Below, one piece after another: positions 1 through 64,000 of a stretch of 64,000 bases of DNA. This DNA is from Paenibacillus sp. OVF10 (GTDB taxonomy: Bacteria > Bacillota > Bacilli > Paenibacillales > Paenibacillaceae). Position 1 is the stretch's first letter; the number at the start of each line of letters is the position of its first letter. The stretch spans positions 868,001 through 932,000 of the forward strand of contig CP094668.1 in assembly GCA_022836915.1 (NCBI GenBank), read 5' to 3'. Under the pieces are notes generated by a model. The model was not told where the DNA came from. It made no database searches and saw nothing but the letters and a program-made list of their open reading frames with translations. A program made the position numbers and the translations under genes.

Positions 1-721
1 TGCACTCGATTATCAGGCATTTGTGGGAAAAAATCAGGTCATTTGCTTCGAGGATCTGGTCATCGAAGGCGGGAAAAAGCCCTACCACTCGGATGCTCAG
101 CTGCTCCAACAACTGCAATTTTACGTCAGTGTTGGTGCGGGGAAGAAGCCGAATTGTTGCTGGAGCGTATGCTGTCTGTGCCGTTTTCGGACGTTTCACA
201 GTTTCGGATGGCAGCCATGGATGTGGTTACGGAGTGCCAGCGTGCTGCCATAGAGCAGCAGATTGAGGGAGAGCACGCATTGAACAAAGAGGCCGTTGCG
301 GCCATTTTTACAGCAGATCATCTGCCCGAACTAAAAAGTATGCTGGAGCAGCATGTCCGCACCGTATCGGATGTCATACAAGCCAAGCGACAGGCCAAGG
401 AAGGCAATCTGATCGACCGGGTGATCGCTTATCTTGAAGAGAACATGGGCAATGCGGAAGTGGGGCTTTCCAGCACCGCGGCTGCTTTTTACGTAAGTTC
501 AGGCCATCTGGGGCGGCTGATGAAAAAGAAACCGGGCAGACATTTGTGGAATATCTGACTCAACTCCGCATAAAGAAGGCTGAAATGCTGCTGAAACAGA
601 CGGATATGAAAGGGTATGAGATTGGGGAGCAGGTAGGCATCCCGGACCCACACTATTTCAGCGTCTTGTTCAAAAACATATTGGCCGATCCATGAATGAG
701 TATCGGAATGTAAAAACCTGA
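1..721 (+). CDS. AraC/YesN-type response regulator, C-terminal part, three frameshifts
   Basis: The window opens inside this gene. Reading frame 2 gives a linker region (AFVGKNQVICFEDLVIE), the frame changes at a GGGG run near 143-146, and continues through a helical linker to a two-helix AraC DNA-binding domain (LIDRVIAYLEENM, then STAAAFYVSSGHLGRLMKK). The frame changes again in the A run near 527-531 (restoring ETGQTFVEYLTQLRIKKAEMLL) and in A672-676 (restoring FKKHIGRSMNEYR), ending at 719-721. The RIKKAEMLL and HYFSVLFKK segments are typical of the second helix-turn-helix. Such proteins are response regulators that activate an adjacent sugar ABC importer, which fits the next three genes. 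All three shifts are repaired by adding one base to a homopolymer, so sequence error is more likely than decay. Confidence 0.8.
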
Positions 722-912
722 AAAACGAGAATGCAAAAATGGGGAGTGTGGGGGAGTGCAGAGATGGTTTGAGCGTAAACGCACTTCCACTTCCAGTTCC
801 ACATATGTTCGAATATTACAAATCGATGCCTGTTTTCTAAATGGAGAACAACGCACAGTTTGCCTAAAATATGGGCTAGAACCAACTAAAACGCATAGGG
901 AGGTCCATAGAG

Positions 913-2225
913 ATGAAAGCGCTATTAAAAAAATCAGCAAGTCTAATTCTGACTCTGGGCATTGTAGGCAGTCTGGCGGCATGTTCATCCGGTTCGTCCG
1001 GCGGAGCACAGGGGAAAGTAACGGCAAGATCAAGCTGACGCTGTGGGATCAATCGGTCGGCAATACCGATCCTTCGGCCAAGTTACTGCCCGAGATTGTT
1101 GAGAAATGGAACAGCGAGCATCCGGACATTCAGGTTGAACGTACGGGCACGACAGGAGAACAGTACAAAACCAAAGTCAAAACATCGATTGCAGCTGGTG
1201 AAGCGCCAGACCTGTTCTATGGCATGGGTGGTGGCAGCTTCATGCAGCCGTACATCAAATCCGGCAATGTGCTGGAAATCTCAAGTTACCTGACGGACGA
1301 TATCAAAGAACGAATGGGTCCGGGTATGGCGGAGGCCATCAATATGGACGGCAAAATCTACACATTGCCCGTGTATACCCATATCGCCAATCTTTACGTG
1401 AATACAGAACTGTTTGAGCAGGCGGGTGCCGAGATTCCGACCACCTATGACGAACTGTTGGATGCAGTCTCCAAGCTGAAAGCGGCAGGAATCACCCCGG
1501 CAGTGATTGGGGAAAAGGACCGCTGGCCGGGCATGTACTGGTACGACATTATTGCGATGCGTCAGGCAGGCAATGCTGCGGTGATGGAAGCCTTTAAAGA
1601 TCCGTCGAAGTGGGATTCGCCCGATTTTGTTGCCGCCGCGACCAAAATGCAACAGCTTGCGCAAGCAGGAGCGTTCAACAGCAGCATGTTCAGCATGAGC
1701 TATGACGAGATGCTTGGGGCATTTAATGCAGGCAACGGGGCGATGATGTTCCAGGCCAACTGGGTGAATGCAGGAATTGAGGACCCGTCCTCCGCAGTCA
1801 AAGGAAAAGTGAAAGTGATTCCGTTCCCGGTGTTTGAGGATGGCAAAGGCACAAATACCGAAATCTTCGGCGGTGCCGTCGATGGTTTCTACATCAACCA
1901 GAATACCAAACATCCGAAGGAAGCCGTGGAATTCCTCATGTATCTGAGTGAGCAGCTTGGTACGCAAGGTTTCCTGGCTGGAGCGGGTCTGCCAAGCTGG
2001 AAAACCGATGCACTCGACACATCCAGCCTGTCCTCTCTTGATCTGTCTGCGGCAGATATTATGAAAACGGCGACCTCATTCATCGCGTGGTGGGATAACA
2101 TTCTGCCTGCGGAGTCTGCCGAAGCGCACAAAAACCTGATTGCCCAGCTGCTTGCCGGCGATGTAACACCGGAAGAGTTCTGCAAACAGATGGCACAGCT
2201 CAAACCAACAGAGCTAAGCTTATAG
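913..2225 (+). CDS. Sugar ABC transporter substrate-binding lipoprotein (one frameshift)
   Basis: Extracellular solute-binding protein family 1, about 437 residues. The start at 913 follows GGGAGG at 898-903 and gives a lipoprotein signal, MKALLKKSASLILTLGIVGS, then the lipobox LAAC. That frame stops soon after, but adding one G to the GGGG run near 1012-1016 joins it to the long frame starting KIKLTLWDQSVGNTDPSAK. The body has the usual binding-protein features: a Gly-rich FYGMGGGSF segment, an LYVNTELFEQAGAEIPTTYDELL lobe and a C-terminal KEAVEFLMYLS helix. It is followed by two permease genes, so it should capture an oligosaccharide or sugar outside the membrane. The ligand cannot be read from sequence. 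Confidence 0.85.
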
Positions 2226-2437
2226 AAAACAGGTAGGCAGGTATACGTGCGTGCAGCTTACAAGCTCAAATGCTTACAGGCCCTAGGCCCTTACACTACA
2301 AGCTTTTCAAATTACCTGTGAATATCTTACGCATAGACCTTGTGAGCTTGCAATGCTACCGCTTCTAACCATGAAGATGAACCCAAACAAGGCGTGGTCC
2401 GGCATATCCCGGTCACGCCTTTGAGAGGAGAACAACA

Positions 2438-3307
2438 ATGAACTCAGTATTTTCCAATAAAGGCACAATAGCCGTCTTTGTACTGCCCACACTGCTTCTG
2501 TTCTGCGGCATTGTGCTTATTCCGATCTTTGTATCCAGTTATTACAGTCTGCTGGACTGGAACGGCGTGGGCAGGGGTACATTTATCGGTCTGGACAACT
2601 ATGTAGAGATGTTTAAGGATACCCGTGTGCTGAATTCGATCAAGAACTCCCTGTTATTCGCGGGAGCTTCGGTGTTCATTCAACTGCCGATCTCGCTGGT
2701 GCTTGCGCTTATTCTTGCGTCCAACGTCAAGGGGGAAGGGTTCTACCGGACCGTGTATTTTATCCCGGTGTTGATCTCAACGGTGGTTATTGCCCAGTTG
2801 TGGTCAAAAATCTACAATGCCGATTATGGCCTGCTGAACGTGCTGCTGCAAAGTATCGGCTTATCCAGCCTGGCACAGGACTGGCTGGGGCAGAAGGACA
2901 CCGCCTTGGCGGCATCGTTTATTCCGACCTTGTGGCAGTACGTGGGGTATCACATGCTGCTGATGTATGCAGGAGCAAAGTCCGTGTCTCAGGATGTGCT
3001 CGAAGCTGCTCGAATGGATGGTGCTTCCCGTATTCGCACGGCGTGGTCCATTATGATCCCGCTAATGAAGCCGATTCTGAAGGTAAGCCTCGTTTTTTCC
3101 GTCATCGGTGCGTTCAAGGTGTTTGACCTGATCTATGTGCTGACGGGAGGCGGACCATTTTATACAACTGAAGTGCCGAGCACACTGATGTACGCTACCA
3201 TTTTTGATACGTTCCGGTACGGATATGGCAGTGCGATCTCGGTCTTTATCATTGTGGAGTGTCTGGTGTGTACGATCCTCATTAATTCATTGTTCAAAAC
3301 GGAGTAG
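2438..3307 (+). CDS. Sugar ABC transporter permease, MalF/UgpA type
   Basis: Intact 289-residue integral membrane protein with six predicted membrane segments, the first at residues 10-32 (IAVFVLPTLLLFCGIVLIPIF). The cytoplasmic EAA loop is visible as EAARMDGASRIRTAWSIMIPLMKP, the contact site for the ATPase. Start 2438 follows GAGAGGAGAA. It lies 212 bases after the binding protein and 15 bases before the partner permease, so it is part of the same importer. No ATPase gene is present here, as is usual for Paenibacillus importers that share an MsmX-like ATPase (family knowledge). Confidence 0.93.
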   Translation: MNSVFSNKGTIAVFVLPTLLLFCGIVLIPIFVSSYYSLLDWNGVGRGTFIGLDNYVEMFKDTRVLNSIKNSLLFAGASVFIQLPISLVLALILASNVKGEGFYRTVYFIPVLISTVVIAQLWSKIYNADYGLLNVLLQSIGLSSLAQDWLGQKDTALAASFIPTLWQYVGYHMLLMYAGAKSVSQDVLEAARMDGASRIRTAWSIMIPLMKPILKVSLVFSVIGAFKVFDLIYVLTGGGPFYTTEVPSTLMYATIFDTFRYGYGSAISVFIIVECLVCTILINSLFKTE

Positions 3308-3322
3308 AGGGAGGCATAAGGC

Positions 3323-4196
3323 ATGAGTACCGTAGAAGTCATGTTGCAAAAAGCCCAAGCCGAGGTCCATCTCCGGACCGATCGGGAAAGTGTTCCTGCA
3401 AGCGTTTCTGATCCTCGTTGCGATTGTGCAGATCTACCCGCTCATCTGGCTGGCGCTGTTTTCCCTGAAGGATAACAGTGAAATCTTCAGCGGTGATGTG
3501 GCCGGGTTACCCAAAGCGTTTTTGTGGAGCAACTACACCAAAGCAATGTCCGACGGCCATGTGCTGACCTATTTTATGAATAGTGTGTTGGTTACTGCGG
3601 CCTCCATTGTCTTGGTACTGATCTTGTCCTCCATGACGGGATACGCAATCACGAGAATGAACTGGAAGCTCAGCGGGTTCACGATGACACTTATTTTGCT
3701 GGGCATGATGGTGCCGATTCATGCGGCGCTGCTGCCATTGTTTATTATTTTGAAAAATCTGAGCCTGCTCAACAGCTACTGGTCTCTGATCATTCCCTAT
3801 GTGGCATTTGGCATTCCGATGGCGGTATTCATTCTAGGCAGCTTTTTCAAAGGTATCCCGAGAGAGATGGAGGAGTCGGCGGTTATCGACGGCTGCGGCA
3901 TATACCGGACGTTTTTCTCCATTATCCTGCCGCTTGTGCGTCCGGCCATATCAACTGTAGCGATCTTCACATTTCTGTCTTGCTGGAACGAGCTGATGTT
4001 TGCGGTCACGTTTATCAATAACACGGCTTACCAGACATTGACGGTGGGCATGATGTCGATGGTGGGAACGTACATTACGCAATGGGGCATCATTGGTGCG
4101 GGACTGATGATTACGACGGTGCCAACGGTAGTCATCTATCTGCTGTTGAACAAACAGGTGCAGAAGAGCATGATCGCAGGTGCGATCAAAGGTTAG
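3323..4196 (+). CDS. Sugar ABC transporter permease, MalG/UgpE type (frameshift near start)
   Basis: Second permease of the importer. The ATG at 3323 follows a GGGAGGC ribosome binding site and reads MSTVEVMLQK, then the frame changes at the A5 run 3345-3349 into KPKPRSISGPIGKVFLQAFLIL, which continues open to 4196. The body has six membrane segments and an EAA loop (EMEESAVIDGCGIYRTFFSIILPLVRP), and ends in the common VQKSMIAGAIKG tail. Length after repair is about 290 residues, normal for the family. If the shift is real, translation could start only further inside the first membrane segment, which is unlikely. Confidence 0.88.
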
Positions 4197-4383
4197 CTGG
4201 AGGCTGGACTGGAGGGCGTGGCGGTAGAAGGGATTGCTGCTTGCTCGCTGTGCTCTCTTTCTGGTAGATATCTTCTTGATTCGGGATTTCGCAAGGTGTG
4301 ATCTCTGGACTGGACCGCGGCCTATGGACATGGAATAATAAGGGTGATGTAGCCAGTCAGTTGCAGAGAGGGGTCATTATAGT

Positions 4384-5232
4384 ATGGTCAATATCGAGAT
4401 GGTAGTGCAGGAGTCTGTTCGGGAAAAGGTTGTGGCGTTCACGTTTGATGATGGGCCGCATCCGGTGTACACACCTCAAGTGCTTGAGATATTCCGCCGT
4501 GCGGGTGGGCAGGCAACGTTTTTCATGATTGGCCAAGAGATGGAGACTCACCCGGAGATTGCGGCGGAGGTGCACCGTGAAGGGCATGAGATCGCCAACC
4601 ATACGTACACGCATCCGGACCTGACCAAGCTGACGCTGGAGGAAGCCGGGGAGGAGCTGCAACGCGCAGAACGTCTTGTTCAAGAAGTTACGGGGCAACC
4701 TGCCCGCAGCTTCCGACCGCCGTATTTTGGCGTAAACGATGATATACTGTCTCTGGCAGCGGAGCGTGGATATCGTACGATTGGTGCGGTGAACGGTGAT
4801 GCGAAGGATTGGGACAATCCCGGTGTTGAACACATTCTGGAGCATACCCGGTCTGCGGTGAAACCTGGCAGCGTGCTCATATTCCATGACGGGTACGGGG
4901 ATCGTTCCCAGACGGTGGAGGCAGTTCGTGTGCTGGTGGATGAGCTGGTCGCGGAAGGGTACCGTTTGGTGACGGTGAGTGAGTTGTTGGAAATAGCTGA
5001 CGGCGTTTTGACGGGGGACTTTGATTGTTACGGATATCCCCGTACAGAAATGTGGATGCGAGGAAGAAATTCACCTCGCGGATGGCGCGTTAATGGCAGG
5101 CTATGCACGATTGCTGGCTTCACACAAGATTGTTGGCAACGTCACCGTCTCATTAATGGATTTGGAAAAGAACTTCTCTATGCAGGATTTCTTTCCCAAA
5201 AGCGCCACTTTGTAATTAGTCAATTTTTATAG
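4384..5232 (+). CDS. Polysaccharide deacetylase (NodB homology), abnormal C-terminal tail
   Basis: Residues 15-205 form a NodB deacetylase domain. Motif 1 is TFDDGPHPVYT (catalytic base and metal Asp), motif 2 is HEIANHTYTHPD (metal His pair), motif 3 is RPPYFG, and FHDGYGD supplies the last catalytic His. No signal peptide is visible, so it may act in the cytoplasm or be exported another way. The normal domain ends around SELLEIAD; the last 75 or so residues are rich in Arg, Trp and Cys and lie over another frame that codes a zinc-finger-like remnant (5013-5215). The tail is therefore probably read-through across a junction. It lies 187 bases after the permease gene and may be cotranscribed with it. 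Confidence 0.85.
   Translation: MVNIEMVVQESVREKVVAFTFDDGPHPVYTPQVLEIFRRAGGQATFFMIGQEMETHPEIAAEVHREGHEIANHTYTHPDLTKLTLEEAGEELQRAERLVQEVTGQPARSFRPPYFGVNDDILSLAAERGYRTIGAVNGDAKDWDNPGVEHILEHTRSAVKPGSVLIFHDGYGDRSQTVEAVRVLVDELVAEGYRLVTVSELLEIADGVLTGDFDCYGYPRTEMWMRGRNSPRGWRVNGRLCTIAGFTQDCWQRHRLINGFGKELLYAGFLSQKRHFVISQFL
5013..5215 (+). pseudogene. YgiT-type zinc-finger protein remnant (C-terminal half)
   Basis: In the frame overlapping the deacetylase tail, the sequence reads TLIVTDIPVQKCGCEEEIHLADGALMAGYARLLASHKIVG and continues to a stop at 5215. The order IxVTDIPVxxC followed by a helix resembles the C-terminal half of small YgiT-type zinc-finger proteins, but the N-terminal CxxC half is absent. 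The coding character is better than that of the deacetylase tail over the same bases. I infer a deletion or insertion junction near 5013 that joined the 3' end of the deacetylase gene to this truncated gene. The family assignment is tentative. Confidence 0.4.
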
Positions 5233-5241
5233 GATGAAATA

Positions 5242-5272
5242 GGGATGCTGCTATATGCAGCATCCCTTTTTT
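5242..5272 (+). terminator. Rho-independent terminator
   Basis: The palindrome GGGATGCTGC-tata-GCAGCATCCC is followed by six T residues. It ends the deacetylase/YgiT transcription unit and marks the left side of the AT-rich island. Confidence 0.9.
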
Positions 5273-5299
5273 GTTCCTAAAAACAGGGAGGAAATAGAT

Positions 5300-5584
5300 A
5301 TGATCAAAAAAGTTTCGATTCGCCTTTGCCAAAGCTTTATTTTTGGCGGGTTAGCCATTGTTGATGTTGCTGGCGAAGAGATCTGTATTGACTTTGATGT
5401 AGCCACAGGTGGTCCTGAATTGATTGTGCTTGTGGGTGGACGTGGAAAAGCAAATAAAGTTGAAGAGTCTGTTGCCGCTCACTTTGAAGAAGAGCTCCTA
5501 GAGCTCTTAACAAACATAACGTGCTGCAACGAATCGGCGACTATCTCATTTCCGCTTAAAAAGTCAAACAGGGAGGTTCTATAG
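5300..5584 (+). CDS. Hypothetical protein, 94 residues
   Basis: Start ATG at 5300 follows AGGGAGGAAA. The product begins MIKKVSIRLCQSFIFGGLAIV and alternates acidic and hydrophobic residues, with no signal peptide or membrane segment. It is the first of five short genes in tandem (5300-7266), each with its own strong ribosome binding site and gaps of 50 bases or less, which suggests one operon. I do not recognise the family. Confidence 0.65.
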   Translation: MIKKVSIRLCQSFIFGGLAIVDVAGEEICIDFDVATGGPELIVLVGGRGKANKVEESVAAHFEEELLELLTNITCCNESATISFPLKKSNREVL

Positions 5585-5586
5585 AT

Positions 5587-5844
5587 ATGGATTCCAATTG
5601 GTTATATCGTTTATGCCTTAACTGGAGATGGACTTGTTGATATTGATGTTGTTCCGCTTGTACCAGTCAACGTGATGGAGCTATCAACCGCGGAATTGTT
5701 CATTTGGTCTTCATTGATCAACGAACAGTTACAGGACCGTGGCTTTCATCGTGAGGATATGGTTTTATTCGCTGCCGGCCGAAGCTATCGCGGAATACTC
5801 CCCGTTGGCACTACCATCGGTCAAGGCTTTCGGATTGGAGCGTG
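5587..5844 (+). CDS. Hypothetical protein, about 85 residues (frameshift at start codon)
   Basis: The ribosome binding site GGGAGG at 5571-5576 points to the ATG at 5587, but that frame closes after 17 codons. Removing one G from ATGG gives MIPIGYIVYALTGDGLVDIDVV and an open frame to the TGA at 5842-5844. The encoded protein is acidic with a RSYRGILPVGTTIGQGFRIGA tail. The stop nearly touches the next start, as expected in an operon. The family is not recognised. Confidence 0.55.
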
Positions 5845-5850
5845 AGCCAC

Positions 5851-6411
5851 ATGAATATTCGTTACATCGCCTTCAAATGGCATGTGGATGCCAGGATTGA
5901 TGCAGTTAAACCTATCATTGAGCAGCTCACCTTCCGCCCAAAAGGACAGAATAACTGGGTTAGGAAGATTAACGAACATACGTTGGAAATTGAACATCGC
6001 GTTCGGATGAGCGATCAGGAAAGGTCCTATTTTTGGATACGGTTTTCCCATCCTTCTGGCAATACAGATAAGACGGCACTAACCCGCGCGCTGTCAGAAT
6101 GTTTTTTCGCAATGAATGGTCATTTCAAAACATATGTAAATTGGCTGCAAGTAGCCTTTGATAGGGATAAGATACGCACCGTTTTAGGTTATACAGAAAA
6201 AACATCAAACATATGGACTAAAACTGTTGATAAGCAACTCGGTTTTACCGTGTATCCCATTCAGGATTACTATCTATTTGAAGTCAAAAACCTGGATATC
6301 CGGAAAACAATTAAACATCAACAATACGCCGTATGGATCGATGAAATTACATATAACTTAACGGGGAAAGAGCAGCCAGACGATCAAATAGGATTCGAAC
6401 TGGTTGGATAG
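5851..6411 (+). CDS. Hypothetical protein, 186 residues
   Basis: I choose ATG 5851 rather than GTG 5842 because the ribosome binding site GGAG ends about ten bases before 5851. The product starts MNIRYIAFKWHVDARIDAV and is rich in aromatic residues (WVRK, YFWIRF, FKTYVNWLQVAF, YPIQDYYLF), with mixed alpha/beta character and no membrane segment. It sits in the same small-gene operon as its neighbours. I do not recognise the family. Confidence 0.7.
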   Translation: MNIRYIAFKWHVDARIDAVKPIIEQLTFRPKGQNNWVRKINEHTLEIEHRVRMSDQERSYFWIRFSHPSGNTDKTALTRALSECFFAMNGHFKTYVNWLQVAFDRDKIRTVLGYTEKTSNIWTKTVDKQLGFTVYPIQDYYLFEVKNLDIRKTIKHQQYAVWIDEITYNLTGKEQPDDQIGFELVG

Positions 6412-6445
6412 TTATTTAAACAAAAGTTGCGAGGAGGAATCTGTA

Positions 6446-6697
6446 ATGACAACCGAACTATCTGACGCACAACATGGCAATATCCTAACTTATGTAGCGG
6501 CATTGCCTGGAGATATTGGCCAAAATATCTTGTTGTGCGTTGAAAAATGGGTGAACGGAGAGCAGGCTTTCGGGTACCCCCACCCGGTGCAGGTATGTAG
6601 TAATGTTCAAGCCATGCACAGCCGCCAGCCGATTCTAACAGATCAGCAGTGTCTGGATTTACAGATCTTAAAAATGCATTTAGGCCAAGCAGTCTAG
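6446..6697 (+). CDS. Hypothetical protein, 83 residues
   Basis: Start ATG 6446 follows GAGGAGGAA. The product (MTTELSDAQHGNILTYVAALPG and onward) has two Cys residues and no obvious domain. It is 34 bases after the preceding gene and 47 bases before the next, on the same strand, so it probably belongs to the same operon. Confidence 0.6.
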   Translation: MTTELSDAQHGNILTYVAALPGDIGQNILLCVEKWVNGEQAFGYPHPVQVCSNVQAMHSRQPILTDQQCLDLQILKMHLGQAV

Positions 6698-6744
6698 ACG
6701 CTCAATCTGGTGAACATATAAAAATCATTATTGGAGGGTTACAG

Positions 6745-7266
6745 ATGAAAAATGTAGCTGAATATAAAGGACAATTGATTGTGGCCATTTCTGGATTAAA
6801 CGGGGTTGAACTTGCCAAGGGTAGAGTCGTTGCTACGGCTGGATCCGACAGGATTTTTGTTTTACAAGAATCCGGACAAGAAGTACCTGTGACGGTTCAT
6901 GAGAACACTATGATAGTTGGAGGCGCTGGAGCAACAGAAAGCTGCACAGGAGATGAAGCCTGTACCCAAGACTTATAGAAAAAAGAGACCTTCTTTCTGG
7001 TCCAACTCTTCTTCTCATAAAACCAAGCTATTAAAACAAACCTCATCCAAACAAATGAAGCGTTGCTCCGATGCAATGGTACCGGAAAAACTCGCTATAA
7101 GCATATTCAGAATGGTGTTTGTTTTATGTGCAAAGGCAGCGGGAAAGTAAGAACGTACCGAAGCAAGGCTTCATATGACGGTAGGTTTCGCTTGAATAGC
7201 ATTATTCAGTTCATGCACGCCGTGGCAGTCCACAGCCTTTTGGGTCCTAAGAGTCGTTACCGTTGA
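6745..7266 (+). CDS. Small protein with DnaJ-like paired zinc motif (two frameshifts)
   Basis: ATG 6745 follows TTGGAGGG. The first part (MKNVAEYKGQLIVAISGLNG) is a beta-rich region of about 55 residues. Removing one T near 6915 continues it as IVEALEQQKAAQEMKPVPKTYRKKRP, a charged linker. Adding one G near 7074 then gives CSGCNGTGKTRYKH, followed by CFMCKGSGKV. The two CxxCxGxG units form the treble-clef zinc motif of DnaJ and related RNA or protein chaperones. The C-terminal end runs into the terminator at 7249-7286, so the exact stop is uncertain. The reconstruction rests on the zinc motif becoming perfect once the frame is corrected. Function is unknown. Confidence 0.55.
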
Positions 7267-7286
7267 CGCGGTAAGGCTCTTTTTTC
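7249..7286 (+). terminator. Rho-independent terminator
   Basis: The stem AAGAGtCgTTACCG pairs with CGGTAAgGcTCTT and is followed by a T run. It ends the small hypothetical operon. Confidence 0.8.
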
Positions 7287-7578
7287 TATATGGCCGAACC
7301 CAATCTCCATATAAATAGGTTGGCGCCTGATGGTGAGTTATTTATAACTAAATTTCACAAATTTTAAGGGTATATTCAACCAACCGATTGCATGGATAAT
7401 AGCGCGCAGGAGCAATCCTAGGCTTTCGGTTCTTATTGATACTTACCTTCATTTCTGTTCAATTTCGAAGAAACGGATCAGTTTAAAATACAGAGCTAGA
7501 TTTAAATAGCTTGATTATAAATAGAAGCCAAAAAACGATAAAAATGTTATAATAAAATAGAACAAATGTTCCTGTTTA

Positions 7579-7611
7579 GGTTGTAAAATATTTCTTTGTT
7601 TTCCCTACATA
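7579..7611 (+). promoter_or_regulatory. Putative SigO/RsoA-type promoter, copy 1
   Basis: GGTTGTAA at 7579-7586, 17 bases, then CCTACATA at 7604-7611. It lies 36 bases before the TTG start of the sigma-like gene. The same bipartite motif precedes four other units in this island (16728, and minus-strand copies at 11064, 12311 and 20127). It does not look like a sigma-A promoter. Confidence 0.65.
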
Positions 7612-7647
7612 TGTAGAAAGTATATTTAGAAAGGAGTGGTTTTCGAG

Positions 7648-7984
7648 TTGGAAAATCAGCAAACAGTATACGAGCGATATAGGAAAGAGATTTATCGAAT
7701 TGGTTGGAGAGTGCAGTATAGAGCAAAAAATAAAATATCGTGAGTTACCAATTTTTGAAGATGAGTCAATAAAGGGGGATTTTACGTCATTCTCTGAAAA
7801 CAAAATTATGGCAGAACAACTCATTAGCTCTCTACCAGATATAGGGAATGATGTACTAAGTAAGATTTATTTAGAGGGTTACACAGAATCTGAAGTTGCT
7901 CTTAAACTAAACATTAGTCAGCAGGCGGTGAATAAATGGAAGAGAAAAATGTTGAACCTATTATCTCAGAAAATCAGTTCATAG
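7648..7984 (+). CDS. SigO (YvrI)-like sigma factor, region 4 subunit (one frameshift)
   Basis: Start TTG 7648 follows AAGGAGTGG and gives an N-terminus ENQQTVYERYRKEIYRIGWR. The frame changes in the A6 run near 7724-7729; removing one A gives RAKIKYRELPIFEDES and continues to the stop at 7984. The C-terminal half, LPDIGNDVLSKIYLEGYTESEVALKLNISQQAVNKWKRK, is a sigma region 4 helix-turn-helix. There is no region 2, so the protein alone should not open a promoter. The order with the next two genes matches B. subtilis yvrI-yvrHa-yvrJ, where SigO (YvrI) carries region 4 and its partner RsoA (YvrHa) carries region 2 (established knowledge). Confidence 0.75.
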
Positions 7985-8151
7985 AATTGTTGACTGCTGC
8001 AAAAAACAACGAGCCCGCAGCGATTTTGGAATTATTGAATTTATTTAATCCTGATATACAAAAATTAAGTCGATATATTTATCTACCACCAGAAGATGCT
8101 GCTTCAGAAATTATTACTGAGTTCCTTGAGTTTATTAAAAATGAAAGGTAG
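7936..8151 (+). CDS. RsoA (YvrHa)-like co-sigma subunit
   Basis: A 71-residue protein whose start overlaps the sigma-like gene by 49 bases, suggesting translational coupling. The sequence FIELLTAAKNNEPAAILELLNLF, then IQKLSRYIYLPPEDAASEIITEFLEFI, has the pattern of the N-terminal sigma-like helix-turn-helix domain found in Tn916-type regulators and in RsoA. It is short, acidic and lacks region 4. I infer that it supplies the core-binding or melting region to the upstream subunit. The family call rests on pattern and gene order. Confidence 0.65.
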   Translation: MEEKNVEPIISENQFIELLTAAKNNEPAAILELLNLFNPDIQKLSRYIYLPPEDAASEIITEFLEFIKNER

Positions 8152-8184
8152 CTTATTTGTGATTAGGAGAGGAGGGAAGATCTT

Positions 8185-8502
8185 GTGGAAACAATTTCTC
8201 TTGAGAATTTAGGTGCTTTGATTGGGACGGTTGGATTTCCAAGTTTAATTGCTATTATTCTACTAAGAAGTGTCCTTGGGAATTTTAATCAAAGATTAGA
8301 TGATTTAGATAAAAGATTAATACAACTTAATAAGTCAATTTTACTGGTAGATAAAACTTTAAATAAACTATCTAAAAATGATCTATCGGTGGTGAGAGAA
8401 TTTGAGACAAATTCTTCGGATACTCAAAAAAATGAATATTTAATAAAAGAAGAAGATCATAAACGAGAGTTTCCGTTTATGATCTTCTTCTTAGTTATGT
8501 GA
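8185..8502 (+). CDS. YvrJ-family small membrane protein
   Basis: The product of 105 residues starts METISLENLGALIGTVGFPSL. The VGFPSLIAIILLRS segment is the single membrane helix and short motif characteristic of YvrJ proteins, followed by a coiled-coil (NFNQRLDDLDKRLIQLNK). Start GTG 8185 follows AGGAGGG, 33 bases after the RsoA-like gene, so it is in the same operon. Membrane helix plus charged coiled coil resembles BhlA/UviB-type holins. The last 18 codons lie inside a perfect terminator hairpin (8447-8492), so the natural stop is probably earlier and lost through an indel. Confidence 0.7.
   Translation: METISLENLGALIGTVGFPSLIAIILLRSVLGNFNQRLDDLDKRLIQLNKSILLVDKTLNKLSKNDLSVVREFETNSSDTQKNEYLIKEEDHKREFPFMIFFLVM
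8447..8492 (+). terminator. Strong hairpin terminator overlapping the yvrJ-like 3' end
   Basis: A perfect 19-base stem (AAGAAGAAGATCATAAACG with its complement) and an eight-base loop, with T-rich right arm. It can act in both directions, serving the convergent gene remnant at 8504-8923. Confidence 0.85.
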
Positions 8503-8503
8503 T

Positions 8504-8923
8504 TTAATTTGTTGTAAAACCATTAAAGAGCCAACCATCATTATCTGAGCGAACAAAGTCGAAGTTTAACTCAATGTTACCTTCAGAACCTTTAGTGGTG
8601 ATAACTTTAGCTAACGCTAGCATAAAGTGATTTTTATCTTTTTGGTTGTATCCTCTAAATTCAAGTTCTTCCAAACTTATTTCGTTAAGAAAGCAACTTC
8701 TGAGGTAGATTCTGCGTTCTTGAAAAGTATGGAATTGTTTTGTTGTGATACTTCAACGTCTGAGGAAGATAAGGATCAATATTACGCGTAGTCCTTAGTT
8801 TCCATAGCAGAAATTATTTTAAAAGTCAGATTGAGTGGTGGTAAAGATCCAGAAGCAGTAGGATGGCGGATACACGGACCTCAATAATTGTATTGGAAAG
8901 TATGATAAAATCCGGGTATTCAC
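8504..8923 (-). pseudogene. Frameshifted hypothetical protein (NTF2-like fold possible)
   Basis: On the minus strand the frame upstream of the stop at 8504-8506 reads LEFRGYNQKDKNHFMLALAK, then GSEGNIELNFDFVRSDNDGW and LFNGFTTN. Upstream, in other frames, come NNSILFKNAESTSEVAFLTK and LTFKIISAMETKDYANIDPYL, which join if single bases are corrected in short A or T runs. A GTG at 8923 follows a GGTGAG site. The order, a helix with METKDYA followed by a charged beta sheet ending GW.F, resembles small NTF2-like proteins such as the lipoprotein at 18636. At least three shifts are needed, so it may truly be dead. Confidence 0.5.
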
Positions 8924-9019
8924 CTCACCTCTTTCTAATGTACAAAATAATTTTGATTTTTTTGTAACTTATTTGGGTATAAATCGTTTATATTGATAAA
9001 TGGGAGGGATTTCAAGCAT

Positions 9020-9730
9020 ATGAAAAAAAGATTATTTTCTCAATCTTAACTACAGTTACAATTATGTCAGGAGTACTCGGATCAGCGTATTCAGCCGGTG
9101 TGATCAAATTGAACGTCAATGGAAGCAACTTACAAACTGATGTGGCTCCAAAAATGGACAAAAACCGTGTCATGGTACCCATTAGTTTTGTCTCCAAAGC
9201 CTTAGGTGCATCTGTCTCTTGGAACAATAAAACACAGACCGTTTCCATCAATACAACCGGTATCCCTTACGAAAATGTGTGGGATGAGAACATGAAAGAT
9301 GTTGGACCTTATCAATTAGCAAGTATAAATAACACGGTACAGGTTTTCCTTACTGGAGTTGATATTGGAGATGAAGATCTCTTAAAGAAATCAACAACCA
9401 CACTAGATTTGGATCGCTTGAAACAAGAACATTCTTCTATGGGACCAACCATGTTGTCTACTAAAATTCTGGATATGAAAACCCTTAAAAAAATCTAAAT
9501 GGCCAAAGACCAGAGTATTTGGTCAGAGTAGGCATCCAAACGGGGGAGATGAACTTAAAGTAAGTCATTGGGATCTGACCGTAACGTTGGCTCCAACCGT
9601 CGATAATGGAACGACCATTTCTACTGGAGGAAAAATGGAATACGTAGTCAGCAAACGCGAAGTTGTAAAATCAACTGCAGTGGATGTTCAACGCGTATTT
9701 CCTGGATACACGCTAGGAACATCTAAATAG
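9020..9730 (+). CDS. Secreted protein with copper amine oxidase N-terminal (stalk) domain, frameshifted
   Basis: ATG 9020 after GGGAGGGAT begins a signal peptide once one A is added to the A7 run (MKKKIIFSILTTVTIMSG, then SAYS). Residues 30-80 are a copper amine oxidase N-terminal stalk domain: IKLNVNGSNL, then KNRVMVPISFVSKALGASVSWNN. The frame breaks again in A runs near 9488 and around 9505-9550, after which the fragments PEYLVRVGIQTG and LKVSHWDLTVTLAPTVDNG lead to the stop at 9730. This domain usually anchors or displays proteins at the Paenibacillus surface. The C-terminal part is not recognised. Confidence 0.65.
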
Positions 9731-9737
9731 TGAAGGC

Positions 9738-9783
9738 AAAAGAAGCCGAGGCGACTAATTATGAGTCGTTTCGGCTTCTTTTC
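9738..9783. terminator. Bidirectional terminator
   Basis: The stem AAAGAAGCCGA with GGCGACT pairs with AGTCGTT and TCGGCTTCTTT around a short loop. It lies between two convergent genes and can end both. Confidence 0.85.
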
Positions 9784-9799
9784 TAGAGTTCCAGAGTTC

Positions 9800-10897
9800 C
9801 TATTTGGTTTGGAACGCAATCAAAGCTGGGGTTGATAATCCTCCTGCTGATGCTGCAGTAATGGTCCGAGTAAGACTTTGCCCTGCCGATAATTTGACCT
9901 CAGCAATAAGGACACCTTCCTGATATTGAATTTTACCCGCGACTTTATCCGGAGGACTAGCTAGATTGGGTACTTTGTATGTTACATTGTCTCCGCTCCA
10001 TTTCACGGCTCCACCGTAAGGTTTTACGCGAGATCCCATGTAGATGCTAATTGTTTTTTCGGCGGTTGTTGGATTTGAAAGATTGACAGTGAGCGTATAT
10101 TTCACACCATAATGACCTTTGTTACTGGCTGCTGCGTTCGTACTGTCGTACGAAGCCGCTTGGGTCATCAAGTTATCGCTCTGTCCATTACTCATATTGT
10201 AGTATCTCCATCCACTACCTGCAGTGTAGCTTACACTACTTGCAATTTCAGCGAAATCCCAGGAACCACGAGGATGGACTGAATCATTACCACCTGTGAA
10301 GTAGGAAATAATCGGGGTTTGGTTCAGTCTCAGATCTGCTGTGGTACTTGTTGCAGCAACCGAACGCAATCGATATGACATAGCAGTAGACGTCGTATTG
10401 GTGACCGTAAATTCGATGAGGCCACCAATCAACTGGTTATTAGGCACGATCCACTCTTTAATAACCCCCAGTTTACCCGCTGGTACAGAGGTATCGGTTG
10501 GCGTGATTGCATCCATGGTGTCACCCACCAAAGCAGCTGCAGTACATCTACCCTGTTCAACGAACGAAGTAATCGGCGCAATGGTACTTTTTACGTTATG
10601 AATGGAGTATGCGGAAGCATTATTGTTACCGATTGTGATCCCATACTTCATGCTGGAGCCTCTATTATTAAGGTGCCATACAAACATGCGGTATTTTACA
10701 GAGGTTTTGCCGGAAGCAGTATCATGCCATAACGTACAGTATCCATCCTTAAATGGCGTATTTGCATTGATGGTTTCATGGTTATCCGAAATAACAAACC
10801 GAGTATCTGTTTTCGCTTTAGTTCCTACCAGTTGGTTTGGTGCAGACTCTGGAACAACAAATGAGACTTTGGTTTTCGGAATTTGATTACATGACAT
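9800..10897 (-). CDS. Hypothetical 365-residue beta-rich protein, no signal peptide
   Basis: ATG 10897 (MSCNQIPKTKVSFVVPESAP) is chosen because GGGGATAT precedes it; an in-frame ATG at 10945 lacks a site. The protein is intact, rich in Thr, Ser, Asn and Gly, and has repeated beta-strand patterns (FVVPESAPNQLVGTK, WIVPNNQLIGGLIEFTVTN, KYTLTVNLSNPTTAEKTISIYMGSRVKPYGG). It looks like a surface or structural beta-sandwich protein but has no secretion signal and no recognised domain. The SigO-type motif at 11032-11064 lies about 135 bases upstream. Confidence 0.8.
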   Translation of the reverse strand: MSCNQIPKTKVSFVVPESAPNQLVGTKAKTDTRFVISDNHETINANTPFKDGYCTLWHDTASGKTSVKYRMFVWHLNNRGSSMKYGITIGNNNASAYSIHNVKSTIAPITSFVEQGRCTAAALVGDTMDAITPTDTSVPAGKLGVIKEWIVPNNQLIGGLIEFTVTNTTSTAMSYRLRSVAATSTTADLRLNQTPIISYFTGGNDSVHPRGSWDFAEIASSVSYTAGSGWRYYNMSNGQSDNLMTQAASYDSTNAAASNKGHYGVKYTLTVNLSNPTTAEKTISIYMGSRVKPYGGAVKWSGDNVTYKVPNLASPPDKVAGKIQYQEGVLIAEVKLSAGQSLTRTITAASAGGLSTPALIAFQTK

Positions 10898-11599
10898 AGA
10901 GATATCCCCTTTATATAGATGTTTTCCACAATTGTTTAACTTCATGGGATAAAACTGTCTAGTGTATCCCTCACTAGTGCAGCTATGAGTAGAAGTTAAT
11001 CATTCTGTGAGAAGAGTTATTCACTCTTCACTATGTAGGAAATTATCTAAGAAGATATACAACCTAATTGATATTCTTTCGTAAAGTATTTTTAGTGTAT
11101 GCCATCACCTTGGTAAGAAGCACAAGTGAAATGAGGAATTGAGTGTAAAGATATAACAGAAATTAAAGAAGAAGCCGACCTACTTGATGGCTGAATTTAT
11201 TCAAACAACCAGCACAGTAGTTCCAACTTGCGGTATAAAGAAATGAGATGGATCTGGTGAGAAGGGATTTAAATTTGAGTTTGTGCGGACCTTTAGTATG
11301 GTTGGCAACCGTTTTAATTGCTTCAAGATAATAACATCCCAATCAAGGGTATGAAGGGACCTAAATAGTTCGATCTGTAAACTGTACAAGAGAAACAAGA
11401 GAATTTTTGTAGTATTCTTAATGCTATAAAATAGTTTTGAGGTAGTTATAGCGTGTAAAATGCCTAGAACCAAGCGGCCAGCATATATCCAGCGACAAAT
11501 GGTTTTGAAGGAGACAGTACATCAGCATGGATGCGGAAACGTATATATAGAAGAAATAAAGGAAAGCTGTGCAGCCTTAAGTTGAAAAATCTAGACACG
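10898..11599. other. Intergenic region without a convincing gene
   Basis: Apart from the promoter motif at 11032-11064, I see no open frame with good start and codon use. A plus-strand stretch near 11459-11560 reads MPRTKRPAYIQRQMVLKETV and may be a trace of an old gene, but stops interrupt it on both sides. Confidence 0.5.
11032..11064 (-). promoter_or_regulatory. Putative SigO/RsoA-type promoter, copy 2
   Basis: Read on the minus strand: GGTTGTAT (11064-11057), 17 bases, CCTACATA (11039-11032), then GTGAAGAG downstream. It points to the 365-residue protein gene. The downstream bases are also shared with the amidase copy. Confidence 0.65.
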
Positions 11600-11643
11600 A
11601 CACAAAAAGATTAAGAACGATTAGGTTCTTAATCTTTTTGTGT
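11600..11643. terminator. Strong terminator after the amidase gene
   Basis: A 19-base perfect stem (ACACAAAAAGATTAAGAAC and its complement) sits immediately past the minus-strand amidase stop. Both arms are A/T tracts, so it may work in both directions. Confidence 0.85.
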
Positions 11644-11649
11644 TATGAA

Positions 11650-12221
11650 TTAAATAGGAGGGAGGGTCATGGCAAAGCTGTTAATGCCGTTCGCAATTAC
11701 GCGGGCACACGTTTGTTTATTGGCAACCAACATATTGCGATCCGATGCTGTATCAATAAACAGCATTTTAGGTAGAATAGCCCATGCTCGGGTGTTCTTA
11801 GGATCGATAACATGAATATTGGATCCGCCACGTTGGCTCGGTGCTTTCTTCACCCCACGATTGGTCTTGCCCAGTGCGGCAACCAGTGCATTGTTGACGG
11901 CGTTAGCCAATGAAGTGGTGTAGCTGCTTGCATTATCGTGGGTCCATGTTTCGATACCTGTACCCCCACCGGCATTAATGTGGAGACTTACATAAATGTC
12001 GGCCCCGAAATTGTTGGACCCCACAGCGCGATCCGGGTTTTCTGGATAGGTATCAGTGGAGCGACTCATCTGGACCGTAGCGCCGAGTTTCTCCAGTTCG
12101 GTCTTTAGAAATTTACCGATATCGAGTACGATTGCTGCCTCTGTGTACCCGCCACCTACAGCCCCTGGGTCTTTTCAGCCATGTCCGGGGTCAACGAAAA
12201 CCTGTAACCATTAAGTGTCAT
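11650..12221 (-). CDS. N-acetylmuramoyl-L-alanine amidase (Amidase_3), probably defective
   Basis: Read from ATG 12221 (MTLNGYR, after AGAGAGGA), one base change near 12200 gives VFVDPGHG, the zinc-binding start of an Amidase_3 domain. The next codon is TGA (12175-12177), then KDPGAVGGGYTEAAIVLDIGKF with the second zinc ligand Glu, and DIYVSLHINAGGGTG with the third His. At the usual catalytic Glu near the C-terminus (LPE.LFID) this protein has LPKMLFIDTASD, a Lys. There is no signal peptide. An in-frame stop, a frameshift and the Glu-to-Lys change together suggest decay, though the first two could be sequence errors. The enzyme would cleave the peptide from peptidoglycan. Confidence 0.75.
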
Positions 12222-12278
12222 AAAAGAATGTATCCTCTCTGCTAATCATTTATTTGAAGTGGTTTATTTCCTCTTCAC

Positions 12279-12311
12279 TATGTAGGAAAAGTAAAGTGTC
12301 GTTATACAACC
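12279..12311 (-). promoter_or_regulatory. Putative SigO/RsoA-type promoter, copy 3
   Basis: Minus strand: GGTTGTAT (12311-12304), 17 bases, CCTACATA (12286-12279), followed by GTGAAGAGGAAATA. It lies about 58 bases before the amidase start. Confidence 0.65.
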
Positions 12312-12567
12312 CTAATTTAAAAATTGTCCATACAATGGCCTAAGCGCTTTATGTAAAAAACTAAACTACTGATCCTAAAAGGATAAAAGTATTATTGTGA
12401 ATAGTTACATTCAAAATAACTCAGCACAATCTGTGCTCAATATTTAACAAAACATGTAATATACTTGATCTAAAGTGATGTATATCGTATGAAAATAAGT
12501 AATTTAATGTAATTATATTATTGAAGATAGAATTAATTTTTACATACTAATAAGGAGGAGATCTTTA

Positions 12568-12885
12568 ATGATGATGAAAAAGAGTTGGTTTTCTTTTCTA
12601 TTGGTATTGGTTCTGATGGGGGCATTTTCAAGTCAGGTGTTTGCTGCGAATGACCAAACAGGGACTGTTGTTACAGGTGGTACGAAAGAGAGTAGTCCAA
12701 TTATGGGACAACATCAATACGGGGAACTGGAAGCTGTTCTCCATAGCGGGAACTATAGGGTGAATGTAACACTACAGGAAATTAAATCAGGCACTTGGGT
12801 AAGTATGTATACACTAGTTGCAACTCCTTCAAACCCTAAAGTTAAAACACACTATTATCTAGAAGGGGTAAGCAGTATAGACTAA
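12568..12885 (+). CDS. Small secreted protein of unknown function
   Basis: ATG 12568 follows AAGGAGGAG. The first 27 residues are a classical signal peptide (MMMKKSWFSFLLVLVLMG, cleavage after SSQVFA). The mature part of about 78 residues is predicted beta-rich (GELEAVLHSGNYRVNVTLQEI, VSMYTLVATPSNPKVKTHYYLEG) and resembles a small extracellular beta sandwich. Unlike the neighbours with the SigO-type motif it has a signal peptide. No family recognised. Confidence 0.75.
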   Translation: MMMKKSWFSFLLVLVLMGAFSSQVFAANDQTGTVVTGGTKESSPIMGQHQYGELEAVLHSGNYRVNVTLQEIKSGTWVSMYTLVATPSNPKVKTHYYLEGVSSID

Positions 12886-12952
12886 TAGTTGAGACTTTGA
12901 GTAGCGGTTGGGGTCACCTTTATAATTATATACCTTAATTAACTTTAGTTCT

Positions 12953-12982
12953 GGCAGTCGACAATTTCTCGACTGCCTTTTT
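12953..12982 (+). terminator. Rho-independent terminator
   Basis: GGCAGTCGA pairs with TCGACTGCC across a short loop, followed by five T residues; it ends the small secreted protein gene. Confidence 0.85.
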
Positions 12983-13412
12983 AAGTCCCTCTACGAAACT
13001 ACGTTATACCTACATCCTAATTAACGTTATCTATAATTGAATCATTCAATGACTGATACATAATCACCTAAAGTTTCTTTCTATAAATTTACAACTGACT
13101 TATCCTAATGTATACTAAATCTATTAAAAGATTCATTAATTTTCTTTGTCACATTAAATGAGACAAAGAGGGAGTATGCTAAGTTATTAGCCTATAAATT
13201 AAGGGCTTGTATTAGGAGACTTAACACGGAACACACGTGTATTTAAGTCTCCTTTTTGCGTCCAAAAACAGGAGGATTGTCTTTGCAACATGCAATCACA
13301 ATCAAAAGAAATTAGGTTTTATTTGTAAACTAGTAAGAACCACATGCAATCCCAGCCGGCTGGCGGAGAAAAAACCTCCCGCCTACCGCGGGAGAGTATG
13401 GAGGTAATAAAT
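12983..13412. other. Intergenic region with two hairpins
   Basis: No gene is seen. A terminator-like hairpin lies at 13214-13257 (AGGAGACTTAA with its complement, then TTTTT) with no obvious gene before it, and a GC-rich hairpin at 13377-13395 (CTCCCGC/GCGGGAG type) sits just upstream of the ribosome binding site of the LPD1 gene, where it could affect translation. Confidence 0.6.
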
Positions 13413-14312
13413 ATGAATCAGCTTTCACTTTTCGACTATTTTCCAAATCAAAATGCAGTCTTATCTGCAAATGCTCTAGTACCTGCAGAAACAAAGGGTT
13501 GGGCTCATAGGAACTCGAAGAATTCCTATGTTTATGATGTCGGGGAAGAATTACTTGGTGCAAAAAAACACTTGAGTCAACAATCCAGAGTTGATTGGTC
13601 CAAGATTGAAGAGAATCCTTCGGTGGCATACCAAATGGTCTGCAAGAATGAATTACTAAAGGATTTTGATCTAAGAAGTCTACAGGCTGATGGATTTACT
13701 TCTGAAGCAGCCTTCGCGATTAAATTGATATGGGCACGAGTGTGCCAGCATCCGGAGGATACACCACAAAAGCGGGCGGACTATATTAAGGGCATAAGAG
13801 CACTACAGTCCATCTTGTCCGGAGCCAAGGATGAGGATCGCATGAAGAAAGCTTTTCAGATGCTTAAAGAAGCTTTGTATCAAGCTCGACTTTCAACCTA
13901 TTCCCATAGAATTGATGAGCAACCTGAATTGGTTCGTTCTCAATTTTGGCTCGCATTGGGAGATCGATTTCAATCACTGTTCTATAGTACTCGGCGCGGC
14001 CGTCCTGGCTTGTACAACTTGATTCAGAAAGCATTTTATTCTGAACAGGGTAAGGACTGGAATTGGCTGAACACAAGTAGAGTGAAAAAGACAACCATTA
14101 AAGAGAATAAAGAAAAGTGGGAACGGCTCGTTCCTGAAGAGGTAGTCCGAAAATCCAATGAAGCATCTGGAGTTAATAAACCGGATGACCTAATCGATAT
14201 CTTTGGTGTTAGAGGGGTTCAGTTTGGTAATTGGGTTCAGGATGTCGCTGGGAGGTATCATGTTTTAAGTTGTGGCCACGCCCTAAACGATCTGGTGGGC
14301 CTGTTAAAACCA
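13413..14312 (+). CDS. LPD1-domain protein, C-terminally truncated at a junction
   Basis: ATG 13413 after GGAGGTAA gives MNQLSLFDYFPNQNAV. The protein is mostly helical and near residue 265 contains DIFGVRGVQFGNWVQDVAGRYHVL, the signature of LPD1 (large polyvalent protein-associated domain 1), found in phage and plasmid proteins. After CGHALNDLVGLL the frame continues as KPMLLQPLVPGEIKK, which is the N-terminus of the following DNA ligase, not LPD1 sequence. The usual continuation of the LPD1 domain is missing, so a deletion seems to have joined the two genes. The role is unknown; the family is associated with mobile elements. Confidence 0.75.
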
Positions 14313-15174
14313 ATGTTATTACAGCCATTAGTACCTGGTGAGATTAAAAAGATTGGAAGTCCAGCATTAAGTGGGACGGATTTAGAATATTAATTCACTA
14401 CGATAATGGTAGGGTACGTGCATATACAAGACATGGAACTGAAGTAACTGAACGCTTTCCGGAGCTTCAAGAAAAAGTTATCAGTTAAAACGGCCATCCT
14501 GGATGGAGAATGCATCGCTTTTGATGTTACTCAACCAAAAGATCAGCCACCGAAGATCTGGTGGGACGATGCAATGACCCGTTTTCACACGAAAAAGTCT
14601 ACCGCCGTCAAATCAATCTGTAAAACCTTAAAAGCTCATTTTCCGATATGGGACGTCTTGTGGGTCGATGGCCAGTCGGTAACAACGATGACATTTGATA
14701 AGAGGCGTGAACTTCTTCAGACGTTGTTAACCCCATCTGAGACAATATCCATAACACCTTTGTATGATGATGGTCTCCAGCTCTTCTTAGGAGTAAAACA
14801 ACAAGGCTTAGAGGGCATAGTTCAGTACAACAGTGATGCGCCATATTTTTTAAATTCAAGACCCAAGAATGTAATTACAAAAATAAAGGCATATCAATAT
14901 GTAACTTGCCAGGTCTCAGCAACTCGAAAAGGAGCATTTGGCTGGGGACTACAATTGAATGGTAAATACGTGGGGGTACTTGAATTTCCACCACATAGAG
15001 ATATACTATCTAAGTTTCATCATGTATCAAAGAAACTTTGTAAGAAATGAGAATAAGAATTGGATTTATCTTGAACCAGTTTTAAGTTGCAAAGTTCGAT
15101 TTCAGTGCTTTACCCAAGATGGTAAACTCAGATCACCAATAATAGAGGAACTAGTTGATTTAACTGTAGCATAA
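14313..15174 (+). CDS. ATP-dependent DNA ligase, YoqV type (three frameshifts)
   Basis: The ligase starts at KPMLLQPLVPGEI. Adding one A in the A5 run near 14345 gives KDWKSSIKWDGFRILIHYDNGRVRAY, containing ligase motif I KWDG with the adenylated Lys. One further indel near 14490 joins it to KTAILDGECIAFDV, containing the DGE motif. Later come LEGIVQYN (motif IV) and an oligonucleotide-binding part that continues, after an indel near 15045, as NKNWIYLEPVLSCKVRFQCF to the stop at 15174. Length of about 285 residues fits SP-beta YoqV-like ligases, which seal nicks using ATP. No free ribosome binding site is visible because the gene is fused to the LPD1 frame. Confidence 0.75.
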
Positions 15175-15248
15175 CGAGGTGCGGAGCCTGTGAGACTAAC
15201 AAATTCCCACCTGTACCTATAACGAATTCTATAGTGAGGTGTATTCGT

Positions 15249-15915
15249 ATGTGCGGCAGATTTACAATTATAGATCCCATTGAAAGCATAATGGAACGAT
15301 ACTTGGCTTCAGACGTTAAAGGCTTTGATTATCGTCCAAATTATAATGTTGCCCCTATGCAGTTTATCGCGTCAATCATTGCAACCAGTAATGGTAATCG
15401 CTTAGGTTCACTCCGGTGGGGCTTGGTACCATCATGGGCTAAAGATGACAAAATCGGATCTAAGATGATAAATGCACGAGCTGAAACGCTAACCGAGAAA
15501 CCTGCATTTAGGCGGCTGGTCAGTACCAAGAGGTGCATCATTCCCTGTTCAGGTTTTTATGAGTGGAAAAAGGATGACTCCGGAAAGCAGCCAATACGAA
15601 TCTTAATGAGAGATGGCTCCATATTCTCCCTTGCCGGTCTGTATGACACTTGGTTGGATCCGGACGGAAACAAATTATCAACGTGTATTATCACCACCGA
15701 GCCTAATATTCTTATGGCTGAAATCCACAACCGTATGCCGGCCATTATTAGACCGCAAGATGAAGCAGAGTGGGTTAAATAGGGAAACGGACAAAAAAAG
15801 CGTTTTAGGACTTCTTAGACCGTTTGCATCCGAAGAAATGCGTGCATACAAGGTTGACTCTTCAGTAGGTAATGTTAAGAACAATGATAAAGAGTTAATC
15901 CGAGAAGTTTCATAA
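15249..15915 (+). CDS. SRAP-domain protein, YoqW/YedK type (one frameshift)
   Basis: ATG 15249 gives MCGRF with Cys2, the residue that crosslinks to abasic sites after Met removal. Further hallmarks are YRPNYNVAPM, WGLVPSWA, NARAET, PCSGFYEW (catalytic Glu) and EIHNRMPAI (catalytic His). The frame closes at 15781, but removing one G from the GGG near 15773 gives EWLNRETDKKSVLGLLRP and extends to the natural C-terminus at 15915, about 221 residues. SRAP proteins shield abasic sites in single-stranded DNA. Its position after an ATP-dependent ligase matches yoqV-yoqW in phage SP-beta. Confidence 0.88.
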
Positions 15916-16279
15916 AGAAATAGTAAAACGTTAGGACGGCGATAGTCGTCCCTATTTGTCTGTCTCCGGAAGTATGAGCCCCCTTGGCACGTACCGCGGA
16001 TCGTGGCCGAGTAAGTAAGGGAGAGACTCATGTCACGCTGTTTTCATCCGATCTGAAAGATTGGTCTTGACGATAAACTTAATATCTATTCAGAATCTTT
16101 GCTGGAATTTTAGAATGATATCCCTGAGAGAATGTTTTTCAGTGCATAATTTTAATTCATCGGATTAAATATTCCTCAAAATCAATATCTTTGCCAAATA
16201 GGAAATTTAAAGCGAAAATCAGAGATTAAATAGTTTTTTTCGGTTGAAAAATGATACAATAACAATTGTATTACATTTT
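15916..16279. other. Intergenic region with a hairpin
   Basis: The near palindrome GGACGGCGATAGTCGTCC at about 15932-15950 can act as the terminator of the SRAP gene. The rest is AT-rich and carries no open frame that I can support. Confidence 0.55.
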
Positions 16280-16696
16280 ATGGGAGAGGTGAGATATATT
16301 ATTACTAAAAAAACTTTTCAGCGTCTACTGATCTCATTCGTAAGCTTATTATTCCTTTCAATTATTGCAATGTTGATTATATTCTACATGGATGATAAGC
16401 AAGGAGCTGAGCTTCCGTTAGCTCTATCATTAGGAGAATCGATGATTGTATTTTTACTAGGTTCTTTGTTTATGTTGTATCCAATTCTTATTTTAGCTTT
16501 TGCAGTACCATTTTTAATTCTTAAGTATTATGAAGTGAACATAATGATTCGCGCTCTGGTTTACTTGGTTACAGGCGTGATTTGTATGATTACACCTACT
16601 CCTATTGAGAAATATGATTATTTCTATATAGTGATCGCCCTAATCTTTGCTTTGATCGACTTCACCTGGTCAAGAACAAGTATGGCGAAAGACTGA
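16280..16696 (+). CDS. Hypothetical membrane protein, four helices
   Basis: The open frame includes four clear membrane helices (LLISFVSLLFLSIIAMLIIFY; LGESMIVFLLGSLFMLYPILI; IMIRALVYLVTGVICMI; YFYIVIALIFALIDF) and a short positively charged N-terminus, ITKKTFQR. The start is uncertain: ATG 16280 and GTG 16289 flank a GGGAGAGGTGAG sequence that could be the ribosome binding site of a rarer downstream start. No family is recognised. It stands alone between the SRAP gene and a phosphodiester-glycosidase gene. Confidence 0.65.
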   Translation: MGEVRYIITKKTFQRLLISFVSLLFLSIIAMLIIFYMDDKQGAELPLALSLGESMIVFLLGSLFMLYPILILAFAVPFLILKYYEVNIMIRALVYLVTGVICMITPTPIEKYDYFYIVIALIFALIDFTWSRTSMAKD

Positions 16697-16727
16697 TGAT
16701 AGATACCAAACTTTTTAATAATAATGT

Positions 16728-16761
16728 GGTTGTAACTCTCTCTTAATTTTCACCCTATATA
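16728..16761 (+). promoter_or_regulatory. Putative SigO/RsoA-type promoter, copy 4
   Basis: GGTTGTAA, 18 bases, CCTATATA, 37 bases before the start of the phosphodiester-glycosidase gene at 16799. Spacing is one base longer than in the other four copies. Confidence 0.6.
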
Positions 16762-16798
16762 TGCAAGGGTAAAATTAAAAAATGAGGAGAGAAACAAA

Positions 16799-17521
16799 AT
16801 GGCAAACTATGAATACTATTCTTGGAAACACATTCCTGCTGCGATTGTGACACAACACATCATTAAAACTCCGTTAAGCAACATTAAATCGGAAACGGTT
16901 CTTCGGCCATTGAATAAGACCACATATGTGGGCATTAATGGCGGATTTTTCGAAGCAACCCAAGGTTATAGCGTCCCACCAACGGGAGGCTCCTCGATTA
17001 TTTACGTCAGTGGTGAAGAAAACCAGACTGTTACCTATGAAGGTAGAACTCTTAAAAAGAACTATTTGTCTAATACAGGGGTAAATGGTAACGAAATCTC
17101 CAGAAAGTCAGCTGTGTTTTATCGAGATATGAATGGCTCACTTAAAGCCACACATCTGTATGTTAAAAACGTAAATGAGGTTTATCAATACTATCCGAAA
17201 TCAGTAGTAGAGATGGTGATTGGAGGTAATGATTACAATCTCGAGAGTTGGGGAGGGTCCTCAATCAAAGGAGAGCTTGGATATTATCTGTCAATTCCAA
17301 GAACTATCTTGGCTTGGAAAAACAACGATGCATACCTAATCGCAGGTCAGGGGAGCGTACCATTCATGCGGGATATCATGGATGATCTCGGTTTGAATGC
17401 TGTAAACTCGATTATGTTGGACGGATCGGGATCAACCCAAATGCAAATTGGTAATCCGAAAAGTAATCCAGTTGACAGTAACCGTTATGTCTATAACATG
17501 ATTCGGGTGAAAACAACCTAA
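16799..17521 (+). CDS. Phosphodiester glycosidase-domain (NAGPA/DUF2233) protein, no signal peptide
   Basis: ATG 16799 follows GAGGAGAG. The 240-residue product has the NAGPA-domain pattern: YVGINGGFFEAT near residue 40, VIGGNDYNL in the middle, and SIMLDGSGSTQM near the C-terminus, with a final YNMIRVK strand. The family includes enzymes that remove N-acetylglucosamine from phosphodiesters and sporulation or cell-wall relatives. No signal peptide is present, which is unusual because family members normally act outside the cytoplasm. A paralogue lies on the other strand at 19295, and both have the SigO-type motif. Confidence 0.85.
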   Translation: MANYEYYSWKHIPAAIVTQHIIKTPLSNIKSETVLRPLNKTTYVGINGGFFEATQGYSVPPTGGSSIIYVSGEENQTVTYEGRTLKKNYLSNTGVNGNEISRKSAVFYRDMNGSLKATHLYVKNVNEVYQYYPKSVVEMVIGGNDYNLESWGGSSIKGELGYYLSIPRTILAWKNNDAYLIAGQGSVPFMRDIMDDLGLNAVNSIMLDGSGSTQMQIGNPKSNPVDSNRYVYNMIRVKTT

Positions 17522-17544
17522 TAGCTACAATACCCTTGCTCATT

Positions 17545-17574
17545 AAATAAGCTGCCAACATGGCAGCTTATTTT
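17545..17574 (+). terminator. Rho-independent terminator
   Basis: AAATAAGCTGCC pairs with GGCAGCTTATTTT around a five-base loop, 24 bases after the glycosidase stop. Confidence 0.9.
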
Positions 17575-17736
17575 CTGTCGAAGGCAAGAGCAGACCAAAT
17601 TCAGACTGGAGACAGTTTAATGAAAGTCACATTCTTCATATTTCAGTAAGCTCGAAGTTTCCAGAGCTGTTTATCGAGAGTGATAATCAAATTACATTCG
17701 CTAGTTCAGTAAACTATAGATCCACTTTGATTAGTA

Positions 17737-18413
17737 GGAATACACATCTGGCGATGACCGAGGAACGGATTATTACAGCGGCCGTCATTACAACAGGAGA
17801 GAAAAATGATGGTAAACAACTGCAGGAATTAATCCAAAAAAGCAAAGCAGCTGGCATGCAGGTGAAGACCGTCATTGGAGACGCAGCTTATTCCGAAAAG
17901 GATAATATTGTATATGCTAATAAAAATGATATTGAGCTTATAGCGAAACTCAATCCACTCATTACGCAAGGCAAACGTAAGAAGGAAGAGGGGTTCCTGT
18001 TTAATAAGGACGCAAGGTTGTACGTGTGTCCAGCTGGGCATACGGCCCTCCGTAAGGCACGGCAAGGCAAGAAAGGTGTGAGCGCAAACCAAACAGACAC
18101 CTATTATTTTGATGTAGAGCGATGCAAGCGTTGTCCACTAAAGGAAGGTTGCTACAAAGAAGGTGCCAAAAGCAAGACGTATTCCGTTTCGATTAAATCC
18201 GAAGAACACTCCGAACAAATGGCATTTCAAGAGACAGAATATTTCAAAAAGAAATCCAAAGAGCGTTACAAAATTGAAGCGAAGAACAGTGAACTTAAGC
18301 ATGGACACGGGTATGATACAGCCACATCCTCGGGTTTGCTTGGCATGCAATTACAAGGTGCAATGACCATATTTGCTGTAAATTTAAAACGAATATTGAA
18401 GTTAGCAGAGTAA
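17737..18413 (+). pseudogene. IS1182-family transposase, 5'-truncated
   Basis: Only the C-terminal part of a DDE transposase remains. The visible motifs are THLAMTEERIITAAVITTGEKNDG, VIGDAAYSEKDN (second catalytic Asp), VCPAGHTA, the Cys-rich CKRCPLKEGC, and YKIEAKNSELKHGHGYDTA with the final catalytic Glu, followed by the standard LQGAMTIFAVNLKRI end. The N-terminal half including the first Asp is missing; the sequence to the left of about 17737 is unrelated. It is therefore an inactive insertion-sequence remnant. Its right end probably lies at or near the hairpin at 18440-18495. Confidence 0.85.
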
Positions 18414-18439
18414 GGAGAACAGAGAACGCAGCGAATAAT

Positions 18440-18495
18440 GCCAAAAAAGAAGACATTCATCCCAATACTTGGGTGTGAATGTCTTCTTTTTTGGC
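18440..18495 (+). terminator. Strong hairpin at the IS remnant end
   Basis: A perfect 20-base stem, GCCAAAAAAGAAGACATTCA with its complement, 16-base loop, and T-rich right arm. It can terminate the transposase transcript and shield the minus-strand lipoprotein gene. Confidence 0.85.
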
Positions 18496-18635
18496 TAAAT
18501 GTTATCCACTACTTGAAAAGCCAAGTTCTTCAGTGGCCTCCTCTAACGTTGGCTCCTTTTAAGTTTGCCTCATGGGAATAGCATTAATCACCACATGTTC
18601 AAATGTAGCGATTTAGCGGAAATCCGCAAATATGA

Positions 18636-19165
18636 TTAATCAATGGTGTAGATGGACCACATACCTTCATTATTCATCCGGATTGCGTACATCATTTTAA
18701 CTTCTTCAATCGTTTCTGTATTCGATTCTAAACGTTCCCCAAGGACTGTAACATGCACTTGGTTTTTGATTGATTCACTTTTTTCAATGCTTTCAATTGT
18801 TGAAAAATGATATTGGAATTCTTCACTATAATACCCATCCAAAGCATCAGCCAATTTTTCGGTGACAAATCCGGATCGGTACAAATTGTGGTCATGCTCA
18901 ACAAGTCCTTTTAAGTTCAATTTAAGTACATCGAGAAGAGGGGATTGGTCTTCCGTCAGGAGGATTCAGCCTCTTTAAAATCAATATCAATAGCTGGTTT
19001 AAAATTTGCTGAAGACTCCGTTTCAGCCTCAGGAGTTTTAGAAGTATCAGGTAATGAATTCTGAGTTGTATTCGTTGGTTCTTCGGTTGGTGAGTTTGTA
19101 TCAACACAGGCCGTAAGAAGAATAAATGAAGTTAACAGCGCTGTTAACGCAAATGATTTTAGCAT
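18636..19165 (-). CDS. Lipoprotein with NTF2-like domain (one frameshift)
   Basis: From ATG 19165 the signal peptide MLKSFALTALLTSFILLTAC ends in a lipobox LTAC, followed by a Thr/Glu-rich linker typical of surface lipoproteins. The frame stops near 18960; removing one base in TCCTCC gives LTEDQSPLLDVLKLNLKGLVEH and joins to the domain SGFVTEKLADALDGYYSEEF, ending YAIRMNNEGMWSIYTID. The helix-plus-sheet pattern with a terminal W.I suggests an NTF2-like or DUF4878-type fold. After repair it has about 177 residues. Function is unknown. Confidence 0.7.
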
Positions 19166-19294
19166 GATATCCCGCCTTTAAGTAATTTATATAGATAAAG
19201 ACGCTACATTGATGGAAAAAGTTACAATTTATTATTCAAAAGGAATAGGAAAAAGGAAATCATAAAGCGATTTCCCTTTGAAAAACCGAAGTGA

Positions 19295-19993
19295 TTAAGA
19301 CCAAGTTGCCCCGTTGACAGTGATGATACTGTACACAAGACGAGGTCCACCAGAAGTGTAGTTTGTACCATCTGGTTTTTTAGCACGAATTTGTGCCGCC
19401 GTACTGCCATCCAGCATAATAGCATCTGTACACCCGAGAGACTTCATGATACCTCTTGCTTCTAATGGCGTACAATCATTAGCCTTACTCATTACAGCCA
19501 AAACAATTTTACCACCTTTATATCCGATGGCAGCACGTTTGTTGTTGCCGAAATCAACCCCGCCTTTTTCATCTTTTACCAGGTTATTGAATGCAGTTTC
19601 GCTTGAAACAGTTTCTTGAAGTTTGAGACTAATGCCTCCAATAGCCCATTCAATCCAACTAGCAGGGGTGGACATGTCAGATAATTTGTTAATCACGAAT
19701 ACATTTGCTACTCGGGAAGTACCGGCATTTGGCCTCGCACAAACCAGCGTGCCCCGTTTATACGATGCATTTGTAGAAGCATAGTTCCTTACCGGGCTAC
19801 CTCCTTTAGAAACTGCAATGCCGTGGACATAACCAGTACTGTCATCAAAGAAAGTGCCATTAATGCCATACTTAGTGGAAGCGGTCAGGTTTTTACCGCC
19901 CAAATCCTCAATTTGAATCGTAGACATGTCCGCTTCAATGTAATCCACCGTAATTCCATTCCATGTCGTTTGTCTGTACTTTGCATCAGCCAT
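19295..19993 (-). CDS. Phosphodiester glycosidase-domain protein, second copy, no signal peptide
   Basis: ATG 19993 follows AAAGGATGAT. The 232-residue product has the same architecture as the protein at 16799: YGINGTFFDDSTG near residue 45, AIGGISLKLQE in the middle, AIMLDGSTAAQI near the C-terminus and a final YSIITVN strand. The similarity is in motifs; the sequences are otherwise divergent. No signal peptide is present. A SigO-type motif lies about 100 bases upstream. The two paralogues flank the IS remnant and the lipoprotein gene. Confidence 0.85.
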   Translation of the reverse strand: MADAKYRQTTWNGITVDYIEADMSTIQIEDLGGKNLTASTKYGINGTFFDDSTGYVHGIAVSKGGSPVRNYASTNASYKRGTLVCARPNAGTSRVANVFVINKLSDMSTPASWIEWAIGGISLKLQETVSSETAFNNLVKDEKGGVDFGNNKRAAIGYKGGKIVLAVMSKANDCTPLEARGIMKSLGCTDAIMLDGSTAAQIRAKKPDGTNYTSGGPRLVYSIITVNGATWS

Positions 19994-20094
19994 TTATATC
20001 ATCCTTTTTCCTATATTTTGATGAGGTGAAATCGCGGGAATCAACTTGAAGATTGCCATTCCCCGACAATCTCTGTTGCCGATTTCCTTCTCAC

Positions 20095-20127
20095 TTAATA
20101 GGTAAAATGGAAAGACATCATACAACC
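20095..20127 (-). promoter_or_regulatory. Putative SigO/RsoA-type promoter, copy 5
   Basis: Minus strand: GGTTGTAT (20127-20120), 17 bases, CCTATTAA (20102-20095), followed by GTGAGAAGGAAAT, which resembles the bases downstream of copies 2 and 3. This is the most divergent copy in the second block. Confidence 0.55.
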
Positions 20128-20894
20128 GTTAAAACAATAAATTCAACTGAAAAGATAATTGATCTAGCGAAAAAGGATCCTACATGAGACAAACTTTATT
20201 ACTATATTCATACAAAGTCGCCGCGTAGCGGCTTTTTTGTTTTCAATTTTACTGACACGTATTTTAATACTTAGGACAGGCCCCAGTAGATGAATTTGAG
20301 TAATGAAATAAAGAGGATAAGTTTTAGCTAGAAAGGAGTACAATTACAATGAGTCTTAATTATATATTCAATTAAAATAAACGATTCCCCTTTGCTATAG
20401 CTGAGGTAGGCTGTTATTATAACAAGGTATTTATGTCCTTTCTAAAGACTATTCAAATATACTAGGGATCCCTTGGTTAACTATAATCAAGGACACATCG
20501 CTGTAATAATCCGCTAAGGTAAATAATGCTGCAGTTATGGATAGTAATGCAAGCAATAAAATCAAACGAGATTAAATAGAACGGGCCTATCATTCTGTGG
20601 AATGACAAGGTCCTTTTTCGTTTGGGAGAAGTGTAGTGGCTCAGTAAGCAGATATCCTCCCAAGCATAATATTACGAGAACATTATCCTAGTCATCCTGC
20701 AAATATCGAATTTGGTAAAAGGAAATATTACAGAAGAGAAAATCATATATTTAGTAAGCGATATGATCGATTTTGAGTAAGTTTTCTATCTATGACGGGG
20801 ATCGAGAAAACTAAGAGTTCTACTGCGTATTTTGCTTACCATCCTAATCTACTTTATAATAATAGGCTAAACTAGACGATGTCAGGAGGAAACA
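20128..20894. other. Intergenic region at the right side of the island
   Basis: No supported gene. Two terminator-like hairpins occur, GCCGC-gta-GCGGC with TTTTTT at 20220-20238 and a 14-pair stem at 20583-20617 followed by TTTTT, with no gene upstream on this strand. An eight-codon frame at 20350 after AAAGGAG is too short to call. This looks like debris from deleted genes. Confidence 0.55.
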
Positions 20895-22148
20895 ATGGAC
20901 TTTATCAGAAATCAACTAGAAGAACTCGGCATGAGTGAACCCTCCATTGGATACCTTTCGAATGTGATTATGATTATTTTTATCGCGCTAATCTCGGTAA
21001 TGGCGAATGTTATTGCCAAGCGAGTGGTACTGAAGACGGTGCATCGTATCGTGAGTAACAATCGTTTCAAGTGGGGCCACATCGTGGTGCAGAAAAATTT
21101 ATTTCAGAAGCTGTCACATCTCGTACCGGCCATTATTATCTATTATTCTGCTTATATTTTCTCGCCCTATCAGGCTTTGATTGAAAAATCAGCTATGACG
21201 TACATGATTGTCATCATGATTACGGTTCTGAATGCTCTGCTGAATGTCTTCGATGATATCTATCGTACCTATGAGGTATCGAAGATTCGCCCAATCAAGA
21301 GTTACATTCAGGTAGCCAAGATTGTCCTGTTTATTATCGGGGGTATTATCGTCATCTCCAGCCTGATTGGACAGAATCCTCTTATTATCCTCAGTGGACT
21401 TGGGGCGTTATCGGCGGTATTAATGCTCGTATTCAAAGACTCGATTCTGGGCCTCGTGGCCGGTGTACAGCTATCGTCGAACGATATGGTGCGTGTCGGT
21501 GACTGGATCGAGATGCCAAAGTATAATGCGGACGGTGACGTCATCGACATTACTTTGAATACGGTAAAAGTTATGAATTTTGATAAAACCATTACGATGA
21601 TTCCAAGCTACGCCCTCATTTCGGACTCGTTCCGTAACTGGAGAGGCATGCAGGTATCCGGCGGCAGAAGGATTAAGCGGAGTATCTATATTGATATCAG
21701 CAGTATCCGTTTTTGTACGGAAGAGATGGTGGCTGAATTTGAGAAAATCCACTACCTGACTGATTATGTCACGGCAAAATTAAGGGAAATTCAAGCATAC
21801 AACATGGAGCACGAGGTGAATACCGAAAGCAACGTGAACGGCAGACAACTGACAAACGTCGGTGTATTCCGGGAGTATATCCATCAATATTTGAGGAATC
21901 ATCCAAAAATCAATAAAGATATGACGATGATTGTGCGCCAATTAGCACCGGAAGATCGCGGGCTGCCTCTGGAAATCTATGCATTCAGCAATGATATCAA
22001 CTGGGGGGTATACGAGAACGTTCAGGCGGATATCTTTGACCATATCTTCGCGGTGGCGCCAACATTTGGACTGCGGGCCTTCCAGAATCCAACCGGACAT
22101 GACATTGTGCAACTGAAAGAAAACAAACAATATTCGAGCGGATATTGA
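20895..22148 (+). CDS. Mechanosensitive ion channel, MscS/YbdG type
   Basis: Intact, 417 residues, ATG after AGGAGGAAA. Five membrane helices occupy residues 20-185; the last, NPLIILSGLGALSAVLMLVFKDSILGLVAG, is the pore-lining helix with the FKDSILGLVAG turn typical of MscS-family proteins. The cytoplasmic beta domain follows (VRVGDWIEMPKYNADGDVIDITLNTVKV), then a C-terminal alpha/beta domain. The longer first part and extended beta domain resemble E. coli YbdG more than minimal MscS. It would release solutes when membrane tension rises. Codon use returns to the higher-GC type here, so this is outside the island. Confidence 0.93.
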   Translation: MDFIRNQLEELGMSEPSIGYLSNVIMIIFIALISVMANVIAKRVVLKTVHRIVSNNRFKWGHIVVQKNLFQKLSHLVPAIIIYYSAYIFSPYQALIEKSAMTYMIVIMITVLNALLNVFDDIYRTYEVSKIRPIKSYIQVAKIVLFIIGGIIVISSLIGQNPLIILSGLGALSAVLMLVFKDSILGLVAGVQLSSNDMVRVGDWIEMPKYNADGDVIDITLNTVKVMNFDKTITMIPSYALISDSFRNWRGMQVSGGRRIKRSIYIDISSIRFCTEEMVAEFEKIHYLTDYVTAKLREIQAYNMEHEVNTESNVNGRQLTNVGVFREYIHQYLRNHPKINKDMTMIVRQLAPEDRGLPLEIYAFSNDINWGVYENVQADIFDHIFAVAPTFGLRAFQNPTGHDIVQLKENKQYSSGY

Positions 22149-22154
22149 GATCCG

Positions 22155-22178
22155 AAGCACCGTAAAGGTGCTTTTTTT
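22155..22178 (+). terminator. Rho-independent terminator
   Basis: AAGCACC-gtaaa-GGTGCTT followed by six T residues, directly after the channel gene. Confidence 0.92.
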
Positions 22179-22339
22179 ATTTAAAAAGTGACATATTTAC
22201 TATTTACAAAAATGGAAATTATTTATAGTATGTTTATATGGGTTTGATTTCCATATTCTATTTTTTCTTTATCTTCTCAATCATATGGATATACAATGTA
22301 CCGCTTTGATTATTGGAAAATTTGATGGAGGTGAGCTTC

Positions 22340-23587
22340 GTGGCACGTGTGTTAGTTGTGATGATGCCTGCAGAAGGGCATATCAATCCGTCGCTCGGGT
22401 TAATCAAGGAGTTGATAGAGAGCGGAGATGAGGTCGTCTATTGTTGTACTGAAAAATACCGGACGAAGATTGAAGCGTTAGGTGCTCAATTTAAAGCTTA
22501 CTCCTTCAACGAGGCAACCCTGCTCAACAACCCCAATATGAAGCCATTTGAAATCAAGCATCCGTACCAATTCTTATATATGATTTTGAAAAAAATAATT
22601 CAACGGTTTATTCCGGATGTTCTGAATCTGATCGAAAATGAAACCTACGATTATATTATTTTTGACTCCTTAATCGGCTGGGGCGGACAAATTTTGGGCG
22701 AAAAGCTGGGGATACCCACGATCTGCTCGACCAGTACCTTTGTTTTTGTAGAGCCTCTCGGGTCAGGTAGTCATAATCTGAAGGATGACAATGAGGAGGT
22801 CCAGGAGCTATATAACGGCATTATGGAAATGTCTCAACAATTAGCTTCCCGGTTCAATGTGGCTGCGCCTTCTCTGGCGGAACTTTCAGGGCATCCAGGA
22901 CAACTGAAGATTGTCTATACAAGCCGCTATTTTCAACCCATGGGGGACAAGCTGGACGACAGCTTTGTGTTCACTGGCCCGTCCATTATTCCTCGTAAGG
23001 ATGCGCCAGCTTTTGCAAATGAATCTCTGCATGCTCTTTATAAGCAGGTCGTTTATATTTCGATGGGAACCATTTTAAATAAAGATCTCGAGTTTTATAA
23101 GCTTTGCTTTACGGCCTTTCGTGATTTGCCTGTGCAGTTTATTTTGTCTTCTGGGAAGAATACCGATTTGGAGCCCATTGCTGAGCTCATTCCTGATAAT
23201 TTTATCATCAGGCCCTATGTCCCCCAACTGGAAGTGTTGCAGTGTGTAGATGCTTTCCTGACACATGCAGGCATGAACAGTGCAAGTGAGGCTTTGTATT
23301 ACAATGTACCGTTGATCATGCTCCCGTTAACCTCGGATCAGCCTCGTGTAGCAGGCCGGATACAGGAGTTGGGCGCGGGAGTAATCTTGGATAAAAATAA
23401 CCTGACGCCTGACATACTGAGAACCGCGGTGTTAGAGGTGCTCAGCAATGATTCCTACAGGGAACATGCAGGAGTGATTGGGAACACACTGCGTGATGCT
23501 GGCGGGTATAAGCGGGCGGCTGCTGCCATCAAAGAATTTTTGGGCAATCGACCTTTATCAGCCACGACTATCTCTTCCCTTGAATGA
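22340..23587 (+). CDS. UDP-glycosyltransferase, MGT/YjiC family
   Basis: Start GTG 22340 follows GGAGGTGAG. The N-terminus MARVLVVMMPAEGHINPSLGL carries the acceptor-side His of GT1 enzymes. The C-terminal donor domain has VYISMGTI, FIIRPYVPQLEVL, FLTHAGMNSASEALYYNVPLIMLPLTSDQP, the plant secondary product glycosyltransferase-like box that binds the nucleotide sugar, and RVAGRIQELGAGV. Its 415 residues are normal for the macrolide-type family. It transfers a sugar to a small molecule such as a macrolide or flavonoid; the acceptor cannot be told. Confidence 0.92.
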   Translation: MARVLVVMMPAEGHINPSLGLIKELIESGDEVVYCCTEKYRTKIEALGAQFKAYSFNEATLLNNPNMKPFEIKHPYQFLYMILKKIIQRFIPDVLNLIENETYDYIIFDSLIGWGGQILGEKLGIPTICSTSTFVFVEPLGSGSHNLKDDNEEVQELYNGIMEMSQQLASRFNVAAPSLAELSGHPGQLKIVYTSRYFQPMGDKLDDSFVFTGPSIIPRKDAPAFANESLHALYKQVVYISMGTILNKDLEFYKLCFTAFRDLPVQFILSSGKNTDLEPIAELIPDNFIIRPYVPQLEVLQCVDAFLTHAGMNSASEALYYNVPLIMLPLTSDQPRVAGRIQELGAGVILDKNNLTPDILRTAVLEVLSNDSYREHAGVIGNTLRDAGGYKRAAAAIKEFLGNRPLSATTISSLE

Positions 23588-23589
23588 AG

Positions 23590-23743
23590 AGGCGACTTTC
23601 CTCTTATTAGAGAGGTTGACTTACCGTGTGAACAGAGCGAGAGGTCGAAGGGATTCTCGATGATGGTGTACAATTGATTCAAGCGCTTGAGGAAAGGTTA
23701 GAGATAACCGAGAGCACATGTCATTTTGTCGCATTAAAATAGG
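23590..23743 (+). pseudogene. Gene remnant, unknown
   Basis: Between two intact genes, the end of an open frame reads EGILDDGVQLIQALEERLEI up to a stop at 23741-23743, with plausible coding sequence in another frame upstream (PLIREVDLPCEQSER). No start or ribosome binding site is visible. It may be the 3' end of a lost gene. Confidence 0.3.
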
Positions 23744-23774
23744 AAGCAGACCTTTCACAAAGGAGAGTTCCCAC

Positions 23775-24629
23775 ATGAATCATACAATCCCTGGATACAC
23801 ATTGAACGATGGCTTGAAAGTACCGGCAATTGGATTTGGTACCTATAGTTTAAAAGGTGAAGAAGGCGTTAAATCGATCGCGTCCGCAATGGATGCGGGT
23901 TATCGATTAATTGATACGGCGTATAACTATGAGAATGAGGCAACCGTGGGCAGAGCAATCAAGCAAAGCTCCATCGCCAGAGAAGATCTGCTCATTTCCT
24001 CTAAGCTGCCGGGGCGTTATCATGCTCATGATAAAGCACTTGTGGCGATCCAGGAATCCCTGTATAGAGCGGATCTGGATTATTACGACCTGTATCTGAT
24101 TCACTGGCCCAATCCGAAGAAGGACATGTATGTCGAGGCATGGCAAGCGCTAATCGAAGCCAAAAAGCGTGGATATATCCGATCCATTGGAGTGAGCAAC
24201 TTCCTGCCTGAGCACAATGAACGCCTGATCAAGGAAACGGGGATAGCGCCGAGTCTGAATCAGATTGAGCTGCATCCGTTCTTTGACCAAGCCGATCAGC
24301 GGGAACAGGATACGAAGCATGGCATCGTGAACGAATCCTGGAGTCCGATTGGACGTGGCAATGATGCCGTACAGGATATTCTGAAGGATGAGAACATTCT
24401 TCGGATTGCGGAAACGCATGGCAAAACGCCAACCCAGATCATTCTGCGCTGGCATGTTCAGCTGGGTTCCATTCCCATTCCGAAAGCCGGCTCCTTGCAG
24501 CATCAGCAGGAAAATATCGATATATTCGATTTTGAGTTGAGCACAGAAGAGATGCAGGTCATCTCTGCATTTAATCGTCCGGATGGACGTTTGTGGGATC
24601 AGGACCCAAGCGAGTACGAAGAATTTTAA
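23775..24629 (+). CDS. Aldo/keto reductase
   Basis: ATG 23775 after AAAGGAGAG; 284 residues, intact. The (alpha/beta)8 reductase signature is present: GFGTYSLKG, the catalytic Asp and Tyr in LIDTAYNYENE, Lys in LISSKLPGR, and His in YLIHWPN. NADPH-binding elements follow: IRSIGVSNF, NQIELHPF, and IPIPKAGSLQH near the C-terminus. It reduces small aldehydes or ketones. It stands alone, ending in its own terminator. Confidence 0.94.
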   Translation: MNHTIPGYTLNDGLKVPAIGFGTYSLKGEEGVKSIASAMDAGYRLIDTAYNYENEATVGRAIKQSSIAREDLLISSKLPGRYHAHDKALVAIQESLYRADLDYYDLYLIHWPNPKKDMYVEAWQALIEAKKRGYIRSIGVSNFLPEHNERLIKETGIAPSLNQIELHPFFDQADQREQDTKHGIVNESWSPIGRGNDAVQDILKDENILRIAETHGKTPTQIILRWHVQLGSIPIPKAGSLQHQQENIDIFDFELSTEEMQVISAFNRPDGRLWDQDPSEYEEF

Positions 24630-24642
24630 AGAACGACAAATG

Positions 24643-24684
24643 AAGGGCTGCTCTCATGTCAGATATGACAGGAGGCAGCCCTTT
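24643..24684 (+). terminator. Rho-independent terminator
   Basis: AAGGGCTGC pairs with GCAGCCCTT with an inner TGTC/GACA stem; it separates the convergent reductase and mannosidase genes. Confidence 0.8.
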
Positions 24685-24738
24685 GTTGTTGAAGCATATT
24701 AAGCAATGTTGCAGTTTTTCATGTTGCGTAATTTCTGT

Positions 24739-27700
24739 TTACTGTTCCGCAGGGATACGGAAGGTCAGAATCTCATAAGGTTTGATATCAAAAGAAATCC
24801 GACCATTTTCCACGGCGCATTCCGCTTCGTTATTCTCGAGCAAATCACAAGCGTACGCCGTAGCACCTGCTCCTTCAGGCAATTGCAGGGAAGCACGGCT
24901 GCGACGGCCGTGTGCTTCATAGAGACGGATGATCATATCATCGTTGTTCTCGGCTTTTTTAATAACCTCCAGCACGACATTATCCTGATCGACTGATGCG
25001 AGTGACCACAACCCAGGCAACGTGCCGGTTTGCGATGCAATCTCACGAGCAACCAGAGGACGGTTGAGATCATAAGCGGCTTGGATGACACGTCCTTCAC
25101 GGAAGTCGCCCTGATGCGGATAGAGGGCGTAGGTGAATACGTGCTGCTCTTTGTCGGCATTTTCATTCGGGTACGTTGCGCTCTTGATCAGTGATAGTCG
25201 CATCACCGAGTTATGAATATCATATCCGTATTTGCAGTCGTTCAGCAGAGCAGCACCGTACCCGTTCTCCGCCAGATCGGCCCACTTCTGCCCGCATACT
25301 TCAAACCGGGCTTGATCCCAGCTCGTATTACGGTGGGTAGCACGCTCAACGTTGCCGTACTGGATTTCGTAGACTGCTTTCTCACTCCAAATATCAAGCG
25401 GGAAAGCGGCTTTCAGCAGCAAATGCTCCTGCTTCCAGTCCACAAACGTACGGAAATCAATCCGGCGCGTATGCGCGTAGAAGATGATTGTCTGCTCAAT
25501 GATCGAGTCCAGGAACTGTCGCTTCACTTGAAGCACGGAACGTACCGGCCCGCTTTCAACCCACTCCAATGACTGCAGATCATTAATCTCCCACATATGC
25601 TGTTCATAATAATCGTCAATGTTCCATGCCTCGTATTCCGCAGGTCGATCCTCGAACACTTGCAGCACGTTACCACGCTTGCCAGACTGAAGCAGCTCAC
25701 GACCCTCCAGCTTGTCCCATACGGATGCGAACTCGGCACTTTCATTCAGGTGAATATCGTACCAAGGTGTATGGATATGGCGCCGATCAGCTTCCCACTG
25801 TGCAACCGAAACTCCCGCGACAAGCTCGTCTGTGAGATCCGGTGTGATTCGGAAAGATTTATACCCGGATGCAGGCACGTTCTCTGCAAGGAATACAAGT
25901 CCGCCTTCGGGAGTCCGCTGGCTTGGTACAGGGCGATCTCCATCGTAGACGGTTACTTTTCTTGCAAAAGCAGGCAGTTCAACCACATCCGTCCGTACAA
26001 ATCCGGTGGTGTTAAATACCACAATGGCTTCGCCATCAGATGTAATTCGGCTTGCAATGCCGTTCAGCGCGCTGTCTTTCAGCTCATCCGTGACACGCAG
26101 GACTTCTTCATATTGCTCCTGGGAATCCACATATACCTGCTCAATGGAGCTGCCCGGGAGAATATCATGGAACTGGTTCAGCATCGTCAGCTTCCATGCA
26201 TGCTCCAGTGCATCGGTTGGGTAGGCCGCCTGTGCATTCGCCTGACGATGAATCATGGCATACAGCTCGGCATCAGCCAGCGCAAATTCGCTATGACGGT
26301 TGTACCGTTTGTTACGCGCCATGGAAGTGTAGGTACCCCGGTGATACTCCAGATACAGCTCACCTGACCAGCGGGGAACGGAAGGAACATCCGCCAGATT
26401 TTGCTCCAGCTTCTCGAAAAACTCGCGTACAAAGGTACGTTTCACCGCAGGTACACCCGGCAATCCGACATCAAGTCGTCTGCCATGCTCCAGCATCTCC
26501 TCGGTTGGTCCGCCGCCGCCATCCCCGAATCCGAAACATTGCAGGACATCTGCATTGATGTTTTTGTTCTGGTATCGCTGCCACGTACCTTTTACTTGCG
26601 AAGCATTAAACCGTCCATTATAGGTCGTTTCAAATCGGCGCTGCCTAAAATCGGGATGTTTGTCATAGTCTGTGGCTGTGATGAAATGGGTCAGGACCTC
26701 TGATCCGTCGATTCCTCTCCAGTACATCGTATCGTTCGGAATCTGGTTTGTATCATTCCAGGCAATTTTGGTTGTCATAAAATAATCAATGCCGCTCTTG
26801 CGCATAATCTGCGGCATCGCTGCACTATAACCAAATACATCCGGCAACCAGAGCACACGGTTCTCCACACCGAACTCTTCCTTGAAGAAACGTTTGCCGT
26901 AGATAATCTGACGGATCATGGACTCACCCGAAATCAGGTTACAATCGGCCTCCAGCCACATCGAACCTTCCGCTTCCCAGCGGCCTTCGGCCACCTTTTC
27001 CTTGATTTTCTCATATAGGGATGGGTAGTCTGCTTTCAGGTATGCATACAGCTGGGGCTGAGAGGACATGAAGGTATACTCTGGGAACTTGTCCATCAAG
27101 TAGAGTACACTCGCAAAGCTGCGAATGACCTTCTCCCGAGTCTGATCCAATGTCCACAGCCATGCCACATCGATATGCGTGTGTCCGATACAGTGCACGG
27201 TAGGGATGTGATCATCAGCAGGGCGGATATCACCATAGACATGATCTTGCAGATATCGGCGTGCTTCCAGTACCGACGCATGGAATTCTGCGCTGTTCTC
27301 CTGACGCAAATCCAGCAGATTCACGGCTTTATTCAGATGTTCGACCAACTTCAGCCGCTCCAGATCATCCTCACGCAGCAGATCCGCAGCATCCAGCGCA
27401 GCCTTGAGATCGTAATATAAATCGGAGACTTGCTGATGATGCTCGGCAATATATACATTCAGAAAAACATCCGCGGCAGAAGTACTGCAATATGCATATA
27501 ATGCCAGTTCGAATTCATCACCTTTTGCCGCAGCGGGTGTCAGGTCGATCTCCGTATGGTTCACATCCAGACCGCAGATCAATTCCCCATTGAGGAATGC
27601 CAGAAATTGCGGATTATCGTAATTCCAGATGTCATCAGCGCCAGTGACGATGGCACAAACGACCTTTTTCCTTCCAGATGATCCGGGATTTGAATGCGGG

Positions 27701-27911
27701 TTTTGAAGCAACTGTGTACGTCTTTGCCGCCCCAGCCATCACCTTTACGGAATACGTTCCAGGAGGAAGGGTCCTCATGCACCAGTTCCCAGGAGTGGTA
27801 ACCACTTTCTTTATGATAAAGCTCAGGGATATATGTCTTTGAGGTTAGTCGTGCACGTTCCAAGTGTTTAACAATGGTATGGATTCGAGTATACAAGGAA
27901 TTCATTTTCAT
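24739..27911 (-). CDS. Alpha-mannosidase, GH38 (one frameshift)
   Basis: ATG 27911 after AAGGTGGG begins MKMNSLYTRIHTIVKHLERA. The frame changes at an A5 run near 27664-27668; one added A joins HLEGK to KVVCAIVTGADDIWNYDN and the rest is open to 24739, about 1057 residues. GH38 features are the zinc motif CIGHTHIDVAWLWTLDQTREK, the nucleophile region WLPDVFGYSAAMPQIMRKSG, and LEYHRGTYTSMARNKR, followed by beta-sandwich domains. The enzyme removes alpha-mannose residues and acts in the cytoplasm, as no signal peptide is present. The divergent AraC regulator gene and a cre-like site in the shared promoter region suggest sugar-dependent control and catabolite repression. Confidence 0.93.
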
Positions 27912-27973
27912 GTTGGTTTCCCACCTTGGTTTGTAGTAAGTACAGGCTGTGGTCGTTGTTGGAGCGAGAATAC

Positions 27974-27987
27974 TGCAAGCGCTAACA
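27974..27987. promoter_or_regulatory. cre-like site (CcpA) in the divergent promoter
   Basis: TGCAAGCGCTAACA agrees with the relaxed cre pattern TGNAANCGNTNNCA at every fixed position. It lies 62 bases upstream of the mannosidase start and 120 bases upstream of the AraC gene, so it could repress either. Confidence 0.65.
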
Positions 27988-28109
27988 TATCAACTTTATC
28001 ATAACAAAAGAGAAATGGCCGAAACTACGTATTGTATGCTGAAAACAACGTCTTTTTATTGCATTTCATGCTAAAATAAACTCATTAGAACCAGGATGGG
28101 GGCATGTTC

Positions 28110-29033
28110 ATGACACAATCGGTTTTGGCATACGAGCAGGGATATGCGGTCCATGTGAACCAGCCTGGAGATTCGCTCTTTTATCATCTGGATTATGACG
28201 AGCGTTCTCATGATCTAAATATGGAGTTTCAGCATTTCCATGATTTCTATGAAATCTGTATTCTTCTGGATCGCACGGCTGCCCACATCATTGAAGGCAG
28301 TTTGTACGAGATTCAACCTTATGATATCGTTCTGTTGCGGCCTTCCTTACTACACAAGACGCAATATCCGAAGGGCGCCCCACCGAAACGATTGATGATC
28401 ACCTTTGCCATACCACGCAATACACCTGGTCTTGAGAGCGATTACAATGAGCTATTTTCGATTTTTGATGAACCCATCCCGATATTCCGATTTACAGAAG
28501 AAAGACGAAAGGAAGTCCTCGCGCCGATCAATGATATTTTTGCTATATCGCAGCAGCCTTCTGCACTTCAATCGGTAATGATTCATAGCAAGTTCGTGGA
28601 GTTTCTCTGTGCTCTTCATCGTTACTCACCAGAGAACGGGTATGTGCGTGAAGAGACCGGATCAACGATGTCCAGGCGCATGTATGCCATTGCCTCTTAT
28701 ATTCACAGCCATTATCAGCAGGATTTATCTTTGGACGAGGTATCCAAGCGTTTTTATGTAAGTGCCCATCACTTGTCTCGCCAATTCAATAAGGTTACAG
28801 GCTTCACCTTCACGGAGTATGTGCAGATGACCCGTATTCGGAATGCCCAGCAATTGCTGCTGAATTCGAGTGAGAAAATCACAGATATTGCTGCACAGTG
28901 TGGGTTCACAAGCTTTTCCCAGTTCAATCGCATCTTCAACAAACAGAACGGAATGTCACCAAGTGCATATCGCCGTAGCAGACATTCACAGTGCGAACGT
29001 GAAGTGATATCTTTGGGTAGGCCTGAGCGCTGA
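28110..29033 (+). CDS. AraC-family transcriptional regulator
   Basis: ATG 28110 is preferred to 28104 because GGGGG is seven bases upstream. The N-terminal half is a cupin sensor (FQHFHDFYEICILLDRTAAHII, YEIQPYDIVLLRPSLLHKT). The C-terminal 100 residues hold both helix-turn-helix units: LSLDEVSKRFYVSAHHLSRQFNKVTG and KITDIAAQCGFTSFSQFNRIFNKQNGMSPSAYR. It is 307 residues long and intact. Its divergent placement suggests that it controls the mannosidase gene in response to a mannose-containing ligand (inference). Confidence 0.92.
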   Translation: MTQSVLAYEQGYAVHVNQPGDSLFYHLDYDERSHDLNMEFQHFHDFYEICILLDRTAAHIIEGSLYEIQPYDIVLLRPSLLHKTQYPKGAPPKRLMITFAIPRNTPGLESDYNELFSIFDEPIPIFRFTEERRKEVLAPINDIFAISQQPSALQSVMIHSKFVEFLCALHRYSPENGYVREETGSTMSRRMYAIASYIHSHYQQDLSLDEVSKRFYVSAHHLSRQFNKVTGFTFTEYVQMTRIRNAQQLLLNSSEKITDIAAQCGFTSFSQFNRIFNKQNGMSPSAYRRSRHSQCEREVISLGRPER

Positions 29034-29113
29034 CAGAAGACAGAGATGATCTGGGGATGTCAGTGGAGCGGTGCTGCATGAATGGCAACAGCCACAGATA
29101 TATGGAGATATAC

Positions 29114-29155
29114 AAAAAGGCAAACCCTCTAAGTTACAAAGGGATTGCCTTTTTC
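29114..29155. terminator. Bidirectional terminator
   Basis: AAAAAGGCAAaCCCT pairs with AGGGaTTGCCTTTTT. It lies between the convergent AraC gene and the PdxA2 operon. Confidence 0.85.
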
Positions 29156-29234
29156 CTTCTATTATATAGATTACGTCTACCTAGTGATGGTGGCACAACC
29201 AGAACTACTCTTGTGCCCCGTATAACGGCTACTC

Positions 29235-30236
29235 TTAAACTTGATCCTTTGGCGCCAGCTCAATGGCAGAGCGGATGGCAGCCAGCATACTTTTATCATC
29301 GGCGATATTTTTTCCGGCAATATCAAAGGCTGTACCGTGGTCGACAGACGTACGGATGATGCCACCTTTCAGACCAACGGTGATGTTCACGCCTTCCTCG
29401 ATACCCATTACCTTGATCGGTGCATGGCCTTGGTCGTGGTAGCAGGCAACAACGATATCGAAGTCACCGCGACCAGCGCGGAAGAAGAGTGTGTCCGCCG
29501 GGAGTGGACCAACAACGTTAATGCCTTCCTGCTGTGCACGTTCGATGCCGGGCTGAAGTTTCTCTTCTTCTTCACCATTACCGAACAAGCCGTTCTCTCC
29601 GGCATGAGGATTGATTCCGCATACGGCAACGCGCGGATTCTCAAAGCCTGCTTTTTTCAACGTATCATGAGCAAGCTTCACGACGGTGTAGGTTCTTTCC
29701 GGGTTAATACTCGCAATGGCATCGATCAGACCCATGTGTGTTGTCAGGTGAATAACGCGCAGATTCGGCGTGGTCAGCATCATCGAGAAGTCTTGTGTAT
29801 CCGTCAGGTCTGCCAGAATCTCGGTGTGCCCCGGATATAGGTGCCCGCCCTGATGCAGAGCTTCTTTGTTCAAAGGCGCGGTGCAGATGGAGTGAATCTG
29901 CTGTTTTTTGGCAAGATCAATGGCTTTGGCGAGAAACTGGAATGCTGCATCCCCAGCCACGGCAGATACTTTACCGTATTCCAGATCCGCAGGAACGAGG
30001 TTCAGATCAATCACATCCACAGTACCGAATTCATACTTGGCTTCGGAAGGCTCTTGAATCGCGTTGACGTTCAGAATTGAGCCGATGACTGGCAATACAC
30101 GCTCCAGAATCTTTGCATCACCGATAACGAGTGGATTGCACTGATCGTACATCTCTTGATGACCCAGTGCTTTCATAATAATCTCCGGTCCAATACCTGC
30201 TGCGTCGCCCATTGTAATTCCAACTGTAGGTTTCAT
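29235..30236 (-). CDS. PdxA2-type 4-phospho-D-threonate/erythronate 3-dehydrogenase
   Basis: 333 residues, intact. It begins MKPTVGITMGDAAGIGPEII and has the PdxA fold motifs CTAPLNKEALH, YPGHTEIL (metal His), VCGINPHAGE, CYHDQGHAPIKV (metal His) and TSVDHGTAFDIAG. The gene overlaps the kinase gene by four bases. In this pairing the protein oxidises and decarboxylates four-carbon acid sugar phosphates to dihydroxyacetone phosphate rather than making vitamin B6 (established for the PdxA2 group). NAD-dependent, cytoplasmic. Confidence 0.9.
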   Translation of the reverse strand: MKPTVGITMGDAAGIGPEIIMKALGHQEMYDQCNPLVIGDAKILERVLPVIGSILNVNAIQEPSEAKYEFGTVDVIDLNLVPADLEYGKVSAVAGDAAFQFLAKAIDLAKKQQIHSICTAPLNKEALHQGGHLYPGHTEILADLTDTQDFSMMLTTPNLRVIHLTTHMGLIDAIASINPERTYTVVKLAHDTLKKAGFENPRVAVCGINPHAGENGLFGNGEEEEKLQPGIERAQQEGINVVGPLPADTLFFRAGRGDFDIVVACYHDQGHAPIKVMGIEEGVNITVGLKGGIIRTSVDHGTAFDIAGKNIADDKSMLAAIRSAIELAPKDQV

Positions 30237-31528
30237 ACGAGAATACCCCCTTTTAATTTTTGAATCGCATGAATAAAGACATCCGGTTTGCCGAATCCGC
30301 CTGCTTTGGTAATCACATGCAGATCATCAATCCCGATAAACTTGGAGATCGGCACGCCGATTTCAAGCTCATCCAGCAACTCGAAGCCGCTAATATTCCA
30401 TTTCAGACAGATTTGTTTAGCTGTATCACCGCCGGTCATGGATACCCCTTTGAAAAGTCCCTCTTCCAGCAGTCTGGCACAGATCTCACCCATCGCAAGT
30501 ACAATCTCGTTGCTGACTTCCGTGTGATTGAGACCACGAACTTCGCCCGTTGCCCGTGCGAGTTCGATATCCACCTGTTCAGCGGTGGAGTAGAGAACAA
30601 CATCTTGTCCTTCCAGCGCTTTGTCTCGGACCTCCTTATAGACACGTTCCATCTCTTCCGCGCGGTCTGCGGTTGCGGATACCGCTTTGAAAGAATGGAA
30701 GGAGACTGAAGCTACGCGGGAGTTGCGCATCAAGCGATGCAGCTGCTCACGTGAGTTTTTGTTCACGCTGCCTACCACTGTTAGGATTGGACCGGAATTC
30801 TCCGGGATATCAAGTGACGCAGCCCTGGATTCCAACTCGTAATGTGCGGGGAGGTAATTGGCAATACCCGCCGAACCTGCCCAAGTAAAGGTATACTCCA
30901 ACTCGCGAGTCATCTGCAGAATCAGTTCCAGATGTCTTTCTTCGGTGGAGTCCACCATTACATAAGGGATGTTATTTGTTTTCAACTGTTCTAGCTTGGT
31001 GCGAATATGATTCTGTCCGGCTTCCAGATCGGCGACGGTGATCTCGCCAACTTCATACTTGGTCTGTTGTTTCAACAAGTCGGGAAGGTAGGAAATCGTT
31101 ACAGGTGTCTTCGGATCATGGGCAATTTCAGTATCTGCCAGCGGAACGCCGTTCAGGTAATGAATTCCTTCCAATATCGTCCGGTTATTTTTTGGATAAC
31201 CCGGGGCAATCATCATAAAGTCCGGCTTTACGACATCATATACAGCATCAATCTCGATGCCGATATTACCGCGCATGGTGGAGTCCATTTTTTTGAAAAT
31301 CGTCTTAAATCCGTTGTTCGTCAGCAATTCAGCAGCCCGATATACACGGTCATACGCTTCCTGCGGGGATATGGAACGACTATCTGTATCAAAGACGACG
31401 GCATCGTAACGTGTAAGAGGGCCTTCATCCATATTAAAAAGAACACTGGTCTTCAAGCCATGACGGGCAAGCTGCACCCCGCTGTCATTGGCACCGGTCA
31501 AATCATCTGCAATAATGGCTAATTTCAT
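30233..31528 (-). CDS. Four-carbon acid sugar kinase (DtnK/DenK type)
   Basis: The start at 31528 follows GGAGGGATGA and reads MKLAIIADDLTGANDSG, the conserved N-terminal motif of the former DUF1537 family. The N-terminal domain continues with FDTDSRS and FKKMDSTMRGNIG. The C-terminal nucleotide-binding domain has LTVVGSVN and VSMTGGDTAKQIC, then FGKPD near the end. Its 431 residues are normal. It phosphorylates D-threonate, D-erythronate or a related acid, feeding the overlapping dehydrogenase gene. With the KdgT-type permease it makes a compact uptake-to-dihydroxyacetone-phosphate pathway. Confidence 0.9.
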   Translation of the reverse strand: MKLAIIADDLTGANDSGVQLARHGLKTSVLFNMDEGPLTRYDAVVFDTDSRSISPQEAYDRVYRAAELLTNNGFKTIFKKMDSTMRGNIGIEIDAVYDVVKPDFMMIAPGYPKNNRTILEGIHYLNGVPLADTEIAHDPKTPVTISYLPDLLKQQTKYEVGEITVADLEAGQNHIRTKLEQLKTNNIPYVMVDSTEERHLELILQMTRELEYTFTWAGSAGIANYLPAHYELESRAASLDIPENSGPILTVVGSVNKNSREQLHRLMRNSRVASVSFHSFKAVSATADRAEEMERVYKEVRDKALEGQDVVLYSTAEQVDIELARATGEVRGLNHTEVSNEIVLAMGEICARLLEEGLFKGVSMTGGDTAKQICLKWNISGFELLDELEIGVPISKFIGIDDLHVITKAGGFGKPDVFIHAIQKLKGGILV

Positions 31529-31623
31529 GCAGTCATCCCTCCTTGTAAGCACAATTTAATAAAAAGTCCGTTCAGATCATCCATTAAGCACAGCTTAAGC
31601 AAATTAAATCATGTGATACCCAT

Positions 31624-32610
31624 TTATGTGGTTGGTCGTTGATTGTATTTCTCGACTCCACCTGATTTCTCCAGTCGTTTGGAGAGGAACCCGATGAAGA
31701 TCGGCAACAGGATGGCTGTTGTTACAACGCTCGCTGCAATTTGCACCGTAGCAATCTCGGCAATCGGGCCAAATGAAGCATTAGCAGCCACGATGGCAGC
31801 AGGTGTACCTACGGCATTCCCGGCAGTTGATCCTTCGGAAGCACCCACGATGGGGTTCCAGCCGATGGCTTTAAAGAGCAGGAAACCGATTCCGCCCGTT
31901 AATAACACGGTTAACACACCCAGTAAAATTCCGCTAAGACCACCTTGAATGATGGAGGAGAAGCTAATGTTCATACCCAGAGCAAATGCAAAGAACGGAA
32001 CAAGTTTGTCGCTGCCTTTATGCAGCCATTCCGCCAGATTGCGGTCCAGATTACCAATAATGACACCAACGATGAGCGGAAGCAATACTGCGACAAAGGC
32101 CATAGGGGAAAACATACCGTTCGCAAAACCCATCGCACCAAAGACGGAGAGCGCTACCATGGTCAGGAAAGGACCATCACTGAGTGCCAGGAAAGGGTAG
32201 GCTGCTTTGTCGTCTTCTTTCCCGTATTGGCCGGCGAGAGCAATGTACAAACCTCCGTTGGAGTTAGTCATTGCAGCAATAATGGCAAGCGGGGCAAGAC
32301 CGAGAAATAACCCGTTTGAATCCGCGAACAAAATAGCGATAAAACCAAGGGCTGCACCAATCACCCATTTGAACGTAAGCAAGGTCAAACCTTTGCCGAC
32401 AGAGGAACCTGCTGTTTTAAACGTAATCTGTGTACCCGCAATAAACAGGAACAGGGCAATCAAAGTACTGGCACTGTTGACAAAAAGGGCTTCCGTGAAT
32501 CCGCCAATGCGCAGGGCATTTGGGAAGAATGTATTGATGGTTGCACCAAGTAACAGGGGAACGACCATCATACCGCCAGGGATGCGATCTAAAGTTGCTT
32601 TAATGTTCAT
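31624..32610 (-). CDS. 2-keto-3-deoxygluconate permease family transporter (KdgT-like)
   Basis: 328 residues with about ten membrane helices and intact. Family motifs are the N-terminal KATLDRIPGGMMVVPLLLGA, AMTNSNGGLYIALAGQYG and a central GGLSGILLGVL, followed by EGSTAGNAVGTPAAI. The ATG follows AAGGAGC. It lies upstream of the kinase and dehydrogenase genes with a gap of 95 bases, so I infer that it imports the acid sugar they use, in exchange for or with a proton. Classical KdgT imports 2-keto-3-deoxygluconate; the true substrate here may be different. Confidence 0.88.
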   Translation of the reverse strand: MNIKATLDRIPGGMMVVPLLLGATINTFFPNALRIGGFTEALFVNSASTLIALFLFIAGTQITFKTAGSSVGKGLTLLTFKWVIGAALGFIAILFADSNGLFLGLAPLAIIAAMTNSNGGLYIALAGQYGKEDDKAAYPFLALSDGPFLTMVALSVFGAMGFANGMFSPMAFVAVLLPLIVGVIIGNLDRNLAEWLHKGSDKLVPFFAFALGMNISFSSIIQGGLSGILLGVLTVLLTGGIGFLLFKAIGWNPIVGASEGSTAGNAVGTPAAIVAANASFGPIAEIATVQIAASVVTTAILLPIFIGFLSKRLEKSGGVEKYNQRPTT

Positions 32611-32642
32611 AGTAGTAGCTCCTTATGAAGTAATCGTTTTTA

Positions 32643-32690
32643 TGAAGCGCTTGCAGGGATTATATTATCCCATATCGTTTAATATAGCAA
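32643..32690 (-). promoter_or_regulatory. Sigma-A-type promoter of the permease operon with a cre-like box
   Basis: On the minus strand TTGCTA (32690-32685), 17 bases, TAATAT (32667-32662) make a standard promoter. Just after the -10 lies TGCAAGCGCTTCA (around 32656-32644), whose core AAGCGCTT is palindromic. It fits cre only in its left and central part, so the CcpA call is weaker than at 27974. Confidence 0.55.
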
Positions 32691-32754
32691 CAATAAATTA
32701 TTGTAAATTTTAAATACTTGGTTAACTGTTTAAAAATGCAACACATAAAAGCAA

Positions 32755-32796
32755 TAAAAAAGACGCAAACTTAAAGTTAATCTTTAAGTTTACGCC
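32755..32796 (-). terminator. Terminator overlapping the end of the PrpR-like gene
   Basis: GGCGTAAACTTAAAG pairs with CTTTAAGTTTGCGTC and is followed by a T run on the minus strand. The left arm includes the last codons of the regulator. Confidence 0.85.
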
Positions 32797-34459
32797 ATAA
32801 TGTGGCCCGGTTAATCCCCAGACGCTCTGCGGCCTTCGATTGATTGTTATTTTCCTCCTGAAGCACAAACAGAATAACTTCCTTCTCAATCTCCTTCAGC
32901 GTACCGTTCAACTTCATTGGGCTTGAAGAAGGTTGCTGATCCAGCAAGCGGGATAAGGTAGCGGTGGTTATTACATACTCCTGTTCATTGAGTGCAGCCT
33001 GCTTGATCAGATGTTTCAGCTGGTTGACATTCATATGTGTGATCTGATCTTGGATCAGCTGTAGAGCATCTTCTTTTATTCTGACCGCAGTAGTTCCGTA
33101 TTTGTGGTAGTAACCTGTAAGGAAATGCTGCATCAATGGAGCCAGATCCTCTGGTCTATCCGCAAGATTTGGCATCATGATTGTATTAAGCTCCAGATCG
33201 AGTGACCACTGCGGGTTCAATATCTGTTCCCCGAGTATAAACACCCCAATCTGATTTTGAAGGCAACTCTGGATAAAGGCGAGCAACTCCGGATCTTCCA
33301 TACGTGTTTCCATGTGGTTAATCTCTACATTTCTAACCTTGGCGAGTGGTATCTTGTGCAAATGACCGGGCGGAACTTGCGTGAGATCCATCTGTAATAA
33401 CAGTCCACCACCGGAGTACATCTGATGAATATGTTTGACCAGAAAAGATTTACCGGAATCCGCTTCACCTAGCAGATAGATCGGTTCATGATTCTCGTAA
33501 AGTGCTCGAATGTTCTGTAATACCGCCTGCATGGCAGGGGATTCGGCAACGATAGGCTCCATCGATGCGTCCGTAAACGTTGTTATGCCGAATTGTGCAA
33601 AGGCATAGGGTTGTCCTTTTTCCAGCATATATACCTTGTAGTTCTTATTGTCCAGGGTCGTTTCATAGGCGTTAACCGTGAGCTGGTAATCGTCCACCAT
33701 GAACACATTTTGGATGTGGGATTGATGGAATTCCAGACTGGTATTTGTCAGATATATGTGATTATCGGTCAGCGGATTTTTCTCAAAATCAGTCAGGTTC
33801 TCGAATACAACTTCATTCCGTTCATTTAAAATAAGTAAATTGGGATGTTCCCGTGTAACCAGGTCATTCAGGATGATCGATATCGCATGATTTTTGCTCA
33901 AATAACGGTAGACCAGCTGTGCATCCTCCATCGCTCTAAGGATGGATTCCTGGCCAGATTGGATTAATAATCCCTCCAGACCATAGGTCTTCGCGGTGTT
34001 GACGGTGATCACATCTCCAACAATCTGTCGGTACCCGGAAGCCTTCAACTCCAGGAGCAATCGTGCCACATCTTCCGAGCTATGTATGGTATAGACCTTG
34101 AGGGGCAGATCCATCAGATCAATAATCGATTGTGCACCAGAGGTGATGTTGGAGAAGCCAACAATGGCTGTTTGGCCGTTAAACTGGCTTGCCAGGGTAA
34201 GTGAACGAATCATATCATAGCCCGATAACTGCACATCAATGACGGGAATAGTCACTGCTTTTTTAATCAATTGGGCGGTTCCACCGCGGCTGATGATAAT
34301 CTCTGCACCGTTTTTCTCTGCTAGAGTTGCTAATTCCACACCGTTCGCCAAATCGCCCACGTCCGTCTGAATGGCTAACTGGGGAAAACGAGGAATGCAC
34401 TCTTGTATGATAGGAATCATCGATTCGTAGGGAGCAATAAAGTGAACTCGTGTACGCAT
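32777..34459 (-). CDS. PrpR-type regulator with degenerate AAA+ domain
   Basis: 560 residues, intact. Residues 1-170 are a PrpR_N ligand domain (VHFIAPYESMIPIIQECI, GAEIIISRGGTAQLIKK, IPVIDVQLSGYDMIRSL). A PAS-like segment follows (NLLILNERNEVVFEN). Near residue 335 there is a Walker A motif GEADSGKSFL, but the sigma-54-contacting GAFTGA loop is absent and Walker B is weak (GVFILGEQI). The C-terminus is a Fis-type helix-turn-helix (NNQSKAAERLGINRATLWRKLK). It probably controls the neighbouring acid-sugar operon, acting at a sigma-A promoter rather than through sigma-54. Confidence 0.88.
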   Translation of the reverse strand: MRTRVHFIAPYESMIPIIQECIPRFPQLAIQTDVGDLANGVELATLAEKNGAEIIISRGGTAQLIKKAVTIPVIDVQLSGYDMIRSLTLASQFNGQTAIVGFSNITSGAQSIIDLMDLPLKVYTIHSSEDVARLLLELKASGYRQIVGDVITVNTAKTYGLEGLLIQSGQESILRAMEDAQLVYRYLSKNHAISIILNDLVTREHPNLLILNERNEVVFENLTDFEKNPLTDNHIYLTNTSLEFHQSHIQNVFMVDDYQLTVNAYETTLDNKNYKVYMLEKGQPYAFAQFGITTFTDASMEPIVAESPAMQAVLQNIRALYENHEPIYLLGEADSGKSFLVKHIHQMYSGGGLLLQMDLTQVPPGHLHKIPLAKVRNVEINHMETRMEDPELLAFIQSCLQNQIGVFILGEQILNPQWSLDLELNTIMMPNLADRPEDLAPLMQHFLTGYYHKYGTTAVRIKEDALQLIQDQITHMNVNQLKHLIKQAALNEQEYVITTATLSRLLDQQPSSSPMKLNGTLKEIEKEVILFVLQEENNNQSKAAERLGINRATLWRKLKD

Positions 34460-34688
34460 ATTTTTCCTGCCTTTATAGAAAACTTTGATCCCCTTATTAT
34501 AGCCAACTTGCGAAGGAATGGCACCTATGGGGGAACCAACACGGTTGTGTCTGCAAAAAGCCTGTGTGATATGCCTTCATAACTCTCCCGAGTGGAATGT
34601 GATGAAGTACACTGAATCGAATCGTTACGTATTTCAAAATTAATGCATAATTGCACACGATAAGTATAGAGAAATGAGGAGATTTCAT

Positions 34689-34907
34689 ATGGGAGACATT
34701 CATAAAGTAGCTGAGCCGGATCACATCATTAAGGATGTTGTCGGGAAGTTCCCGTGCAGGGTGCTGTGGAGTGAGGGCCGTCCATGTCTGGAGTATCAAA
34801 GGGAAGAGGATGTGGCGTTAATAACCGAATACGTCCATAAAACGTATAACGTTGAACTATTGGATGTGTTTTTTACAGCGGTGGAGAGCCTTCCGGTTGA
34901 GCCATAG
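34689..34907 (+). CDS. Hypothetical protein, 72 residues
   Basis: ATG 34689 follows GAGGAGATT. The product (MGDIHKVAEPDHIIKDVVGKF, then EEDVALITEYVHKTYNVELL) is a small acidic protein of mixed alpha/beta type with no recognised domain. It stands before the alpha/beta hydrolase gene, with about 110 bases between them. Confidence 0.6.
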   Translation: MGDIHKVAEPDHIIKDVVGKFPCRVLWSEGRPCLEYQREEDVALITEYVHKTYNVELLDVFFTAVESLPVEP

Positions 34908-35016
34908 ATTAGGTAGGGATTTATTAGAGCGCGATGAGAAAAGGATTAAATCTCATATAACTTCCAATGTACATGATAAAATAAATAAGAGTGTACATCA
35001 TGTTGGAGGGGAACCA

Positions 35017-35970
35017 ATGAGAATTGTGTTGAAGAGATTGGGGTATGGTGCCTTGGCAATATTGGGTGTCATGCTATTGTTCATTGTAATTAGTTTCACG
35101 AATCATACGATTAAGCTCAAGAGTGAGTTGAGTATTCTGTCGCCGACAGGTGCAATGGTTAACGTGAATAATCACCAAATGCATATCTATACAGAAGGTT
35201 CTGGGTCACAGACACTGGTCTTTCTGTCAGGTGGGGGCACATCCGCTCCTGTATTGGATTTCAAGGCACTTTACTCCAGATTGTCTGAACAATACAAAAT
35301 TGCTGTAGTTGAGAAGGCAGGGTATGGCTTCAGTGAAACGGCCGAGGTATCCCGCGATATCGATACGATATTGGAAGAAACCAGAACAGCGCTGACTTTA
35401 GCTGGCCAGAATCCACCGTATGTGTTGTTTCCGCATTCCATGTCAGGCATCGAAGCAATATATTGGGCACAACGGTATCCAACCGAAGTTAAGGCGATTA
35501 TTGGATTGGACCCTGCTATTCCAGAGGTATATGAAGCATATCCTTTGCCCTCGGGAGGCCTGATGAGTCTGACAGCTTTGGGAGCACGAATGGGGATTAC
35601 ACGCTTTTTCCCCGGGATTGTGGATTCATCCGCTGCGATTAAGGAGAATCACCTGTCTCCTCAGGAAGAGGAACTTTACCGGGCGTTATTCTACAAGAAT
35701 ACGCAGACATCGAATATGAATGATGAAGTCAACATGATTAAACAGAATGCAGCAAAAGTTGCTACACAGGGAATTCCGGATGTGCCGATGTATTTTTTCA
35801 TATCTAATGGAGAAGAGTTACCCGTTGAGAATTGGAAAACGTACCTAATAACTTATATCGAGTCTGTGAAGATGGGACAATATCAGATTTTAGATGGCGG
35901 TCATTACATACATAATACGGATCCAGATCGGATTGCAGAGGAAAGTGTGCTGTTCATTAAAGGACTGTGA
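35017..35970 (+). CDS. Alpha/beta hydrolase, membrane-anchored
   Basis: ATG 35017 follows TTGGAGGGG. An N-terminal helix (GYGALAILGVMLLFIVISF) anchors or exports the protein. The hydrolase fold follows: LVFLSGGGTSAP forms the oxyanion region, FPHSMSGIEAIYWA contains the nucleophile Ser in a variant HSMSG elbow, GLDPAIP carries an Asp, and DGGHYIH gives the catalytic His. About 317 residues. The substrate is unknown. Confidence 0.88.
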   Translation: MRIVLKRLGYGALAILGVMLLFIVISFTNHTIKLKSELSILSPTGAMVNVNNHQMHIYTEGSGSQTLVFLSGGGTSAPVLDFKALYSRLSEQYKIAVVEKAGYGFSETAEVSRDIDTILEETRTALTLAGQNPPYVLFPHSMSGIEAIYWAQRYPTEVKAIIGLDPAIPEVYEAYPLPSGGLMSLTALGARMGITRFFPGIVDSSAAIKENHLSPQEEELYRALFYKNTQTSNMNDEVNMIKQNAAKVATQGIPDVPMYFFISNGEELPVENWKTYLITYIESVKMGQYQILDGGHYIHNTDPDRIAEESVLFIKGL

Positions 35971-36016
35971 ACTAGGAAGAAAGATACTGAGAATTAGGAG
36001 AGGATTTTTGGATTAT

Positions 36017-36047
36017 AAGGCGACACTATAGGTGTTCGTCTTTTCTT
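36017..36047 (+). terminator. Probable terminator
   Basis: AAGGCGACAC-tata-GGTGTTCGTCTT with G-U pairs, then a T-rich stretch, after the hydrolase gene. Confidence 0.6.
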
Positions 36048-36100
36048 TTATTACTCCAACATTAACTTACTTTGGAAAGGAGAGACTCCACTTGCCATCG

Positions 36101-36126
36101 TGAAATGTGAAACGTATGTGGGCGTA
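36101..36126 (+). promoter_or_regulatory. Sigma-W-type promoter of the pspA operon
   Basis: TGAAAT (36101-36106), 16 bases, CGTA (36123-36126). Sigma-W of B. subtilis recognises TGAAAC-N16-CGTA, and the B. subtilis pspA (ydjF) operon is a sigma-W target (established knowledge). The site lies 49 bases before the pspA start. Confidence 0.75.
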
Positions 36127-36174
36127 TTCATGTATTATAGTATACATATGAACTTTTCGGAGGAGGAACAAGTA

Positions 36175-36879
36175 ATGGGAATCTTATCGAGGTTTAGAGA
36201 CGTGATGAAGGCGAATGTGAACCATATGCTGTCTCGGGCGGAAGACCCGGAGAAGAGCGTGAATGAGTATATGCGCAGCCTGAGTAGTGATCTGGGTCAG
36301 GTAAAAGCGGAGACGACGGCGGTATTGTCGGATGAGAGCCGGGCGAAGCGAGCATTGGATGAGTGTAGCGCCGATGTCAAGAAGTTACAGCGGTATGCGG
36401 AGAAATCAGCGGAGTCGGGAGATGAAGACAAGGCACGTGGTTTTCTGGAGAAGAAAGTGAAGCTGGCTGACAAATTGAACGAATTACAGGCTGCATATGA
36501 ACGTGCTTCTGCTAAAGCCAAGATGATGAAGCATATGAACGATAAACTGGTTGCAGATCTGGGGCAATTGGAAGCTCGGCATGCAGAACTGAAAGGTCGT
36601 ATGGCAGATGCGAAGGCACAGCAACAGGCCAATGAACGGAACGCATCTGCGGGCAGAGCTGATGCTGCATTGAAGGCCATGGAAGACAAGGCGAATCAGG
36701 CGCTGAACGAAGCAGAGGCTTTGGCAGAACTTCGTGCTGGGGCACAGGAAGATGATTTGGACGAATTAATAGCCCAGTTGGAGAGGGACATGAACGCAGA
36801 TGCGGGTAATAATGAGAATGCGTCGCCAAGTGCAGAGGAAGAACTCGCAGCGATTCAGGAAAAGCTGAAGAATAAATAA
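36175..36879 (+). CDS. pspA: PspA/IM30 family membrane stress protein
   Basis: ATG 36175 follows GGAGGAGGAA. The 234-residue product is almost entirely coiled coil and opens with MGILSRFRDVMKANVNHMLSRAEDPEKSVNEYM, the conserved PspA helix 0-1 including the EDPEK motif. Long Ala/Glu/Lys-rich helices follow, ending in EEELAAIQEKLKNK. PspA assembles on the inner membrane face and maintains integrity under envelope stress. It is the first gene of a four-gene operon matching B. subtilis ydjFGHI. Confidence 0.93.
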   Translation: MGILSRFRDVMKANVNHMLSRAEDPEKSVNEYMRSLSSDLGQVKAETTAVLSDESRAKRALDECSADVKKLQRYAEKSAESGDEDKARGFLEKKVKLADKLNELQAAYERASAKAKMMKHMNDKLVADLGQLEARHAELKGRMADAKAQQQANERNASAGRADAALKAMEDKANQALNEAEALAELRAGAQEDDLDELIAQLERDMNADAGNNENASPSAEEELAAIQEKLKNK

Positions 36880-36915
36880 TACGTTACACCATTTCGTTGA
36901 CATTGAGGTGAGCAG

Positions 36916-37947
36916 ATGCCGGTTATTGAATATAAATGTCCAAACTGCGGCAGTGGTATGATCTTTGACAGTGTGTCAGGTGCACTATCCTGTCCCAGCT
37001 GCGGCCGCCAGGACAACATAGAGCAGATCCCCGATCCCTTGAAGAGACAAGTATTCACCGAAAATGAGGTCAAAGAATACCACTGTAACAGCTGCGGAGC
37101 TGACATTGTGACAGAACCGGAGACCAGTGCGACGACATGTAGTTTCTGCGGTGCAGCGGTTGTACTCAGTGATCGGCTGACGGGCAATCTGGCCCCTGCG
37201 ATGGTGATTCCCTTTTCGATCAACAAGGATCAAGCCAAGCAGGCTTTCAAAAAGTGGTGCAAAAACGGCCTGTTAACGCCAAGTGGCTTCATGTCCGCCG
37301 ATCGGATTCAGAGCATTACCGGCATGTACGTGCCGTTCTGGTTGTACGAGTTACATAACAAAATCGAAGTGCATGGTCGTGGCACCAAGGTCAGATCCTA
37401 CACCCAGGGCGACTACCATTACACCGAAACACAGCATTTTGATATATACCGCAGGATTCGGCTGAATTACGTGAACCTGCCCATCGATGCATCGGAGAAA
37501 ATGAAGGATGAACTGATGGATAAGCTTGAGCCTTTTCCATATAATCAGCTGAAATTGTTCAAAACCCCGTATCTGGCGGGGTACATTGCGGAAAAATACA
37601 GTTATACAGACGAGGAACTTTTTCCACGGGCCAAGGATAAAACGAGATCTTGCATTGATTCTTATATTGCTTCAACCGTATCCGGTTATAGCAGCGTGAG
37701 CTACACGGACAAACAGATTGATACCACGCTCAAAAATGCAGACTATGTGCTGCTCCCGGTGTGGATGGTCAACTATGACTACAATCGGGCACAGTATACC
37801 TTTGCCATGAATGGTCAGACAGGTAAAGTGGTCGGTAAACCGCCGATCAGCAAAGCCAAAGTAGCTGGATGGTTCGCAGGGGTATCTGCGGTGTCGTTGT
37901 TGTCACTGAAGCTGGTTTCCTGGATGATGGGAGGTGGATTCTTATGA
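36916..37947 (+). CDS. ydjG: YdjG-like zinc-ribbon membrane protein
   Basis: 343 residues. Two zinc ribbons occupy the first 75 residues: YKCPNCGSG with CPSCGRQ, and YHCNSCGAD with CSFCGAA. A large soluble region follows (MVIPFSINKDQAKQAFKKW, TGMYVPFWLYELHNKIEV), then YVLLPVWMVNYDYN and a C-terminal membrane helix (VAGWFAGVSAVSLLSLKLVSW). It is 36 bases after pspA and overlaps the next gene by four bases. B. subtilis YdjG and YdjH are membrane proteins that help recruit YdjI. Confidence 0.88.
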   Translation: MPVIEYKCPNCGSGMIFDSVSGALSCPSCGRQDNIEQIPDPLKRQVFTENEVKEYHCNSCGADIVTEPETSATTCSFCGAAVVLSDRLTGNLAPAMVIPFSINKDQAKQAFKKWCKNGLLTPSGFMSADRIQSITGMYVPFWLYELHNKIEVHGRGTKVRSYTQGDYHYTETQHFDIYRRIRLNYVNLPIDASEKMKDELMDKLEPFPYNQLKLFKTPYLAGYIAEKYSYTDEELFPRAKDKTRSCIDSYIASTVSGYSSVSYTDKQIDTTLKNADYVLLPVWMVNYDYNRAQYTFAMNGQTGKVVGKPPISKAKVAGWFAGVSAVSLLSLKLVSWMMGGGFL

Positions 37948-38743
37948 GAAAAAGAACCCCTCTGGCCGTGATGGCTACGCTCATTTTACTTATGATAACC
38001 CTTGTCGCTCCGTTGATTCCCATGTCATCGGCATCCGCAGCGGAGAGCAAAAATCTCATCTACGATGAGGCCAACCTGCTGAGTGAGCAGGAGATCAGTG
38101 AACTGAATCTACTTGCGAATCAGTATGGCGCTGAACGGCAGACGGACTTTGTTATTTTGACAACAAATAATGTTGAGAATCAGGATGTTATACTCTTAAC
38201 TGAAGATTTTTATGATAAGCAGGAGCTAGGGTACGACAAAAAATTTGGCAATGCTGTCATATTAACGATGGATATGAATAATCGCGAAGTGTATCTGGCT
38301 GGATTTTATAAGGCAAAAGAATATTTGAGTGATCAGCGACTAGATTCTATCCGTAACCGAATTACCTCTGAATTGTCCAGTGGGGATTATAAACTCGCAT
38401 TTGAGAAATACATTGAGCTCTCTTACAAATATATGGGGTATGAACCCGGTGTGAATCCGAACAACATTTTGTTCAACGGCTGGTTTCAGTTGGGAGTATC
38501 TGTAGTTCTTGGCGGTATTGTTGTTGGTATGATGACCTATCGTTCCGGGGGCGTGTCACGGTCAATCGTGCGACTTATGAGGATTCAAGCAATTCCAGTG
38601 TAATTGATCGTCAGGATCGTTATATCCGTACGACCGTAACCAAGCGCAAAATCGAGAAGAACAATAACAACGGTGGCGGAGGAGGAGGCGGGGGTACCTC
38701 CCGAGGCGGTCATTCACACAGTGGAAGTAGAGGTTCGTTCTAG
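37944..38743 (+). CDS. ydjH: YdjH-like TPM-domain membrane protein (one frameshift)
   Basis: ATG 37944 overlaps the stop of the upstream gene. A signal or anchor helix (RTPLAVMATLILLMITLV, then PMSSASA) is followed by a TPM domain: IYDEANLLSEQEISELNLLA, RQTDFVILTTNNV, and GNAVILTMDMNNREVYLAGF. A membrane helix follows (LGVSVVLGGIVVGMM). Adding one G to the G5 run near 38548-38552 continues the frame as RVTVNRATYEDSSN to a Gly-rich tail ending SHSGSRGSF at 38743, the usual C-terminus of this family. About 266 residues. Confidence 0.85.
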
Positions 38744-38791
38744 TCACTACGGAGTATGCGGATTTTTTAATTAGAAGGGATGGGAACGAGT

Positions 38792-39835
38792 ATGGGATTT
38801 TTCAGAAATCAATTTTCGAATGTGGTGGAATGGGAAGAGTTCAGAGATGACATGATATTTTGGAAGTGGAGCAACCGGGAGATTAAGAAGGGGAGTAAAC
38901 TCATTATCCGTTCGGGTCAGGACGCCATTTTCCTGAATAACGGTAAAGTGGAAGGGATTTTCGAGGACGAAGGATCATTTAATATCGATTCCGAGATCAT
39001 TCCGTTTCTTTCTACCTTAAAAGGGTTCAAATTCGGATTTAACAGCGGCATGCGGGTCGAAGTCTTGTTTGTAAATACCAAAGAGTTCACCGTGCGCTGG
39101 GGCACACAAAGTCCGGTGTTGATTCCAACACCACAACTCCCGGGCGGGATGCCGATTCGGGCCAACGGAACATTTAATTTCAAAGTAAGTGACTATGTGA
39201 CCCTGATTGATAAGATTGCAGGCATCAAACAGAGTTATCTGGTCGAGGATGTCAAAATCCGAATCACTTCAGTGCTGGATCAGCTTCTAATGAAGTGGAT
39301 TAGCCGTGAAGGGAAGGATATGTTCAACCTGCAGGCCAATGCATCGGATATTGCCAAGGGGATTCAGGAAGATCTGGATATGCAGATGATGGACATCGGC
39401 ATTGGGATTACTGGTTTCCAAGTGATGAGCTTCAACTATCCAAAAGAGATTCAGGATATGATTACAAAGACCGCTTCGCATGAGATGATTGGTAATCTGC
39501 AAAAGTATCAACAGGTCAGCATGACAGACGGCATCTCATCCGGTAAAGTACAGGGCGGCGGCGCAGCTTCGGATATGGCGGGCATGATGATGGGTATGAA
39601 CATGGCCAATGAAATGATGAAAAACATGAACCAGAACCAAGGCCAAAACCAGAACAATAATTCCAATTCATCTCAGAATCAAAATAACGACCAGAAACCA
39701 GCGGGAAATAGCAACGGTGATTCGAATACATCTTCATCTACAGAAGGCAACAAGAAGCCAAACTTCTGCCCAAACTGTGGAGCCAAAAATGAAGGTGCCA
39801 ACTTCTGTCCGAACTGTGGTCAAAAGCTGGGCTAA
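38792..39835 (+). CDS. ydjI: YdjI-like SPFH-domain protein with zinc-ribbon tail
   Basis: ATG 38792 follows AGAAGGGATGG. The first 250 residues are an SPFH-type domain of the virion-core-protein group (FFRNQFSNVVEWEEFRDDM, GQDAIFLNNGKVEGIFEDEG). An Asn/Gln/Ser-rich low-complexity linker lies at about 285-325. The C-terminus is a double zinc ribbon (FCPNCGAKNEGANFCPNCGQKLG). It completes the four-gene operon. In B. subtilis YdjI is needed to localise PspA at the membrane. Confidence 0.9.
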   Translation: MGFFRNQFSNVVEWEEFRDDMIFWKWSNREIKKGSKLIIRSGQDAIFLNNGKVEGIFEDEGSFNIDSEIIPFLSTLKGFKFGFNSGMRVEVLFVNTKEFTVRWGTQSPVLIPTPQLPGGMPIRANGTFNFKVSDYVTLIDKIAGIKQSYLVEDVKIRITSVLDQLLMKWISREGKDMFNLQANASDIAKGIQEDLDMQMMDIGIGITGFQVMSFNYPKEIQDMITKTASHEMIGNLQKYQQVSMTDGISSGKVQGGGAASDMAGMMMGMNMANEMMKNMNQNQGQNQNNNSNSSQNQNNDQKPAGNSNGDSNTSSSTEGNKKPNFCPNCGAKNEGANFCPNCGQKLG

Positions 39836-39850
39836 TGAATTAAATACATG

Positions 39851-39899
39851 AAGGGCTAGGTTCGTAGTAAGTGAAATTACTGCGGAGCTAGCCCTTTTT
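39851..39899 (+). terminator. Terminator of the pspA operon
   Basis: AAGGGCTAG pairs with CTAGCCCTT, with an inner GTAGTAA/TTACTGC stem and TTTTT at the end. Confidence 0.9.
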
Positions 39900-39973
39900 G
39901 TTTGGAGTCATACTTAAAGCAACATGGAGTAGAGCAGAGGAACGGGTGCAGTCATTTAATTTTTATAAAAGAG

Positions 39974-40015
39974 TTGACAACCGATCATAAATCATATATC
40001 TTTAACTTAAGATAT
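39974..40015 (+). promoter_or_regulatory. Promoter with MhqR-like operator before the ynzC-like gene
   Basis: TTGACA (39974-39979), 17 bases, then TATCTT as the -10 position, which is also the left half of the inverted repeat TATCTT-TAACTT-AAGATA (39997-40014). A regulator bound here would block the -10. A further half-site, ATATCTTTAA, follows at about 40046. Confidence 0.65.
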
Positions 40016-40079
40016 TTAATTTAAACATAAATAACAACCAAACAAATATCTTTAATCCATTACACAAGGAGAGATCAAG

Positions 40080-40310
40080 ATGATTATCCCAACATTGACC
40101 AGAATAAATGAACTTTCAAGAAAAGCCAAAGAGGGCGGATTGACGGAGATGGAGAAAGATGAACAGGTTCGTCTTCGCCAGGAATATCTGCAAACTTTTC
40201 GCGGTTCGGTCAACGACATTCTGCTGAATGCAACCATCTATGATCCAAACGGCGATGACGTGACTCCTGATAAATTGAAACAAGAACAGGCCAATCAAAA
40301 TAACAACTAG
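40080..40310 (+). CDS. YnzC/DUF896 family protein
   Basis: 76 residues, ATG after AAGGAGAG. It has the characteristic DUF896 sequence: IPTLTRINELSRKAKEGGLTEMEK, then RLRQEYLQTFRGSVNDILLNATIYDPNGDDVTP. The family forms a two-helix hairpin; YnzC itself lies in an SOS operon in B. subtilis and its exact function is unknown. Here it is next to a ring-cleavage dioxygenase gene with which it shares an operator. Confidence 0.93.
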   Translation: MIIPTLTRINELSRKAKEGGLTEMEKDEQVRLRQEYLQTFRGSVNDILLNATIYDPNGDDVTPDKLKQEQANQNNN

Positions 40311-40331
40311 AATACAATTCGCTAGATCATA

Positions 40332-40349
40332 TATCTTAATTTAAAGATA
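40332..40349 (+). promoter_or_regulatory. MhqR-like operator before the mhqO-like gene
   Basis: TATCTT-AATTTA-AAGATA is a perfect inverted repeat with the same six-base arms and spacer length as the site at 39997. Two further half-sites, TATCTC and TATCTT, lie near 40372-40388. Confidence 0.65.
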
Positions 40350-40437
40350 ATACAAATTACTATAAATCAACTATCTCAACTATCTTTAACACCTACTAAA
40401 TTTAAAACATGCTTACCAAACCAAGGAGGAATTAATC

Positions 40438-41394
40438 ATGACTATTCAAACAGCAGGTATTCACCATATTACAGCTTTCGCAGGAGATCCACAGGCCAAC
40501 GTTGATTTTTATGCCGGAGTTCTGGGACTTCGTCTGGTGAAAAAAACAATCAATTTCGATGCACCTGATGTATATCATCTGTATTTTGGCGATGAACACG
40601 GAAGCCCAGGTACCATTATTACCTTCTTCCCATCGGCTGGATCACCACGGGGCAAAATTGGCGGGGGTCAGGTCGGCATCACTTCCTATGTCATTCCTCC
40701 TGGGTCGATTGGCTTCTGGCAGAATCGGCTGGAACAGTATAACATTGAGGTAACCAAAACAAGTCGCTTCAATGAAGACCTGCTTCAATTCGAAGATGGC
40801 GAAGGCCTGCGGCTTGAGCTTGTTGAACGGGAAGAGGGAGCAACCAGCACTTGGGCGCACGAAGGAATTCCAACAGATAAAGCAATCAAAGGCTTTGGTG
40901 GTGCTGTCCTGTTCAGTGTTAACCCACAAAGAACGATGGATGCTCTTGAGAAAATCATGGGATTTGTCAGAGTGAGTGAAAATGAAGAGTATGCTCGTTT
41001 CCGGTCCAGCGGGGATATCGGTAATGTCGTAGATATTCCAGTGACCCGCATGGCTCTGGGGATGGGCGGCGCAGGAACCGTGCACCATATTGCATGGCGT
41101 GCCAAAGATGATGAGGAGCATGCACAGTGGAGCGAAGCTGTACGTGATTACGGGTACCAACCGACTCCAGTGCGGGATCGTCAGTACTTTAACGCAATCT
41201 ACTTCAGAGAAGCTGGCGGCATTCTGTTTGAAATTGCTACAGATCCTCCGGGCTTTGCCAAAGATGAACCTGCTGATTCTCTTGGACAAAAATTGATGCT
41301 GCCAGAGTGGTTTGAGAAATACCGCCCTCAAATTGAGGACAATCTGCAACCAATTGTGGTAAGAACGCTCGTACCTGCTACAGCTGCGAATTAA
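40438..41394 (+). CDS. VOC-family ring-cleavage dioxygenase, MhqO/MhqA-like
   Basis: ATG 40438 after AAGGAGGAA; 318 residues, intact. Two vicinal-oxygen-chelate repeats are visible: IHHITAFAGDPQANVDFYAGVLGLRLVKKTINFD carries the first metal His, HHIAWRAKDDEEHAQW the second, and GGILFEIATDPPGF the metal Glu. These are the marks of MhqO/MhqE-type extradiol dioxygenases, which B. subtilis uses against quinones and catechols under the MarR regulator MhqR. The inverted repeat upstream supports similar control. Confidence 0.9.
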   Translation: MTIQTAGIHHITAFAGDPQANVDFYAGVLGLRLVKKTINFDAPDVYHLYFGDEHGSPGTIITFFPSAGSPRGKIGGGQVGITSYVIPPGSIGFWQNRLEQYNIEVTKTSRFNEDLLQFEDGEGLRLELVEREEGATSTWAHEGIPTDKAIKGFGGAVLFSVNPQRTMDALEKIMGFVRVSENEEYARFRSSGDIGNVVDIPVTRMALGMGGAGTVHHIAWRAKDDEEHAQWSEAVRDYGYQPTPVRDRQYFNAIYFREAGGILFEIATDPPGFAKDEPADSLGQKLMLPEWFEKYRPQIEDNLQPIVVRTLVPATAAN

Positions 41395-41410
41395 TAAGAG
41401 TTCTATTACT

Positions 41411-41625
41411 ATATAGGTTGAACTATCCATTTACACAATAACGGAGAGGACAGAAAAAGCCTGAAAAAGCGAAGCGTTCGCCTAAAAGCTTTCTGAAAGA
41501 AAGCTACATCGGAAGCATATGCTATCCCCGGATTTTCCCTTAGGAAAAGGGAATCAAAAAATCTGGGGATAACAGCGCTTGGAGGGTTATTCTGTCATCG
41601 GAGTGTATGTGTGAATTAAAACCTA
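41411..41625. repeat. Palindromic repeat family A, copy 1
   Basis: About 215 bases. It shares with the copies at 42937, 52058 and 53908 the blocks CGGAGAGGACAGAAA, AAGCG..GTTCGCC, and the hairpin ATCCCCGGATTTT / AAAATCTGGGGAT followed by AACAGCG and TTATTCTG. Ends AGGTTGAACTATCCATTTACAC and TGTGAATTAAAACCT are partly complementary. It lies immediately before the ltrA-like gene and supplies part of its upstream region. Confidence 0.8.
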
Positions 41626-41640
41626 AAGGAGCATTGAAGG

Positions 41641-42729
41641 ATGATGGAGAAAAAGGTTACCTGGCTGGAGCTGTTTTACGATCTGCTCTTCGTAGCAGCG
41701 GTCTCCAAAGCGGGTCATGTCTTGTTACATGCCGAACATGGAGTAATTACGTTTGAATATTTAATGAAGTTTGTGCTTATTTTTATCCCTGTTTGGTGGG
41801 CATGGGTCGGTCAGACCTTGTTTATTAACCGCTATGGTCAAGATATCCTGATCCATCGAATATTCCTCATCCTTCAGCTTCTGTCCGTTATGGTCATGAC
41901 GGCGAGCCTCTCTACCCATTTTGACCAATACTACCTGTCCTTCTTCATTGGATATATCGGCTCAAGGGCATTTACGGCGATTCAGTATCTGACAGCTCAC
42001 AAGTCAAAAGGCGAGCATCAGCAGCAAGCCGCTCGTTACTTGGGTACATGTTTCCTCATTGGTATATTGATCTCATCGGGTTCATTATTCTTCGATTCCT
42101 GGCTGCGCTACTTGATTTTGTATGTGGGGATTGCAGTGGATATTGTGCTTCCGCTGATCGGACGCAAAAACTTGGTGAAAGTGCCAGTTCAGACCCATCA
42201 CTTGTTGGAACGTTTCGCGTTATTTACACTCATCCTGCTGGGTGAATCGGTGGTGAGCATTATCGCTGTGTTGCAAGCCGATCATTGGGATATGAAATCG
42301 ATTTTGTTTGCCGCCTTTACGTCCATCTTTGTCATTGCGATGTGGTGGCAGTACTTTGACAACGTGGAGAAAAAGGTCAGCAAAGAGATCCAGACTGCCG
42401 GGCAAGCGATCATATACGGTCATCTGTTCATCTACATCTCCATGAGTATGATCGCTGCTTCAATTCAGCTGTTATATCAGAATCAGTTAAACTATGTGTT
42501 CATGCTAGGGTTTGTATTTGGATCAACGCTGTTGTATTTCTTGTCAACTTCCCTTGTGTTTCATCGTTACAGACACGCACATCTGCGGCTGGGCCCGCGT
42601 CATCTGGCGGTCATGGTAGGGTTGCTTGTGGCATTTGTCCTTGTGGATCTGGTCTACCAGGTTCCGGGTTATGTCATCATGGGCGAAGACATGTTATTCT
42701 TCCTGGTGTATGCGAAACTTACGACTTAA
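41641..42729 (+). CDS. Low temperature requirement A (LtrA) family membrane protein
   Basis: 362 residues, start ATG after AAAGGAGC. The N-terminus KKVTWLELFYDLLFVAAVSK is the LtrA signature (WxELFYDLxFV). About ten membrane helices follow, with a central HLLERFALFTLILLGESVVSII motif, also typical of the family, and MWWQYFD. LtrA was found in Listeria as needed for growth at low temperature; the biochemical role is unknown. It is monocistronic, with its own terminator. Confidence 0.92.
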   Translation: MMEKKVTWLELFYDLLFVAAVSKAGHVLLHAEHGVITFEYLMKFVLIFIPVWWAWVGQTLFINRYGQDILIHRIFLILQLLSVMVMTASLSTHFDQYYLSFFIGYIGSRAFTAIQYLTAHKSKGEHQQQAARYLGTCFLIGILISSGSLFFDSWLRYLILYVGIAVDIVLPLIGRKNLVKVPVQTHHLLERFALFTLILLGESVVSIIAVLQADHWDMKSILFAAFTSIFVIAMWWQYFDNVEKKVSKEIQTAGQAIIYGHLFIYISMSMIAASIQLLYQNQLNYVFMLGFVFGSTLLYFLSTSLVFHRYRHAHLRLGPRHLAVMVGLLVAFVLVDLVYQVPGYVIMGEDMLFFLVYAKLTT

Positions 42730-42750
42730 TATGAGTAATATAAAATCAAG

Positions 42751-42785
42751 AAAAGTCACGGACAACAGGTGTCCGTGGCTTTTTA
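42751..42785 (+). terminator. Rho-independent terminator
   Basis: AAAAGTCACGGACA pairs with TGTCCGTGGCTTTTT around a short loop, after the ltrA-like gene. Confidence 0.92.
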
Positions 42786-42936
42786 TTATGCTGCTAATCC
42801 TAGACATGTTTTAATTAAATAAATAAAGCACAAATCTAATTTAATTTCTTCTATAGAATCTGTTAATATGAGACTAGGTACAAGTGAATCTACCAGATCA
42901 TAGAATATCTTTTTATAAAATGAGTGTACGTTTTGT

Positions 42937-43163
42937 TATATAAATTGAACTAAACATTTACACGAAACGGAGAGGACAGAAAAACCTGAAGAAGCGAAAG
43001 TGTTCGCCTAAAAGCTTTCTGAAAGAAAGCTGCATCGAAGCATACGCTATCCCCGGATTTTCCCCATATAAGGGGATTCATAAAATCTGGGGATAACAGC
43101 GATCGGAAGGTTATTCTGTCATCGGAGTGTCCAGTGTAAATATTCTTTAGTTCAATTTATATA
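42937..43163. repeat. Palindromic repeat family A, copy 2 (most complete)
   Basis: 227 bases with long terminal inverted repeats: the left end TATATAAATTGAACTAAA with TTTACAC matches the complement of the right end GTGTAAAT with TTTAGTTCAATTTATATA. The interior has the ATCCCCGGATTTT hairpin of the family. No open frame is present, so this has the form of a MITE. It ends about 57 bases before the GH3 gene. Confidence 0.85.
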
Positions 43164-43219
43164 GTTCATTTTATATATAGCGATTCGTAGGTATGGGGAT
43201 GACAATCAGGAGGAAATCA

Positions 43220-46003
43220 TTGAGCACACATCAAATCGGAGTTCCATTGGAAGGGTTTGCAGAGTTTAGTCGTACGGTTGCCGCAGAAGGAGCCGTTTTA
43301 CTCAGAAATGAAGGCCAAGTGCTTCCACTTCGTGAAAACGAAAACGTTTCAGTTTTTGGTCGGATTCAAGTCAATTATTATCGCAGCGGCACGGGTTCAG
43401 GCGGTAGCGTTCATGTGGCCTATACAACAAATCTGTTGGATGGTCTGCGCAGCAAAAAGAATATTACAGTGAATGAAGAACTGGCAGCTGTCTATGAGAA
43501 GTGGATCGAGGAAAATCCATTTGATGATGGCGGAAAAGTATGGGCGGCCGAGCCATGGAATCAGAAAGAGATGCCTTTGACGGATGAACTGGTTGCACAA
43601 GCCAGAAGCAAGTCTAGCAAAGCCATTATTGTAATTGGACGTACAGCTGGAGAAGATCAGGATAATGCGGATGCGCCAGGAAGTTACCAACTGACAGAAG
43701 ATGAGAAAGCGATGTTGAAGCAAGTTACTTCGCAGTTTGAACACACAATCGTTGTGTTGAATGTCTCGAATATCATCGATATGAGCTGGTTAAACGAAAC
43801 GTATCTACATCCAATCCAAGGTGTAATTTACTCCTGGCATGGCGGTATGGAGGGTGGCAACGCGATTGCCGATGTGCTGGTGGGGGACGTTACACCAAGC
43901 GGTAAACTGACAGATACGATTGCATATTCCATTGAAGATTACCCTTCGACAAGCAACTATGGCAATGAGTTCAAGAACCTGTATCAGGAAGATATCTATG
44001 TAGGTTATCGATATTTCGAAACGTTTCGACCTGAGCGCGTTCAGTTTGAATTCGGTTACGGCCTGTCTTATACGACGTTTTTGACCCAGCATGAAGAAGC
44101 AAAATCCGTGTCCAAAGACGGTGATACCTACATTGAAGTTCGTGTAAATGTGACCAACTCAGGTACAACATATGCGGGCAAAGAGGTTGTGCAGGTCTAC
44201 TATGAAGCACCACAAGGCAAACTGGGACAACCGGTGAAGGCTTTGGTGGCTTTTGGAAAAACAGGATTGTTGCAGCCGGGCGAGTCAGAACTTCTGACGA
44301 TCAGTTTCCCGATCCATGCGATGGCCTCTTACGATGATGCGGGTGTTACAGGTTATGCTTCCGCGTACGTTCTGGAAGAAGGCACATACCGACTGCACGT
44401 AGGAACCAGTGTGAAACAAGTGCAGCATATCAGCATTGATGGCCAGGATGGCTATAGTATTGAATCTCTTCAATTGGTGGAGCAACTGCAAGAAGCGATG
44501 GCCCCAACTGAAGATTTTACACGGATGAAACCAGGTTCGCGCAAGGAAGATGGATCTTATGAACTGACTTATGCAGAAGTACCGAAACGTAAGATTTCCA
44601 TGTCGAACCGGATTGAGCAGAATCTCCCGCAAACGCTGGAGCAGACGGGCAACCAGGGCCACAAGCTGAGTGATGTTAAGGCTGGCAAAGTGAGTCTGGA
44701 AACCTTCATCGCTCAACTGAGTGATCAGGATCTGGCGGCGATTGTCCGTGGCGAAGGTATGAGTAGTCCGCTCGTTACTTCGGGGACGGCATCTGCATTT
44801 GGTGGTGTCAGCGACAGCCTGTTTAACTACGGTATTCCGGTAGCATGTACGGCAGATGGCCCGTCCGGTATTCGTATGGATAGTGGCGAGAAGGCAACAC
44901 AGGTATCCATTGGTACGTTGCTTGCGGCGACATGGAACAAGGATCTCGTTGAAGAGTTGTATGTGATGGAAGGACAGGAATTGCTGAGAAATCAGGTGGA
45001 TACCCTGCTCGGACCTGGACTTAATATCCGCCGGAGCCCGCTCAATGGCCGGAACTTTGAGTATTTCTCCGAAGATCCACTGATCTCGGGCGTATTTGCC
45101 GCAGCGTGTACGAAAGGTATTATGAAGGGTGGTTCCAATGCCACACTGAAACACTTTGCCTGCAACAACCAGGAGAAACACCGCAGTAAAGTAGATGCTG
45201 TTGTCTCCGAACGTGCACTGCGTGAAATTTACCTGAAAGGGTTCGAAATCGCTGTAAAAGAAGGCGGAGCGAACTCCATCATGACTTCCTACAACCCGGT
45301 TAACGGACACTGGGCGGCATCCAACTACGACCTGAACACCACAATTCTGCGCGGCGAATGGAATTTCGAAGGAATCGTAATGACCGACTGGTGGGCGATT
45401 ATGAACGATGTGACCGAAGGTGGAGAAGCTGATCGCAAATACACGAACTGGATGATTCGTGCGCAGAATGATCTCTACATGGTTGTACCGAACTACGGCG
45501 CAGAGATCAATGGCTGGGACGACAACACGATTGAATCCTTGGAAAATGGAACATTGACTCGCGGAGAGCTGCAACGCTCAGCGATTAATATCTGCAAGTT
45601 CATCATGAATGCACCGGTGTCCGGTCGAAAACACGAAATTGTGGAGAACGTTGCTTCGTTCCAAGCGAATGCATCTATATCTGCTGCACAAGCTCAGGCG
45701 CTGGTTGAAAACGCACAGGTGAAACCTGCGGTAGCTGAACCCGTCTACATGAAAGTGGATGAGGCAGGCCATTACCGGATTATCGTACAGATCATGTCCC
45801 CTGAGCCGGAACTCGCTCAAAGTGCATGTAACCTGCTCCTGAATGACCAGTTGGTAACCACCATTCAAACGAATGGTACGGAAGGCAAATGGATCAGACA
45901 GAAACTTGTCAAAGTAGATCTTGAAGCAGGACTGTATGAATTGAAACTGGACTTCACCAAACCAGGCCTCGAGATTGACTGGATCGAATTCAAACAGGTG
46001 TAG
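43220..46003 (+). CDS. Beta-glucosidase-like GH3 with permuted domain order
   Basis: Start TTG 43220 is chosen because AGGAGG lies six bases upstream; an ATG at 43193 lacks a site. About 927 residues, intact. The protein opens with what is usually the C-terminal GH3 domain (RTVAAEGAVLLRNEGQVLPL, then VLNVSNIIDMSW), goes on to the fibronectin-like domain (VNVTNSGTTYAGKEVVQVYYEAP), and then has the catalytic barrel (TADGPSGIR, GPGLNIRRSPLNGRNFEYFSEDP, LKHFACNNQE, and MTDWW with the nucleophile Asp). A C-terminal carbohydrate-binding-like domain follows (LELDWIEF type ending). No signal peptide, so it acts on imported oligosaccharides. Confidence 0.92.
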   Translation: MSTHQIGVPLEGFAEFSRTVAAEGAVLLRNEGQVLPLRENENVSVFGRIQVNYYRSGTGSGGSVHVAYTTNLLDGLRSKKNITVNEELAAVYEKWIEENPFDDGGKVWAAEPWNQKEMPLTDELVAQARSKSSKAIIVIGRTAGEDQDNADAPGSYQLTEDEKAMLKQVTSQFEHTIVVLNVSNIIDMSWLNETYLHPIQGVIYSWHGGMEGGNAIADVLVGDVTPSGKLTDTIAYSIEDYPSTSNYGNEFKNLYQEDIYVGYRYFETFRPERVQFEFGYGLSYTTFLTQHEEAKSVSKDGDTYIEVRVNVTNSGTTYAGKEVVQVYYEAPQGKLGQPVKALVAFGKTGLLQPGESELLTISFPIHAMASYDDAGVTGYASAYVLEEGTYRLHVGTSVKQVQHISIDGQDGYSIESLQLVEQLQEAMAPTEDFTRMKPGSRKEDGSYELTYAEVPKRKISMSNRIEQNLPQTLEQTGNQGHKLSDVKAGKVSLETFIAQLSDQDLAAIVRGEGMSSPLVTSGTASAFGGVSDSLFNYGIPVACTADGPSGIRMDSGEKATQVSIGTLLAATWNKDLVEELYVMEGQELLRNQVDTLLGPGLNIRRSPLNGRNFEYFSEDPLISGVFAAACTKGIMKGGSNATLKHFACNNQEKHRSKVDAVVSERALREIYLKGFEIAVKEGGANSIMTSYNPVNGHWAASNYDLNTTILRGEWNFEGIVMTDWWAIMNDVTEGGEADRKYTNWMIRAQNDLYMVVPNYGAEINGWDDNTIESLENGTLTRGELQRSAINICKFIMNAPVSGRKHEIVENVASFQANASISAAQAQALVENAQVKPAVAEPVYMKVDEAGHYRIIVQIMSPEPELAQSACNLLLNDQLVTTIQTNGTEGKWIRQKLVKVDLEAGLYELKLDFTKPGLEIDWIEFKQV

Positions 46004-46007
46004 AAGA

Positions 46008-46075
46008 TAATCGGAAATATCAGGTGATAAGAGCAATCGAAAGGTTGTTCTGTTCCAAAGCAGAATACGTTGGTA
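46008..46075. repeat. Family A repeat remnant
   Basis: The bases after the GH3 stop, with GGTGATAAGAGCAATCGAAAGG and TTGTTCTGTTCC, resemble the right third of the family A repeats (GGGGATAACAGCGATCGGAAGG, TTATTCTGTC). The left part is absent. Confidence 0.45.
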
Positions 46076-46190
46076 TATCACAAAGGACACTGTACGCGGG
46101 TGTCCTTTGTTGTAACACAGAATAGCTACTGTTATGATAGTGTTATGAGATTCGTAGTTCTGAACAATGGGGTCAGGGGTGTTGCGAGGA

Positions 46191-46382
46191 ATGAGAAATT
46201 ATAATTTTTTGAGTCCAATCCTGCTGGTTGTGGTGGCGCTGATTGTGAGAGGCCTGGTGACTAACCTGGGAGTGCTTTTCGGATTATCACAAGAAGTGGC
46301 GAGTAATATTGCCATGATAGCCATGATTATTGCTGCTCTGATTATGTTTAATCGAATGACGAAGGCTCGGCGTAAAAAATAG
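46191..46382 (+). CDS. Small membrane protein, unknown
   Basis: Begins MRNYNFLSPILLVVVALIVRGL and has two hydrophobic helices (residues 8-24 and 38-56) and a basic tail, MTKARRKK. The ATG at 46191 and the TTG at 46182 are both possible starts; an AGGGGTG site precedes the TTG. About 63-66 residues. It is followed directly by a terminator and stands alone. Confidence 0.65.
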   Translation: MRNYNFLSPILLVVVALIVRGLVTNLGVLFGLSQEVASNIAMIAMIIAALIMFNRMTKARRKK

Positions 46383-46419
46383 AAAAAGCTCGGATAACCA
46401 GAAGGTTATCCAAGACACG

Positions 46420-46444
46420 AAGACACCCTCCGGGTGTCTTTTTT
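46420..46444 (+). terminator. Rho-independent terminator
   Basis: AAGACACCC-tcc-GGGTGTCTT followed by T5, with another hairpin (GGATAACC/GGTTATCC) at 46392-46411 just before it. Confidence 0.9.
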
Positions 46445-46599
46445 GTATTGACGTTCTGATCCTAACGTTTTAGACTATTGCTAATAAATAATAACATTAT
46501 AAATAACAAAAATAACAAGATTCATTAGATGAAGTGATGAAATCGGTTGCGCTCTCTTTTGCCAGCCTCCCCATTCGGTCCTCAAAGGAGAATCCAATC

Positions 46600-46686
46600 A
46601 TGAAGATCATTGCCTACAAACAATATATCTTTCAGGAAGGTCAGCCTATTCGGATTGCGTTCCGAGAAGCTGACCGTCGCCCATAA
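46600..46686 (+). CDS. Possible 28-residue small protein
   Basis: ATG 46600 follows AAAGGAG at a good distance and reads MKIIAYKQYIFQEGQPIRIA to a stop at 46686; a good terminator lies at 46695-46736. A short gene with its own ribosome binding site and terminator is plausible, but it may also be the truncated start of a larger gene. No family recognised. Confidence 0.45.
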   Translation: MKIIAYKQYIFQEGQPIRIAFREADRRP

Positions 46687-46694
46687 TGATGAAG

Positions 46695-46736
46695 AAGGAC
46701 CGCAGGAGCGCTGATGAAGCGTTCAGTCGGTCCTTT
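46695..46736 (+). terminator. Rho-independent terminator
   Basis: AAGGACCG pairs with CGGTCCTT, with a second inner stem GAGCGCT/AGCGTTC, then TT. Confidence 0.75.
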
Positions 46737-46833
46737 ATGTCATGGATCAGGCTATGTGCAGTTCGAGTGATGTCTATCGATAAGGGTTAACGGTTCTGGA
46801 ATAATCTACGATGAAGTGAAGGGAGTGATCCTT

Positions 46834-47598
46834 ATGAAGAGACAGCCTGTATTGGAAGTCATTGCTGTGGATGTGGAAGATGCCAAGGCAGCTGAGGAGG
46901 GAGGGGCTGATCGGATTGAACTGGTGTCTGCGATGTCTGAAGGAGGGCTTACCCCCAGTTATGGTGTCATGAAGCAAGTGCTGTCTCAAGTCTCCATCCC
47001 AGTGTATGTCATGATCCGTCCACATAGCCGCTCGTTCCGCTATAGCGCAGATGACATCCACGGTATGACCAGGGATGTACGCGTGGCGAGGGAACTTGGA
47101 GCCGCTGGCATCGTGATCGGCGCTCTTACAGGAGCTGGTGAAGTCGACCTCATATCCTTGCAATCATGTATGGCCGAAGCACAGGGTTTGGGCGTTACGT
47201 TTCATCGGGCAATTGATGTGAGCACAAGCCTGACTGAGGCGCTCAAGGCCATTAACACATTGGGAAACGTGGAGCGTGTGCTTACATCGGGAGGGAAACA
47301 GACAGCGCCTGAAGCCATACTGGAACTGAAACAGCTCCAGGACCTGGGGCAAACCTTGAACATCGCTGTCATGGCAGGGTCGGGGGTCACCATAGAGGGA
47401 ATTCAAACGCTAGTGAGTCAGACGGGTATCACAGAGATACATATGGGATCAGGCGTACGCCGTGAAGGAAGCTTCGACCATCCCGCAGATTCGCAGCTTA
47501 TCGCTCGAGCCAAGCAGCAGTTATTGCTTGCATCACAGCCATTCATGGACAGTAGTGTACTGAGTAGCGGTCCAAGCAAGGGTGGTCCAATGATATAG
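46834..47598 (+). CDS. cutC: CutC-family protein (copper homeostasis)
   Basis: ATG 46834 after AGGGAGTG; 254 residues, intact. CutC hallmarks are LEVIAVDVEDAKAAEEGGADRIELVSAMSEGGLTPSYG, PVYVMIRPHSRSFRYS, TFHRAIDV and VLTSGGKQTA, with IHMGSGVR near the end, making a TIM barrel. It was first linked to copper tolerance, but the biochemical role is not settled. The gene lies 30 bases before the fucosidase gene and so may be cotranscribed with the glycan genes. Confidence 0.93.
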   Translation: MKRQPVLEVIAVDVEDAKAAEEGGADRIELVSAMSEGGLTPSYGVMKQVLSQVSIPVYVMIRPHSRSFRYSADDIHGMTRDVRVARELGAAGIVIGALTGAGEVDLISLQSCMAEAQGLGVTFHRAIDVSTSLTEALKAINTLGNVERVLTSGGKQTAPEAILELKQLQDLGQTLNIAVMAGSGVTIEGIQTLVSQTGITEIHMGSGVRREGSFDHPADSQLIARAKQQLLLASQPFMDSSVLSSGPSKGGPMI

Positions 47599-47628
47599 GG
47601 ATGCGCTAAATAAAAGGAGTGATACGCC

Positions 47629-49087
47629 ATGAATTATGAACTGCAACCAGCCGAATGGATTAAGTCCGCAGCACAGGTCAGCCCATCCGAACGCCAACTG
47701 AGATGGCAGGAGATGGAGTTCTACGCGTTTATTCATTTTACGGTAAATACATTTACGGATCAGGAATGGGGCACTGGGGAGGAAGACCCGTCGATTTTCA
47801 ATCCTTCTGAACTGAGCGCAGCGCAATGGGTGCAGGCGTGCAAGGCTGCGGGGATGAAGGGGCTGATTTTGACATGTAAGCATCATGATGGATTTTGTTT
47901 GTGGCCAAGTCAGTTTACAGCGCATACGGTCGCGGCTAGTCCGTGGAGGAACGGTACGGGGATTTGGTTCGGGAAGTCGCCGATGCCTGCCGTGAGGGTG
48001 GATTGAAGTTTGGCGTGTACCTGTCTCCTTGGGATCGGCATGAAGCCACTTATGGAGATTCCGAGAGGTATAACGAGTTTTTCCTCCATCAGTTGCGCGA
48101 GCTACTCACGAATTATGGCGACATCTTCTGTGTATGGTTCGATGGTGCATGTGGTGAGGGTCCGAATGGCAAAAGACAGGTCTATGACTGGGACACCTAT
48201 TATGCGCTTATTCGTGAACTTCAGCCCGAAGCTGTCATCTCGGTATGTGGCCCGGATGTACGTTGGTGTGGCAATGAAGCGGGACACACGCGTGATTCGG
48301 AATGGAGCGTTGTGCCAGCGCATATGCAGGATAATGAGAAGATTCAGGAGCAATCGCAACAGGTGGATGATGGTGAGTTTGCCACAAGGATCAATACGCA
48401 GGACAGTGATTTGGGAAGCCGAGAGGTCATTCGTTCCCAAGGTGACCAACTGATCTGGTACCCTGCCGAGGTGAATACCTCAATTCGCCCGGGATGGTTC
48501 TATCATGCCAGTGAAGATGATCAGGTCAAAACACTGGAAGAACTGCTCGCCGTCTATTACGGCGCAGTGGGGGCAATGCCACCTTTTTACTCAATCTGCC
48601 ACCTGATACGCGTGGTCTCATTCACGAAACGGATGTTGAGCGACTACAGGAATTGGGAGATTCGCTGCGCACCATTTTTCAGGAAAATTTCGCCTTGCAG
48701 GCGCTGGTAAAAGCATCGGAGACGATGGATGAACAACATGCCGTATCGGAAGTGCTGACGGAACGCCGGGAAACGTATTGGTGTCCTCACGAAGGAACGG
48801 AGCAGGCTTGGATCGAGCTGGATTTGCAGGAAGAACGATCGTTTGACCGGGTGGTGCTGATGGAACATATCCAGACAGGCCAACGGATTGAGCGTTTTAC
48901 ACTGGAGTCGCAGAGAGCAGATGGTGGTTGGGAAGAGTTTTACAAGGGGACGGTGGTGGGGTATAAGCGAATTTGCTGTTTCCCACAGGTCACATCGAGA
49001 AAGATGCGATTAACCATTCATGAATCCAGATGGTATCCTACGTTGTCCGGGTTAGGCATATATCTGAGCGAGCGGGGAGGGGGCCAA
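47629..49087 (+). CDS. Alpha-L-fucosidase, GH29, with C-terminal carbohydrate-binding domain (two frameshifts)
   Basis: ATG 47629 follows AAAGGAGTG. The GH29 barrel has WQEMEFYAFIHFTVNTFTD, LILTCKHHDGFCLWPS, FGVYLSPWDR and ICVWFDGA-type FCVWFDGACGEG, the nucleophile Asp region. The frame changes near 47955 (one G restores RNGYGDLVREVADACREGG) and at the G5 run near 48568-48572 (one G restores GGNATFLLNLPPDTRGLIHE). A domain of F5/8 type follows (WIELDLQEERSFDRVVLMEH, SRKMRLTIHES). The enzyme releases alpha-L-fucose. No signal peptide. The frame continues without a stop into the next gene. Confidence 0.85.
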
Positions 49088-50867
49088 ATGGCGTTGCTAA
49101 CGTATAAAGGTTCACAATTCATGTATGATGGCGAGCCCATTCGGATTTTGTCGGGTGCCATCCATTATTTCAGAGTGGTCCCCGAATATTGGGAGGACCG
49201 GCTACTCAAGCTGAAAGCCTGCGGTTTCAATACAGTGGAAACATATGTGCCGTGGAATGTCCATGAGCCGAAGCCGGGGCAATATCGTTTTGAGGGCATG
49301 GCTGATCTCGAACGTTTTATTCGCATTGCGGGAGATGTTGGTCTGCATGTGATTGTTCGTCCAAGTCCTTATATATGTGCCGAGTGGGAGTTTGGTGGGC
49401 TACCTTCCTGGCTGCTCGCTGATGATGATATTCGTCTACGGTGTAATGATGCAAAATTTCTGGCGAATGTGGATCGTTATTATGATGTGCTTTTGCCCAG
49501 ATTGAAACCTCTTCTTAGTACCCAAGGCGGACCGATCATCGCGATGCAGATTGAAAATGAGTACGGCAGCTTCGGGAACGACGCGAGTTACCTGCAATAT
49601 TTACGGGATGGCATGGTGGAGCGCGGTATGGATGTGTTGTTATTTACCTCGGATGGACCGACAGACCACATGCTGCAAGCGGGATCAGTGCAGGGGCATC
49701 TGGCTACAGTCAATTTTGGATCAGGGACGGAGGGAGCGTTTGCCAAACTGCGTGAATATCAGGCGGGCGAACCTTTGATGTGCATGGAGTATTGGAACGG
49801 CTGGTTCGACCACTGGGGTGAGTCGCATCATACCCGAGAAGCCGCAGATGTGGCTGTTGTGTTTGAGGAGATGCTTCGAGCAGGAGCTTCGGTTAACTTT
49901 TATATGTTCCACGGTGGAACAAATTTTGGATTTTACAATGGGGCGAACTGTCAGCAGAAGGATCAATACGAACCCACAATTACAAGTTACGACTACGATT
50001 CACTGCTCAGCGAATCCGGGAGCCGACAGCGAAGTTCCATGCGGTGAGGGACCTTATTTCTCGGTATAGCGATGAAGATCTGGGTGAGCTTGTGTTGCCA
50101 AAATCGAAGGGGACTATCGCCTATGGGCGAGTGGAGTTGAACCAGCAGGCGCCATTACTGGCGCAGTTGGACCGGATATCAGCCCCGGTGCAGCGTACGA
50201 ATCCAGAACCGATGGAGAAGCTGGGTCAAGATTATGGATTTATTTGTTATCAAACCCGAATTTCCGGGCCAAGGGAGCGACAGGAACTGGTGGTTCAGGA
50301 GGTTTGTGACCGTGCGCTTGTGTTTGTGGATGGGCAATTTCAGGGCGTGCTCGAACGAGGGAATACGGAATTATCGGTTTCCTTTGCAGTGCCGCCAGAG
50401 GGCGCAGAACTATTGATCCTTGTTGAAAATATGGGGCGAATCAACTATGGCCCGTACCTGAAAGATCCGAAGGGGATTACGGAGGGGTGCGACATGGCTT
50501 TCAATTTTTATATGATTGGACGATTCATTGTCTGCCATTAACTGATCTGTCCGGGTTACAATTCAGCGATGTGATTAGCGAAGCAATTAACGAAACAATT
50601 AATGAAGTACAGGGACCAGCCTTTTATAGGGGAAATCTTCAGATCACGGATGTAAGAGATACTTTTCTGCGACTGGATAACTGGACCAAGGGAGTTGTAT
50701 TTGTAAACGGATTCAATCTGGGACGCTACTGGAATAAAGGACCGCAAAAAACGTTGTATGTGCCTGCCCCGCTTCTTCGTGAAGGTGAGAATGAAATCAT
50801 GGTATTCGAGCTTCATCAGACGGCTGAACTGGCCGTAACGTTTGTGGATACACCGGATTTGGGCTAG
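49088..50867 (+). CDS. Beta-galactosidase, GH35 (two frameshifts)
   Basis: ATG 49088 follows GGGAGGGGG. GH35 motifs are FMYDGEPIRILSGAIHYFR, GFNTVETYVPWNVHEP, RPSPYICAEWEFGGLPSWL, the acid/base Glu in MQIENEYGSFG and the nucleophile Glu in MCMEYWNGWFDHWG, and FHGGTNFGFYNGA. One G added near 50015 restores GEPTAKFHAVRDL, and one G added in the GGGG near 50487 restores RHGFQFLYDWTIHCLPL. The jelly-roll C-terminus ends VFELHQTAELAVTFVDTPDLG. About 593 residues after repair. It removes terminal beta-galactose, complementing the fucosidase upstream. Cytoplasmic. Confidence 0.88.
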
Positions 50868-50952
50868 GAAAAGGAAAATAGTAGAGCCAAACGATTATTG
50901 ATAATTGTCGTGTCCGCCAGAAAAAGGTATACGTTGGGTATGGACATCGACT

Positions 50953-51114
50953 AGGGCGTGTCTGAAAACTCCGAAGGACGCAGATTTTCCCGAATTTTCG
51001 TTCCAAGCAAGGAGATTTTCCGCAGGCGTGCCGGGGCACGTCAAGGGAAAGTGACGCAGCAGGGGGCGAAAAGGCGGTAAAAGATGCACTTCAGTGAGTT
51101 TTGAGACACGTCCT
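50953..51114. repeat. MITE-like element, 162 bases
   Basis: Imperfect terminal inverted repeats, AGGGCGTGTCTGAAAACTC on the left and GAGTTTTGAGACACGTCCT on the right, with TA at both ends as a possible target duplication. There is no open frame. The ends resemble those of IS1182/IS5-type elements, of which a transposase remnant lies at 17737 (inference). Confidence 0.75.
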
Positions 51115-51134
51115 ACAGGAGAGGATGAGGGAAA

Positions 51135-52001
51135 ATGAAAGTTGGACTCAGCACTTACAGTCTGCAACAAGCATTGGATCGTAAAGAATTAACCGTGCCC
51201 GATGCCATTCGCTGGATTGCCGATCAGGGCGGGGAACATGTGGAGATTGTCCCGATGGGATTCAGTCTGATCGATAATCCGGAGTTGATTGATGAGATTA
51301 AAGCTGTGGCAAAAGAGGTAGGAATCGATATTTCCAATTATGCCATCGGTGCTAACTTTGCTGTGCAGGAGGACGCCGAAGCGTTGGAGCAAGAGATCCA
51401 GAATGTGATGCGACATGTGGATGTGGCTGCAGCGCTCGGCGTGAAGTTGATGCGTCATGACGTGGCTTTTCGCCCTGCACCAGAAGGAACCGTAGCACAG
51501 TTCGAGATCGACCTACCGGAACTGGTGAAAGCCTGTCAGCGGATAGCCGATTATGCAGCAGGTTTTGGAATCACAACAAGCGTCGAGAACCATGGGTACT
51601 ATGTGCAGTCGAGTGAGCGAATTCAGCGTTTGTTACACGAAACAGCGCGGAGCAATTTCAAGACCACACTGGATGTGGGCAATTTCCTCTGCGTGGATGA
51701 AGATCCGGTGAGTGCCGTAAAAAATAATATTCCGTACGCGTCGATTGTGCACGCCAAAGACTTCTACTGGAGACCTTCGTACCGAAATCCCGGTGAAGGC
51801 TGGTTCCAAACCTCGCATGGCAATTACCTGCGGGGTTCCATCGTGGGCCATGGCGATATCGACATGCCTGAGGTGTTCCGTGTGTTGAAACAATCCGGGT
51901 ATGACGGATATATCTCGGTAGAATTTGAAGGCATGGAAGATTGTAAAACCGCCTCACGCATTGCCATGGATAACGTCCGCCGCCTATGGGAAGAGGCATA
52001 G
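51135..52001 (+). CDS. Sugar phosphate isomerase/epimerase (AP endonuclease 2-type TIM barrel)
   Basis: ATG 51135 after GATGAGGG; 288 residues, intact. It begins MKVGLSTYSLQQAL and has the metal-site strands TTSVENHGYY (Glu), KTTLDVGNFLC (Asp), SIVHAKDFYWRP (His), and ISVEFEGMED (Glu) in the order of the xylose isomerase-like barrel. It interconverts a ketose and aldose or epimerises a sugar; the substrate is unknown. It forms a pair with the dehydrogenase that follows, which is common in inositol and glycoside breakdown. Confidence 0.9.
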   Translation: MKVGLSTYSLQQALDRKELTVPDAIRWIADQGGEHVEIVPMGFSLIDNPELIDEIKAVAKEVGIDISNYAIGANFAVQEDAEALEQEIQNVMRHVDVAAALGVKLMRHDVAFRPAPEGTVAQFEIDLPELVKACQRIADYAAGFGITTSVENHGYYVQSSERIQRLLHETARSNFKTTLDVGNFLCVDEDPVSAVKNNIPYASIVHAKDFYWRPSYRNPGEGWFQTSHGNYLRGSIVGHGDIDMPEVFRVLKQSGYDGYISVEFEGMEDCKTASRIAMDNVRRLWEEA

Positions 52002-52057
52002 GGCTGCGTACTTGTTTTAAATGAAATATGACTTGTTACGTATGGTTCAAACAGAAA

Positions 52058-52203
52058 GTTAGTTCAGTCAGGAAAAGTAGTGGAGGGGGCGAAATCGATT
52101 CTGAAGAAACGAAGTGTTCGCCTTTATCACCGGATTTCCCCTTTGCAATAAGGGGATTAAAGAAATCTGGGGATAAGAGCGATTGGAAGAACGATTCGCA
52201 ACC
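52058..52203. repeat. Palindromic repeat family A, copy 3 (diverged)
   Basis: Contains GTTCGCC, the arms CCGGATTTCCCC and AATCTGGGGATAAGAGCGAT, and AACGATTCG. It has lost clear terminal inverted repeats. It lies in the 255-base gap before the dehydrogenase gene, 38 bases upstream of its ribosome binding site. Confidence 0.7.
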
Positions 52204-52255
52204 GGAACGTCTACCGCTGGACGTCAATTATTTTATTTATGGAGGAATCAGCACT

Positions 52256-53314
52256 ATGTCCAAATTGAAAGTCGCCGTCATCGGTGCCGGATCAATATCC
52301 GATTGCCATTTGCAAGCCTATGCCAGTAACCCTGACGTTGAAATATACGCCATCTGCGACCTGAATGCAGAACGTGCCGCAGAAGTTGCGAAGCAATATA
52401 ATGCACCTCATGTGTTTACCGATTACAAAGAATTGCTCGCACTGCCCGAGATTCATTCCGTCAGCATCTGCACATGGAACGACTCCCATGCGGAGATTAG
52501 TATTGCTGCCCTGGACGCGGGCAAAAACGTGCTGTGTGAGAAACCACTCTGCCAAACGGTGGAGGATGCCCTCGAAGTAGAAAAAGCGGTCCATCGCAGC
52601 GGAAAGTTGCTACAAGTTGGTTTTGTTCGCCGCTATAGCGACAATGCACAAATTCTGAAGAAGTTCATCGACGAGGGTGAGCTGGGCGAGATCTATTATG
52701 CCAAAGCCTCCAGTCTGCGTCGTCTGGGCAATCCGGGTGGCTGGTTCTCGGATATCAAACGTTCCGGCGGCGGCCCGCTGATTGATATCGGGGTGCATGT
52801 GATCGACATTTGCTGGTATCTGATGGGCAGACCGAAGGTGAAATCCGTCTCCGCTAACGTATCCAACCGATTGGGGAACCGCTCGAACATTAACAATCTG
52901 TCGTTCTACAAAGCAGCGGACTATGACGCGGAGCAAAACACCGTAGAGGATATGGCAAATGCCCTGATTCGTTTCGAGAACGGCGCGAGCCTGCTCGTGG
53001 ATGTCAGTTTCACGCTCCATGCCAAAGCGGATGAGACTTCGGTCAAACTATATGGCGACAAAGGCGGTGCCGAGCTGGAGCCGGAAATTTCGATCATCGG
53101 CGAGAAATTCAACACCATTTTGAACATGACCCCACAGGTAGATTTCAAATCATTCGACTTTATGGGTTCATTCCGCAATGAAATCAACCATTTTATCGAT
53201 AGTACACAGGGCCGCAAAGAAACACTTAGTCCCGTCGAGGACGGCGTCGAAGTGATGAAAATGCTCTGTGCCATCTACGAATCAGCCCGTCAGGGTCGCG
53301 AAATCACGCTGTAA
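52256..53314 (+). CDS. Gfo/Idh/MocA-family sugar dehydrogenase
   Basis: ATG 52256 after GGAGGAA; 352 residues, intact. The N-terminal Rossmann fold is KVAVIGAGSISDCHLQAY and the family lysine motif is VLCEKPLCQT. The C-terminal domain includes GELGEIYYAKASSLRR, GGGPLIDIGVHVIDICWYLMG with the catalytic Asp and His, and a substrate sheet. It oxidises or reduces a sugar with NAD(P). A long in-frame extension upstream lies over the repeat and has no initiation signals, so I do not include it. Confidence 0.93.
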   Translation: MSKLKVAVIGAGSISDCHLQAYASNPDVEIYAICDLNAERAAEVAKQYNAPHVFTDYKELLALPEIHSVSICTWNDSHAEISIAALDAGKNVLCEKPLCQTVEDALEVEKAVHRSGKLLQVGFVRRYSDNAQILKKFIDEGELGEIYYAKASSLRRLGNPGGWFSDIKRSGGGPLIDIGVHVIDICWYLMGRPKVKSVSANVSNRLGNRSNINNLSFYKAADYDAEQNTVEDMANALIRFENGASLLVDVSFTLHAKADETSVKLYGDKGGAELEPEISIIGEKFNTILNMTPQVDFKSFDFMGSFRNEINHFIDSTQGRKETLSPVEDGVEVMKMLCAIYESARQGREITL

Positions 53315-53483
53315 AGGGGCTTTGCAATACGGAGATGCTCCAAGTTGATAATTTACTACTCCCGTGGCATTGAACGTTATGAGCAATTCGCTCCTTTTCA
53401 ATGAAAAGCTCCACTCCGGGCGGGATTTGGGGTCGTCTTCTTGGCCCGCGGTTGGAGCAGAGTAGGGAGCGAACTAACGAATC

Positions 53484-53659
53484 TGAGGCGTCTTATTTAA
53501 GGCTCTGAAGCACCAGTAGAAATCTAAGAAACCTGAGACACGTTACATGAGAATAAACAGCAGTTTACAGCGTTTTTACCACCTAATTTCGGGAAATAGC
53601 GTGTCTGATGTTCCTTACAATTTAAAAAGAGGACCAAAAGGCTAAATAAGACGCCCTGA
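53484..53659. repeat. Inverted-repeat element with AGGCGTCTTATTTA ends
   Basis: Left end TGAGGCGTCTTATTTAAGGC, right end GGCTAAATAAGACGCCCTGA, forming 18-20 base imperfect terminal inverted repeats around a non-coding interior. Distinct from family A and from the element at 50953. Confidence 0.75.
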
Positions 53660-53794
53660 GTTCCTTAAAAAACTTTACCCATTCGCCAGGATCAGCAGCT
53701 GGATTTCCCTATAGAAACGAGGGAAATAAGGGATTCATATTAATTGAAGATGGCACCGCACTCAAAATACAAAGTTACTACGCCCCTTAATAGT

Positions 53795-53873
53795 TAAACC
53801 TACCGTTCACGCCAAAACGGAGGGTGCAAAATCAATCCGAAGCAGCGAAGCTAAAGCTTCGGAAGATCCTACC
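53795..53873. repeat. Family A repeat, 5' fragment
   Basis: CCAAAACGGAGGGTGCAAAATC and CCGAAGCAGCGAAG match the left part of the family A copies; the hairpin part is absent. Confidence 0.5.
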
Positions 53874-53907
53874 ACGCTAACAGTGACAGGGCTTACTATG
53901 TCCTTCT

Positions 53908-54070
53908 TAGTTGAACTAAACGTTACACGATAACGGAGAGGGCAGAGAAATCTGAAGAAGCAAAGCGCTCGCCTTTATCCCCGGATTTTCCCTTTAGGGA
54001 AATAATCAAAAAATCTGGGGATAACAGCGATCGGAAGATTATTCTGACCGCGCAGTGGCCGAGTGTAAAG
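53908..54070. repeat. Palindromic repeat family A, copy 4
   Basis: Left end TTGAACTAAACGTTACAC, then CGGAGAGGGCAGAGAAA, the hairpin ATCCCCGGATTTTCCC / AAAATCTGGGGATAACAGCGAT, ATTATTCTG, and right end GAGTGTAAAG. It ends 48 bases before the start of the second fucosidase gene. Confidence 0.8.
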
Positions 54071-54117
54071 CAATGTGTTCAGCGTATGACATCTAATCCA
54101 TAGGGAGATGAAACAGG

Positions 54118-55529
54118 ATGAGCGAAACCAAAGAAACCGTACTGGAGCAGGAAGAGCAGATTGTCGAAGCCGGCGTGCACAATTTTAGCAAAGAGGAAGA
54201 GTGGATCAAACCGGAGGACCCGCTGCTGAATGAGCGGTTGGAGTGGTTCAAAGACCAGAAGCTGGGGCTGATGATGCACTGGGGGCCGTATTCCCAGCTT
54301 GGCCTCGTGGAGTCCTGGGCGCTGAGCGACGAAGATGGCGATTGGTCGCGCGATGACATCGACTGGACGGATGACATGGAAGATTTCAAGCGGGAATATT
54401 TTGATCTGAACAAAACTTTCAATCCGATTCGCTTCCAGCCCGAGGAATGGGCACAGATGGCGGCAGATAACGGGTTCAAATACTTCCTGTTCACCACCAA
54501 ACACCATGACGGTTTCTGCATGTGGGATACCAAGACGACGGATTACCGGATTACGGGTAAGGACACGCCTTTTCATACCCATAAGTATGCGGACATCTGT
54601 CGATCACTATTTGACGCTTTTCGGGCCAAAGGACTCGGCATCTCAGCGTATTTCTCCAAAGCGGACTGGCATACTCCGTATTACTGGGCACCGGGCATGG
54701 AGCGTGGACGTCATATGTGGCGCGGGCCTTCGTATGATCCCCATAAATATCCGTGGCTGTGGGAGAAATTCGTGGAGTTCACGCATGAGCAGATCATGGA
54801 ACTGCTGACGAATTACGGGCGAATCGAATGTCTGTGGCTGGATGCTGGATGGGTGCGCGAAGGTCGCCATGGTCAGGATATCAGGCTGGGAGAAGTCGTG
54901 GAACGGGCGCGTCAGACCACACAACCTTGGCTCCTGTCTGCAGATCGCACCGTCGGTGGACCGTATGAGAATATCGTTACCCCCGAGCAGACCATACCGG
55001 AACATCCGATGAACATTCCATGGGAAAGCTGTATTACCGTGGGCAACTCCTTTGCTTTTGGTTTCGATGATCAGTATAAAACGGGAAGACAGCTGGCACA
55101 TATTCTGCTCGAAGTCGTGTCCAAGGGTGGTAACCTGGCGCTGAATGTAGGACCGCAACCCGATGGGCGTCTGCCAAAGGGGCAATTCGAGGCATCAAGG
55201 GCCTCGGTGAATGGTTAGGTACTCATGGAGAAGGCGTCTATGGAACCCGGATCTGCGGGCCATATTTTACGAAAGATTGGGCTTTCACACAGAAAGAAGA
55301 GATCAACACCGTATATGCCTTCCGTATATACCGAAATGAGAATGAGACCGTACAACCACAGTTGGTCATTCCTTATCTGGAAAAGGTAGAGCGGATCGAA
55401 CTCATCGGTAGCGATGACGTACTTTCGTATCAGCATACGGAAGTCGGACTTCTCGTGGAACTGCCACAATCCGCTACAACCATTGAAGCGCCGATCACAC
55501 ATACGTTCAGGCTGGTCACAAGCGCATAG
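54118..55529 (+). CDS. Alpha-L-fucosidase, GH29 (one frameshift)
   Basis: ATG 54118 follows AGGGAGATG. The barrel shows WFKDQKLGLMMHWGPYSQLG, FLFTTKHHDGFCMWD, ISAYFSKADWHT and the nucleophile region IECLWLDAGWV, and later SKGGNLALNVGPQPDGRLP. The frame closes at 55216, but adding one A near 55191 restores EAIKGLGEWLGTHGEGVYGTR and continues through a C-terminal beta domain (IYRNENETVQPQLVIPYL) to the stop at 55529, about 470 residues. No signal peptide. It is the second GH29 in the window and only distantly alike the one at 47629. Confidence 0.88.
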
Positions 55530-55540
55530 AATGCCATGTC

Positions 55541-55578
55541 AATTCCGGGGAGATATAACCACCTCCGGGATTTTTTTA
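55541..55578 (+). terminator. Rho-independent terminator
   Basis: AATTCCGGGGAG and CTCCGGGATT form an imperfect stem with G-U pairs, followed by seven T residues. Confidence 0.7.
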
Positions 55579-55712
55579 TTCATACATAAGGGACACAATT
55601 CCCAATAGAAATGGCTCGCAATTGCTTGTCATACAAGGGTTTGTGGAATAAAGAGAAGTCGGAGAAAATTGCAAATTGATAAAAGTTTACCGTGCGATGT
55701 ACTATCAAATCA

Positions 55713-55726
55713 AGAAAGCGCTACCT
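55713..55726 (+). promoter_or_regulatory. cre-like site before the importer operon
   Basis: AGAAAGCGCTACCT keeps the AAAGCGCT core of cre boxes and departs at the outer positions. It lies about 115 bases before the first permease gene. In the 260 bases between the terminator and the permease no gene is seen. Confidence 0.4.
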
Positions 55727-55841
55727 GATATGAATGTTTACATCATCTTTGTTGAACAAGGAACTAGGAACAGAAAAAGGATGTTTAAGGGATGTAAATG
55801 TAATGTATTATTACACTTGAGGTGTAGAAGGAGTGACGCAA

Positions 55842-56819
55842 ATGAGTCGAGCTACGGAAAGCATACCCGCCAAGATGGAACTCCAGCAGAGGAAACATGT
55901 GGAGCCCAAGCGGCAGCATCCATTCATCAAAAGCCTCAAGAAACACTGGGAGCTCTACCTGCTCGTGCTGCCCCCGGTGTTGTATCTGTTGATCTTCAAG
56001 TACATCCCTATGGTGGGTGTCCAGATCGCCTTCAAGGACTTCAGTGTGGTCAAAGGAATCTGGGGAAGCCCGTGGGTCGGATTCAAACACTTTGAGGCCT
56101 TCTTCCAATCTCCAAACTTCTGGCTGTTAATCAAAAACACGATAGGCATTAGCTTCTATTCCTTAATTGCCGGTTTCCCTATTCCGATCCTGCTGGCCCT
56201 GGCGCTGAATGAGATTCGAACGGGTTACTTCAAGAAGACCGTACAGATGGTTACCTACGCTCCGCATTTTATCTCCACCGTTGTCATGGTATCCATTATC
56301 ATTCTGATGCTCTCCCCACATGTGGGCGTGGTAGACAAGCTGTTCACACTGCTCGGCTTCCCGATGACCAATTTCATGGGCATCCCGGAATACTTCAAAT
56401 CGATCTATGTCTGGTCAGGTGTGTGGCAGGGCATGGGATATTCATCAATAATATATATCGCAGCTCTTGCTGGTGTTGATCCATCTCTCTATGAAGCAGC
56501 AAAGATGGACGGCGCATCAAGGCTTCGGAAAATATGGCACATCGACCTGCCATCGCTCGTTCCAGTCACCGTTATCATGCTGATTCTGAGTCTGGGCAGC
56601 ATTATGGGCGTGGGCTTCGAGAAAATATACCTGATGCAGAATCCACTCAACACAAGCGCTTCGGAGGTCATCTCCACGTATGTGTACAAGGTGGGTCTGA
56701 TCGGAGCGAATTTCAGCTTCTCCTCGGCAGTAGGGTTCTTCAACTCCATTATCAACCTGATCCTGCTGGTTATCGTCAACGGCATATCTCGCAAAGTATC
56801 CCAGAACAGCTTGTGGTAA
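55842..56819 (+). CDS. Sugar ABC transporter permease, LplB type
   Basis: ATG 55842 follows AAGGAGTG. The 325-residue protein has a polar N-terminus and six membrane helices, the first WELYLLVLPPVLYLLIFKYIPM. The EAA loop is YEAAKMDGASRLRKIWHIDLPSL. The FKDFSVVKGIWGSPWVGFKHF segment after helix 1 is typical of the LplB/YteP group, which imports complex oligosaccharides. It is the first gene of the importer with the two genes downstream. Confidence 0.93.
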   Translation: MSRATESIPAKMELQQRKHVEPKRQHPFIKSLKKHWELYLLVLPPVLYLLIFKYIPMVGVQIAFKDFSVVKGIWGSPWVGFKHFEAFFQSPNFWLLIKNTIGISFYSLIAGFPIPILLALALNEIRTGYFKKTVQMVTYAPHFISTVVMVSIIILMLSPHVGVVDKLFTLLGFPMTNFMGIPEYFKSIYVWSGVWQGMGYSSIIYIAALAGVDPSLYEAAKMDGASRLRKIWHIDLPSLVPVTVIMLILSLGSIMGVGFEKIYLMQNPLNTSASEVISTYVYKVGLIGANFSFSSAVGFFNSIINLILLVIVNGISRKVSQNSLW

Positions 56820-56834
56820 AGGAGGAGCTTATCC

Positions 56835-57743
56835 ATGTTCAACCTGATTAATCGTAACCGGATCAAGGACCCGCTCGGTGACCGCATTTTCATGACACTT
56901 AACTACATCTTTCTGTTCGCCATACTGCTAACGGTGTTTTACCCGCTCTTGTATATCATCAGTTCTTCGTTCAGCTCTTCACGAGCCGTGACATCCGGCC
57001 AGGTGTGGCTGTTCCCGGTAGACTTTAACATTAAGGCGTACATCTCCATTTTCAAAAGCCAACAGCTTATGCTCGGTTTCTATAACACGATCATCTACAC
57101 CGTGGTGGGTACGTTCATTAACGTGGTGCTGACCGTCATGCTGGCGTATCCTTTGTCACGAAAATCGTTTTATGGACGAGGGGCCATCATTATTTTCATG
57201 ATGATCACGATGTTCTTTGATGGTGGTCTGATTCCCACCTACCTCCTGATGAAGGACTTACACCTGCTGGATACACGTTGGGCAATGTGGTTGCCCGGGG
57301 CGCTCGCGGTGTTCCAGGTCATCGTGGCAAGGACGTTCTTCCAATCTTCCATCCCGGAAGAGCTTGGAGAGGCCGCAGAAATGGATGGTTGCCGGGATAT
57401 CCGGTATCTGATCAGCGTGGTTCTTCCCTTATCAAAGCCCATTCTGGCGGTCATGACACTCATGTATGCCGTAGGTCACTGGAATGCGTACTTTGATGCA
57501 CTGATCTACCTGCGTTCCGAGAAGTTGTTCCCTCTGCAATACGTGCTTCGCAATCTGCTCATCCTGAACGCGGCTGATCCGGCGATGCTTGCCAATACCA
57601 GCCAACAGATGCGGGACCAAGGGTTCGAGCAGGTGTTGAAATATGCACTGATCGTTGTCGCGAGTATTCCAATTCTGATCATGTATCCATTTGTACAGAA
57701 GCATTTTGTTAAAGGGGTCATGGTGGGTTCCCTCAAAGGTTAA
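56835..57743 (+). CDS. Sugar ABC transporter permease, YtcP type
   Basis: ATG 56835 follows AAAGGAGGAG, 15 bases after the LplB-type gene. 302 residues, intact, six membrane helices beginning YIFLFAILLTVFYPLLYIISSSF. The EAA loop is GEAAEMDGCRDIRYLISVVLPLSKP, and FFDGGLIPTYLLMKDLHLLDT and the VKGVMVGSLKG end are typical of YtcP. It pairs with the LplB-type permease. Confidence 0.94.
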   Translation: MFNLINRNRIKDPLGDRIFMTLNYIFLFAILLTVFYPLLYIISSSFSSSRAVTSGQVWLFPVDFNIKAYISIFKSQQLMLGFYNTIIYTVVGTFINVVLTVMLAYPLSRKSFYGRGAIIIFMMITMFFDGGLIPTYLLMKDLHLLDTRWAMWLPGALAVFQVIVARTFFQSSIPEELGEAAEMDGCRDIRYLISVVLPLSKPILAVMTLMYAVGHWNAYFDALIYLRSEKLFPLQYVLRNLLILNAADPAMLANTSQQMRDQGFEQVLKYALIVVASIPILIMYPFVQKHFVKGVMVGSLKG

Positions 57744-57872
57744 TCCTTGTGAATTAAGCCCGGTTGCCTCTTGAAAGGAGGTGGAAGGAACACGCCGGCT
57801 TCCGGGGTCGATTTTATATACGTGCAGTACAAGTCAATAATTTGCCGTTATAAACAAAAAGGAGGAGTCAGA

Positions 57873-59510
57873 TTGAGAAAATCTTGGATTTCGATGTTGT
57901 TTCTGGTCTTTGCTTCGATGGCTTTGTTGTCCGCATGCAGTTCATCCGAGGAATCGGGTGGAAGTAGCGACGGTAGCGGGGAGAGCGGCGGTCCTGTAAC
58001 CATGACCCTCTTTGCTCCGCAAGGCAAAGCGTCCATGGAAGAGAATGAATTTACCCAATTTATCGAAGACAAGTTCGACGTTACCCTAAAATGGGATCTG
58101 GCCCCAACGGACGCTTTGCAGGATCGCAGACAATTGCTGCTAGCCAGTGGTGATTATCCGGAAGTGTTTCTTCACGGCAAGTTCACCACCTCAGATCTTC
58201 AAACCTATGGAAAACAGGGCGTGTTCCTTCCGCTACAGGATCTGATTAAGGAGTATGGTCCGAACCTGACCAAGATTATGGAAGAGAAGCCATACTTCAA
58301 AGAAGCCATCACGGCACCGGATGGCAACATCTATGCTTTGCCAATCTTCAATGAATGTTACCACTGCACGTATGCACAGAAATACTGGATCAACACGGAG
58401 TGGCTCGATAATCTGGGTCTGAAAATGCCAACCACAACTGATGAACTGTATACCGTTCTAAAGGCGTTTAAGACACAAGATCCGAATGGTAACGGGAAAG
58501 CGGACGAGATTCCACTCACGGGCGCACCGAACAAGTATGTATGGAATGGCAACATTGATGCCTACCTGATGAATAGCTTTATATACAATGATAACGACAA
58601 ATACCTGATCGTGAACGATGGCAAGGTGAGTTTTGCCGCCAATCAGGAAGGCTGGAAGAAAGGGCTGGAGTACATGAACAAGCTGTATGCAGATGGCCTG
58701 ATTGATCCGGCTTCCTTCACGCAAAACGATCAGGCGATTGGACAGCTGGGGAACAAGGAAGGCGATGAAGTGGTCGGTTCCATTACGACGGCGCTGGTCA
58801 GTTATCTCGTGAATACCTATGACAAAGACATCACCCGTCACCAGCACTGGGAGATCGTTCCTCCATTGAAAGGACCCGATGGAGTGCAGACGACAGGCGC
58901 CACGCAGAGCGTAGGTGAGTTTGAGTTTGCCATCACCAACAAAGCGACAGAAGCACAGCAGATTGCCGCTATCAAAATTGTAGACTACATGTTCAGTGAA
59001 GAAGGTGCGCTGTACGCGGAGTATGGTCCAACTGAAGGCAAAGGCTGGAAGAAGGCAGATGCCGATGAGAAAAACATCAATGGCGAGCCGGCCAAATACA
59101 GCTACTACAACCTGCCTGAGCGTGATCCGAACGTTGTTGTGAACGAGAGCTGGTCACAGATCGGAGCGCATGACTTATCCAACACGTTCCGTAATCTGTT
59201 TGCGGAAGGACAGAATCCTCTAGAAGCAGAGGGTTATGGTACACGTCTGGCTCAAGCTACCAATGTGTATGAACCTTATGCACCCAAAGAAGTATACCCT
59301 GCGAACGTATTTATTCGTCCAGAGGATACGGAATCAGCTGCACAACTGACTACGGCCATCAAGGATTATGTGCAGACAAATATGGCACAGTTCATTATTG
59401 GCAGCAAGAGCATTGATAAGGAATGGGATTCGTATGTCAAAGGCTTCGATGGTCTCGGACTGAGTAATTACCTTGAGATCTACCAGCGTGCCATTGAGAA
59501 GAATCAATAA
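57873..59510 (+). CDS. Sugar ABC transporter substrate-binding lipoprotein, LipO type
   Basis: Start TTG 57873 with AAAAAGGAGGAG seven bases upstream. The signal peptide RKSWISMLFLVFASMALLSAC ends in lipobox LSAC, then a Ser/Gly-rich linker. The mature protein has LKWDLAPTDALQDRRQLLLASGDYPEVF, FNECYHCTYAQKYWINTEWLDNLGLKMPTTTDELY and DPNGNGKADEIPLTG, typical of the family that feeds LplB/YtcP permeases. 545 residues, intact. The ligand is probably an oligosaccharide handled by the neighbouring glycosidases (inference). Confidence 0.93.
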   Translation: MRKSWISMLFLVFASMALLSACSSSEESGGSSDGSGESGGPVTMTLFAPQGKASMEENEFTQFIEDKFDVTLKWDLAPTDALQDRRQLLLASGDYPEVFLHGKFTTSDLQTYGKQGVFLPLQDLIKEYGPNLTKIMEEKPYFKEAITAPDGNIYALPIFNECYHCTYAQKYWINTEWLDNLGLKMPTTTDELYTVLKAFKTQDPNGNGKADEIPLTGAPNKYVWNGNIDAYLMNSFIYNDNDKYLIVNDGKVSFAANQEGWKKGLEYMNKLYADGLIDPASFTQNDQAIGQLGNKEGDEVVGSITTALVSYLVNTYDKDITRHQHWEIVPPLKGPDGVQTTGATQSVGEFEFAITNKATEAQQIAAIKIVDYMFSEEGALYAEYGPTEGKGWKKADADEKNINGEPAKYSYYNLPERDPNVVVNESWSQIGAHDLSNTFRNLFAEGQNPLEAEGYGTRLAQATNVYEPYAPKEVYPANVFIRPEDTESAAQLTTAIKDYVQTNMAQFIIGSKSIDKEWDSYVKGFDGLGLSNYLEIYQRAIEKNQ

Positions 59511-59528
59511 TTGAAGGATTCAATATAG

Positions 59529-59565
59529 AGGCTGTCCCGTCTGTCACCCGTGACCGGGACGGTCT
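59529..59565 (+). terminator. Probable terminator
   Basis: GGCTGTCCCGTC can pair with GACCGGGACGGTC, imperfectly, after the binding-protein gene. The T tail is weak. Confidence 0.5.
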
Positions 59566-59685
59566 TCTCCTATGACAACCCCACGTCATCCGATATAATG
59601 TACTGAATATTTATGGAAAATTAGCGATCAGCACAGATGTTTGTCGTCATTCAGCATGAACAGTAATGGTGGGGGATCTTCGGAG

Positions 59686-61905
59686 ATGAACAACAATTGG
59701 TTTAGGCGTTTGCTGTTATCGTATCTGCCTGTTTTCTTTATTGTGACGACCATTCTATTCTTTATTTTCTTTCAAGTATTCAATGAACAGAACCGTAGAG
59801 AAGCGCTCAAGGCCAATGAATTTTTGGCCTCACAGGTTACGCAATATCTGGACAACTCCCTGCGTTCCATCGACTTCAAGGTACTGCGTGAGATTTTGAC
59901 CAACCCTAACTTGAAGAATTATTTCTCGGTATCTGGCAGCGATGATGTGTATGCCGGCATTCAGGCGGTCCAGGTGGTTGATGAATTGAAAATAGAGTAT
60001 CCGCTGATCGATTCAATTTATCTCGTTCGTTATGGTGATGGCACGGTCTTCAGTAACGGGAAGGCAGTTCCGATTGAAGAGTTCCCGGATGCAGACTTTA
60101 TTGCAGATAGCCGGTCAAGGGATGAACAGAAGTGGGCAGGGGCACGAGCGTTCCGAGCTTTTCCTTCGCAAGCGACTGAGCAGGTGATTACGATTGTGCG
60201 AAGTGTAGGAAACGGCAAAGGACTTGTGGTGACAAACGTGGACCTAAGTACCCTGAGAAAATCCATTATGCAGATGTATGATCCGGAATTTACGTTTGTG
60301 AACATCTTCAACCGTTCGGGTGGCAATCTGTGGGATAGCAGCATGCAAGGAGGGGTTGCAGCTTCTACTAAAACCACGTCGGGAGAAGTTTTCTCCGAAT
60401 TTACGTCGAGTTATAGCGGTTGGAAGGTGCAGACAGGTCTCAATAATGGAAAAATCGTCAAATGGGCTCTGCAATTTTATAATATCTGGTTTGCCTTTGC
60501 TGTAGTGGTTGTGTTGATTGGCGTGGTGTGGGTGATCTATGTGACCCGCAGAAACTACAAGCCGATTCAGCAGATTGTCACGTTAATTCAGACCGTCTCT
60601 TCGCAGAAGCAATCCGGACTGAACTATGGCAAGGAGAATGAGTTCCGATTCATCCATACAACGCTGGAACGCATGATTGATCAGACGAGACAATATCAGG
60701 AGGAGCATGAAGAGAATCTGATTTTGCAGAAAAAAATGTTCTTCCAGGAGTTGCTGGAGGGCACACGAGACTTTACGAGCACGGAGCTGACAGCGGAGAT
60801 GAAGAAGTTCAAACTGCCTGAGCTGGAGCATCGTTGGGCCGTCATGGTAGTTGAAATGGATCGGTATGATGCATTTGTGACGGAGTATCATGATCAGGAC
60901 CAATCCCTCCTGAAATTTGTGTTATCCAGTATTCTGCAGGAGAGTGCACGTCATGAAGGAACGGAAGTATGGGCTGAATGGATCTCCGATCAGCGTCTGT
61001 ACGCCATCCTCTGGATTCCGGACATGGAACAGGCCGAGGAGACTGAGCATCGATTGCTTGCTGGTTATCTGGACAGAATCGATCAGTATCTGAACTTCAC
61101 CGTGACCATTGGTGTTGGTCGGGTTGCTGTCGATATTCGGGGGCTGAAAGCTTCATTGAAAGAAGCTGTGCACGCGCTGGAGTACAAGGCTGTACTGGGG
61201 ATAAATCGTATCATTCCGTGTAGCGATGTGCCGAATTCGACCAATGATGTGTATGAGTTCCTGAAGACCATCTCCCTGCTGGTACAGGCGATGCGTTTAT
61301 CGGACGATGTGTGGGAAAAGCATTTTGAAAGACTGTTTGAACAAATCAGTGAGTCCGTCCTGTCCCGTCAGGAGATTATGAATACGATCCAATTGTTATT
61401 TCAACATTACAATCGGGAATTTGCCGAACTTCCACGGGAGTATCAGGATTCGTGGGCCGTTATATTCACCCCGCTTCTCCCAAGGCTTGAGGGCTGGGAG
61501 ACGTTAGATGACCTGCGTGAGCTGTGCTGGGAAGGGTTCAGAGAATTGGCGCTGCAGATGCAGACGCTGCATTGTTCCCGAAAACACAGATCACATATTC
61601 TGGAGATTCGCAAATACATCGAAGAGCATTACAACAATCCTGATCTGTCGCTGAACTACCTTAGTGATCTATTCGATATTAATCCGAAGTATCTGAGCAA
61701 GCTTTTCAAGGATGAGATTGGGGAGAAGTTTGTGGATCTGCTCATTAGTCATCGCATCGAAAAAGCCAAGCTGCTCATGCAGGAGACCGATAAGGCTATT
61801 CAGGAGATCAGTGAAGAAGTGGGATATACGAACTATAATTCCTTCAACCGGGCTTTCAAGAACGTGGTGGGTGTGGCACCAAGTGACTACCGCAAAGCCA
61901 TGTGA
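59686..61905 (+). CDS. Membrane-bound AraC-family regulator (YesS type)
   Basis: ATG 59686 is preferred because GGGGGAT precedes it; upstream in-frame codons lack hydrophobic sequence. A membrane helix at residues 12-30 (LPVFFIVTTILFFIFFQVF), an extracellular Cache-like sensor of about 230 residues, and a second helix (FAFAVVVVLIGVVWVIYV) are followed by a coiled coil, a degenerate cyclase-like region (FTVTIGVGR) and a C-terminal AraC pair: LSLNYLSDLFDINPKYLSKLFKDEIG and AIQEISEEVGYTNYNSFNRAFKNVVGVAPSDYR. About 740 residues, intact. It should sense an external saccharide and activate the importer and glycosidase genes. Confidence 0.93.
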   Translation: MNNNWFRRLLLSYLPVFFIVTTILFFIFFQVFNEQNRREALKANEFLASQVTQYLDNSLRSIDFKVLREILTNPNLKNYFSVSGSDDVYAGIQAVQVVDELKIEYPLIDSIYLVRYGDGTVFSNGKAVPIEEFPDADFIADSRSRDEQKWAGARAFRAFPSQATEQVITIVRSVGNGKGLVVTNVDLSTLRKSIMQMYDPEFTFVNIFNRSGGNLWDSSMQGGVAASTKTTSGEVFSEFTSSYSGWKVQTGLNNGKIVKWALQFYNIWFAFAVVVVLIGVVWVIYVTRRNYKPIQQIVTLIQTVSSQKQSGLNYGKENEFRFIHTTLERMIDQTRQYQEEHEENLILQKKMFFQELLEGTRDFTSTELTAEMKKFKLPELEHRWAVMVVEMDRYDAFVTEYHDQDQSLLKFVLSSILQESARHEGTEVWAEWISDQRLYAILWIPDMEQAEETEHRLLAGYLDRIDQYLNFTVTIGVGRVAVDIRGLKASLKEAVHALEYKAVLGINRIIPCSDVPNSTNDVYEFLKTISLLVQAMRLSDDVWEKHFERLFEQISESVLSRQEIMNTIQLLFQHYNREFAELPREYQDSWAVIFTPLLPRLEGWETLDDLRELCWEGFRELALQMQTLHCSRKHRSHILEIRKYIEEHYNNPDLSLNYLSDLFDINPKYLSKLFKDEIGEKFVDLLISHRIEKAKLLMQETDKAIQEISEEVGYTNYNSFNRAFKNVVGVAPSDYRKAM

Positions 61906-61955
61906 TGTAAGTGCACCCGCCTAACTAATTCCGAACGCATAAGGAGAATGTGCAT

Positions 61956-64000
61956 ATGGATTATAAAGATGCTTCGCTTCCCATTCAGGAACGGGTTCAG
62001 GATCTGATCGGACGGATGACAACGGCAGAGAAGATTGGGCAACTCATCCAGCCGATGGGCTGGAAGACGTATGATAAAGCAGCTGATGGTACAGTACAGG
62101 TGACGGAAGAGTTCAAAGCGGACATGGAACAGGGTGGTGTCGGTTCTCTGTATGGTGTGCTTCGGGCCGATCCATGGACTGAAGTGACGCTGGAAACGGG
62201 GCTTACTCCACGGCAGGGAGCCGTTGCCACAAATGTCATTCAGCAGTATGCCATGGAGCATTCTCGTCTAGGCATTCCCATCTTGTTCGGAGAAGAATGT
62301 TCCCACGGGCATATGGCGATTGGGGCGACAGTATTTCCGGTACCGTTAACCGTGGGCAGCACGTGGAATATGGAGTTATACCGCAAGATGTGTGAAGCCA
62401 TCGCTGTGGAGACCCGGAGTCAGGGGGAGCGGCAACGTATTCCCCGGTGCTGGATGTCGTACGTGACCCGAGATGGGGACGGACCGAGGAATGTTTTGCC
62501 GAAGATCCATACCTAATCGGTGAATTTGCAGTGGAAGCCATGAAGGGACTACAGGGTGAGTGTCTCGATTCCAACCGGACGATTGTGGCGACACTTAAGC
62601 ATTTTGCGGCATATGGCAGTTCAGAGGGTGGGCGTAATGCAGCACCTGTGCATATGGGCTTACGTGAATTGCATGAAATAGATCTGTTGCCGTTCAAAAA
62701 AGCAGTGGAAGCCGGAGCTTGCTCCGTCATGACTGCTTATAACGAGATTGATGGTGTACCTTGTACGTCCAGTACGTATCTGTTGAATGACCTTCTGCGC
62801 GAGCAGTGGGGGTTTGATGGATTCGTGATTACTGATTTTGGCGCCATTCAGATGCTGGTCCATGGACATAACACCGCTGAGAACGGGGAGCAGGCCGTAG
62901 CACAGTCCCTTCAGGCAGGTGTAGACATGGAAATGTCCGGGTACATGTACCGCAAACATCTTGGTCAGGCGCTTGAGCAGGGATTAATCGTAGAGAAGGA
63001 TCTGGACTTGGCTGTGTGGCGGGTGCTGGAGATGAAATTCAGACTTGGGCTATTTGAACAGCCTTTCGTAGATCCAGAGTTTGCCGAACAAGTCATCGGA
63101 TGTGAAGACCATATTCAGCTGGCAAGGGAAGTCGCACAAGAGGGAATTATTTTACTGAAAAATGAAGGGGCTACCCTCCCACTCAGCAAAACAGGTACGA
63201 AGCTGGCTGTCATTGGTCCAAACGCAAATCATATCTATAACCAGCTTGGGGACTATACCTCGCCACAGCCGAGAGAGCAGATCGTCACCGTACTGGATGG
63301 CATTACGCGCAAGCTTGGCGCGGATTCGGGTCAGGTGTTGTACGCACCGGGTTGTCGGATTAAAGGCGATTCCAAAGAGGGCTTTGCACAAGCGCTCGCC
63401 TGTGCCGAACAGGCCGATGTCATCGTGATGGTGATGGGTGGGTCCAGCGCCCGCGATTTTGGTGAAGGTACCATAGACTTGCGGACAGGAGCGTCTGTGG
63501 TAACGGATGATCCATGGAACGACATGGAGTGTGGCGAGGGCATTGACCGGGCGTCCCTGAATCTCATGGGTGTTCAATTGGAGCTGGTGCAGGAGGTACA
63601 TAAGCTGGGAAAACCCGTTATCGTGGTCTATATCAACGGCCGCCCCATTGCTGAACCTTGGATTGATGAGCATGTCCATGCGATTGTGGAAGCGTGGTAC
63701 CCCGGGCAGGAAGGTGGTAACGCGATTGCGGATATTCTGTTCGGTGATGTGAATCCATCTGGCCGTCTTACCGTCTCCATTCCCAAGCATGTTGGGCAAC
63801 TTCCGGTCTATTATCATGCCAAACGCACTCGTGGCAAGCGGTACCTGGAGATGGATCTTGCGCCGCAGTATCCGTTCGGATATGGACTGAGTTATACCGA
63901 ATTCAAATACGAGAACGTAAGGGTTATACCGGATGTGATTGGGCCAGAAGATGAGGCACAGGTGATGGTTGAAGTCACAAATACCGGAGCGGTTGCGGGA
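61956..64000 (+). CDS. Beta-glucosidase/xylosidase-like GH3, runs off the window (one frameshift)
   Basis: ATG 61956 after AAGGAGAA. The usual GH3 order is seen: RVQDLIGRMTTAEKIGQLIQP, ILFGEECSHGHMAIGATVFP, then the frame changes in the G5 run near 62427-62431 (one G restores GAATYSPVLDVVRDPRWGRTEECFAEDP). It continues open to the window end with ATLKHFAAYG, SVMTAYNEIDG, the nucleophile Asp in FVITDFGA, the second domain EGIILLKNEGATLPLS, and YPFGYGLSYTEFKY leading to the fibronectin-like domain. No signal peptide. Substrate is a beta-linked glucoside, xyloside or similar. Confidence 0.9.

Follow-up and report, generated by a model that had tools for sequence, protein, structure and literature searches.

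A SigO/RsoA-type split sigma factor, a recurring promoter-like motif and a predicted LexA box suggest an SOS-responsive local regulon in Paenibacillus

Results

The split sigma factor operon

The window, which is the whole 64,000-nucleotide stretch analysed from Paenibacillus sp. OVF10 (contig CP094668.1, positions 868,001 to 932,000), contains a small sigma factor operon and, close to it, four genes preceded by copies of the bipartite motif found ahead of the operon (Table 1). Judging from its domain matches, the split sigma factor belongs to the SigO/RsoA type, and a YvrJ-like gene comes after the pair. The pieces of the sigO-like gene matched the sigma region 4 families above the cut-off, with a sigma-2 family listed for neither, and the PDB profile matches of SigO were to sigma region 4 plus some other helix-turn-helix proteins. 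The rsoA-like gene was the sole PF12645 match in the genome, and the B. subtilis control also matched this family; a PDB sequence search with RsoA gave nothing useful. An rsoA overlapping sigO was likewise present in 47 of 50 related loci. Sigma-2 and sigma-4 functions are not in one chain here, as they are in Group V factors (UviA, TcdR type), but on two genes. The PF12841 match of the yvrJ-like gene is below the cut-off, as is that of the L123 homologue (E 0.0025), and the yvrJ-like homologues at sigO loci share a conserved Gly-Phe-Pro core. RsiO/YrvL (PF14184), a regulator and not part of the sigma factor itself, had no match in the genome, with a positive B. subtilis control. The original prediction had missed both the SigO/RsoA identity, a type known from B. 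subtilis, and the LexA box on the sigma operon.

Table 1. Features of the island, in window coordinates. Bit scores refer to the sigO promoter matrix.
Feature	Position	Strand	Remarks
Extended -10 of predicted sigma-A promoter P1, sigO operon	7545..7553	+	TGTTATAAT; from sequence
Predicted LexA (SOS) box	7560..7571		GAACAAATGTTC; only strict match in window; 7 bp upstream of copy 1
Motif copy 1	7579..7611	+	exact; 27.3 bits; predicted SigO/RsoA promoter of sigO-rsoA-yvrJ operon (autoregulation)
sigO-like gene	7648..7984	+	sigma region 4; TTG start 7648; PF08281/PF04545; frameshift in A-run ~7725-7730 as assembled
rsoA-like gene	7936..8151	+	71 aa; overlaps sigO 3' end; PF12645 1.6e-5
yvrJ-like gene	8185..8502	+	small protein, one predicted transmembrane stretch (hydropathy); PF12841 weak, E 0.037
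365-aa target	9800..10897	-	all-beta predicted fold; family without known function; 22 homologues
Motif copy 2	11032..11064	-	exact; 16.4 bits
N-acetylmuramoyl-L-alanine amidase (Amidase_3) gene	11650..12221	-	PF01520 4e-20 on 12069-11650
Motif copy 3	12279..12311	-	exact; 12.4 bits
150-aa hydrophobic predicted membrane protein	16244..16696	+	upstream of target A; PF13800 Sigma_reg_N 0.0049, below cut-off
Motif copy 4	16728..16761	+	exact, spacer 18; 32.1 bits
Phosphodiester glycosidase (NAGPA) target A	16799..17521	+	PF09992 8e-8
Phosphodiester glycosidase (NAGPA) target B	19295..19993	-	PF09992 5e-10
Motif copy 5	20095..20127	-	2 mismatches; 15.6 bits

Motif copies in the window and the genome

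The exact pattern GGTTGTA-N15..19-CCTAYATA was found four times in the 7,243,271-base single-contig genome, each time in the window and ahead of a gene, while its reversed control gave 0 matches genome-wide and 100 dinucleotide shuffles of the window also gave 0. Four of the five copies originally predicted are thus exact and lie where they were placed, and in exact form the motif is confined to the island across the 7.24 Mb scanned. The fifth copy is present with two mismatches and is not special taken alone: at up to 3 mismatches and one spacing, the genome gave 280 matches against 550 for the reversed control, fewer than the control, so the support for this copy comes from where it lies, 101 bp ahead of a NAGPA gene, and from its bit score. 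The copies precede their start codons by 36, 134, 57, 37 and 101 bp (copies 1-5), in agreement with the 30-140 bases first given. The further downstream bases attributed to copies 2, 3 and 5 were found in part, with GTGAAGAG in copies 2 and 3 and GTGAGAAG instead in copy 5, whereas GAAAT follows copies 3 and 5 and is absent from copy 2.

The motif and sigO across relatives

The relatives set comprised 50 loci; L056 and L057 were left out as they are not sigO-rsoA pairs, and the box and motif counts leave out 30 loci (L058-L087). Because the loci are related to one another, some of them almost identical, counts over them are not independent. The motif lies 19-80 bp ahead of the sigO homologue in most loci, scoring above 12 bits in 34 of the 50; one of these (L034) is probably spurious, so 16-17 of 50 have no auto-promoter. 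For a held-out test, a matrix trained solely on sigO-relative promoters was run at a threshold of at least 20 bits over the 50 named loci and the window. Away from the training promoters it gave 17 matches, compared with a mean of 0.5 in total and a maximum of 4 for 40 column-permuted matrices. Sixteen of the 17 were ~18-114 bp ahead of a recurring cargo family or yvrJ, a count that, like that of 38 of 50 loci, is partly circular because the cargo families were partly chosen for having the motif upstream. A single Markov copy made from the 53 sequences gave 1 match, compared with 49 in the real ones.

Of 75 genomes of the genus, our own included, 36 had a sigO match at E <= 1e-20, and 22 of these contained the exact motif (45 matches, reversed control 13), as against 8 of the 39 others (10 matches, control 22), an association with Fisher p = 4e-4. 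With our own genome left out, the motif was in 21 of 35 sigO genomes, with 41 matches. As the motif recurs before sigO and tracks it across the genus, the first proposal, of a split sigma factor that drives its own operon and a local regulon, is supported as the best reading. The arrangement was also found in a Bacillus metagenome-assembled genome (L052), where the motif scores 18.3 bits ahead of sigO and 21.7 bits beside yvrJ. Seven plasmid records carry sigO-like sequence, including a Paraclostridium sordellii plasmid (H7), and plasmid-borne cassettes with a single cargo gene under tandem motifs occur. No relative of the intact SigO P0004 was found in viral contigs, and the phage collection, where P0004 gave one weak sigma match and NAGPA target A none, showed no sign of a phage module.

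The predicted LexA box and promoter layout

The promoter of the sigO operon contains a box that fits the Firmicutes LexA consensus, CGAACRNRYGTTYC, as given in an excerpt of PMC2248561. Of the 50 sigO homologues, 43 have the core GAACN4GTTC in the 150 nt upstream, compared with 15 occurrences in the remaining 908 kb. In 24 of these 43 loci the box is preceded, at a distance of no more than 16 nt, by a TATAAT-like element, and the gap from box to GGTTGT is 7 nt in 23 of 30 loci having both. The motif, the split sigma genes and the box all recur in dozens of related loci. A survey of lexA itself sought 29 starts, 3 of which were not located; the same core was ahead of lexA in all 26 relatives with a located start, and none of the lexA boxes listed for relatives fits the strict RNRY core. 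The genome has 31 strict LexA-box places, including boxes ahead of a Y-family polymerase gene and several inside long ORFs. Since the box at the sigO operon sits between the sigma-A-type -10 (P1) and the SigO -35 (P2), 7 bp from P2, a single LexA dimer bound there would obstruct P1 and encroach on P2.

Cargo genes

The 365-aa protein was modelled with a pLDDT of 93.5, and its family is also in the sigO flanks of L042-L044, L046-L051 and L054. A fold could not be assigned to it, as the PDB matches listed had a query TM of at most 0.20 and an rmsd above 15, which was taken as none, and the toxin names among those listed matches are not evidence; a PDB sequence search with the family gave nothing useful. 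In the assembly, a frameshift and an in-frame TGA break the amidase gene close to its 5' end; its intact homologue in L112 has the motif upstream and is 74% identical over 12204-11653. NAGPA target A has a 91% homologue in L007, where the motif also lies ahead of the gene (18.7 bits).

Across the loci, the cargo domains were PF01520, PF00959, PF03734, PF09992, DUF3238 and DUF4127. Muralytic cargo is the minority, at 4 of 50 loci (L011, L012, L015, L033), and a model of a 155-aa family (pLDDT 57.5) was too poor for a fold search. A signal-peptide-like N-terminus was absent from 24 of 26 cargo proteins scanned, in a scan with two positive controls, one of which had a broken frame and was of no use, and such a start is absent from the window cargo (amidase, two NAGPA and the 365-aa beta protein). 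A BhlA-family holin, as in the UviA/UviB/Bcn5-type release cassette, was not found: PF10960 had no match in the genome, and the idea that YvrJ is such a holin was dropped when hhalign of the YvrJ and BhlA alignments, both shallow, gave no match.

Discussion

We consider it probable that the five-copy motif is a SigO/RsoA-type promoter and that the sigma operon is held by LexA, with DNA damage starting sigO-rsoA, which then amplifies itself and turns on the four neighbouring genes. LexA at its predicted box would keep the operon off; DNA damage would lift LexA, so that sigO-rsoA transcription could begin; SigO/RsoA would then act on its own promoter through copy 1 and on the four genes through copies 2-5. 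A cascade from SOS through SigO/RsoA to the cargo is likely; that LexA binds, which promoters the sigma factor recognises and in what order the steps occur are inferred from sequence.

The B. subtilis system SigO-RsoA (YvrI-YvrHa) resembles this island in dividing sigma-4 and sigma-2 functions between two proteins and in having its own operon and yvrJ among its targets, according to excerpts of PMC8103513 and PMC10028694. The island here differs in having a LexA box at the sigma operon, no RsiO/YrvL match in the genome and other cargo (NAGPA, amidase and 365-aa protein), with oxdC not seen among the listed targets. Compared with the Firmicutes LexA/SOS regulon, the box sequence in the promoter is alike, whereas the predicted SOS target here is a sigma factor pair, giving a second tier. 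No text linking SigO/RsoA to LexA was among the literature matches listed; where both LexA and 'SigO' appeared, the latter string was part of authors' names.

SigO/RsoA in B. subtilis is induced by acid, and an ordinary regulon of this kind, with an acid or envelope stress trigger and a palindrome bound by another regulator or functionless, is an improbable alternative. It would fit the transcription of oxdC-yvrL, yvrJ and its own operon by B. subtilis SigO-RsoA, as an excerpt of PMC8103513 has it, and the absence of the box within 150 nt in 7 of 50 sigO loci and of GAACN4GTTC from the stretches examined of plasmids L179, L180 and L181 (two covered in part). The box is, however, the documented Firmicutes LexA consensus, its core precedes lexA in relatives, and it is retained in loci without an auto-promoter (L042, L044, L046-L051); the unmatched PF14184 and the lack of an oxdC-type gene among the listed targets also argue against it. 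It is very improbable that a different local regulator uses the motif as its operator or promoter, with the split sigma factor next to it by coincidence. CCTAYATA would be unusual as a -10 for sigma-A and the link from motif to sigma is drawn from sequence, but the motif tracks sigO across genomes at a similar position in most loci, and its bipartite form, mostly with 16-17 nt between the scored blocks, is promoter-like.

It is improbable that the island is decaying in this strain, with sigO and the amidase as pseudogenes and the motifs as relics, to which the sigO frameshift, also indicated by DNA comparison with L006, the two lesions in the amidase and a transposase ORF between the NAGPA genes would point. 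Against this, lexA is likewise in pieces in the assembly, whose completeness is 89%, and the contig ends match over 36.7 kb at 99.2% with 143 gap openings, which would imply frequent indel errors should these ends be, as their position suggests, a circular overlap left untrimmed. Intact SigO relatives also exist (P0003, P0004), the P0003 protein being 99% identical over 91% of the query. The sigO and amidase frameshifts are thus probably assembly errors.

The role of the cargo is the weakest step of the proposed SOS-driven SigO/RsoA cascade. The cassette UviA/UviB/Bcn5 of Clostridium perfringens is induced by UV. It is alike in combining an alternative sigma factor, a small membrane protein, an N-acetylmuramoyl-L-alanine amidase and cargo without a signal peptide (excerpt of PMC9527704), and it differs from our island, where the sigma factor is split and YvrJ is not detectably BhlA-like. 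As the likeliest role we tentatively propose a cassette for lysis, or of bacteriocin type, that is induced by SOS and has YvrJ as candidate membrane partner. With the commonest cargo families (365-aa, DUF4127, DUF3238) having no known killing or lytic function, such a release role can be inferred at most, and the same families are in keeping with a real cascade whose cargo instead serves envelope repair, matrix or another surface function, to which we give a little under an even chance. Remodelling of the wall could be the task of the glycosidases and the L,D-transpeptidase-like protein, but the endolysin-type amidase and phage-type lysozyme in the cargo, the rarity of signal-peptide-like starts and the plasmid cassettes with a single cargo gene speak for release. 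It is rather doubtful, although conceivable, that a class of such cassettes is widespread in Paenibacillaceae, an independent counterpart of UviA/UviB/Bcn5, in which LexA would release sigO-rsoA, the two chains acting as an AND gate and positive loop and driving interchangeable leaderless killers or lysins that exit via YvrJ-assisted lysis or transport.

To our knowledge, one experimental case of a two-subunit sigma factor exists. The loci described here provide dozens of naturally occurring SigO/RsoA variants whose promoter code can be read, whose input is probably DNA damage and whose output can be exchanged. They would allow direct tests of how each subunit recognises the promoter, of the AND-gate idea and of an SOS-driven release of leaderless proteins. 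They could also supply promoter parts for circuits akin to the SigO-RsoA gate described in an excerpt of PMC10028694.

The 150-aa membrane protein upstream of NAGPA target A may possibly be a regulator, judging from its sequence; a homologue is also present in L115, again near a NAGPA gene.

Motif and split sigma factor

The original prediction, an autoregulated split sigma factor serving a local regulon through a bipartite GGTTGTA / CCTAYATA promoter motif, was confirmed as an observation and is supported as an interpretation. All five copies were found where it had placed them. In a whole-genome pattern scan set against start codons, as had been proposed, the exact motif gave 4 matches in the 7.24-Mb genome, all inside 9 kb, compared with 0 for the reversed pattern, which bears out the claimed confinement to the island; the claimed placement upstream of start codons also holds, at 36-134 bp and in the correct orientation in all cases. 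At up to 3 mismatches there were 280 matches versus 550 for the reversed control, so the motif is informative only close to its exact form. Copy 5 has two mismatches and is supported by its position before the second phosphodiester glycosidase (NAGPA) gene. The extra bases said to be shared downstream of copies 2, 3 and 5 were partly recovered: GTGAAGAG is present in copies 2 and 3 and GTGAGAAG in copy 5, while GAAAT is limited to copies 3 and 5.

Features of the island, with positions in the window
Feature	Position (strand)	Remarks
LexA box, GAACAAATGTTC	7560-7571	upstream of copy 1
Motif copy 1	7579-7611 (+)	before sigO
Sigma region 4 ORF	7700-7984	PF08281 5.8e-6; PF04545 2e-5
rsoA-like ORF	7936-8151	PF12645 1.6e-5; overlaps sigma region 4 ORF
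YvrJ-like gene		directly after rsoA-like ORF; weak domain match (0.037)
Inverted repeat resembling a terminator	8450-8502	entered by yvrJ ORF
Motif copy 2	11064-11032 (-)	
Motif copy 3	12311-12279 (-)	
DNA-ligase-like gene (PF01068) and SRAP gene (PF02586)	14574-15782	SRAP, SOS-response-associated peptidase
150-aa hydrophobic protein	16244-16696	adjoins NAGPA target A; weak Sigma_reg_N similarity
Motif copy 4	16728-16761 (+)	
Transposase ORF (PF13751)	17727-18413	between both NAGPA genes
Motif copy 5	20127-20095 (-)	

The sigma-4, RsoA and YvrJ layout is that of B. subtilis SigO-RsoA, as described in the accessible part of PMC10028694. This kind of split sigma factor is already known; what is new is the cargo and a probable SOS gate. 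The source genome, whose closest named protein relatives belong to Paenibacillus, has one PF12645 match. A SigO-relative profile yielded 52 named loci, 50 of them retained as sigO-rsoA pairs, and rsoA starts 34-46 nt ahead of the end of the sigO match in 47 of these, an overlap not seen for L019, L035 and L039 among the matches listed. The window yvrJ is longer than its counterpart in the related locus L006 (105 versus 83 aa), and its stop may be shifted by an indel.

Training a promoter matrix on nothing but the 150 nt upstream of the sigO genes produced the blocks tGGTTGTAa and CCCTAtaTAt, separated in most cases by 16-17 nt. A predicted auto-promoter above 12 bits precedes 34 of the 50 sigO genes, the L034 match overlapping the LexA box and probably being spurious. 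In the held-out remainder of the loci and the window, 17 matches reached at least 20 bits and 44 reached 15 bits. Forty column-permuted matrices averaged 0.5 matches in total (maximum 4) at the higher threshold and 7.8 (maximum 16) at the lower. Of the 17 stronger matches, 16 are followed by a cargo gene or yvrJ at a distance of about 18-114 bp, a figure that is partly circular because cargo families were partly picked from such matches; the other (L052) adjoins a YvrJ-like ORF itself found through its motif. Across 75 genomes of the genus, the exact motif occurs in 22/36 with sigO (45 matches, control 13) and 8/39 without (10 matches, control 22; p = 4e-4 for the association). It is very likely that the motif is a promoter linked to the split sigma factor.

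Assembly quality

In the assembly, sigO is frameshifted at an A-run, a frameshift plus a stop interrupts the window amidase, and lexA is likewise fragmented. Aligned to each other, the two contig ends (1-36700 and 7206391-7243251) share 99.2% identity along 36.7 kb, and the alignment opens 143 gaps, roughly one every 257 nt. The match is probably an untrimmed circular overlap, which would gauge the assembly's indel error rate, although the ends could also be genuinely duplicated. A SigO relative (P0003) is intact, with 99% identity over 91% of the query, and the breaks in sigO and the amidase are likelier due to assembly error.

Probable SOS gate

The box upstream of copy 1, absent from the original prediction, is the sole strict LexA box in the window; the accessible part of PMC2248561 gives the Firmicutes consensus as CGAACRNRYGTTYC, core GAACn4GTTC. 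This core lies within 150 nt upstream of sigO in 43 of 50 loci, with 15 occurrences in their remaining 908 kb, and in 23 of the 30 loci having both elements 7 nt separate it from GGTTGT. It also precedes lexA in the source genome (two exact and two degenerate boxes) and in all 26 related genomes with a located lexA start (3 of 29 were not located); among the matches listed, none of the relatives' lexA boxes fits the strict RNRY core. Strict boxes occupy 31 distinct places in the source genome, several within long ORFs, and precede its Y-family polymerase gene. The box was not found in seven of the 50 loci, nor in the plasmid stretches examined. These absences, the misfit of the listed lexA boxes to the strict core and the strict boxes inside ORFs count against LexA control. 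A LexA gate on the sigma operon is likely.

Eight loci (L042, L044, L046-L051) have the box and no auto-promoter, and seven of them carry a motif of 16-22 bits ahead of a 365-aa cargo ORF; there, a linear LexA-sigO-cargo chain would follow. Several of the eight have TTGGAA-17-TATAAT upstream of the box. Neither the DNA-ligase-like gene nor the SRAP gene of the island has its own copy of the motif or its own strict LexA box.

Cargo

The window targets are two NAGPA proteins, one Amidase_3 protein and one 365-aa protein. In relatives, strong or weak motifs precede genes for Amidase_3, a PF00959 phage-type lysozyme (18.3 bits), a PF03734 L,D-transpeptidase-like protein, NAGPA, DUF3238, DUF4127, the 365-aa family and YvrJ, and a 152-158-aa family with hydrophobic stretches also lies behind the motif. 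Cargo families were found in the flanking sequence retrieved for 38 of the 50 loci (in four, YvrJ only), most commonly the 365-aa family (10), DUF4127 (8) and DUF3238 (7), and muralytic domains are present in four loci. The amidase of locus L112 matches five PHROG endolysin families. With the interrupted window amidase assessed via homologues, a hydropathy scan, which only roughly substitutes for dedicated signal-peptide prediction, found no signal-peptide-like N-terminus in 24 of 26 cargo proteins; two DUF3238 proteins begin with a short hydrophobic segment, and three YvrJ proteins have a membrane stretch.

The nearest known arrangement is Bcn5, with sigma factor UviA, BhlA-family holin UviB, an amidase and a bacteriocin that lacks a Sec signal, according to the accessible part of PMC9527704. 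YvrJ gave no profile match to BhlA, so the likeness is in plan, not in descent. A lysis or bacteriocin role for the cargo is a tentative reading, on the doubtful side.

On two plasmids, sigO-rsoA is accompanied by a cargo gene for 152-154 aa and by two tandem motifs spaced ~100 bp. Such tandem motifs with one cargo gene behind were seen in L179 (11500-11637), L180 (10855-10981), L117 and L129, the regions being closely alike between plasmids and other genomes, and L017 (10561-11845) has identical 155-aa cargo gene copies in tandem, one motif each. The 150-aa hydrophobic protein is a candidate regulator; its sole relative among the loci searched, in L115, is likewise near a motif-bearing NAGPA gene.
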